IMG/VR virus record: IMGVR_UViG_3300014497_000288 | Location: 1 to 29,015 of that record | Direction: 5' to 3' (one strand) | Source of the DNA: a virus | Length of the DNA stretch: 29,015 nucleotides | Part shown: piece after piece, positions 1 to 29,015 of the stretch | Layout: each line of letters opens with the position of its first letter | How positions within the stretch are numbered: the first letter of the stretch is position 1 | Translations under genes and position numbers: made by a program | The notes under the pieces: model-generated | What the model saw: the letters and a program-made list of their open reading frames with translations, nothing else | Database searches by the model: none | What the model was told of the DNA's origin: nothing

Positions 1-2250
1 TTAAATCCTCCCTAATCTTGTTTTAGTCCGGTTAAATGATATAAAAATATCCTCACCCTTAAGTTTGATGTCCGGTATATAAACACCGCTAGACCGATCA
101 CCCATCAATGATTTTAACTTATTCAGTGGAGCCACAACTTCCGGATTATTTTTTGCCCCGGCATATTCCCCCATAATTCCCAAAGTAGGCCCATAAATCA
201 CGCCTCCATTTGCAAATGCAGTTGGTTTATTTGGCGCCGAAGTCTGGCCACTCTTTTTACCAAGACTATTAATCGCGCCAGCGGCAGCTTTTAGGGCAAT
301 ACCCGCTGCAATAGCGGCTGCCCCGGCAACTATACCTGCGCCTGGAATAAATGCGGCAATATCCAATTTGCCTTTCAAGACAGCGGCAGCACCATATTTA
401 ATCAACAAATCACCGAACTCACTAAGGAAATCCGCAAAGCCCTGCAATAAGGCCCCGCCAACAGCACCAAGAACATCACCACCAGAAGCCAATGCCTCGC
501 CTATCGCTGTTCCTACCGATGACAACGGAGTCATTAGCCCATCTTGTATCAGTTTATTAAAATCTTTATTAAACTGCTCCTGAGCCTTGATAATCGCCTC
601 CTGTTCGTCAGTAATCGTTTTAAGCCCTAAGATTGTGTCTTTCCCCCTGTTATTTCCTACTACACCAATTTTACGCTCTTTTGAAACGTCAACAAAATCA
701 GATGAACCATCTTTTTTCTTGGAAAATGGATCCTTTAAGGCTTTTACTGGTTCAAGTTGGAATAAACTCTGTTGTGCTTTCTTTAAGTCTTCTACTGCTT
801 TTGTTGCAGGATTATAACCCAACTTAATTAGTTCGTCAATAGCTTTTTGGTAAGCATCAATCTTTTTAGCTGACTTTTCATCAAAAGTATCCTGGAAAGC
901 GTTATCAGCTTGAATAAGATCAGTATTTAACTCCTTCATAACATCAGCAAGAGTTTTTACCTTCTTGCCTTGTTTTTCTGCCTCTCCACCAACGTTACCA
1001 GAAACTAAGCCTCCTTTGGATTGCTGTTCTTTAGCATATCTGTCTAACCTTGCACTTTCAAGTGTTAACTTATTATTCTCGGATACTAAATCTCTACGAT
1101 CAGAAAGATTTTTATTGTACTTTTCTTGGGCATCTTGTAAACCTTTAAGGGTTATTTGCTGCCCTCCGGTAGCTTTTCCAAGGGCCAATAACTTACTGGT
1201 ATAATCCTTAAGGTAAGCAGATGCTTTAGTGTCACCTGATCCTAGTCCAGGGTTCTCAGCCAATAATCTATCTAACTCACGCTTATTCTTAATCTGCTCC
1301 TTTTCAAGATCAATTCGTTTTTGTTCATTGGTAAACTTTATACCCTCATTCTTTGCGATTAAATCAGCAGCAGCCCTTGCCCTTGCCGATGCAAGTATAG
1401 ATCCTGTTAATTCATCATAAGATGTTTTTAACTCTTTAGATTTGTCGTTTTCGAATTTAAGATTACCGAAGTAGTCTGGATAAAGTTTCTGTAATTGATC
1501 GTACGCTTCTTTCCTATATTTTAACGGCTGATTGGTGTCCGTGTATTGACTATAAAGAAGTCTTAATGTAACCAATTCAGACTGAGCATTCTTTGTGCCA
1601 TCTATCTGAGCTCTTGCAACACCACTTAAAGTTTCCGCATAATCATTAGCTGCCTTGGCTGCTCTTTGACTTGCTTTCTCTGCCTTTTCAGCTTCTTTAT
1701 TTGCGCTTTGTTGATATTTCTGGTAGAGAAGAATCCCCGCACTAACTACAGATAGAGCTACGCCAAGCCCGGCGGGGCCAAGTAGCTCCCTGCCCATTGC
1801 AGCCAATGCAGCACCAGCACTTCCGGTAGTAGCTTGTAATCTTTGAAAAGACTCAAGCATAGGGTTTAAGTTGTTCTGAATACCGATAAATCCAAAAGGT
1901 AAGTCTTGCGCTATTCTGCCTACGTTAGTTAATGCAAACCCAGCCTGATTGGCTCCATTTGCAATAGCCTGACCGGAACTAGCCGAAGAAGCTGCAGCTG
2001 CCGCCAAGCCTCTTGAAATTGAATTACTAGCAGTGTTTAAATTACGAATAGAAACCTCACCAGATTGCAAGGCCCGGTTAAACCCTTGAAGATTGAGAGC
2101 GTTAACACGTTGAATGTTTTGGCTGATTGTATTACTGGCGGCCTGAGCGGCTTGACCTGTGGCCGTAAGTTCGCTTTGCGCTGATTCAAGATTAGCCCGC
2201 CAATTATTGATATTAGCCTCTAATTCGACCGATAATCTTGCTTCTGCCAT
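1..2250 (-). CDS. Phage tail tape measure protein
   Basis: This protein is expected to set tail length and to occupy the tail tube lumen until DNA ejection. The 749-residue product has the usual composition of such proteins: an Ala/Ser/Asn/Gln-rich helical N-terminus (about residues 1-110), a hydrophobic stretch near residues 155-178, a long charged coiled-coil middle (about 180-500) rich in Lys, Glu and Asp, and a Gly/Ala-rich hydrophobic region around residues 580-690 that could contact membrane. The motif QDLPFGFIGIQNNLNPM near residue 115 recurs, as far as I recall, in Bacteroidota tape measure proteins. It starts one base beyond the stop of the tail chaperone extension, the canonical position. 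The stop codon is at bases 1-3, so the gene is complete. It is short for a tape measure protein, suggesting a short siphovirus tail. Confidence 0.88.
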   Translation of the reverse strand: MAEARLSVELEANINNWRANLESAQSELTATGQAAQAASNTISQNIQRVNALNLQGFNRALQSGEVSIRNLNTASNSISRGLAAAAASSASSGQAIANGANQAGFALTNVGRIAQDLPFGFIGIQNNLNPMLESFQRLQATTGSAGAALAAMGRELLGPAGLGVALSVVSAGILLYQKYQQSANKEAEKAEKASQRAAKAANDYAETLSGVARAQIDGTKNAQSELVTLRLLYSQYTDTNQPLKYRKEAYDQLQKLYPDYFGNLKFENDKSKELKTSYDELTGSILASARARAAADLIAKNEGIKFTNEQKRIDLEKEQIKNKRELDRLLAENPGLGSGDTKASAYLKDYTSKLLALGKATGGQQITLKGLQDAQEKYNKNLSDRRDLVSENNKLTLESARLDRYAKEQQSKGGLVSGNVGGEAEKQGKKVKTLADVMKELNTDLIQADNAFQDTFDEKSAKKIDAYQKAIDELIKLGYNPATKAVEDLKKAQQSLFQLEPVKALKDPFSKKKDGSSDFVDVSKERKIGVVGNNRGKDTILGLKTITDEQEAIIKAQEQFNKDFNKLIQDGLMTPLSSVGTAIGEALASGGDVLGAVGGALLQGFADFLSEFGDLLIKYGAAAVLKGKLDIAAFIPGAGIVAGAAAIAAGIALKAAAGAINSLGKKSGQTSAPNKPTAFANGGVIYGPTLGIMGEYAGAKNNPEVVAPLNKLKSLMGDRSSGVYIPDIKLKGEDIFISFNRTKTRLGRI

Positions 2251-2251
2251 T

Positions 2252-2560
2252 CTATTCTATATTTTTTAGTTTCTTGAACTTGTCCATTATCGAATTGACC
2301 TTACGTTTAGTAATTCCGGTCCTTTCTTTGGCTTTATTAACAGTTTTTTGTGTCGGCCATATCTCGTCAATTGTGGTTTTCTTCAAAGCCTTCGGATCAG
2401 CTTGCATGGCGAATACAATCCATCCCAATTTCCTAAAGTTAGATTCCTCCTTATCTATTGCATCAGAATAACCTTTGCACATCAGCTCAAATTGAAACGG
2501 GGTTAGTCCTGCCAATTCAACCGGAGTTAATCCTAACCTACCATAAGCAAAAGCCATCAT
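2252..2560 (-). CDS. Tail assembly chaperone, C-terminal (T-like) extension made by -1 frameshift
   Basis: This reading frame lies between the tail chaperone and the tape measure gene, where phages encode the T part of a G/GT chaperone pair. From its ATG it gives 102 residues. The same frame is open upstream of that ATG through the A9 run at 2602-2610, and the upstream residues (ending ITDPRPDHERMMAFAYG) read like natural protein. The likely product is therefore a fusion: 114 residues of the upstream gene followed by 116 residues of this frame, about 230 in total. GT-type proteins bridge the tape measure protein and tail tube subunits during assembly. The independent ATG could also be used at a low level. 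The family assignment rests on position, frame geometry and the short acidic/basic helical sequence. Confidence 0.72.
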   Translation of the reverse strand: MMAFAYGRLGLTPVELAGLTPFQFELMCKGYSDAIDKEESNFRKLGWIVFAMQADPKALKKTTIDEIWPTQKTVNKAKERTGITKRKVNSIMDKFKKLKNIE

Positions 2561-2586
2561 CCTTTCATGATCTGGCCGGGGATCAG

Positions 2587-2943
2587 TTATTTTCCTTGTG
2601 CTTTTTTTTTAGAAAACTCCTCCATGCGGGCTTTAAAATCAGCGCCCCACTTACTGGCATGATAAGTATCCCAAACACGCTGTATCTGATCGCTATAATC
2701 ACTTTGTTCAGCTACTGCATCATGAAGATCATAAGCAACACCATACTCTGGAATTGGCTTATCATTCCTTACAGCTTCACCAAGCAGCCCAGAATAGATT
2801 AAGTCAACATTAATCTTTCCGAGATTCGGAGATATCTTTCTGTCTTTAGGGAAACACCTAACCTCAAACTCCATGCATGCAGGATAACCAAACCTCAGAA
2901 CATGTTTATTTTCGCCGTCAAATAGTTCAACTAAACCGTTCAT
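2587..2943 (-). CDS. Tail assembly chaperone (G-like)
   Basis: The 118-residue product lies directly after the tail tube gene and before the tape measure gene. It is the presumed unshifted chaperone that coats the tape measure protein during tail assembly. It has no strong domain motif that I recognise. It ends in a lysine run (SKKKAQGK) encoded by nine consecutive adenines, which is the slippery site for the extension frame. The ATG at 2943 follows the tail tube stop by one base, so translation is probably coupled. The protein is soluble, with no signal peptide or membrane segment. The assignment is mostly positional. Confidence 0.68.
   Translation of the reverse strand: MNGLVELFDGENKHVLRFGYPACMEFEVRCFPKDRKISPNLGKINVDLIYSGLLGEAVRNDKPIPEYGVAYDLHDAVAEQSDYSDQIQRVWDTYHASKWGADFKARMEEFSKKKAQGK
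2602..2610 (-). other. Slippery A9 run, candidate programmed -1 ribosomal frameshift site
   Basis: On the coding strand nine adenines follow TCT, in the frame TCT AAA AAA AAA GCA. A one-base backward slip moves ribosomes into the frame of the downstream extension. That frame is open from here through the ATG at 2560 to the stop at 2252. Without the slip, translation ends nine codons or fewer later at 2587. Placement between chaperone and tape measure genes matches the conserved G/GT frameshift of long-tailed phages. I did not identify a downstream stimulatory hairpin. Confidence 0.7.
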
Positions 2944-2944
2944 A

Positions 2945-3415
2945 TTATGGAGTTACTACAGCTGGTTCAATTTCTGGTTTACCGATTCCTACCATTGTTG
3001 CAGTGAAAGTATAAGCCTCTCCGTTTGGCGCGGTCTCATTGTATTGAGAAAATCTCACTTTACCTTCACGAACCAATCCTTTTGTCGGGTTTGTTAACCT
3101 GGCAAAGAATATTTTTTTGTCAATAGCAAGTTTTAAAAGTGTCTGATAGTTTGCCTTAACTAATTTCTCGTCATCAGTCAAAGAAACAGCCTGTCCGTCT
3201 CCTGTCAAAGTCCAACTACCCAATCCAGACTGTGACGTGGACCATCCTTCATCGCATTTATTACTGGTTGCTTGTTCAGCAAGAGAAACCTCAAAGCCGT
3301 TAGTTGTCCAGCAAGCCACAGTTTTGTAGTTAGCTTCTGTACCCCGGGTATTGGTCGCTACAGATGTTATAGTATCAATTTCTATAACATAATCGGTACC
3401 CATTAAATTTTCCAT
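2945..3415 (-). CDS. Major tail tube protein
   Basis: This is the likely tail tube subunit, polymerising into the conduit for DNA. The chosen start gives about 156 residues beginning MENLMGTDYV. It has the Thr/Gly/Asn-rich beta-strand composition of tail tube proteins, with segments such as WSTSQSGLGSWTLTGDG and a C-terminal EAYTFTATMVGIGKPE typical of the beta-sandwich family. A longer reading frame runs up to 3478. Its extra residues are encoded by the GTTAC/GTAAC operator cluster, so I placed the start at 3415 (a second ATG is at 3403). It is the first gene of a unit continuing into chaperones and tape measure, and it lies 17 bp from an operator, suggesting its own promoter. Confidence 0.82.
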   Translation of the reverse strand: MENLMGTDYVIEIDTITSVATNTRGTEANYKTVACWTTNGFEVSLAEQATSNKCDEGWSTSQSGLGSWTLTGDGQAVSLTDDEKLVKANYQTLLKLAIDKKIFFARLTNPTKGLVREGKVRFSQYNETAPNGEAYTFTATMVGIGKPEIEPAVVTP

Positions 3416-3432
3416 TCTGTAATATTTTAAAG

Positions 3433-3458
3433 TGTTACAACTGTTACCAAATGTAACA
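3433..3458 (-). promoter_or_regulatory. GTTAC triple half-site operator 1 (tail unit)
   Basis: Read on the plus strand this is TGTTAC-aact-GTTAC-caaat-GTAACA, with half-sites at 3434, 3443 and 3453. A further GTTAC at 3464 makes a perfect 16-bp palindrome with the third half-site (3453-3468). On the minus strand the element contains TACATTTG (3448-3455), a match to the Bacteroidota -7 box TAnnTTTG, so operator and promoter appear to be superimposed. It lies 17 bp upstream of the tail tube ATG. It differs from the copy at 14306 at only 2 of 26 positions. Confidence 0.72.
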
Positions 3459-3495
3459 TTAATGTTACAAATAAACAATTGAATATTTTATTATA

Positions 3496-3657
3496 TCACT
3501 GGTCTGCTTTTATTTGATCAATAACCCACATGTCCCTTTTCCAGTCTATCTTTTTTCGAACAAATACACAAGCGCCAACCGGATAGGGAAACAATTTCTC
3601 TGCTTCAATTCTTAACTCTGACTCACGTAATGATTTAGGATCAATTGAGTTATCCAT
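3496..3657 (-). CDS. Small hypothetical protein (53 aa), tail region
   Basis: A 53-codon reading frame starts with ATG at 3657 and ends with TGA at 3496. It overlaps the end of the preceding tail-completion gene by 46 bases in another frame. The product starts MDNSIDPKSLRESELRIEAE and is charged and soluble, with natural-looking amino acid composition (Trp, Tyr and Pro placed in its second half). It fills what would otherwise be an empty gap before the tail tube promoter. I do not recognise a family. The overlap and small size keep confidence moderate. Confidence 0.55.
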   Translation of the reverse strand: MDNSIDPKSLRESELRIEAEKLFPYPVGACVFVRKKIDWKRDMWVIDQIKADQ

Positions 3658-4088
3658 ACGCTGTTTGTATCTGTTGTATAATTGATATTCTTAACACCTT
3701 CCATAACTGATTTCCAAATGTGAAATGGCGGCGGTAAAACAAGATTTGTCTCAAGATTGGAGTTAACGAATAGCTTATCCATGAATAGTTCCGCAATCTG
3801 CTCCGCAGTTTTAGTACCGCCTTTACCTAATGGGAATACGGTTGTTACCTGGGCCTGTATTGAGGTCTGATCATTCCTTTGGCATTTTGGTGAATTATCG
3901 TTTACGGTTTGATTCAAAAGAATAATATAGGCCTCTATCTGCATAGTACCAATCGTAAGGATTGCCTTCTTCTTCGTGGCAGTTTCTTGTACATACTCTT
4001 CAAACACTGGTATAACTTTAGTTAAAAAGGTAATTCCAGTTGTTTTTTCAACGTAAGCTGTACGGATTGCTAATGTCACACTTTTCAT
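3612..4088 (-). CDS. Putative tail completion/terminator protein
   Basis: The 158-residue protein lies between the HK97 gp10-like gene and the tail tube, the usual slot of a tail terminator or completion protein. Those proteins cap the tail tube and join it to the head. It starts with beta-strand-like sequence (SVTLAIRTAYVEKTTGITF) and contains PPPFHIWKSVMEG in the C-terminal half. Similar proteins are described in Bacteroidota phages, but I cannot assign a named family from sequence alone. The start codon overlaps the upstream stop by four bases (ATGA arrangement), indicating coupling. Confidence 0.55.
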   Translation of the reverse strand: MKSVTLAIRTAYVEKTTGITFLTKVIPVFEEYVQETATKKKAILTIGTMQIEAYIILLNQTVNDNSPKCQRNDQTSIQAQVTTVFPLGKGGTKTAEQIAELFMDKLFVNSNLETNLVLPPPFHIWKSVMEGVKNINYTTDTNSVWITQLILNHYVSQS

Positions 4089-4588
4089 AAACTTATCCCT
4101 CTAAGTAAATCTTTTAGTTCTTTAATACATAGGATTTGATACTTCATAAACGCAGGAAGTAAATAAGGATTTGCTATAATGGTCCCCCGGCCATTAATGT
4201 AATACGTCTGGGCTAATTCTCGCCACTCTGCCGGTACTGTAGCGAGATAAGATCTTGCACTCTGGCCAGTACCAAATTCAATCCATGCAGCTACGTCACC
4301 CGCAGAAGACTCAACGTAAATGATTGCCTTATATCCATTGTTTTGAAGACTATACCCTATCGCCTGGCTAATTGGTGTCCAACCTCTTGAGTTAACGATA
4401 TCGGTAAGCGCCTCGGATCCGTGTTCTGTAGCTACAAGCGACCCAGGACCGGGTGCGTTTCGGATAGCATCCATTTCTATTTCCCCCGCATAGAATTCGA
4501 TAATACCTTTCACGTCCTTAGCAACTTTATCGCTGAGGTTCCTAATCCTAAAGGACATTTCACTAAATCCGGTTAATTTAACGCTCAT
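4085..4588 (-). CDS. HK97 gp10-like head-tail joining protein
   Basis: This is a 167-residue neck protein of the HK97 gp10 type, which acts at the head-tail interface or tail completion. Support comes from the motif AWIEFGTGQSARSYL near residue 100 (family signature of aromatic, hydrophobic, E-F-G-T-G), the preceding long helix with DAIRNAPGPGS, and the C-terminal NPYLLPAF, which corresponds to the 'P-F-L-x-P-A' block of the family. Gene order connector, head closure, gp10-like, tail completion, tail tube is standard. The ATG is adjacent to the head-closure stop. Confidence 0.82.
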   Translation of the reverse strand: MSVKLTGFSEMSFRIRNLSDKVAKDVKGIIEFYAGEIEMDAIRNAPGPGSLVATEHGSEALTDIVNSRGWTPISQAIGYSLQNNGYKAIIYVESSAGDVAAWIEFGTGQSARSYLATVPAEWRELAQTYYINGRGTIIANPYLLPAFMKYQILCIKELKDLLRGISL

Positions 4589-4941
4589 TATCTTTGTGGT
4601 AATTCAACTGCCCTGGCTATAATTACTACTTCCTGTTTATATGTGTAGTCTGGATCGGCGCTTGATATAGCGAAGTCCTGGCCCCTCCAATGCAAAATCA
4701 TATCCTCAACCAAGAACTTATCATCACGGTTACGAACAGTGAATGACACAGCAGGTTTTAATGTCTCCTGGTTTGCCTGCTGCGTACGTACAGACTTTAA
4801 AACGTCCACTTTAGCATTAGTGGCCCAATATAGTTCGATACCCGGTATAGTGCCGCCAGCTCCGTCATCTACGTCAGCATTGATGAATATCTCGATCTTT
4901 TGATTAAGCTCTCCTGAATTTATCGGTCTTCTCTTTGCCAT
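4588..4941 (-). CDS. Head closure / head-tail adaptor protein (SPP1 gp16-like)
   Basis: The 117-residue protein has the signature of the phage head closure family: an N-terminal GELNQKIEIF strand, the DDGAGGTI turn, a VRTQQANQ-type helix, a SFTVRNRDD strand, and a C-terminal WRGQDFAISSADPD segment. Such proteins form the stopper ring that closes the connector after DNA packaging. Its start and stop touch the adjacent connector and gp10-like genes, so the set is translationally coupled. Confidence 0.85.
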   Translation of the reverse strand: MAKRRPINSGELNQKIEIFINADVDDGAGGTIPGIELYWATNAKVDVLKSVRTQQANQETLKPAVSFTVRNRDDKFLVEDMILHWRGQDFAISSADPDYTYKQEVVIIARAVELPQR

Positions 4942-5519
4942 TACAAAACAAGGTTACGGGACCAACCATGAGACAGCAGCATAGCCGCGTCAGAAATAAC
5001 ACTGTTATCTGGCATACCTCTTTGTTTAAATAGGTAATCTATCTCAGCCAGTAAGGCCATTTTAAGACCAGAAGGCAATACCTCGTATCCGGTGCTATAT
5101 ATGCACTTGTAAACTTTATGGACTGACGTACTGCTTTCCCACACCTCAACAGATCCGGTTTCCGAATAGAAGTAACTGAAATTTGAATCAGATGTGTTAT
5201 TTACCTGTATCGATTTCGCTTGAAAAGAGTTAATTGAATACTGATCGGACGTTAATATCGTGTCTCCATCCTTTACGCTTACCACTTCGCCAGTTGGAGA
5301 TAATGGCATCTCTATGCATTTTCCGTCCCATTGCAGTTCTATATTTCTTTTAACGAGGCCAATATTCAAATATGCTTCAAGCCTCTGCCTCGCAGAAGTT
5401 ATGGAAACCAATAAATCCGTATCATCAGAAGTGTAATCAGCATCAATACGGCAATAACTCTTAACAGTAGCCATGTCGACAGGCTCCGTGATATCTGCAT
5501 CAATTTCTCTTATTTGCAT
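4941..5519 (-). CDS. Head-tail connector protein (gp6-like)
   Basis: The 192-residue product carries the gp6-like connector fold signature. An EPVDMATVKSYCRID helix is followed by DDTDLLVSITSARQRLEAYLNIGLVKR, the typical 'D-x-x-l-x-x-l-i-x-A-R-x-x-l-E-x-x-t-g' pattern. These proteins form a dodecameric ring below the portal. It is the first gene after the intrinsic terminator at 5531-5564. I see no GTTAC operator in front of it, so it may depend on read-through from the capsid unit or on an unseen promoter. Confidence 0.85.
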   Translation of the reverse strand: MQIREIDADITEPVDMATVKSYCRIDADYTSDDTDLLVSITSARQRLEAYLNIGLVKRNIELQWDGKCIEMPLSPTGEVVSVKDGDTILTSDQYSINSFQAKSIQVNNTSDSNFSYFYSETGSVEVWESSTSVHKVYKCIYSTGYEVLPSGLKMALLAEIDYLFKQRGMPDNSVISDAAMLLSHGWSRNLVL

Positions 5520-5530
5520 AATTAGTGATA

Positions 5531-5564
5531 TAAAAAATGCCGTAACGGATTAGTGTTACGGCAT
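5531..5564 (-). terminator. Intrinsic terminator after the capsid unit
   Basis: A perfect 10-bp inverted repeat, ATGCCGTAAC (5537-5546) and GTTACGGCAT (5555-5564), is separated by an 8-base loop. In the leftward transcript it is followed at once by six U (plus-strand A32-A37 of the 5500s), the classic rho-independent arrangement. It lies between the small gene ending at 5593 and the connector gene starting at 5519. It would give high capsid expression with reduced read-through into the head-tail joining genes. Confidence 0.88.
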
Positions 5565-5592
5565 CAACCCATACTCAAACCAATAGACCCAA

Positions 5593-5742
5593 TTAATCGT
5601 CTTTACCGTCTTTTTCTTTTTTCGATTCCAGTCTTTTTACTACCTTATGAACGATCAAAGCTTTTGCGGTGCTGTCTGGCGCTTCGAACTTATCACCTTT
5701 TTTATAGGTGCCGAAGTCATCAACTATTACTTCTAATTTCAT
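5593..5742 (-). CDS. Small hypothetical protein (49 aa) downstream of the capsid gene
   Basis: A 49-codon reading frame has ATG at 5742 and TAA at 5593. It is preceded by AAAGGAGGAAATAAAC, one of the best Shine-Dalgarno sequences in the window. The product begins MKLEVIVDDFGTYKKGDKFE and ends in a Lys/Glu/Asp-rich tail (KRLESKKEKDGKDD). Small proteins with a 'v-k-d-f-g-y-k-G-d' start are common just after capsid genes and may be head-fiber or decoration-like, but I cannot assign a function. It is the last gene before the terminator at 5531-5564, so it is co-transcribed with the capsid gene. Confidence 0.75.
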   Translation of the reverse strand: MKLEVIVDDFGTYKKGDKFEAPDSTAKALIVHKVVKRLESKKEKDGKDD

Positions 5743-5756
5743 GTTTATTTCCTCCT

Positions 5757-7157
5757 TTATGCGGCTGCTGCCTCCGGTTTAGTGATAGCTGTTTTAATTG
5801 TAGCAATATCATCATAGATGAATGCTTGTTGATCCAGTTTTCTTACGAAAGCATGGAACCTGCTTTCTCCAAGCATAACAAACTGATTTTTGATAAAATC
5901 ATCGTTAATCCATCCGATTTTAACAGTATATCCAACATAGTCAGACACATTGTATTTGCTCATGTCAGCAATAAACACTTTGCCAGCCGGAATATCCTGC
6001 TCAGGCATAATGGTTACGCCACCAATAACAACCTGGTTAAACATTGAAGCAGATGGATACAACGGTAACCCTCTTTCATCTTTTGCCGAAACAAACTCAA
6101 TGAAAAAGTCAACCGGGTTAACTAATGCTAAAGACGGTTGATAAGGCATTTCATCCTGGTAATTATGCGTAGTGAACACGTCAGTAATCCCAGCATTGAT
6201 AACATCCATGATGTTAGGGAACCTAACTTTTAACGCCATTGATCCAGCAACAAATGCGCGACCATATAGAGTTGCTCCTTTAGGATTAGGAGAAACGCCG
6301 CTACCAAACAGAATACCTTTCTGTTTACGGATATCGTGTTTGTCTTTAAGATACCCGGTAGCAATAGATTGCAATCCAGGGATATCTTTTATTGATTCCT
6401 CGGTTAATCCAATCCAGCCTGCAGCCTTCACAGGAGAAGCATAACGAGTCTCAATCTTAAAGTCCAATTGAGGTTTTGCCGCGCCCTCTGCTACAAAACT
6501 AAAATCACCATCTTTAGGGATAGATTCAGTATACGGATAAGCCGCTAAACTTGTACTGAAATTAGTCACCAAGCTATTAATAATAGTAGCCCTCAGGTTA
6601 ACCCTTTGAGGTGGCGCAGATTGAACACCCATTAAGGCCGGGATTCCATCAGGATTCGTAGCTGCTCCGGTAGTCATGTTCCCTACAGCTTTAATTTCAA
6701 GCTCTAACACTCCATGACCAGCAGAATAAGTCGATTTGATCTTTTCGTGGTTATCGTTGATAAATTTACTTACCTGTTCTTGAACAGACTCAATTTTGAT
6801 ACCTCCATTGTTTTTAATCTCCAAAGCAAGCGCATCATGCTGAGTTTGAAACGCTTTAAATACCGCTTCAATAGTTTTGTCTGTACCATCAAAATCTTTA
6901 ATTGTGATGGTAGACATAGCTTCCTGTATAATAGACTTGATCGTTGCTTTTGCTTCATCCTTGGACAATCCTGATTTCAGTAAATCAGGCAATGCCTTTT
7001 CTGCGGCTTTAGTTGCTGCAAGCTCTACTTGCTTCAATGCTTGCTCTTTCTTTTGATCTTCGGTCAAATCATCGCCGAAGCATTTGTGTGAGTTTAACGC
7101 CATAGATGCCATTAGAGCAGCGCCGATAAAAACTCTTGGTACGAAGTTCTTTTTCAT
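5757..7157 (-). CDS. Major capsid protein, HK97 fold
   Basis: This is the 466-residue subunit of the icosahedral head. About residues 30-160 form a charged helical delta/scaffold-like domain (DDLTEDQKKEQALKQ, then VQEQVSKFINDNHEKI), normally removed by the prohead protease. The capsid core follows: ALMGVQSAPPQRVNLR, then FVAEGAAKPQLDFKIE, which is the 'v-x-E-g-a-x-k-p' strand typical of HK97-type capsid proteins, and ASPVKAAGWIGLTEESIKD. The protease gene is immediately upstream, as expected. The first 30 residues are odd: MKKNFVPRVFIGAALMASMA resembles a bacterial signal peptide or membrane anchor. A downstream Met (residue 16 or 19) could be an alternative start. Confidence 0.9.
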   Translation of the reverse strand: MKKNFVPRVFIGAALMASMALNSHKCFGDDLTEDQKKEQALKQVELAATKAAEKALPDLLKSGLSKDEAKATIKSIIQEAMSTITIKDFDGTDKTIEAVFKAFQTQHDALALEIKNNGGIKIESVQEQVSKFINDNHEKIKSTYSAGHGVLELEIKAVGNMTTGAATNPDGIPALMGVQSAPPQRVNLRATIINSLVTNFSTSLAAYPYTESIPKDGDFSFVAEGAAKPQLDFKIETRYASPVKAAGWIGLTEESIKDIPGLQSIATGYLKDKHDIRKQKGILFGSGVSPNPKGATLYGRAFVAGSMALKVRFPNIMDVINAGITDVFTTHNYQDEMPYQPSLALVNPVDFFIEFVSAKDERGLPLYPSASMFNQVVIGGVTIMPEQDIPAGKVFIADMSKYNVSDYVGYTVKIGWINDDFIKNQFVMLGESRFHAFVRKLDQQAFIYDDIATIKTAITKPEAAAA

Positions 7158-7164
7158 TCTTGTT

Positions 7165-7995
7165 TTAATTTAAATAATAATCCCAAACTGATTTTTGACT
7201 GCTCGTCGGCGGGTCTATTGTTGGAGTGTTTTTCAACGACTCAATTAATCTTTCGCTGATATTGCCTGTAACAGGATTTGATCCAAAAACAACAAGGCTG
7301 CTTTCTCTAACATTTTTAGCCTCCTTAATAATAAAGTAATATGGTATGTATTCAAAATCCCCCTTATTGGCAATAAAAGGTAAGTAATCATCATAATTCT
7401 TTTTCAATGCGGCATCCTCAGGAGCGTTGCTGTCCATTGCAAAAAGTATTGTTACATATTGCATCCTGACACTGGCCTCAATTGCATCACCACTCTCTAA
7501 CCATTCTTTAGCTTTTTGGTGAATAATTTTGTCCTTAGGCACCTTGTAAACTAGAACCTCTGTGTCTCCTTCGTAAGGGAATCCTAATGCAGAGAATGGA
7601 AGCGTAACCACAAACATTTCAACATATTCCTTTTTCACGACCACGTTATCAATACATAATTCGTGATCAGCAACCAGGTAATTTTTAAATATTTGTTCCT
7701 TTACAGATTTATTCCAGATGCCTTTTACATGGAGATCCTCATGTCCATCAAGGATACCAGTTGTATTTGCAGCTATGTAGTAGTAATTGCTGTCAATCTT
7801 AATTCCCTTTACCTGATCAGCATATTTATTCAAATCAAGAGATCTACAAGATACGCTAATCCCTTTATCGCATGACTTCTGTATTTCGGCCTTCTTGAAC
7901 TCAATGATATCGTTAACGTTAGACCTGAATGCCTTAAACATTTCCTCTATCGTGGAAAATTCCTTTTTCGGAAAGTAAATGCTCTTTAGTGTCAT
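7165..7995 (-). CDS. Prohead protease (S78-like serine protease)
   Basis: The 276-residue protein lies just before the capsid gene, where the maturation protease that trims the capsid delta domain is encoded. The candidate catalytic residues fit the herpes-assemblin-like S78 pattern. His111 lies in YLVADHELC and Ser175 in AIEASVRMQYV, resembling the 'l-S-i-g-x' serine motif. An NTTGILDGHEDLHVKGIW segment (about 77-94) resembles the 'd-x-x-g-D-v-v-x-x-G-x-f' substrate loop. Its ATG overlaps the stop of the 42-aa gene (ATGA). Confidence 0.72.
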   Translation of the reverse strand: MTLKSIYFPKKEFSTIEEMFKAFRSNVNDIIEFKKAEIQKSCDKGISVSCRSLDLNKYADQVKGIKIDSNYYYIAANTTGILDGHEDLHVKGIWNKSVKEQIFKNYLVADHELCIDNVVVKKEYVEMFVVTLPFSALGFPYEGDTEVLVYKVPKDKIIHQKAKEWLESGDAIEASVRMQYVTILFAMDSNAPEDAALKKNYDDYLPFIANKGDFEYIPYYFIIKEAKNVRESSLVVFGSNPVTGNISERLIESLKNTPTIDPPTSSQKSVWDYYLN

Positions 7996-8120
7996 TTGCT
8001 GAAAGGCTTAGTTACCTGGTTGATCTTTTTATCGATTACATCTTTGATACCTGGATCCTTGGCTTTATCACGCAAGGCTTTAAGCTTATCAATAGTGTCG
8101 TTTTTAGGCTTATTTTCCAT
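7992..8120 (-). CDS. Small hypothetical protein (42 aa), first gene of the capsid unit
   Basis: A 42-codon reading frame has ATG at 8120 and TGA at 7992, and that TGA overlaps the ATG of the prohead protease. The product starts MENKPKNDTIDKLKALRDKA and continues GIKDVIDKKINQVTKPFSK. It is highly charged and predicted helical. The four-base stop/start overlap and its position 34 bp downstream of a GTTAC operator support a real gene. The function is unknown. A scaffold-like or protease-partner role is only a guess from size and place. Confidence 0.65.
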   Translation of the reverse strand: MENKPKNDTIDKLKALRDKAKDPGIKDVIDKKINQVTKPFSK

Positions 8121-8144
8121 GATCATTGATTGATTAAAACAAAT

Positions 8145-8180
8145 GTAACAAAAATGTTACAAATATTACCAACTGTAACA
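8145..8180 (-). promoter_or_regulatory. GTTAC triple half-site operator 2 (capsid unit)
   Basis: The 26-bp element at 8155-8180 reads TGTTAC-aaat-ATTAC-caact-GTAACA, with the same 9- and 10-bp half-site spacing as the copies at 3433 and 14306. An adjacent GTAACA (8145-8150) forms a GTAACA-aaaa-TGTTAC near-palindrome with the first half-site. The minus strand has TACATTTG (8140-8147), a -7 box match, placing a promoter for the capsid unit about 20 bp before the 42-aa gene's ATG at 8120. Confidence 0.7.
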
Positions 8181-8185
8181 TTTTT

Positions 8186-8650
8186 TTATAAAAATGCGTA
8201 ATCCCCATTCTTTATATCGCAGAAACTATATATCCCAAACACTGAATGATAGTACAAATCAATTAAATCAAGAGTAGTTTCAAAGGGTTCATTTTTTAAT
8301 GAGTCATACACATGAAGGATTCCAGACTTATCGAGATGTGCACCTATCATATGACTTAATCCTCCCTCTGATAATGTGACACATAGAACCAAAGGCATAG
8401 CAATTACATCTCCGGCAACAGAATATTTTGTTTGTGTTTCAGGCAGACTCTTCGTATTTGGATCATAGAATAACGGCTGCATATAGAAATCAAAACCATC
8501 TTCTTGCATTAGCTTAGATAGACCGCCGTTTGTAGACCCGGGAATCCGGCTTGCCTCAAGTCTCTCCGGCGTTATAAATGATTCTGGTAGATTACATGCG
8601 TTAGCAACGGCATATAAGCCGCACCCATATCCGTCTTTCTGTTTGTACAT
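8186..8650 (-). CDS. C39-like (papain-fold) cysteine peptidase domain protein
   Basis: The 154-residue protein starts with MYKQKDGYGCGLYAVANACN, the N-terminal pattern of C39-like/papain-fold peptidases. Gln4 is a candidate oxyanion-hole residue, and Cys10 begins a helix with C-G-x-x-A-x-A-N-A. A His/Asp pair follows in LSHMIGAHLDKSGILHVYDSL, where His100 and Asp116 have the usual spacing (His105 is an alternative). There is no signal peptide, so it acts in the cytoplasm or in the virion. It lies between the MuF-like protein and the capsid unit, and TAATG couples it to the MuF gene. Possible roles are virion maturation, peptidoglycan entry or host-protein cleavage. None is shown by the sequence. 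Confidence 0.68.
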   Translation of the reverse strand: MYKQKDGYGCGLYAVANACNLPESFITPERLEASRIPGSTNGGLSKLMQEDGFDFYMQPLFYDPNTKSLPETQTKYSVAGDVIAMPLVLCVTLSEGGLSHMIGAHLDKSGILHVYDSLKNEPFETTLDLIDLYYHSVFGIYSFCDIKNGDYAFL

Positions 8651-9480
8651 TACGATGCTCCTGTTAATTTATTATCTACAATTCGGCCTCTATTAACATA
8701 TTGATTGTACCTATTCTCAGTCATAAACGATTGAGTACACCTGCAATTGATGCGCTTCCTGGCTGGTAATGAAACATCACCAGGTCGGTCGCATAAATCC
8801 CCGGACATATCGTACTTTTCATCAATAGGCACTACTGTATCGTTTAAGTGCAAATGATCATCTCTCTCACCTATAATACGTCCGAGCCAAACCTTGTACC
8901 CTTGTCCTCCCTGCTCGTCTATCCAGCTTCTCGCGCCTATATCCTTTCCAAGGTTAGCCATTGTGGTTGTCTCCGTTCTACTGAATGTCAACCCTCTTGT
9001 TTTGATAATGTTCTTTAACTCTGTAAGGAATAACCGAACCTTTCCATCTTGGTCAACTCCAAGTGAGTAATCTTTTCCCAGCGCCTGCGTAATTAAGTCA
9101 ATTGTGGTCTGGTTTAAGTCAGTCTCAATACCGTTGATATAATTCAAAGCAAACTCACGCAGCTTCCCAGACCAAACATCGACCAGAAAATCAATAGCAC
9201 TATCCTTTACCTCTAATCCATCTAATGTTCTTTGGCGATAAAATTCCCTACGGGCGAACTTCATGCCTATCAACTGGTATACTTGCAAATAGGCATCACG
9301 CCATACGCCTCTATTCAAAAGCATATTTACAGGGACGTTATCAAGGCCGTAGGTATTTACCCATGTTACAATTCTCTCTACATTTTTATTGAGAGCTCTA
9401 TTAAAATAGGGCTTTACCTGCTTCTCAGAAATACTGTGAGCCTTATCAAAGTCGATTCGTTCCTGTTGGAATTCATTCAT
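8650..9480 (-). CDS. MuF/SPP1 gp7-like minor head protein
   Basis: The 276-residue product follows the portal gene. It carries the C-terminal MuF-type block: a helix with FSRTETTTMANLGKD, the conserved DDHLHLNDTVVP, GDVSLPARKRINCRC (Cys and Arg close to the end), and the terminal region. Such proteins are internal head proteins associated with the portal and are often ejected with DNA. The start overlaps the portal stop (TAATG). Confidence 0.85.
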   Translation of the reverse strand: MNEFQQERIDFDKAHSISEKQVKPYFNRALNKNVERIVTWVNTYGLDNVPVNMLLNRGVWRDAYLQVYQLIGMKFARREFYRQRTLDGLEVKDSAIDFLVDVWSGKLREFALNYINGIETDLNQTTIDLITQALGKDYSLGVDQDGKVRLFLTELKNIIKTRGLTFSRTETTTMANLGKDIGARSWIDEQGGQGYKVWLGRIIGERDDHLHLNDTVVPIDEKYDMSGDLCDRPGDVSLPARKRINCRCTQSFMTENRYNQYVNRGRIVDNKLTGAS

Positions 9481-10877
9481 TACAAATATTGTTTTGACTC
9501 TGGGCTGTTTGGATCCGGCAAGGAATTGAAATCATTACTTACGAGATCTTCTATCTTCATTAATCCAGAAGGGACCAGATATACTTTACCCATACCACCT
9601 TCCATTTCATCATAACCAAATACAGCGCGCCTTTCATCTTCACTTAATGTAGGTTTACCATACACCTTCATCATCAGTTCGAGATCAGGGGCCAATTCGG
9701 AAAACTCCGTTAAATCGTGGCAAGATATAACATCAGGATACCATTGCTGTATCTTCTGGTTAAGCTTCATATCGAATTTGCGAAGCTTAGATATGATATT
9801 GTTTGTAACTAAGGCCTTATAGCCAGCCTTAACGTTGCTTTCTGTGCTTGCCTTGGTTGTAGGGCACAATACATCTGGAATACCCATGGTAGCGTATATA
9901 TGCTCCCAATTGGCGGTACTAGCTCCTATCAGCTCCATTTCTGCAAGAGTGTCTCCGTATGCCTGAACATCAACCTTTCCATTCGTAAAGTGCATCCTTC
10001 TGTTATTCTTTGCTCCGGCAAAGTCAGACATAACGGTCTCTTTGAGGGTTTTTATTTGTTCAGCGGTCAACTTCCCAACTGGTTTACCTTCGGAAGTTAT
10101 CGCAACATCAGAACTAAATAACGTACCTCGTCCACCATTTTCAAAAGCAGCTCCCTGGGCTATGCTATTTGAATTGTTTAAAGAAATGTCCATTGCCGTT
10201 ATTTGATCGACACCAAGACCCCTTAAATCCTCTAATACTGGATTCCATCGCTTCAAATGAAGAATGTATTTCTTGTCAATATCAATTTGGCTCCCGTTAA
10301 TTGCGGTATATCTAAATAGGCTTATTGCATCAAACCTATCATTTGATTTGACAGGCTCAACCCTATTCCTATGAAGAGAATGTACTCTTACTGGCTTACC
10401 TGCATTACGACCAACATCAATAGTTTCAAAGAATAGATATGCATCACCGAAATCATAGTTATGCCAAAAGTCTTCCAGAAGCTCAAGACCCGACTGATAA
10501 GTATTTGGATTATCGAATAGATCATTAAGCGGGTGATTCTCTAACTCGGTTAATGCCTGGTTCTTTATAAAAACCCTTGCCTCGTTTGTTATATTCTTTG
10601 AATAAAATTGATTGAATTTAATTGACTTAGCTTTTGGCGTGTCCTTTTTCTTGTTAAAAAGAATTGGAACCTCAGTAAGTTTCGTGACAAGTAAGTTAGA
10701 TGCAGCATAGAATATCTTATTGTTATAAGCCTGCATACCGTTTAGACTCCATCCAAATGCCCTACCAGCAACTATCGAAAAGCCCGGTCCCAAGCTAGGG
10801 AAAGCAGAGCTTAAAGCCTTAACAACAGGCCCTATTGTAGCTCTTGCTACACCCTTTAAATACTCTTTTGCATTCAT
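9480..10877 (-). CDS. Portal protein
   Basis: The 465-residue protein forms the dodecameric DNA entry ring at the head vertex. Its position between the terminase large subunit and the MuF-like gene is the conserved portal slot. Internal features match: HPLNDLFDNPNTYQSGLELLEDFW (the 'H-P-l-x-x-l-l-x-x-P-N' block), DFGDAYLFFE, the YILHLKRWNPVLEDLRGLG segment, and a C-terminal RRAVFGYDEMEGGMG ('n-E-x-R-x-x-x-g-x-x-p-x-e-G-G'). The start codon is 10 bp from a GTAACA/TGTTAC palindrome, so it may head its own unit. Confidence 0.9.
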   Translation of the reverse strand: MNAKEYLKGVARATIGPVVKALSSAFPSLGPGFSIVAGRAFGWSLNGMQAYNNKIFYAASNLLVTKLTEVPILFNKKKDTPKAKSIKFNQFYSKNITNEARVFIKNQALTELENHPLNDLFDNPNTYQSGLELLEDFWHNYDFGDAYLFFETIDVGRNAGKPVRVHSLHRNRVEPVKSNDRFDAISLFRYTAINGSQIDIDKKYILHLKRWNPVLEDLRGLGVDQITAMDISLNNSNSIAQGAAFENGGRGTLFSSDVAITSEGKPVGKLTAEQIKTLKETVMSDFAGAKNNRRMHFTNGKVDVQAYGDTLAEMELIGASTANWEHIYATMGIPDVLCPTTKASTESNVKAGYKALVTNNIISKLRKFDMKLNQKIQQWYPDVISCHDLTEFSELAPDLELMMKVYGKPTLSEDERRAVFGYDEMEGGMGKVYLVPSGLMKIEDLVSNDFNSLPDPNSPESKQYL

Positions 10878-10887
10878 ACATGTAAAT

Positions 10888-10903
10888 GTAACATTTTTGT
10901 TAC
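10888..10903 (-). promoter_or_regulatory. GTAACA/TGTTAC palindrome before the portal gene (operator 3, short form)
   Basis: The 16-bp sequence GTAACATTTTTGTTAC is the same two-half-site arrangement (11-bp spacing) found next to operators 1 and 2. It lacks the third half-site. On the minus strand it is followed by TACATTTA, a one-base mismatch to the -7 box. It lies in the 48-bp gap between the terminase stop and the portal ATG. Confidence 0.55.
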
Positions 10904-10925
10904 AATTCTAATAAAACTCATTTAA

Positions 10926-12455
10926 TTAGCCTGCGTAGAATTCAAACTCTTCTTCTGTGCTACCTCTCAGATTAAAAACTTCCCTCATCATAAACATGTC
11001 CATCAAATCGGGAGACTGTCCATTTAATTTAGTTTTCATTTCGTCCTTGCCTATAATTCTAAGCTTACCGTCCATGTCCTTCTTTGCCTTCTTTATTGCT
11101 TTACGCTCATACATGAACCTCTGTCTAACTGTCATTTTGTTATCGTACATCATATTAGCTACATGTTCTGATATCCGATACCTTCCATTTAAAACGTTAT
11201 CTCCTGACCGATAATAGCATTGTGTTTTTAAGTTTTGGTAATTCTCCGGGAGTATGTTGCCTTTTCTATCTTTAAGTGGATTATCTGGATTTGGATAAGG
11301 CGTACCACCGTTATTAAATTCTAAGGCCCCCTCTATAAATCCATCGACAAACTGACCAACTCCATCATTATCAAAAGCAATGTCTTTATTTTGAACTTTA
11401 TGAAGGTTTGCCATTCCGGCAATTGCTGCAATTACCTGTTTACCATTTGATTTATCAATAATCATCAAGTCTACTAACTCAAAACCATACCAAGCGCCGA
11501 TCATTAGCTTATCCGACCCCTTTAGTGCAATATCTGCAGTTATGAATCTACCTTCTCTATTTACCTCAAATAGGTTATTAAACATACCAAGGAAAGAAGC
11601 ATAATCATAAAGATCATCATCAGACAACACCACCTTCCAGTTACCATGAAGTAAAGAAGCTTGTGTTTCTTTATCTTGAGCCAGTAAGTTCCCCAGGTAA
11701 GAAGGATCGACACTAAGCAGCTCTTTATTTTGGTAAATGGTCCCGGAAATGAATGTAACCGATTTAATAAACTCATTTGGATCTAACCCGGATAATCTTA
11801 CCACTGGTTCTAATATATGTTGTGCCTTATCAATTACCTCCTGCTTGGAGTCTCCCCATATGTAATTCTCTCCATCTACCATGAAGTATCTTAACACTCC
11901 GTCACGCTCTGGGATTGGATCGCCTGTTTCCTGATCAATCCACCATGATAAAAAGTCAGCAAGCCAGCTTTCAGGATCCGGGTTACATGTAGCTCTTACA
12001 TATGGCTTAACACCGCAAACAGATCGGTTACGGGTAAGCAGATAGAAAAACATTTTCTTTGTGAAGTGAGTTAATTCATCGAACTCAATAAGCGGTATTT
12101 GTGATCCCTGCCAGTCATAAATATTCTTTTCATACTCTAAATGAGAGAACTTGAGCTTACTCTTACCAAAATCCCATTCAAGAGTGCTTTCCCGGGGACT
12201 GGCAATAGGGGTAAATACATTTAATGAAGTATCCCACAAACCACCTTCGGCCTTTATTTGCGGACTCGTCCTTCTAAACACAACAGTTCCGAATCCCTTT
12301 ACGTCTTTGTAACGTACTGGCTCCAAAAGAAGAGAGTATGTTTTACCCACGCCAGCAGCACCCCCACCGATTGCAATATCTGCAGAAGTACTCGCAAAAT
12401 TCATTTGATACCCCTCTTGAGGCCTTACATAGGTTATATTACTTGTCTCTGCCAT
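10926..12455 (-). CDS. Terminase large subunit
   Basis: This 509-residue ATPase/nuclease drives DNA packaging. The N-terminal ATPase has a Walker A-like GGGAAGVGKTYSL (about residues 29-41), an adenine-motif-like FRRTSPQIKAEGG, and a Walker B segment IPLIEFDELTHF (about 122-133). The C-terminal RNase H-like nuclease is suggested by FITADIALKGSDKL (about 303-316) and KDIAFDNDGVGQ, each supplying acidic metal ligands. The small subunit gene overlaps its start by 17 bases. The length is normal for the family. Confidence 0.93.
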   Translation of the reverse strand: MAETSNITYVRPQEGYQMNFASTSADIAIGGGAAGVGKTYSLLLEPVRYKDVKGFGTVVFRRTSPQIKAEGGLWDTSLNVFTPIASPRESTLEWDFGKSKLKFSHLEYEKNIYDWQGSQIPLIEFDELTHFTKKMFFYLLTRNRSVCGVKPYVRATCNPDPESWLADFLSWWIDQETGDPIPERDGVLRYFMVDGENYIWGDSKQEVIDKAQHILEPVVRLSGLDPNEFIKSVTFISGTIYQNKELLSVDPSYLGNLLAQDKETQASLLHGNWKVVLSDDDLYDYASFLGMFNNLFEVNREGRFITADIALKGSDKLMIGAWYGFELVDLMIIDKSNGKQVIAAIAGMANLHKVQNKDIAFDNDGVGQFVDGFIEGALEFNNGGTPYPNPDNPLKDRKGNILPENYQNLKTQCYYRSGDNVLNGRYRISEHVANMMYDNKMTVRQRFMYERKAIKKAKKDMDGKLRIIGKDEMKTKLNGQSPDLMDMFMMREVFNLRGSTEEEFEFYAG

Positions 12456-12972
12456 TATCAGGCAATTGGAATATCGTTACTTGAGTCTGAAATTTCTTTT
12501 GATCATTGTCCTTTTCAAATAAGCCTAAGTGTTTACCTAAGTCCTGTAAGGCCCTGATCTTATCAAATACTTTAACCTTCTTTGTAGTTCCTATAATTAT
12601 TGAATCTCCGGCATCATCCTTACCCCATTCCTCTAATGATTCAATACTGGCTATTGCCCCGGCAGACTTTGAGTCTAATTGCTTTATATCAATAAGGCCT
12701 CCATCAACATTAAAAACCTCCCTAATATCAAAGAATGCTATTTTAGCGTATTCTTCTATAAGCATCTCTTTAGTAATGTTTAGCCTATTTGATGTTTCCT
12801 CTTGAAGACTTTTTATAAAGTTTTGAATATTAACATTTGCTAACAACCTTGAAGCTTGTTCATTAGCTGTTTTCTTTGAATATCCGGCTCTTATTGCTGC
12901 CTGAGTTCCATTGAAATCGATAGTATATTCCTCACAGAACCTTTGTTGTTTGATACTTAATTTCATGGCCAT
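12439..12972 (-). CDS. Terminase small subunit
   Basis: The 177-residue DNA-recognition subunit has the classic N-terminal helix-turn-helix signature of the family: LSIKQQRFCEEYTIDFNG, then TQAAIRAGYSKKTANEQASR (about residues 5-45), followed by a long oligomerisation helix and a C-terminal tail. It overlaps the large subunit by 17 bases and the GIY-YIG gene by 10 bases. Confidence 0.93.
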   Translation of the reverse strand: MAMKLSIKQQRFCEEYTIDFNGTQAAIRAGYSKKTANEQASRLLANVNIQNFIKSLQEETSNRLNITKEMLIEEYAKIAFFDIREVFNVDGGLIDIKQLDSKSAGAIASIESLEEWGKDDAGDSIIIGTTKKVKVFDKIRALQDLGKHLGLFEKDNDQKKFQTQVTIFQLPDNGRDK

Positions 12973-13493
12973 ACCTCCACATCTGTTATAAATGATATTG
13001 TTGCAGCATTAGGAAAAACATCAAGTCTACTTTTCATTTTTGAAAGAATCCTATTATAGGCTCGTATCTCTCCTCTCTTCATGAAAATAGACAACGAACT
13101 CATAAGATCTTTCTTTAAACTCCAAAGCTTCTTTCTTATAGGGTCTGAATGTATTTCACTAGCATTATTGCGACCGTTAATTGCTCTCTGCTCTTTGCTG
13201 AAATAAGGCTCGTTGCCTCCTACCGCTACATTTAAAAGGCTACATATTCCTTTATATTCAGAAATCAACCTTATTTCCTCTTGCACCCATTGATCATTCT
13301 CAACAATAGATAGTATTTCAATCAAAGGTATAAGCCCCTGTTTAATTAATTCTCTAATCCATAAGTAGACAGGGGTGTCCCTTGTCTTCGAATCCCTCAA
13401 ATGAGATTTCAATCTATTTTGGCTATCATTAGCTTTACCAATGTATTTTATCTCATTAGTAACCGGATCAATCAATGCATATATTTCTACCAT
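12963..13493 (-). CDS. GIY-YIG endonuclease (homing-type)
   Basis: The product has a GIY-YIG nuclease domain at its N-terminus: VEIYALID (GIY strand), KYIGKAND (YIG strand), then a conserved Arg (QNRLKSH) and a downstream Glu in WVQEEIRLI. The remainder (about residues 95-176) is basic and may bind DNA, with SKEQRAINGRNNAS resembling a nuclease-associated DNA-binding helix. A GTG lies one codon upstream, but I use the ATG at 13493 (176 residues). It overlaps the small terminase gene by 10 bases, a common site for free-standing homing nucleases. A role in packaging, as for HNH partners of terminases, is also possible. Confidence 0.8.
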   Translation of the reverse strand: MVEIYALIDPVTNEIKYIGKANDSQNRLKSHLRDSKTRDTPVYLWIRELIKQGLIPLIEILSIVENDQWVQEEIRLISEYKGICSLLNVAVGGNEPYFSKEQRAINGRNNASEIHSDPIRKKLWSLKKDLMSSLSIFMKRGEIRAYNRILSKMKSRLDVFPNAATISFITDVEVWP

Positions 13494-13500
13494 CACTTGT

Positions 13501-13683
13501 TCAAATTAATACCACGTCTGCGCCAGTAGAGCATTTAACCTCAACCGGATCAACCAGCCATTTAATAACCTTTGTGAAATGCAATTGAAGGAATATCTTA
13601 CCTGCGCTTGCTATGAAGTCAGTATGATGACAGATTACCTCAGTAACTCCATTTACTTCTGAATTGAACTCTACTTTTATCAT
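13501..13683 (-). CDS. Small hypothetical protein (60 aa)
   Basis: The 60-residue product (MIKVEFNSEVNGVTEVICHH start) is rich in beta-prone residues and contains two Cys and two adjacent His. It has no recognisable domain. It is packed three bases from NinG and seven from the GIY-YIG gene, within the terminase transcription unit. Confidence 0.6.
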   Translation of the reverse strand: MIKVEFNSEVNGVTEVICHHTDFIASAGKIFLQLHFTKVIKWLVDPVEVKCSTGADVVLI

Positions 13684-13686
13684 GGT

Positions 13687-14304
13687 TTAATTGGTTACAA
13701 GTGAATTGAATTGACCTTTCTTTATTTTATCTCGGTAGATTTGGATTAATGCTTTGAGCTGGACTTTATCCCATTTTTGGGAAACGTTCTTGTATAAGTC
13801 TAGTTTACTTAATTGATCATTACCTATCTTCTTGTTTAATCCTTCTCGGTAAGCAATCAAATGACCATGCATATGGCAATTACACTTAATACATTGGCCA
13901 TGTACGTTGTATTCATTGAATCTAAGGAATGAATGATTCCCGGCTGAGTAATAGTGCCCGGCATTCATCTGGTCCAGTCCTTTGCGGGTGTTGCACGAAA
14001 TACAAACAAAGTAATCACCCAGGCAATCCCGCTTTCTTATGTACTCGTTAAAAACCTTTTGAGCCAAATCAAGAAGCTGTGGTAAGGTCTTTTCTTTTGA
14101 ACGTGACTTAACTGGCTTTTGTATTGATATCACCTTAGGAGCGAAGTTTGCCCGTTTGGCGTTCCTTCTTTCCTGGTATATCTCTGCTTTTATCTTCTGG
14201 TAATGGAAATTAGGACCCACGATACATAAATCTCCGTAGATGTATTTATCCTCGCATTCTGGATCTATCTCTGCGCACATTCTGCATTTGCCTTTTTTGT
14301 TCAT
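13687..14304 (-). CDS. ninG: NinG/Rap-like recombination protein
   Basis: The protein (205 residues from ATG 14304) resembles lambda NinG, a structure-specific nuclease that aids RecBCD/Red-pathway recombination by acting on branched DNA. The N-terminal zinc-like Cys cluster is CRMCAEIDPEC. The core contains FNEYIRKRDCLGDYFVC, CISCNTRKGLDQMNAGHYYS and YNVHGQCIKCNCHMHG, the Cys/His pattern of the family. A TTG three codons upstream would extend it, but the ATG is preferred. The start lies directly beside operator 4a, suggesting this is the first gene of the ninG-terminase unit. Confidence 0.85.
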   Translation of the reverse strand: MNKKGKCRMCAEIDPECEDKYIYGDLCIVGPNFHYQKIKAEIYQERRNAKRANFAPKVISIQKPVKSRSKEKTLPQLLDLAQKVFNEYIRKRDCLGDYFVCISCNTRKGLDQMNAGHYYSAGNHSFLRFNEYNVHGQCIKCNCHMHGHLIAYREGLNKKIGNDQLSKLDLYKNVSQKWDKVQLKALIQIYRDKIKKGQFNSLVTN

Positions 14305-14305
14305 G

Positions 14306-14331
14306 TGATACAAGTGTTACCAAATGTAACA
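14306..14331 (-). promoter_or_regulatory. GTTAC triple half-site operator 4a
   Basis: On the plus strand it reads TGATAC-aagt-GTTAC-caaat-GTAACA. The minus strand contains TACATTTG (14321-14328), and TTG lies 20 bp further upstream, a Bacteroidota-type promoter for ninG. The operator ends one base from the ninG ATG at 14304, so bound protein would cover the start region. It matches operator 1 at 24 of 26 positions. Confidence 0.72.
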
Positions 14332-14358
14332 TTTTATAGCAAGACAAGCAATTTCAAG

Positions 14359-14384
14359 TGATACAAATGTTACTAAACGTAACA
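14359..14384. promoter_or_regulatory. GTTAC triple half-site operator 4b
   Basis: It reads TGATAC-aaat-GTTAC-taaac-GTAACA, 23 of 26 identical to operator 4a and 53 bp from it (start to start, about five helical turns). It lies in the divergent gap between ninG (minus) and the small plus-strand gene at 14450. It could serve either direction, or loop with 4a. Confidence 0.68.
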
Positions 14385-14449
14385 TTTTGAAAGCAACAAA
14401 ACCGTTACACAAAAACCTTATTAAAGGTCATGGTGTATTTTTTTCTACC

Positions 14450-14662
14450 ATGAAAAAAGATGTAACCTTCATAGACACAGAGGGCCGGACAATAAACCTA
14501 AGCAAACCTATGGGTGGACCGGATGCCTGGCATATCTATGTTAATCGGTATTACAATGGCTTACTTGTATTTAAAAATGGCCAATGGGGAATAATGAGCG
14601 GTAATGATGACGAGTTTACTGCTGACTATGCTGATCCCTTGGGTCAATGGCTTGAGGAGTGA
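14450..14662 (+). CDS. Small hypothetical protein (70 aa), divergent from ninG
   Basis: This is one of only three plus-strand genes. From ATG 14450 it encodes 70 residues beginning MKKDVTFIDTEGRTINLSKP, with several Trp and Tyr residues and an acidic C-terminus (DDEFTADYADPLGQWLEE). An upstream in-frame ATG at 14387 would add 21 residues, but it falls at the end of operator 4b and the added residues look non-native. Its divergent placement at the operator pair suggests an accessory or regulatory product. It has no recognisable DNA-binding motif. Confidence 0.65.
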   Translation: MKKDVTFIDTEGRTINLSKPMGGPDAWHIYVNRYYNGLLVFKNGQWGIMSGNDDEFTADYADPLGQWLEE

Positions 14663-14748
14663 TTTCGAGTTTGTTAAATAACTTTATATCTGACAGTCTA
14701 TAAACCTGCACTTTGAGAAATATTTAAGGGGGGATAAACCATTACAGC

Positions 14749-14931
14749 CTATTCCCTTTCCTTCAAATAGTATATCAGCCAGAACTTATAGAACCCGGCC
14801 TTTATCTCAATCAATAGCCGTTCATGTTCAGTGAATGGGGTATCCCTGTAAGATACCATAAATCCAAGACCTATAAAGCGTTTAGAAAAGCCGGAGTAAT
14901 ATGACTTTCGTTCGTCTGAGTGGTAGATCAT
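14749..14931 (-). CDS. Small hypothetical protein (60 aa)
   Basis: The 60-residue product begins MIYHSDERKSYYSGFSKRFI and ends FYKFWLIYYLKERE. It is basic and aromatic, with no recognised family. Its ATG overlaps the stop of the HNH gene (ATGA), which supports translation. The 86-bp space to the convergent plus-strand gene shows no convincing terminator. Confidence 0.6.
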   Translation of the reverse strand: MIYHSDERKSYYSGFSKRFIGLGFMVSYRDTPFTEHERLLIEIKAGFYKFWLIYYLKERE

Positions 14932-15317
14932 TGTTGCTGAATTTCTTTTTCAAAATAAAACACTACTGGCTTTTCAATCTCCTGCAATAACCCATAACGT
15001 TTGGCTATCTTATACTGAACACTATCCCTATTTAGGGAGTTTATAAAGCCTGAGATCAAATTTCTGAATGATTCCAATGGTAATGAGTGCTTATTGATAT
15101 TGCAGCTGGCACAGGCAGGCATTTGGTTGTCTATGGTTAATCTTTCAGGATGTTCATATTTACCCGACCACACCCACTTTCTCTTTTCACGGTCATAAGC
15201 CATAATCCTTTTACAAGGGAGCAGTTCATCAACATGCCATCCTTTTTGTAGTTCACACCCACAATAAGCACATTGACCATTGAACTTATCGAATATCAGT
15301 TGTCGGTTTGCTTTCAT
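14928..15317 (-). CDS. HNH endonuclease family protein
   Basis: The 129-residue protein has an HNH layout. A first CxxC (GQCAYCGCEL, about residues 15-24) is followed by WHVDELLPCKR (an H-x-D-E/H-x-x-P variant of the first HNH block), LTIDNQMPACASCNINKH (the Asn, the second CxxC and the final His), and a helical C-terminus. Such proteins are metal-dependent nucleases with homing, packaging or recombination roles. It lies in the accessory block, not beside the terminase, so a homing or host-takeover role is as likely as packaging. Confidence 0.78.
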   Translation of the reverse strand: MKANRQLIFDKFNGQCAYCGCELQKGWHVDELLPCKRIMAYDREKRKWVWSGKYEHPERLTIDNQMPACASCNINKHSLPLESFRNLISGFINSLNRDSVQYKIAKRYGLLQEIEKPVVFYFEKEIQQQ

Positions 15318-15638
15318 TTATTGTTCCTCCTTTGGTTTAGATAAAGCCTTAGCAGCAGCCATTGCCTTATTTTGTGGTGCTGTTTTACCGAAAACATCGA
15401 ACTCAGCGATCATATAATCCAAAGCCTCCCTCAGTTTCTTATTCTCGGCTTCCAGTTCGGTTATTCTAGATTGAGCAATTGATATGACTTTATCTCTAAA
15501 CTTACCATTTAACAGACTCCATTCTTCCATCATGTCAGAAGGTCTTATCGATGGCGCACTGCCTCCACCACTTATGCCACTATCAATTGGTGGGTTTTTA
15601 AGTCCTCTTCTTTTTAAATATTCTTTTGCTGACTCCAT
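15318..15638 (-). CDS. Hypothetical coiled-coil protein (106 aa)
   Basis: The product has a Gly/Ser/Pro-rich N-terminal linker (DSGISGGGSAPSIRPSD, about residues 19-35), then a coiled coil with heptad Leu/Ile residues (ITELEAENKKLREALDYMI). The C-terminus is Lys/Ala-rich. A strong Shine-Dalgarno (AAGGAGGAATAAC) precedes the ATG. No function can be assigned. Similar small coiled-coil proteins are common in phage early and middle regions. Confidence 0.62.
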   Translation of the reverse strand: MESAKEYLKRRGLKNPPIDSGISGGGSAPSIRPSDMMEEWSLLNGKFRDKVISIAQSRITELEAENKKLREALDYMIAEFDVFGKTAPQNKAMAAAKALSKPKEEQ

Positions 15639-15640
15639 TG

Positions 15641-16273
15641 TTATTCCTCCTTAACTTTAATTAAACATATCCAATTGCCTACAAACTCCTCGGCTTGCTT
15701 CCATTCATCCCTTAAATCATTATAGATTAAATCTCCCAAAACACTCCCAAGATCCCCAGAAATGGACCGATCAGCTAACCTAGGGGTGAACATTCCGGCA
15801 AAAGGATTAACCTGGTAAATCTTGTTTGCTCGTAGAAGTGATTCAAAAGATTCTTTGCCTGTAAGACAAGAAAAAGCACTTTGAAACACATTAGGCTGAT
15901 AATAATATCCACCCTTACGTATGAATGCCCAGGCATCTGGATTTTCCTCTAAGAGCTTGAGGAATCCATTGTCCCTATCTTCTTTTTCTTTATCGTAAGA
16001 AATCTCGTGTCTGGTCCTTAATTTACCGCTGATCATAAACCTATCTAATTCAGGGAACCGTTTTACTTGAACTGAGATATACGTCAAGGGATCACCCAGA
16101 TAGTCATTTTCTACGCCATTTTCATGAAGGATACGTAATGCTTCACGCCGTGCTTCTTTTTCGTTGACCGCAGAAAATGTATCATCAATATGATGCTTCG
16201 TATATTGGTCCACGTCCTCTACACGACTAAAGTTGATTTGATAGCCTTTTTCGACTGGCTTTAAATTATCCAT
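15641..16273 (-). CDS. Hypothetical protein (210 aa)
   Basis: This is a soluble 210-residue protein starting MDNLKPVEKGYQINFSRVED, with a charged N-terminal half (NEKEARREALRILHENGVE) and a more aromatic C-terminal half ending GNWICLIKVKEE. I recognise no catalytic motif, membrane segment or signal peptide. It overlaps the upstream gene by eight bases and has a Shine-Dalgarno-like stretch for its downstream neighbour at its end, so it is part of a tightly packed operon. Confidence 0.62.
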   Translation of the reverse strand: MDNLKPVEKGYQINFSRVEDVDQYTKHHIDDTFSAVNEKEARREALRILHENGVENDYLGDPLTYISVQVKRFPELDRFMISGKLRTRHEISYDKEKEDRDNGFLKLLEENPDAWAFIRKGGYYYQPNVFQSAFSCLTGKESFESLLRANKIYQVNPFAGMFTPRLADRSISGDLGSVLGDLIYNDLRDEWKQAEEFVGNWICLIKVKEE

Positions 16274-16502
16274 TTTTAGCTTCCTTGTTTTCTACATTAT
16301 AGCCTAATTTTAATAGCTCTTCTCTCCAAATACGTTTACCGTTGCATCCTTTCTCGGCATAGTTATTTCTATAGTAACCTCTAATTTCCCATGACTTAAC
16401 ATTGTCAAAAATCAGCATGCCTGATGGTGATATTAATCTTAATAATGGCTTAGGCTTATTGCTTGGAGACTGAGGAATATCATCCGTTTGAAAATAGCTC
16501 AT
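16266..16502 (-). CDS. Small hypothetical protein (78 aa)
   Basis: The 78-residue protein has a Pro/Ser-rich N-terminus (DDIPQSPSNKPKPLLRL) followed by SWEIRGYYRNNYAEKGCNGKRIWREELLKLGYNVEN, which may be a small helical DNA-associated fold. No family was recognised. Start and stop overlap both neighbours, so the reading frame is very likely translated. Confidence 0.6.
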   Translation of the reverse strand: MSYFQTDDIPQSPSNKPKPLLRLISPSGMLIFDNVKSWEIRGYYRNNYAEKGCNGKRIWREELLKLGYNVENKEAKNG

Positions 16503-16909
16503 TACTCCTTCCTATTTATTGGTTTCAAATACCCTAGTTCAATTGCTTTTTGTTGAATAGCTTTCATATCCTCATCAGGATAACCCCAATGTGGACAGTA
16601 CAATCCGCCATAGCCGTTATTGTCGTTTGATTTATCATCACCATTGATATAGTCGCAGAAGTCACGTACGAGACCAAGTAAAGTCCCTCCGTGATACCAT
16701 CCTTTTGGATTTCTATAATCAGGGACAGACAAACATATATCTGTGATGCCTGCGTAAACCCATTCGGTTTTATAATAAATCTTGCGATTCATTATGTGAA
16801 GGCTTGCAACAGCACCAGTTTCTTTGTTAGCAAAAAACTTACGTCCTCTACTCGCAATCTCTTTAATGATCTGGTTTATTATTTCAACTCTTTGCTCTTT
16901 TGTTTTCAT
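16502..16909 (-). CDS. Hypothetical protein (135 aa)
   Basis: The 135-residue product has a basic N-terminal helix (RVEIINQIIKEIASRGRKFF), then a Trp/Tyr-rich body with YYKTEWVYAGITD, PKGWYHGG and GYGGLYCPHWGYPDEDM. Similar proteins with the 'W-h-H-G-G-T-L-x-x-l-v-r-D-f' core recur in prophages as unnamed families. I can give no function. It is coupled to the next gene by TAATG. Confidence 0.62.
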   Translation of the reverse strand: MKTKEQRVEIINQIIKEIASRGRKFFANKETGAVASLHIMNRKIYYKTEWVYAGITDICLSVPDYRNPKGWYHGGTLLGLVRDFCDYINGDDKSNDNNGYGGLYCPHWGYPDEDMKAIQQKAIELGYLKPINRKE

Positions 16910-16911
16910 AC

Positions 16912-17220
16912 TTATACTGTTTTAGGTGGTTCAGGTAAAGGCATCCAGTGGGTTACATTGTAAATAAAAGACTTCACCTCTCCATGTAACTGCCTATATT
17001 GGTCTACAGAGAAATATCCTTCAATTCTATGAACCAAAACAAACTCACCCACTTCAGGTAATCTTTCGGTCACTGATATCCATTTAGGTTCCAGTTGCTC
17101 CTGTAACCATTCTGCACCATCTTCAAAACCCTGACCGTAAGCTATCTCCTGATTGTAATTTTCAAAGTGCCTGGATCTATTTTCGGCCTCTTGTTGTATT
17201 TGTTCTTCTGTGATATTCAT
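16912..17220 (-). CDS. DUF551-like protein
   Basis: The C-terminal half matches the DUF551 pattern seen in many prophage accessory genes: WISVTERLPEVGEFVLVHRIEGYF (about residues 47-70) ending in VTHWMPLPEPPKTV. The N-terminal part (EEQIQQEAENRSRHF, then YGQGFEDGAEWLQEQ) is a typical helical extension. The molecular function of this family is not known. It is the first gene downstream of the 113-bp gap containing the hairpin at 17290-17315. Confidence 0.75.
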   Translation of the reverse strand: MNITEEQIQQEAENRSRHFENYNQEIAYGQGFEDGAEWLQEQLEPKWISVTERLPEVGEFVLVHRIEGYFSVDQYRQLHGEVKSFIYNVTHWMPLPEPPKTV

Positions 17221-17289
17221 AGTTTAAATTTTAAAGCAGGGGATCCGTTACCTTCACCCCTACTTTGTTTAACACCTCTCGCCAGGTTA

Positions 17290-17315
17290 AGCGCAAGCCG
17301 AGTAGGCGTTGCGCT
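17290..17315 (-). repeat. Bulged hairpin, copy 2
   Basis: In the leftward transcript this forms AGCGCAA-C-GCC-tactc-GGC-TTGCGCT: a seven-base-pair stem, an unpaired C, then three base pairs and a five-base loop. No U-tract follows, so it is not a normal terminator. The same architecture (CAA, bulged C, GC; loop; GC, TTG) occurs at 18373-18396 with a different outer stem that still pairs. It occupies the otherwise empty gap 17221-17333. Confidence 0.6.
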
Positions 17316-17333
17316 GAAAATATACCAGGTATA

Positions 17334-17540
17334 CTACTTTTTAAAGTGAAATAATGAGTCACAACCATCACATTTGACCTCAGCATAACCATCTGGATTA
17401 TCTGTATTCAATTCATTTTCATCGAAACCACAGCATGGACACCTCCATTTAAAATTAAGGTGTCTGGAAGGTTCATCTCGCCATCTACCGCTGTACCATG
17501 TTACAATTCGATCATCGTTGTTATATTCTTGGTTTTCCAT
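17334..17540 (-). CDS. Small zinc-ribbon protein
   Basis: The 68-residue protein has two knuckles that would bind one zinc: CPCCG (about residues 34-38) and CDGCD (about 57-61). It ends in LFHFKK. The N-terminus is acidic and Trp-rich (RIVTWYSGRWRDEP). Such small ribbons in phages may bind nucleic acid or a host RNA polymerase, but no specific role is shown. It follows the methyltransferase-like gene by four bases. Confidence 0.68.
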   Translation of the reverse strand: MENQEYNNDDRIVTWYSGRWRDEPSRHLNFKWRCPCCGFDENELNTDNPDGYAEVKCDGCDSLFHFKK

Positions 17541-17544
17541 TATA

Positions 17545-18345
17545 TTATATAGCTTTATTTAATACATCAAATATTGAAAGCTGTCCATAGTTCAACAAAG
17601 TGTTATATTGTTGTGCAGCCTGTTTTTTAATTAGGTATTCACCCCATTGTTTAGCGATTGCCGATGCAATACCCGGATAAGTTTTGCTTCTGTGTGTTTT
17701 TGTTCTTGGATCATTAAATGCAATCCACTTACCATCTATAATGAGTTTGTTTTGGCCATTATCATCTTGATTTGACCATCTTTTTTTACCATCTACGATA
17801 CGAGGCGGAAAGTAACCTGTGTGCGTTAATAATGGAAAACCTTTGAGCCACAAACATGTTGCTTTACTAGCGTCATCATTGAATTGATAAGGTTGTATAA
17901 TTTGCTCTGGTTTTCTTATGCGAGAGCTAATATATCCTATCGGATTTTCTATAGCTATACATGGAATATCCAATGCCATTAAATCTGATACAAATTGTAG
18001 CGATGATTCAGTTTTTTTAGCTCTTTCTAAATTATGTTTATTCCAATGCAAACCAGATACAGTCATATATGTACAGTCTGGATGAAATATGGCCGCATTC
18101 CATTTTTTAATCCAATATATCTGTCCGTTTTGAGTTATTATAGGCTTTTGAATTGTTGACGCATTGTTTTCATATCCACAAGAAACAGCGTTAAAAACAT
18201 CTCCTTGTATGTGCCATTCTGGATGTCCACCAGAACAAGGTTTTAAATCACAGCTAAAGGCTGAAAAACCAAGTAATCTAAATGCATTAGCAATAGCTTG
18301 ACTCTCTTCACATCCAACTAAAATGTAAATATCTTCTGCCTTCAT
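17545..18345 (-). CDS. DNA cytosine methyltransferase-like phage protein
   Basis: From ATG 18345 the product is 266 residues. The start IYILVGCEESQAIANAFRLLG, then SCDLKP with GDVF, resembles a Rossmann SAM-binding unit. FHPDCTYMTVSG sits where C5-methyltransferases have the PC (motif IV) catalytic loop. AIENPIGYISSRIRKP resembles motif VI (ENV), followed by QPYQFNDDASKATCLWLKGFP, a block conserved in a phage family usually annotated as cytosine methyltransferase. The Pro-Cys dipeptide is Asp-Cys here, and no target recognition domain is obvious, so activity is uncertain. An upstream TTG extension was rejected because it reads through a strong hairpin region. Possible roles are protection from restriction, or base modification. 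Confidence 0.7.
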   Translation of the reverse strand: MKAEDIYILVGCEESQAIANAFRLLGFSAFSCDLKPCSGGHPEWHIQGDVFNAVSCGYENNASTIQKPIITQNGQIYWIKKWNAAIFHPDCTYMTVSGLHWNKHNLERAKKTESSLQFVSDLMALDIPCIAIENPIGYISSRIRKPEQIIQPYQFNDDASKATCLWLKGFPLLTHTGYFPPRIVDGKKRWSNQDDNGQNKLIIDGKWIAFNDPRTKTHRSKTYPGIASAIAKQWGEYLIKKQAAQQYNTLLNYGQLSIFDVLNKAI

Positions 18346-18363
18346 AATCTTATTGTCTTTTAC

Positions 18364-18413
18364 CGCCGAACCCCCAAGCTGGCAAAGCGTTGGGGTCGGA
18401 TGTTCCGGCGGGT
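18364..18413 (-). repeat. Nested GC-rich hairpin with bulged inner stem, copy 1
   Basis: The gap between the methyltransferase-like gene and the 75-aa gene holds a GC-rich nested inverted repeat. In the leftward transcript the outer arms are CCGCCG-G-AAC and GTT-CGGCGG. The inner hairpin (plus 18373-18396) is CCCCAA-C-GC-tttgcca-GC-TTGGGG. The inner part shares CAA-C-GC / GC-TTG with the hairpin at 17290-17315. No U-tract follows. It is more GC-rich than its surroundings, which suggests an inserted REP-like element or a structured leader of the methyltransferase mRNA. Confidence 0.62.
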
Positions 18414-18442
18414 TCTTCAAATCACGTCTTGCAAACGTTCCT

Positions 18443-18670
18443 TTAAATAGCGATGTAGATTTTATCTGCCACCTCTTTTATTTCTTCGTGGGTGAACTCC
18501 GGTTCAGTTTCACTTAAGAAGTTTACACTCTGTGTTTTTATAAACTCCTGTAGAGCATATGTGTCATGCAGCATACATAGTATAATCAACTTTTCCCTTT
18601 GGTTTTCTATTTCAATCAGGATCTTCTTTCTATGTCCTGTTTTGTCTTGAGATATTTTTTCTGCTTTCAT
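18443..18670 (-). CDS. Small hypothetical helical protein (75 aa)
   Basis: The 75-residue protein is charged and predicted all-helical (KKILIEIENQREKLIILCML, then EEIKEVADKIYIAI). It has no recognised domain. It is the first leftward gene at the divergent control region. A -7-like TATATTTG on the minus strand (plus 18702-18709) overlaps operator A, 31 bases before its ATG, so it is probably repressed by whatever binds that operator. Confidence 0.62.
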   Translation of the reverse strand: MKAEKISQDKTGHRKKILIEIENQREKLIILCMLHDTYALQEFIKTQSVNFLSETEPEFTHEEIKEVADKIYIAI

Positions 18671-18704
18671 AGCGTTATGTCAATTGTTTTGTTTGACGAT
18701 TCAA

Positions 18705-18726
18705 ATATAATACGATCGTATTATAT
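18705..18726. promoter_or_regulatory. 22-bp perfect palindromic operator (A)
   Basis: ATATAATACGA (18705-18715) is followed directly by its exact reverse complement, TCGTATTATAT (18716-18726). It lies between the divergent 75-aa (leftward) and 74-aa (rightward) genes and overlaps a leftward -7-like box. A second site of the same length at 18750-18771 matches at 18 of 22 positions. Confidence 0.78.
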
Positions 18727-18749
18727 ATTTGTCATAGAATTGTCTTTTA

Positions 18750-18771
18750 ATATAATTCATTTGTATTATAT
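18750..18771. promoter_or_regulatory. 22-bp operator (B), imperfect copy of A
   Basis: ATATAAT-tcatttgt-ATTATAT has the same outer 7-bp arms and total length as operator A, 45 bp away centre to centre. It covers the TTTG (-33) element of the rightward promoter, so binding there should block transcription of the 74-aa gene. Confidence 0.72.
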
Positions 18772-18789
18772 TTTTATTCCTTATATTTG
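18760..18789 (+). promoter_or_regulatory. Bacteroidota-type promoter for the 74-aa HTH gene, probably leaderless
   Basis: TTTG (18760-18763), an 18-bp spacer and TATATTTG (18782-18789) match the TTTG/TAnnTTTG consensus. The ATG is only five bases past the -7 box, so transcription would begin at or next to the start codon, giving a leaderless mRNA. Confidence 0.72.
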
Positions 18790-18794
18790 CCTTC

Positions 18795-19019
18795 ATGGAT
18801 TTAAAGCAGTTTTTAAAGGACAATCCGCTAATTAGCCAAACTGATTTAGCACATGCCATGTGGCCAGATAAGCCAAAATCAGCTAAAACTAAGCTTAGTA
18901 ATAAGCTAAATGAAGCAAAACAAGGCAATAGCAAACAGCGAATAACAGAAGCTGATTTAGAGCTTGCAAAAAAGGCTTTGAAAGATCTTGGCGTAAACAT
19001 TGAAAAATGGACTAAATAA
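18795..19019 (+). CDS. Small HTH DNA-binding protein, candidate autoregulator
   Basis: The 74-residue protein is on the plus strand, against its neighbours. ISQTDLAHAMWPDKPKSAKTKLSNKLNEA (about residues 13-41) resembles a helix-turn-helix with an unusual loop (WPDKPKS). The C-terminal helix (ITEADLELAKKALKDLG) resembles that of phage Cro/CI-like regulators. Its promoter is overlapped by operator B, and operator A lies just upstream, so autoregulation together with control of the divergent 75-aa gene is likely. The lack of an untranslated leader is unusual. Its end is five bases from the convergent membrane protein gene. Confidence 0.7.
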   Translation: MDLKQFLKDNPLISQTDLAHAMWPDKPKSAKTKLSNKLNEAKQGNSKQRITEADLELAKKALKDLGVNIEKWTK

Positions 19020-19024
19020 ATCAT

Positions 19025-19324
19025 CTAATACCTCCTCCCCTCATATGCCCCGTAACCTGAGTAATCCCGCTCACCTGGCATAGGTTCCTGGTTAATCCTG
19101 TATGCAGCTATTGACAGTAAAGCAGCTATTAACATCACCAGATAAACGATAAAAACTATCCGGGTTACTTTACCAATTTCACCGCGATCGTACGTCTGAT
19201 AGAGGCTATCGGCCTCGTACTGTAAAGCCTCGCAGCATTCAGATGGAAGATCAGACATTGCTTCCTTCCAGTCTGAATAGTGGTAACGCTGAGCTACTTG
19301 GTTTTGGGCTGAGGTGAGTGTCAT
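19025..19324 (-). CDS. Small single-pass membrane protein
   Basis: The 99-residue protein has a soluble N-terminal half with SDWKEAMSDLPSECCEALQYEADSLY, one strong membrane segment at about residues 53-77 (VTRIVFIVYLVMLIAALLSI), and a short tail rich in Gly, Tyr and Arg. The topology is uncertain. It could be a holin-like, exclusion or host-modulating protein, but its position among early genes argues against holin. Its ATG overlaps the upstream stop (ATGA). Confidence 0.62.
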   Translation of the reverse strand: MTLTSAQNQVAQRYHYSDWKEAMSDLPSECCEALQYEADSLYQTYDRGEIGKVTRIVFIVYLVMLIAALLSIAAYRINQEPMPGERDYSGYGAYEGRRY

Positions 19325-19503
19325 AATCCAAATTGTTCTTTAAGGTGATTGATAATTGCTAGTGCCTCAACATTGCTGATGTGGATATCACCTTCCTTTC
19401 CGTCGTAACAAAATATTACAACCATTTCTCTGAATTTATCAGCCTGCCCGAATGTGATTGTATCTTCTGGATATGTTATGCAATTGATAGTTATTTTTTC
19501 CAT
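19321..19503 (-). CDS. Small hypothetical protein (60 aa)
   Basis: The 60-residue product starts MEKITINCITYPEDTITFGQ and ends IINHLKEQFGL. It is probably a small alpha/beta fold with no known motif. TAATG and ATGA junctions with both neighbours support translation. Confidence 0.6.
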   Translation of the reverse strand: MEKITINCITYPEDTITFGQADKFREMVVIFCYDGKEGDIHISNVEALAIINHLKEQFGL

Positions 19504-19694
19504 TATAGTAAGCTTATTTGGTTTGGTGGAATCACTTCCTGAACTGGGTTAATTATCTCTTTTACTAACTTGTCAAATTCCTTTTCAAGCTTTTTAGCCG
19601 ATGTTTTAGAAATACTAGAATGAGTTCTTTCATATTCTTGCTGAGCTTCTCGCATAGCCTTTCCTAATTCGGATAGTCTTAAAAGTTCTTTCAT
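19503..19694 (-). CDS. Small helical hypothetical protein (63 aa)
   Basis: The 63-residue product is mostly charged helix (RLSELGKAMREAQQEYERTH, then SAKKLEKEFDKLVKEII) with a short proline-containing tail. No family is recognised. It lies three bases downstream of the 289-aa gene in the replication block. Confidence 0.6.
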   Translation of the reverse strand: MKELLRLSELGKAMREAQQEYERTHSSISKTSAKKLEKEFDKLVKEIINPVQEVIPPNQISLL

Positions 19695-19697
19695 GGT

Positions 19698-20567
19698 TTA
19701 TCTACGCTTTTGTTTTAGGTTTCTTAAATGCTCTATTTTTTGCCTTTTGATTTCCTTAAGGCATTCTTCAAGTGATAGTCCAGTTTCGTATTCAAGCACT
19801 CGATATTCTATGTACTCTGGAATATCCATTGATTTACCTGGTGCGCCATAGATTGCAACCAACCTGGTCCCACCAGAAAAATCATTTTGAGCCTTATGAA
19901 TTCTGTTGAAATCTTCAATAAAACCATCCATAATCATTTGCGCTTCTGTCCTGGCTGGTTGCTCGCTTATGATAACTGGGCGGTAAACTATTTTCAAAAA
20001 ATCTTCCTTCACATAATCCGGCATAGGCACAGGTGTATTATCACGATCACATATCAGCTTTTGATCCGGAGCATCGGCAGCAAGTGAAATCTTTCCCTGT
20101 TCAACAAGTGTCTTCTCTACAGACCTGAGCCTTTCAATTTCAGACTGGTATTCGTACTCGTACTGCGTTAACCATTCGAAAATGATCTGCCCATCCAGTC
20201 GATCATATTGCTTTCCGTAGAAGCCTTTTTTTGCCTTATTGAAACAAGCAACGAAGAAGTCAATTTTATATACACTGAAATCTTCAAGTATTAGTTCAAC
20301 AGTCTGCATGATCTGTGGACCATTGATAGTTTTTCCAATGTTCAAGAAATCAGCTGTATCCGATATCAAGATTGTCAAAACGGCCCTAACATATGCATCG
20401 CTTTTATTTTCATTAATCAGAAAGGCTAATGAACGATTTGTGCTTTTGAAAACATCAAGCGGACTCTTAGGCCGAACGCTGGCTAAGAACGTACGTTGCT
20501 GCTGTAACAAGTTCAGCTCTTGATTGAATTGCTGAGGCTGTTGTTGTAGTTGCTGTTGTGAGGCCAT
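19698..20567 (-). CDS. Hypothetical protein with Gln-rich N-terminus, replication block
   Basis: The 289-residue protein begins with a Gln-rich tract (about residues 3-24). The remainder is soluble, with PKSPLDVFKSTNRSLAFLINENKSD, a region (about 90-150) with FFVACFNKAKKGFYGKQYDRLDGQ, and a basic helical C-terminus (LKEIKRQKIEHLRNLKQKRR). YGAPGKS near residue 240 looks like a P-loop but lacks the GxxxxGK spacing, so I do not call an ATPase. Place and size suggest a DNA-replication partner of the upstream gene. The first 101 bases overlap that gene in another frame. Confidence 0.62.
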   Translation of the reverse strand: MASQQQLQQQPQQFNQELNLLQQQRTFLASVRPKSPLDVFKSTNRSLAFLINENKSDAYVRAVLTILISDTADFLNIGKTINGPQIMQTVELILEDFSVYKIDFFVACFNKAKKGFYGKQYDRLDGQIIFEWLTQYEYEYQSEIERLRSVEKTLVEQGKISLAADAPDQKLICDRDNTPVPMPDYVKEDFLKIVYRPVIISEQPARTEAQMIMDGFIEDFNRIHKAQNDFSGGTRLVAIYGAPGKSMDIPEYIEYRVLEYETGLSLEECLKEIKRQKIEHLRNLKQKRR

Positions 20568-21351
20568 TTTTTGATTTTAAATATTTTTGATAATTCTCGT
20601 CAGTGTTATCGAATACTACGCCCTGGTATCCACCGGATATTGATCTTTCAATCAGGGCATAAGCAAAAGGTTCTTCGAATTTCATCAGCTGCTTTAGGCT
20701 TGAATCAATGGCCGACTGCTCTTTAGTCTTCCATTTTTTGGTTTTAAGCAGGATCAGCCATTTTTTCTTAAACTCTGACCCAAAAGCACACTCATTATTT
20801 TCAAAACTTACTCGTGCCCTTTCTATATATTTTTCTTCTTCACTTATATCTTTATTTTCATTTTCATTTTCATTTCTATATAGCTTAAGCATTTGCTTAA
20901 GCACTTGCTCAGATTTCGCTTCTTCTATTTGTTCGTCTGAGTAGGTATATAAATCTGATTTTAAAGACTCAATGTGCTTTTTAATAAAGCCAGGGATGTT
21001 TTTTGCGATTTTTATAACAACACCAATGTTCCCGGAGCGCTGTCTCTTGTCTTTAAATTCTTCACGGGATTTTAAAATATTTGCGGCTTTTTCGTTTTCT
21101 AAAAGTCCAGTTTCTTCGTTTTTTTTGAACTTTAGCATAAGCACATGCTTAAGCACATGCTGGAACCTTTGGTACTCCGAAAATTTAACACCTGCTAAAA
21201 CAGCTAAACTTTCCTCGTCATCTGGAAGACCGCCCTTATCTGCGCTATGAAGAATAAGCCTTAAAAACCATCCTACAGCGTCCGCATCCATGCCTGCGGT
21301 AGACGTTAAAAAGTCGTTTATGTAAAGTAAAAATGCTGGATCTTTTGCCAT
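20467..21351 (-). CDS. Replication initiation-like protein (DUF1376/YdaU-type N-terminus)
   Basis: About residues 1-100 match the DUF1376/YdaU-type phage replication domain: AFLLYINDFLTSTAGMDADA, then VGWFLRLILHSADKGGLPDD, with LAVLAGVKFSEYQ. The middle is charged and low in complexity (NENENENKDISEEEKYIERA), a flexible linker. The C-terminal part (KKKWLILLKTKKWKTKEQSAI, then SLKQLMKFEEPFAYALIERSI) resembles the helicase-loader-interacting module of phage replisome organisers. It probably binds the phage origin and helps load the host helicase. No clear iteron array was found inside the gene, though AAGCATTTGCTTAAGCAC-type repeats at about 20890-20906 and 21135-21163 are noticeable. Confidence 0.72.
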   Translation of the reverse strand: MAKDPAFLLYINDFLTSTAGMDADAVGWFLRLILHSADKGGLPDDEESLAVLAGVKFSEYQRFQHVLKHVLMLKFKKNEETGLLENEKAANILKSREEFKDKRQRSGNIGVVIKIAKNIPGFIKKHIESLKSDLYTYSDEQIEEAKSEQVLKQMLKLYRNENENENKDISEEEKYIERARVSFENNECAFGSEFKKKWLILLKTKKWKTKEQSAIDSSLKQLMKFEEPFAYALIERSISGGYQGVVFDNTDENYQKYLKSKNGLTTATTTTASAIQSRAELVTAATYVLSQRSA

Positions 21352-21364
21352 GGTTAAATTCTTG

Positions 21365-21589
21365 TTACTTGGTAATTCTTTGGTTTTTATTGATTATCTG
21401 TTCAACATAGGATACTGTGATCCGGTATTTATCTGCCAGTTGCTGTACGCTATGCCCTTGGTTTAGAAAATAGTCATAAGCTACTTTTCGCTCGACTGGC
21501 AAATACCCTGGATCTTCATGTTTCCAGTCGGGGCCTCTTATATCTTCTTGCTCAAGCTTTCTCATTTTATGTAAATTCAAATCGTTCAT
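21365..21589 (-). CDS. Small HTH protein (sigma-r4/Homeodomain-like)
   Basis: The 74-residue protein ends in a recognisable helix-turn-helix: VAYDYFLNQGHSVQQLADKYRITVSYVEQIINKNQ (about residues 36-70), of the sigma-region-4/homeodomain-like type. The N-terminus is polar (MRKLEQEDIRGPDWKHEDPG). It may be a transcriptional regulator or replication accessory factor. It is one candidate for the protein binding the GTTAC late-region operators, but nothing in the sequence links them directly. It overlaps the upstream gene by 23 bases. Confidence 0.68.
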   Translation of the reverse strand: MNDLNLHKMRKLEQEDIRGPDWKHEDPGYLPVERKVAYDYFLNQGHSVQQLADKYRITVSYVEQIINKNQRITK

Positions 21590-21863
21590 TTTCTTCTACT
21601 ATTGTGGTCCTAAAAGGGAACCCGTCTTTTGGTATCTGCTGTATTACTTCCATGAGTCCTACCGAAGATGTAAATACTAAGTGTTTCGTTTGGTTTAGTT
21701 CTATTTGCAGATCCAATCTTTTGCCTTTCCCTTCAAACTTTGAATCCTCTATTTTGTAATCGTGAACCGTTATTTCTCTGTTTATGATCTTGTTTATCTT
21801 TATCTTATCACCTGTAAATGCTTTTATTGTGGCTTTTATGCCGAATTGTTGAAATGTTTTCAT
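21567..21863 (-). CDS. Conserved hypothetical protein (98 aa) overlapping the RT gene
   Basis: The 98-residue protein is beta-rich (TIKAFTGDKIKINKIINREI, then KRLDLQIELNQTKHLVFTSS) and ends in acidic/aromatic EENERFEFT. I recall similar small proteins from Bacteroidota phages, possibly single-stranded-DNA-binding-like, but cannot verify this. Its start lies inside the 3' end of the reverse transcriptase gene (56-base overlap), so it is expressed with the DGR. It is not a helical-bundle Avd protein by composition. Confidence 0.6.
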   Translation of the reverse strand: MKTFQQFGIKATIKAFTGDKIKINKIINREITVHDYKIEDSKFEGKGKRLDLQIELNQTKHLVFTSSVGLMEVIQQIPKDGFPFRTTIVEENERFEFT

Positions 21864-22809
21864 GAGGGCTTAATTTCTTTAATAGGTTTTTACTATTACA
21901 ATGCTTTGCCCATCCAGTGTATGATGCAAGAGATAGTTTATTAATTCCTTTTGCTACCTTCCTGGCAAAAGCCTTTTTGATTGATTTTCTTAGAAGTACA
22001 TGGGTATGAAAGTGGACGTATCCACCGAAGTCTATTCCTCTTGATTTAACCGGGAATATTTGCCAATTTGGCTTTACGTTTAATTTTAATCTTTGGGCCA
22101 GGTATTTGGTTATTCCGATTAATGCTCTATGTAGGTATTCCTTATCAGAATGAAGTATTACTATGTCATCGGCATACCTAAAATAGTATTGTACTTTTTT
22201 CTGCTCCTTTAGCCAGTGGTCAAAATAAGTCAGATAAAAATTAGCAAAGTATTGGCTTAAATAATTACCAATAGGCAAACCAGGCGCGCTGTCAATAATA
22301 TCATCAAGCAGCTGCAGCATTTCATTATCCTTAATCTTTTTCCTTAGAAGCGACTTAAGTATATCATGATCCACTGATGGATAAAACTTAGTAATATCAA
22401 GTTTCAAGCAATAAGTTGTTCCTTCAACATCTTTAAGCGCTTTTTTAAGAGCCCGGCTTGCTGCATGTACACCTTTACCCTTGATACAGCTATAAGTATC
22501 AGCAGTGAAAGTTGAAACAAAAATTGGTTCAAGGACAATCATTGCATCATGCTGGATAATTCTATCTCTGTATGGAAGTATCGATATTTTACGCTCCTTA
22601 CCTTCGTTGATTATTCTGGTGCGATATGGTGAAGTACGATACGTTTTGGTTATCAATTCCCGGTATAGATCCGCGATATTCTGATCGTAATTTTTATCAA
22701 AATTTATCACTCCTGATTGCTTAGACTTCCCTCTACGAGCAGTCGCATCAGCTAGCAGTATATTATCTATACTGCACATTTGTTCGTATAAGTTGCCTTT
22801 TCTTTTCAT
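21808..22809 (-). CDS. DGR reverse transcriptase
   Basis: The 333-residue RT carries the motifs expected for a diversity-generating retroelement. The palm motif is CLKLDITKFYPSVD (Asp138). IGNYLSQ (180-186) is the DGR-type [I/L/V]GxxxSQ motif 4, where most other RTs have QGxxxSP. YADD lies at 212-215. A DGR-like C-terminus contains SYTGWAKHCNSKNL (about 296-309). There is no maturase, En or integrase domain, so it is not a group II intron RT. It follows the TR by about 110 bases and would copy the TR transcript with adenine-specific errors into cDNA that replaces VR sequences. No inactivating change is seen. Confidence 0.95.
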   Translation of the reverse strand: MKRKGNLYEQMCSIDNILLADATARRGKSKQSGVINFDKNYDQNIADLYRELITKTYRTSPYRTRIINEGKERKISILPYRDRIIQHDAMIVLEPIFVSTFTADTYSCIKGKGVHAASRALKKALKDVEGTTYCLKLDITKFYPSVDHDILKSLLRKKIKDNEMLQLLDDIIDSAPGLPIGNYLSQYFANFYLTYFDHWLKEQKKVQYYFRYADDIVILHSDKEYLHRALIGITKYLAQRLKLNVKPNWQIFPVKSRGIDFGGYVHFHTHVLLRKSIKKAFARKVAKGINKLSLASYTGWAKHCNSKNLLKKLSPHENISTIRHKSHNKSIYR

Positions 22810-22876
22810 CTTAGCCTATGCTTTGTAGGTCGTCTTCGCGTGAGCTACTAACGCCCTTTAAGTAGTAATTTGTTTT

Positions 22877-22890
22877 TTGCCAAGTGGCAA
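22877..22890 (-). other. Hairpin in the TR-RT spacer
   Basis: TTGCC-aagt-GGCAA forms a compact hairpin in the spacer between TR and RT. In characterised DGRs the RNA downstream of the TR takes part in cDNA priming. This hairpin is therefore a candidate structural element of the TR RNA rather than a terminator (no U-tract on the transcribed strand). Confidence 0.4.
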
Positions 22891-22920
22891 GGTCCGTGCT
22901 GATTAATATTTTTGAAGCAA

Positions 22921-22993
22921 TGTGGGCACTGACATTCGAGTTATCGTTGTCGTAGTTGTAGTCGTTGTACGAAAACCTAGAACCTGAACCAGC
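22921..22993 (-). repeat. DGR template repeat (TR)
   Basis: This 73-bp repeat is 60 of 73 identical to each VR. On the coding strand it starts GCTGGTTCAGG and is rich in AAC and TAC codons, giving the conceptual peptide YNDYNYDNDNSNV. It contains 21 adenines; 16 of them are replaced in at least one VR, while none of the 52 other bases differs. It lies between target gene 1 and the RT in the same orientation, the usual place for a TR. The conceptual frame around it (22811-23005) has only a TTG start and no ribosome-binding site, so I treat the region as non-coding template RNA. Confidence 0.95.
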
Positions 22994-23016
22994 AGCAGCA
23001 CGCAACCTTTTTTTTA

Positions 23017-23403
23017 TTATTTATCTTTAATGTATTCTGACTCTGTTATAACCATTACATCCTTATATAAAGCCTGATGTTTTTTGCCCGCATAAGTAGC
23101 AGATTCATCATCAGGAAATTCGAGGCGGGCACCGACATGCGAGATAACGCCGTCGTAGAGGTAGTCGTTGCACGAAAACCCAGAACCCGAACCAGCACGG
23201 TCTAACCAGAAATAAGGATAGTAACCTACTTTTAGTTTTTTACCTTCTCTTGATGCCTCTGCAATAACCCATAGTTTATACTGTGAGACAATTGGAGTTT
23301 GCAAGTGAGCAGGGATATTAGATACTATAGGAAGCTGAGAATAGTCAATTCCTTTTAATTTTTTAAGTAATGCACAGGCTGATTTGAATGATGTAATTTT
23401 CAT
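23017..23403 (-). CDS. DGR target protein 1 (variable protein)
   Basis: The 128-residue protein contains VR1 at residues 70-94 (AGSGSGFSCNDYLYDGVISH, then VGAR). The N-terminal part has a helix plus YKLWVIAEASREGKKLKVGY and YPYFWLDR. The part after the VR (ATYAGKKHQALYKD) matches the second target protein in layout. Small proteins with Y-P-W/Y-F, a GSGFSYYDY-type segment, VGxR and YAGK recur widely in Bacteroidota and include DGR targets. The VGAR end resembles the 'I-G-F-R' end of C-type-lectin-fold variable regions. There is no signal peptide or anchor, so the ligand-binding site would act in the cytoplasm or on the virion. One base separates it from target gene 2. Confidence 0.88.
   Translation of the reverse strand: MKITSFKSACALLKKLKGIDYSQLPIVSNIPAHLQTPIVSQYKLWVIAEASREGKKLKVGYYPYFWLDRAGSGSGFSCNDYLYDGVISHVGARLEFPDDESATYAGKKHQALYKDVMVITESEYIKDK
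23124..23196 (-). repeat. DGR variable repeat 1 (VR1)
   Basis: This 73-bp copy differs from the TR at 13 positions, all adenines in the TR coding strand. It differs from VR2 at eight positions, again all TR adenines. The 3' coding end GTCGGTGCCCGC, versus GTCAGTGCCCAC in the TR, is the candidate initiation-of-homing region. Confidence 0.94.
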
Positions 23404-23404
23404 A

Positions 23405-23857
23405 TTATTTAGTATTTGGTGAAAAACGTCTTGTTAATATTGAAATGAATTTTTTTCCTGCATAGACTGCTTTATCGGCGGTATCTAAGGAATGGCGGGC
23501 ACCGACAACCGAGTAAGCGCCGTCGTAGTGGTAGTCGTAGTACGAAAACCCAGAACCCGAACCAGCCTTTGGTTTTAATACATATGGATAATACCAATAT
23601 GCTCCCATTTCCAACTCTTTCCCTTCTCTCAATGCCAGGCAAATAGCCTCCCATTCTTTATCTGCTCTCTGAGCATCAGTGTCTCTTTCGGTTCTCCAAT
23701 TGAATTGTTCAATTGTTTCTCCGTTATAATCTAAAGCTGCCTCAAGTGAATCTATACGATCCATAATGTTTAATGAATCTTTATTGATAGCTTTTACTTG
23801 GTCTGATGTAAGCTCAATCTCTTCTGGCTTACCATTTACGTTAATAGTTATTTTCAT
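23405..23857 (-). CDS. DGR target protein 2 (variable protein)
   Basis: From ATG 23857 the product is 150 residues. The frame is open further upstream, but MKITINVNGKPEEIELTSDQ is the natural-looking N-terminus, and the extra residues would overlap the nuclease-motor gene. The first half is a beta-hairpin plus helices (ATSDQ-like hinge, RIDSLEAALDYNGETIEQF). VR2 spans residues 98-122 (AGSGSGFSYYDYHYDGAYSV, then VGAR), followed by AVYAGKKF. The VR and the segment after it are shared with target protein 1, while the N-terminal regions differ. This suggests two different adaptors carrying the same diversified module. There is no export signal. Confidence 0.87.
   Translation of the reverse strand: MKITINVNGKPEEIELTSDQVKAINKDSLNIMDRIDSLEAALDYNGETIEQFNWRTERDTDAQRADKEWEAICLALREGKELEMGAYWYYPYVLKPKAGSGSGFSYYDYHYDGAYSVVGARHSLDTADKAVYAGKKFISILTRRFSPNTK
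23494..23566 (-). repeat. DGR variable repeat 2 (VR2)
   Basis: This 73-bp copy differs from the TR at 13 positions, all TR adenines. Eight substitutions are identical in VR1 and VR2, restoring Gly and Arg (GSGSG, DG, VGAR) where the TR encodes Arg, Asn, Ser and His. The other changes differ between the two VRs and fall on the exposed NDY/NYD/NSN positions. Confidence 0.94.
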
Positions 23858-23882
23858 TAGATTTTTAATTAAAGTTTTATTA

Positions 23883-25997
23883 TTATTTATTGTAGTAATA
23901 TGCCTGGAAACGAACGGTATCTTTGTACTCTGGGGATTTAAGCAAACCATCGCCTTTTCCTGCTAAAGACTCTGCTCCTGGTTCATCCAGAACTACTGTA
24001 CTATCGATTGCTTTAGGCACATAGAAACAAACCACCACAGGAAAATTAGCTTTGGTGTCTCCGGTTATAATCTTTGTAGAGGCGCGCTGAGTGGCTGATA
24101 GAACACGGAATCCAACTGATCTACCTTTCTGTACTAAAATTCTCATGTTCTCTTCCAGAGACTTTAACTGCCCGGTAGTTTGAAGCTTCATTTTAGGTTC
24201 CGGCTCGTCATAGAAACCAAACATGTTTTTCTTGGCCGCATATGTTCCAACTTGGACCATTTCTTTTACTTCAAGCTCCTTACCTGATCTGGCCGAAGCG
24301 ACAGCATCCGCAAACTCTTCCAGAATGATCAGTCTCTTTTTGCTTGAGCCAGACTTAACCATATCATTCATTTCAATTACCTGACGCGCCATTTCCTCTT
24401 CAATCTCAATGATTTCATTAAGTACTCTTACTTTTGGATCCTTTTTGTAAGAAACAAATTCACGCTTAGGATCCATGATGATGATATGCTCTATCCCGGC
24501 CAGTTTTGCATATTCTATAGTTGATTTAATCGATACCGACTTTCCGCTACCAGTTGCCCCGCAAACAAGCATGTGAGGTGTTGACTGATTATCAAGATCC
24601 CAGACAATGATGTTTCCGTAATTATCCCGGCCAATTGGTATTTTCATATCTACAAGATCTGCAGGTTCGAAAAATAAATCCTTCTCTCTGGCTTTTGAAT
24701 AATCAACTGGCAAGTATGATTCTCCTTGGAATACGGTTAGTTCTTTTGGAATCCTAACATTAGTCACATTTAAGGCATTTGCAATATCCAAACGGTGGTT
24801 ATGTATAGAGGATAGTTTCACCCCTGCTCCGGCCTTTAAAAGGAAGGTATTACTTGAATACCCTTCGAACATGTGAGACACCATAACTGGCGCGCCAAAT
24901 GTGTTTAATACGTGTTCTATTTTTTGCTGAGGTGTCATATCTTTATTGCTTAAATCGTATTGAATAAATGTTGATGCGTTTTGCTTGAAGTTCTTAATTA
25001 CTTTAGGACTGATATTTTGAATTGATGCATCTCGGTTTTTACGCATTCTCATTGCAACCAACTCCTTTTTATTATCAGCTACATTGAAGTCTTCAACCTC
25101 CATGATCAAAGTCCTGGCCCAGAAGTCATACAGTTCAGCTTTATCTACAAAATTGTCTGAGTCGTTAATTATGTAGGTATGATCTGGATCGCTAACCGCC
25201 TCAAGCAATCTTTTTAAAGGTTCATAAAGGAGAACTTCATAAAGCCTTCTCACATTATCATCTAAATCAAGCTTGAAATTGTTTAGCTGCTTAGCCCCAG
25301 TTTTATTTTTTGCATATTTATTTTCTACAAACCATACTTCGTCAACATCAATACCTGTTTTTGATTTGTATAACTTATCGTAGGTTATAGCCTGCTTACC
25401 AATACCCAATTTCATTTCCTCTTCTGTGGAGAATGATTTTTTAGATTTATGGTCAACTATGGCTATTTTGCCCTTTTTAGTCCTTACAACCAAATCTATT
25501 TTCCCGTGGCACGGCATTGGAATATCGACACCATTTATAGTTAACCATTCGTCACAATAAACCTCTACATCTAATATTTCCTCTATATCATCCTCGTAAG
25601 TAGAGACTTCATACATGAAGTTTTTGAGTAACGCGGTAACTGTCTTAAGGGCTTCTGAAATACATTCTTCTACAGTAGGAGTTGTCTTCTGTAACTTCCA
25701 GGCATATGCTGGCTTTTCTTCGATAAACTCAAAAGCAATAAGCTCTAATGTTACTAGATCCATTTTATCAGCACCGGACATTATTGCTCCGAAGTAACTA
25801 TCCAAAGCTTTATGGTATGCCTGGCCTGCGATTGTTGATGCTGACGTACTTGATCTTTCTCCGAATATGTACTCCCGCTCAAAGGCTTTCTCATTCCTTG
25901 AGAATTGGGTAACCTTTGAATAACTCCATGAATCTATAAGGAACTGAGAAAACAAGTTTTCGAGTTGACCCGGTGTATAATTCTTGTAAACACTCAT
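23883..25997 (-). CDS. RecB-like nuclease fused to an FtsK-type DNA translocase
   Basis: In this 704-residue fusion, about residues 20-260 form a PD-(D/E)XK RecB/Cas4-like nuclease: His62 in GQAYHKAL, Asp168 in HGKIDLVV, Asp182 and Lys184 in IVDHKSKK, and a QxxxY motif (Gln202/Tyr206). About residues 350-430 resemble the FtsK alpha/beta domain (AGAGVKLSSIHNHRLDIANAL). About residues 455-700 are the FtsK/HerA motor, with Walker A GATGSGKS (480-487), Walker B RLIILEEFAD (555-564) and VGFRVLSATQR (628-638). No gamma (KOPS-reading) domain or membrane anchor is present. A motor that pulls DNA through a nuclease, paired with the annealing protein upstream (ATGA overlap), would make a Red-like recombination module. 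Alternatives are concatemer resolution or host DNA degradation. Confidence 0.85.
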   Translation of the reverse strand: MSVYKNYTPGQLENLFSQFLIDSWSYSKVTQFSRNEKAFEREYIFGERSSTSASTIAGQAYHKALDSYFGAIMSGADKMDLVTLELIAFEFIEEKPAYAWKLQKTTPTVEECISEALKTVTALLKNFMYEVSTYEDDIEEILDVEVYCDEWLTINGVDIPMPCHGKIDLVVRTKKGKIAIVDHKSKKSFSTEEEMKLGIGKQAITYDKLYKSKTGIDVDEVWFVENKYAKNKTGAKQLNNFKLDLDDNVRRLYEVLLYEPLKRLLEAVSDPDHTYIINDSDNFVDKAELYDFWARTLIMEVEDFNVADNKKELVAMRMRKNRDASIQNISPKVIKNFKQNASTFIQYDLSNKDMTPQQKIEHVLNTFGAPVMVSHMFEGYSSNTFLLKAGAGVKLSSIHNHRLDIANALNVTNVRIPKELTVFQGESYLPVDYSKAREKDLFFEPADLVDMKIPIGRDNYGNIIVWDLDNQSTPHMLVCGATGSGKSVSIKSTIEYAKLAGIEHIIIMDPKREFVSYKKDPKVRVLNEIIEIEEEMARQVIEMNDMVKSGSSKKRLIILEEFADAVASARSGKELEVKEMVQVGTYAAKKNMFGFYDEPEPKMKLQTTGQLKSLEENMRILVQKGRSVGFRVLSATQRASTKIITGDTKANFPVVVCFYVPKAIDSTVVLDEPGAESLAGKGDGLLKSPEYKDTVRFQAYYYNK

Positions 25998-26809
25998 GGC
26001 ATTTCAGTTACAGGATTAGCGGCCTTATCTTGATTTGATTTCAAGTCTGCCTTCTTTTCCTCGCCAGTTTTATTCACTTTAAAAACTAGGTCAGGTGTTA
26101 CATCACCATCTTTTAAAGCCTGAGCAACTCCAATAAGCACTACTAAATCACCTTTTGTTATTTGGCTTACTTCTTTTTTACCTACCAGAGCAAGAACTTG
26201 AGATTCTTCTTTCCCGTATACCTTCTTAAATCCGGAAAGAACATCTTTAATTCTTTTATTGAAGTTCTGATCGTCTCCAATTATTTTCTTTTGAGAAGCA
26301 TCGTAAACCTTATCAGTGATCGCTTTAGGTATTACACTAAATACTGCGTTCCTTAAAGCAATTGCATTGGCAGCATTCCCGGTAACAGTGATCATATCTT
26401 CGGACATACGTTTAGTGCCTCTGTCCTGCATGATTGATCGTTTGACAGTAACTTTTACAGCAACGTTTGTTTCAAGGTCCCACGCAACCGCTTCACTGGT
26501 TACTGTCTTTGCACCTTCTTCGACAACTTTTGTTTCCCCGCGGAAGTTGCCCCAATTTTGCATTATTATTTTTGCAAGGTGAACACTCGGTCCGGTAATC
26601 GCTTTACCACCCCTGGGAACTGAATAAGTACACGTTGATGCAGTTTCAATATCCATTGTAGCTGTGAATATTGAATTTTCTAAAGCTCTCTTTATATCCC
26701 TAGGGAATGCCCTAGCTGTAGAAACTTGTATATCTATTGCCATTTTTTCACGAAGCACTTGCAATTCGCTTCCTACTATGGCTACTTCTGTTATTACATC
26801 CTCTTCCAT
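25994..26809 (-). CDS. Candidate single-strand annealing recombinase
   Basis: The product (271 residues from ATG 26809) has TATMDIETASTCTYSVPRGGKA followed by GPSVHLAKIIMQNWGNFRGETKV and EAVAWDLETNVAVKVTVKRS. This pattern, 'x-Y-x-v-p-R-g-G-k-x-i-x-G-P-S-v-x-L-A-x-x', is seen in phage proteins I associate with annealing recombinases, though I cannot name the family with confidence. NAIALRNAVFSVIP and a basic C-terminal region follow. A longer frame reaches 26899, but that stretch belongs to the 41-aa membrane protein in another frame, so I use 26809. Translational coupling to the nuclease-motor gene supports a recombination role. Confidence 0.58.
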   Translation of the reverse strand: MEEDVITEVAIVGSELQVLREKMAIDIQVSTARAFPRDIKRALENSIFTATMDIETASTCTYSVPRGGKAITGPSVHLAKIIMQNWGNFRGETKVVEEGAKTVTSEAVAWDLETNVAVKVTVKRSIMQDRGTKRMSEDMITVTGNAANAIALRNAVFSVIPKAITDKVYDASQKKIIGDDQNFNKRIKDVLSGFKKVYGKEESQVLALVGKKEVSQITKGDLVVLIGVAQALKDGDVTPDLVFKVNKTGEEKKADLKSNQDKAANPVTEMP

Positions 26810-26814
26810 TTCAC

Positions 26815-26940
26815 TTAAGATTTTGATACCCAAACAAGAATTAATAAAATGACAGCCAGCGTACACATTACAATGGTAGTCCTTGGAGAGCCCGGCCACT
26901 GTGGCTGATTCTCTTCTCTGGTTAGTCTATAGTTGTTCAT
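26815..26940 (-). CDS. Small membrane protein (41 aa)
   Basis: A 41-codon reading frame has ATG at 26940 overlapping the upstream stop (TAATG) and TAA at 26815, five bases before the annealing-protein ATG. The polar N-terminus (MNNYRLTREENQPQWPGSPR) is followed by a single hydrophobic segment, TTIVMCTLAVILLILVWV, and a basic end (SKS). It is a credible one-pass inner-membrane peptide. Its function is unknown. A superinfection-exclusion role is only a suggestion based on size and its place in the early operon. Confidence 0.7.
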   Translation of the reverse strand: MNNYRLTREENQPQWPGSPRTTIVMCTLAVILLILVWVSKS

Positions 26941-27125
26941 TATGATTTAAATCTGTTTAGAGATAATAATTGAGTTAATTGAATGGATTTGTGATTGATA
27001 TGGTCCAGTATTGCATCTTTCATCACTTTATCCATACACTTTAATTTTGGCAGAGGCATGCCATACTGATGCTTGATAACCCTTCCATCTGGGTAAGCAG
27101 TAGAGGTACAACTAAGCACTTTCAT
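26940..27125 (-). CDS. Small hypothetical protein (61 aa)
   Basis: The 61-residue protein starts MKVLSCTSTAYPDGRVIKHQ and has LKCMDKVMKDAILDHINHKS. It is basic, with three Cys/His-containing segments but no regular zinc motif. It overlaps its upstream neighbour by 14 bases and its downstream neighbour by one base. No family is recognised. Confidence 0.58.
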   Translation of the reverse strand: MKVLSCTSTAYPDGRVIKHQYGMPLPKLKCMDKVMKDAILDHINHKSIQLTQLLSLNRFKS

Positions 27126-27357
27126 TTGTAGCCTCCTTTCCGTTTAATTCCGTCATGAGCTCAATTGCTAAGTGTGTATGACCGAGTTTAGTGGCAACCT
27201 CTATTACTGCAGCCGCAGTAGAGTCTATGTTTGCACTCTCAAACTGACGGCGTAAATACATTTCTTGAATCTCCATTGCCCCTGCCATCACACTTTGAGA
27301 AGTGATATCCTTACATTTTTGAAATGTAACCGGATTCTGAATTGATATAACCTTCAT
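27112..27357 (-). CDS. Small hypothetical protein (81 aa)
   Basis: The 81-residue protein is helical (SVMAGAMEIQEMYLRRQFES, then AAAVIEVATKLGHTHLAIEL), resembling a small helical-bundle or repeat-like fold. The N-terminus is MKVISIQNPVTFQKCKDITS. No function can be assigned. TAATG couples it to the upstream gene. Confidence 0.6.
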   Translation of the reverse strand: MKVISIQNPVTFQKCKDITSQSVMAGAMEIQEMYLRRQFESANIDSTAAAVIEVATKLGHTHLAIELMTELNGKEATNESA

Positions 27358-27689
27358 TATACAGCCCTCCTTAGATTTAAAACTGATTTTAATTCACTTT
27401 CCAGGTACATCATACATACCTGTTCAAAGTTGTCATCCAAATACTCTGAGGCCGGGATTACAACTTCTTTCTCGTCAAGATCTAACCATGGCTCACCTAT
27501 GCCTGAATTTCCGGCCCACTCATAACTTATATTCAGATGGCTTTTTTCAATGAACTCAACCACTAATGATTGGTCTACATGGAATACTCTGCCGTCAGCC
27601 AAGTGAAAATTTAAAGTTGACGAACCCTCACTCTGATCAACAGAAAGCATAGGCTTGTTTTTTCGGTGGATAATCTTTAGCTTTGTCAT
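27357..27689 (-). CDS. Hypothetical protein (110 aa), early operon
   Basis: The 110-residue protein is acidic and beta-rich at the N-terminus (KLKIIHRKNKPMLSVDQSEG), with GRVFHVDQSLVVEFIEKSH and a C-terminal helix ending ESELKSVLNLRRAV. I recognise no domain. It starts after a 65-bp gap that holds a strong hairpin (27727-27751). Confidence 0.6.
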   Translation of the reverse strand: MTKLKIIHRKNKPMLSVDQSEGSSTLNFHLADGRVFHVDQSLVVEFIEKSHLNISYEWAGNSGIGEPWLDLDEKEVVIPASEYLDDNFEQVCMMYLESELKSVLNLRRAV

Positions 27690-27726
27690 TAGATTTTAAT
27701 TAAGGTTTATTAAACTTTGATTTCAG

Positions 27727-27756
27727 AACTGGTAACTTGTCCTTACCAGTTTTTTT
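27727..27756 (+). terminator. Hairpin with U-tract on the plus strand (opposite to the genes)
   Basis: AACTGGTAA (27727-27735), a seven-base loop and TTACCAGTT (27743-27751) form a perfect 9-bp stem followed on the plus strand by T residues to 27756. As an intrinsic terminator it would act on rightward (antisense) transcription. In the leftward early mRNA it is a hairpin directly after the 93-aa gene's stop codon, without a U-tract. It could stabilise a 3' end, or mark an antitermination or processing site. Confidence 0.55.
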
Positions 27757-28036
27757 ATGTTCCAGATTGATAAAATCTGCTTTCTATGTATTCGTCTATT
27801 TTCTTACGACTGAAAACTATATCACCACCAACTTTACTGAATCCCAATTTTGATTTGTTGGCATATAGCCAGGTTTCTTTCTTTTTAATGTACTTCAATG
27901 TTTCATCGAAAGACATCCATGGTTCAGTGGCATGCTCAAGCTTTTGAGCAATCTCCTTAAAGGATTCCTCCATCCTGGAAAGCTGACTGGTTAACTTTTC
28001 CAGAGCCTCTGTTTCTATTATGGTTAATCCTTTCAT
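27755..28036 (-). CDS. Excisionase-like HTH protein
   Basis: The 93-residue protein has an N-terminal coiled-coil helix (LEKLTSQLSRMEESFKEIAQ). A MerR/excisionase-like winged helix follows: MSFDETLKYIKKKETWLYAN, then LGFSKVGGDIVFSRKKIDEYIES (about residues 41-87), the 'x-l-x-x-x-E-a-x-x-x-l-g-v-s... k-x-g-x-x-x-x-f-x-x-x-d-l-d-x-y' form common in Bacteroidota mobile elements. It may be an excision or directionality factor, or an early transcription regulator. It is second in the leftward early operon, and TAATG-like spacing couples it to the first gene. Confidence 0.75.
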   Translation of the reverse strand: MKGLTIIETEALEKLTSQLSRMEESFKEIAQKLEHATEPWMSFDETLKYIKKKETWLYANKSKLGFSKVGGDIVFSRKKIDEYIESRFYQSGT

Positions 28037-28236
28037 TAGGCAACTCTTTTAACCATTACTTTTGTTTTGTCAATTTGACGTGTCTCAAACCTAAGCTTAG
28101 TGATAGCCTTAAGTCTTGAAATACACTGACGTACAGTTGTTATGCTGAGTACAGACACAGGAATTTCGCCACCAATAGGAGTATCTTTTAATCTTTCCGG
28201 CCAGCTTATAGCTTTTTGTGTTCTAAGTGCTTTCAT
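28036..28236 (-). CDS. First early-operon gene, small putative regulator (66 aa)
   Basis: The 66-residue basic protein occupies the position of cro, first in the leftward operon opposite the repressor. PVSVLSITTVRQCISRLKAITKLRFETRQIDKTKVMVKRV resembles a small winged-helix-like unit, with a helix of the 'S-T-V-R-x-x-I-s-R-l-k' type followed by a beta-hairpin. This pattern is common in Bacteroidota phages. DNA binding is inferred only from place and charge. Confidence 0.62.
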   Translation of the reverse strand: MKALRTQKAISWPERLKDTPIGGEIPVSVLSITTVRQCISRLKAITKLRFETRQIDKTKVMVKRVA

Positions 28237-28270
28237 AAATCTTTTTTAGTATCTTTGTTTGTTGCTTATA

Positions 28271-28301
28271 CAAATATAAACCTTTTGGTTAACTTCGCAA
28301 A
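28271..28301 (-). promoter_or_regulatory. Leftward early promoter with overlapping inverted repeat
   Basis: On the minus strand TTTG (plus 28298-28301), a 19-bp spacer and TATATTTG (plus 28271-28278) match the Bacteroidota consensus closely. A TTAACTT (28289-28295) within the spacer is paired with AAGTTAA (28317-28323) on the repressor side, forming a 7-bp inverted repeat that spans the divergent region. It is a candidate repressor operator. Confidence 0.72.
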
Positions 28302-28349
28302 ATAAAATAAATCAAAAAGTTAATATAAAACGTAACTACCTATCTATCA

Positions 28350-29015
28350 ATGGAAAACAATTTCAATATTATTGAATACTTAAAAACAGAGGGAAAAGAA
28401 AACGGCGCTCAGATCGCAAAAAAGCTAGATGTAAGCCCAGCGTTCATTAGTAATCTATTAAAAGGTAAACCAATAGGTTTAGAACTAGCAAAGAAAATAG
28501 CAAAGGTTTATAAATTGTCCTTATCGTTTGTAACCACTGGAAAAGATTCTGATGCAATAGGTCCATCATCTGGTGCGTCCACAAACATGCCATCGACAAA
28601 TAAAAATGGTCACGGAGTTCCTTATTTTGATATAGACTTCATAGGAGGCTTTGACTTGATATATAATAGCCAACAGGTAAAACCATCATTTTATATAGAC
28701 TTTCTTCCTTTTAATGATGCAGACTACTGGGTTAATGTGACTGGCAAAAGTATGGGGCCGTTAATAGCTCATGGTGATATTATAGCACTAAAAGAAGTAT
28801 CTGATTGGAAACGGTTTCTCCTTGAGGGAGAGATATACGCCATCCTAACCGATAACGGGTTTCGAACGGTAAAGATTATAGGAAAAGGTCCAGATAAGGA
28901 TCATTACATGCTAATACCCTACAACAAGAGTGATGATTATAGCCCACAACCAATTCCAAAAGAAGTTATTACCCATGTATTTAGGGTTAAGGGCGCAATT
29001 AAGAAATTCTTTTAA
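28350..29015 (+). CDS. CI-like phage repressor, HTH plus S24 peptidase
   Basis: The 221-residue protein is the likely lysogeny repressor. About residues 6-60 form a Cro/CI-type helix-turn-helix (GAQIAKKLDVSPAFISNLLK). A linker (about 64-88) is rich in Ser, Gly and Asn. About residues 90-221 are an S24/LexA-like peptidase domain with the catalytic Ser134 in TGKSMGPLIAHGD and Lys175 in FRTVKIIGKG, 41 residues apart as in this family. Self-cleavage under RecA stimulation would lift repression. The usual Ala-Gly cleavage pair is not obvious; Gly-Gly at 99-100 (DFIGGF) is a candidate. It reads away from the leftward early operon and ends at the last base of the window. Confidence 0.9.
   Translation: MENNFNIIEYLKTEGKENGAQIAKKLDVSPAFISNLLKGKPIGLELAKKIAKVYKLSLSFVTTGKDSDAIGPSSGASTNMPSTNKNGHGVPYFDIDFIGGFDLIYNSQQVKPSFYIDFLPFNDADYWVNVTGKSMGPLIAHGDIIALKEVSDWKRFLLEGEIYAILTDNGFRTVKIIGKGPDKDHYMLIPYNKSDDYSPQPIPKEVITHVFRVKGAIKKFF

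Follow-up and report, generated by a model that had tools for sequence, protein, structure and literature searches.

A diversity-generating retroelement in the early operon of a temperate Bacteroidota phage, probably dedicated to two small early proteins

Introduction

The VR of a diversity-generating retroelement (DGR) usually lies at the very C-terminus of the target, and the DGRs of phages are read almost by default as tail-fibre switches. In Bordetella phage BPP-1, the element has the order mtd-avd-TR-brt and its target is a tail fibre. Tail-protein annotation also prevails among the viral DGR targets of clades 1, 4 and 6 (PMC8144416). Non-structural targets were known before this work. 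Quimbyvirus has one in a defence-related neighbourhood (Benler et al. 2021, PMC8008677), and the DGR system of the Bacteroides phage LoVEphage offers a further comparison (PMC8525569); by our own reading LoVEphage is a Quimby-like phage, both having 71 kb and a reverse transcriptase (RT) in three frames. In these phages the DGR serves a tail target too, with the early target about 15 kb away from the cassette. Inducible gut prophages carry distal second VRs near counter-defence genes (PMC12629997). Several VRs combined with one template repeat (TR) are found in the multi-VR cassettes G2 and G4 of Yan et al. 2019 (PMC6642488), which are commoner in Proteobacteria; early context and an accessory gene are not given in the portions of that paper drawn on here.

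The locus described here extends the non-structural systems to a dedicated cassette that is found in many non-gut genera. It is best read as an intact DGR that a temperate phage of Bacteroidota carries in its early operon and that serves exclusively a pair of small, early non-tail proteins (probability about 0.8). The core chemistry of this DGR is ordinary, while its targets and parts are unusual.

Organization of the cassette

The stretch of DNA that was analysed, here called the window, is a virus record of 29 kb (29,015 nucleotides) with terminase, portal and capsid genes at the left and a CI-like repressor at the right end. The cassette belongs to a leftward operon and stands between the divergent repressor and replication genes, with about 9 kb separating it from the terminase genes, and the description of a complete DGR in the early region, made in an earlier note on this DNA, is borne out by this position. 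The cassette is larger than was then thought, as it comprises two adjoining small targets, the TR, a structured RNA, the RT and a gene for an OB-like protein. The features are as follows, with fixed positions of the repeats, discussed below, called the fence.

28350..29015, plus strand: CI-like repressor, divergent from the early operon and extending past the window end (phrog_4, E 5e-29)
23883..25997, minus strand: fusion of a PD-(D/E)XK nuclease and an FtsK/HerA-type ATPase, upstream early gene
23405..23857, minus strand: target gene A, 150 aa, containing VR2 and about 30 codons after it, recognized through homologues
23494..23566, minus strand: VR2, inside target gene A; fence at 23558, 23551, 23503, 23496 and 23494
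23017..23403, minus strand: target gene B, 128 aa, containing VR1 and beginning directly after the end of target gene A
23124..23196, minus strand: VR1, inside target gene B; fence at 23188, 23181, 23133, 23126 and 23124
22921..22993, minus strand: TR, with 21 coding-strand adenines; fence at 22985, 22978, 22930, 22923 and 22921
22817..22894, minus strand: conserved structured RNA, Rfam RT-17 (RF03020), 42.7 bits against a gathering score of 40.4, E 7.6e-7
21808..22809, minus strand: DGR-type RT, 333 aa, assigned by motifs, structure, tblastn and tree
21567..21863, minus strand: 98-aa accessory protein with an OB-like predicted fold, overlapping the RT 3' end by 56 bp
17545..18420, minus strand: DNA methyltransferase (phrog_757), about 4 kb downstream of the cassette

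The earlier note had missed the 98-aa gene, the structured RNA, the fixed positions 9, 16, 64, 71 and 73 of the repeats and the 30 to 36 codons that follow each VR. A lone plus-strand ORF of 91 aa (14387-14662) lies within the leftward operon. The nuclease-ATPase fusion (23883-25997) has a 59% identical homologue in L065, a locus that carries fused targets.

The repeats and their adenine bias

TR, VR1 and VR2 are three 73-bp copies, located exactly where they had been placed before, with the minus strand as coding strand. The VRs sit in coding genes and the TR in the spacer preceding the RT, so that in the window a single TR serves two VRs. An open frame of 64 codons with a TTG start runs across the TR (22811-23005); it has a weak PHROGs match (E 0.006) and no match in a Pfam search. 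On the coding strand each VR has 13 mismatches to the TR. Together these occupy 16 positions, all of them among the 21 TR adenines and none among the 52 other positions (hypergeometric p = 3.9e-12), and the eight positions at which VR1 and VR2 differ from each other are likewise all TR adenines. The mutagenic retrohoming signature that had been compared with Bordetella phage thus holds as far as the mutagenic transfer from TR to VR is concerned. The comparison does not extend to anatomy and target, since the window has no Avd match, no hairpin after the VR and small early targets.

The same bias is found family-wide. In 153 viral and 150 genomic TR/VR pairs, 66-69% of A but 0.4-2.4% of C, G and T are mismatched, a contrast of about thirty-fold or more that is somewhat favoured, because pairs found by a symmetric repeat search were retained only if at least 50-60% of their mismatches were at A. 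Only the TR adenines of a core of about 35 bp are randomised, and these show a broad spectrum of A, G, T and C. A reading of the copies as chance repeats was dropped in view of the adenine-only differences, the family-wide bias and the near-clonal pairs described below.

Fixed positions at both flanks of the core

At both flanks of the core, TR and VR hold different fixed bases. Five of the 16 differences in the window (coding positions 9, 16, 64, 71 and 73) are a fixed contrast between A in the TR and G or C in the VR that is common to hundreds of VRs. This fence was analysed in 125 distinct cassettes anchored on the VR 3' motif, where window positions 64, 71, 16 and 9 correspond to +3, +10, -45 and -52, and position 73 to +12. 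The TR has A at +3 and +10 in 120 of the 125 cassettes, whereas the VR has G at +3 in 231 of 234 and at +10 in 231 of 233 cases. Where the TR has A, the VR has G at -45 in 155 of 157 and at -52 in 98 of 101; at +12, all 35 VRs have C. Being a fixed donor/acceptor difference and not new mutation, the five fence differences are no evidence of activity.

The fence appears comparable to IMH*/IMH of BPP-1 (PMC3240598), in which TR and VR also differ near the VR 3' end, as the window does with its fixed A/G at +3 and +10. Protein constraint (Gly, Arg) could account for the bases in the VR. It fails to explain why A is kept in the untranslated TR, and the sole explanation offered is that the fence bases may act as a directional mark between the TR as donor and the VR as acceptor.

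Reverse transcriptase, structured RNA and accessory protein

The top match of the RT among solved structures is 8ub7 (E 8e-49), with group II RTs thirty orders of magnitude behind (1e-18); the entry title of 8ub7 is just 'Reverse transcriptase', and we take it to be the BPP-1 DGR RT. With tblastn, the RT matches BPP-1 brt and crAss-like DGR RTs, and in a tree it groups with these, apart from the group II RTs, with support 100/100. The cr52_1 RT in this tree is incomplete because the record reads through TAG, and its placement is void; in NC_055888.1 the RT frame has six TAG codons. Structure match, tblastn and tree together confirm the earlier assignment as a DGR RT, which had been based on the motifs IGNYLSQ and YADD, and the SQ motif within the former has been tied to DGR RTs (DiGReF, PMC3521204). 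In the tree, the RT of a tail-type locus (L148) pairs with that of an early-type locus (L081) at 99/95, so that one RT clade serves both tail and early targets.

The spacer between TR and RT is a member of Rfam RT-17 (RF03020) above the gathering score, with no difference from that family noted. The connection of this RNA family to the present DGR cassette is made in this analysis; the corresponding family in BPP-1 is Phage_DGR (RF03022). RNAalifold on the spacer of 36 relatives gives 12 consensus pairs, 11 of them with compensatory changes. Among the family loci tested, only the window and L084 reach the gathering score, yet the structure is still conserved in the alignment.

The 98-aa gene adjoins the RT in 79 of 80 viral and 74 of 80 genomic RT loci and, in the reverse direction, all 79 loci fetched by the 98-aa protein alone have an RT. 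The predicted structure (pLDDT 90) has the strand order b-b-b-a-b-b. Compared with SSB, mitochondrial SSB and PriB it reaches VIA Z scores of 5-6 (maximum 6.7), below the decisive level, and Foldseek gave no match at E<=0.001; the model is suggestive of an OB fold. The 98-aa gene also lies near the RTs of L148 and L162, whose DGRs are aimed at large tail-type proteins. In LoVEphage (MW660583.1; L319:1065-1649) the ORF after the RT fuses RT C-terminal sequence with an OB-like domain, and the RT is split over several frames. The Avd model NF033474 found nothing in 33 records including the window, while the BPP-1 positive control scored E 2e-32. We infer that the OB-like protein may replace Avd in these DGRs.

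With BPP-1 the window shares adenine-specific transfer, a related RT and the order VR-TR-RT. It differs in the absence of an Avd match and of a hairpin after the VR, in having two small early targets and in the OB-like gene after the RT. A GC-rich hairpin or cruciform of the BPP-1 type (stem of at least 7) within 45 nt after the VR was found for none of 205 VRs.

The cassette in relatives

The family was sampled with 80 IMG/VR relatives and 80 genome loci of the RT; genomic hosts include Pedobacter, Sphingobacterium, Flavobacterium, Elizabethkingia, Dysgonomonas, Ignavibacteria and others. Most relatives retain the order target, target, TR, RT, 98-aa gene, and of the 74 genomic loci that have a TR, 66 carry two or three VRs. 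CI-like repressor (34 loci), MuB (33) and MuA (20) are found upstream only. Mu-type portal (35), tail completion (42) and one TerL family (23) are found downstream only and almost all on the opposite strand; in other backbones TerL is downstream on the same strand (13 loci), as in the window. The layout thus recurs in the early operons of temperate Bacteroidota phages that are not related to one another and whose structural genes lie elsewhere. DNA methyltransferase genes also recur near the cassette. The family is rare, as the target profile is found in one and the OB-like profile in four of 296 Bacteroidota genomes; in the two of these four that were inspected (G188, G288) the RT is close by.

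The two targets and their homologues

The start of target A was set at the ATG at 23857 by homology, and its ORF might begin at 23950. In both targets 30 to 36 codons follow the VR. Adjacent target genes of relatives are nearly always within a few bases of each other, and both are fused into one ORF in three loci (L065, L081, L145), which suggests that the two proteins work together. The alignment containing these fusions was unsuited to folding the target pair. A VIA search of the PDB with the target model gave no match, and in BFVD only uncharacterised gut-phage proteins matched. As to a C-type lectin fold, the fold expected of a BPP-1-type target, the target profile has a weak match (E 0.002) in L159, in the VR segment of its large target of the tail type, and the target model is of low confidence in the VR core. 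With tblastn the window targets have no match in phage records, although a family member closer to the consensus did match. Additional remote members with VRs lie several kb off the cassette at L066:892 and at L121:5897 and 18773 (Dyadobacter).

Homologues of the targets are present in LoVEphage, Versailles and cr52_1. A profile of the window target family scores 89.9 bits (E 4e-27) against the early protein of LoVEphage, and the ORF that follows the LoVEphage RT is recognized by the OB-like profile (E 2e-7). Judged by these profiles, the window targets share homology with the second, non-structural target that the DGRs of LoVEphage and Quimby-like phages serve. The difference is that here the cassette itself carries two tandem early targets, and the closest relatives have no tail VR. 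The distal VRs of gut prophages are alike in that a DGR target lies near DNA methyltransferase genes, far from the RT. They differ in being the remote second target of a tail-targeting DGR and in having no dedicated early cassette.

These homologues bear on one alternative, an ordinary tropism-switching DGR, in which the targets would be oddly placed receptor-binding virion proteins or a tail-fibre VR would lie beyond the window end. The window does end inside the tail module, and the predominance of tail annotation among viral DGR targets speaks for such a system. In the gut phages, moreover, relatives of the targets occur where the TR also serves a tail gene, as in LoVEphage and as in Bacteroides phage Versailles and the crAss-like cr52_1, in each of which one TR matches a tail VR and an early homologue with all mismatches at TR adenines. 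In Versailles (ON453897.1; L274:5863-6444; L244:3624-3731) the early protein that holds the remote VR, about 44 kb away, is annotated 'tail protein', and in cr52_1 (NC_055888.1; L275:3995-4399; L083:4774) the early hypothetical gp91 holds a second VR of the tail DGR, 65 bp with 14 mismatches, all at TR adenines. Against this stands the Pedobacter prophage that is the closest relative and is complete; it carries helicase, cassette, protease, terminase, tail fibre-like protein, tape measure and integrase genes. Its TR and three VRs are all within the early cassette, and no VR was found outside it in the prophage or the whole 5.6-Mb host genome. In sixteen complete or near-complete records, each searched with its own TR, every VR falls within a small ORF or a fused pair and none in a large tail ORF; neither in the relatives searched nor within the window was there a tail-fibre target as in BPP-1. 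The structural genes are also separate and often on the opposite strand. A tropism-switching system is accordingly improbable.

Activity of the element

That the element is or was recently active had been concluded from VR1 and VR2 differing only at TR adenines. This was too strong, as five of the 16 sites are fixed in nearly every VR of the family, and the VR1/VR2 comparison alone cannot date activity. What stands is that near-clonal relatives vary only at VR adenines. L038 and L039 differ at 13 of 62 VR adenines and at none of 187 other VR positions, 88 TR positions and 2313 positions outside (0 of 2,588 in total); L175 and L185 differ at 9 of 44 VR adenines and nowhere else. The members of each pair come from different metagenomes. 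At the early homologue of LoVEphage genomes, 12-20 of 26 VR adenines vary (one identical pair excepted) and none of 87 non-A positions, so that in neither set do relatives vary at other bases as they do at A. Recent diversification of the VRs in near-clonal relatives is supported by these sequence comparisons.

In the lineage of the window, the TRs of the window and of the Pedobacter relative differ at the non-A position 51 (T and C, respectively), and within each phage every VR mirrors its own TR. Throughout the family, VRs track non-A differences of the TR in 170,080 of 170,867 comparisons, which were made over all pairs and are not independent. Because VRs follow their own TR at non-A changes, TR-to-VR transfer seems to have taken place since divergence from the Pedobacter relative. 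The mirroring is evidence of past transfer and not of present activity in the phage of the window.

The element could instead be a relic in this particular phage, with VR1 and VR2 diversified long ago or one copied from the other, as eight of the ten adenines mutated in both carry the same non-TR base. However, five of these eight are fence positions, and selection may act on a further two (46/47, Asn to Gly). In addition, RT, RNA and accessory gene are all intact and the VRs have no non-A drift from the TR, so that a relic is very improbable. A more general reading as a defective element was also dropped, given the adenine-only differences, the family bias and the near-clonal pairs that differ only at VR adenines.

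A possible mechanism and role

A DGR dedicated to two early proteins might work as follows. The early transcript would supply TR and RT-17 RNA, from which the RT would make cDNA with random bases opposite TR adenines. The OB-like protein would act on RNA or cDNA, in the place that Avd has in other DGRs, and in each of the two target genes the cDNA would take the place of the VR core. With A in the TR and G or C in the VR, the fence would work like IMH*/IMH, so that the TR stays donor and the VR acceptor. Early in infection the two target proteins would then act jointly in the host cell, as the natural fusions suggest, and bind to partners that change, most likely components of the host's defences.

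As it is small early proteins and not a tail fibre that are diversified, an intracellular arms race with the host is suggested. Intracellular counter-defence is the most likely function of the targets, a guess from context with roughly even odds. Superinfection exclusion or lysogenic conversion ranks next and is unlikely: the prophage would produce the targets, which would bind superinfecting phages or work at the cell surface. The phages are temperate with a CI-like repressor, and it has been suggested that DGRs generate varied defence proteins (PMC10053308); yet the target genes lie in the operon that this repressor should silence in the lysogen, and by eye no signal peptide or membrane helix is obvious in the targets. 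The early gene position does not prove that the targets are absent from the virion, but a role as virion part is still less probable.

Implications

Early operons of Mu-like and other temperate phages of Bacteroidota have kept the same DGR machinery, which there serves small early proteins alone. It may tentatively be imagined, at somewhat less than even odds, that this DGR lineage gave up receptor switching for a dedicated early intracellular system, in which paired small proteins act as one complex against variable host defences and the OB-like protein and RT-17 RNA replace Avd and its RNA. The cassette supplies a candidate replacement for Avd, and its marked TR/VR boundary may reveal how donor and acceptor are distinguished. 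The question which partner, probably intracellular, changes fast enough to require random libraries becomes testable, and the Pedobacter gandavensis prophage with its three VRs offers a cultured host for such tests.
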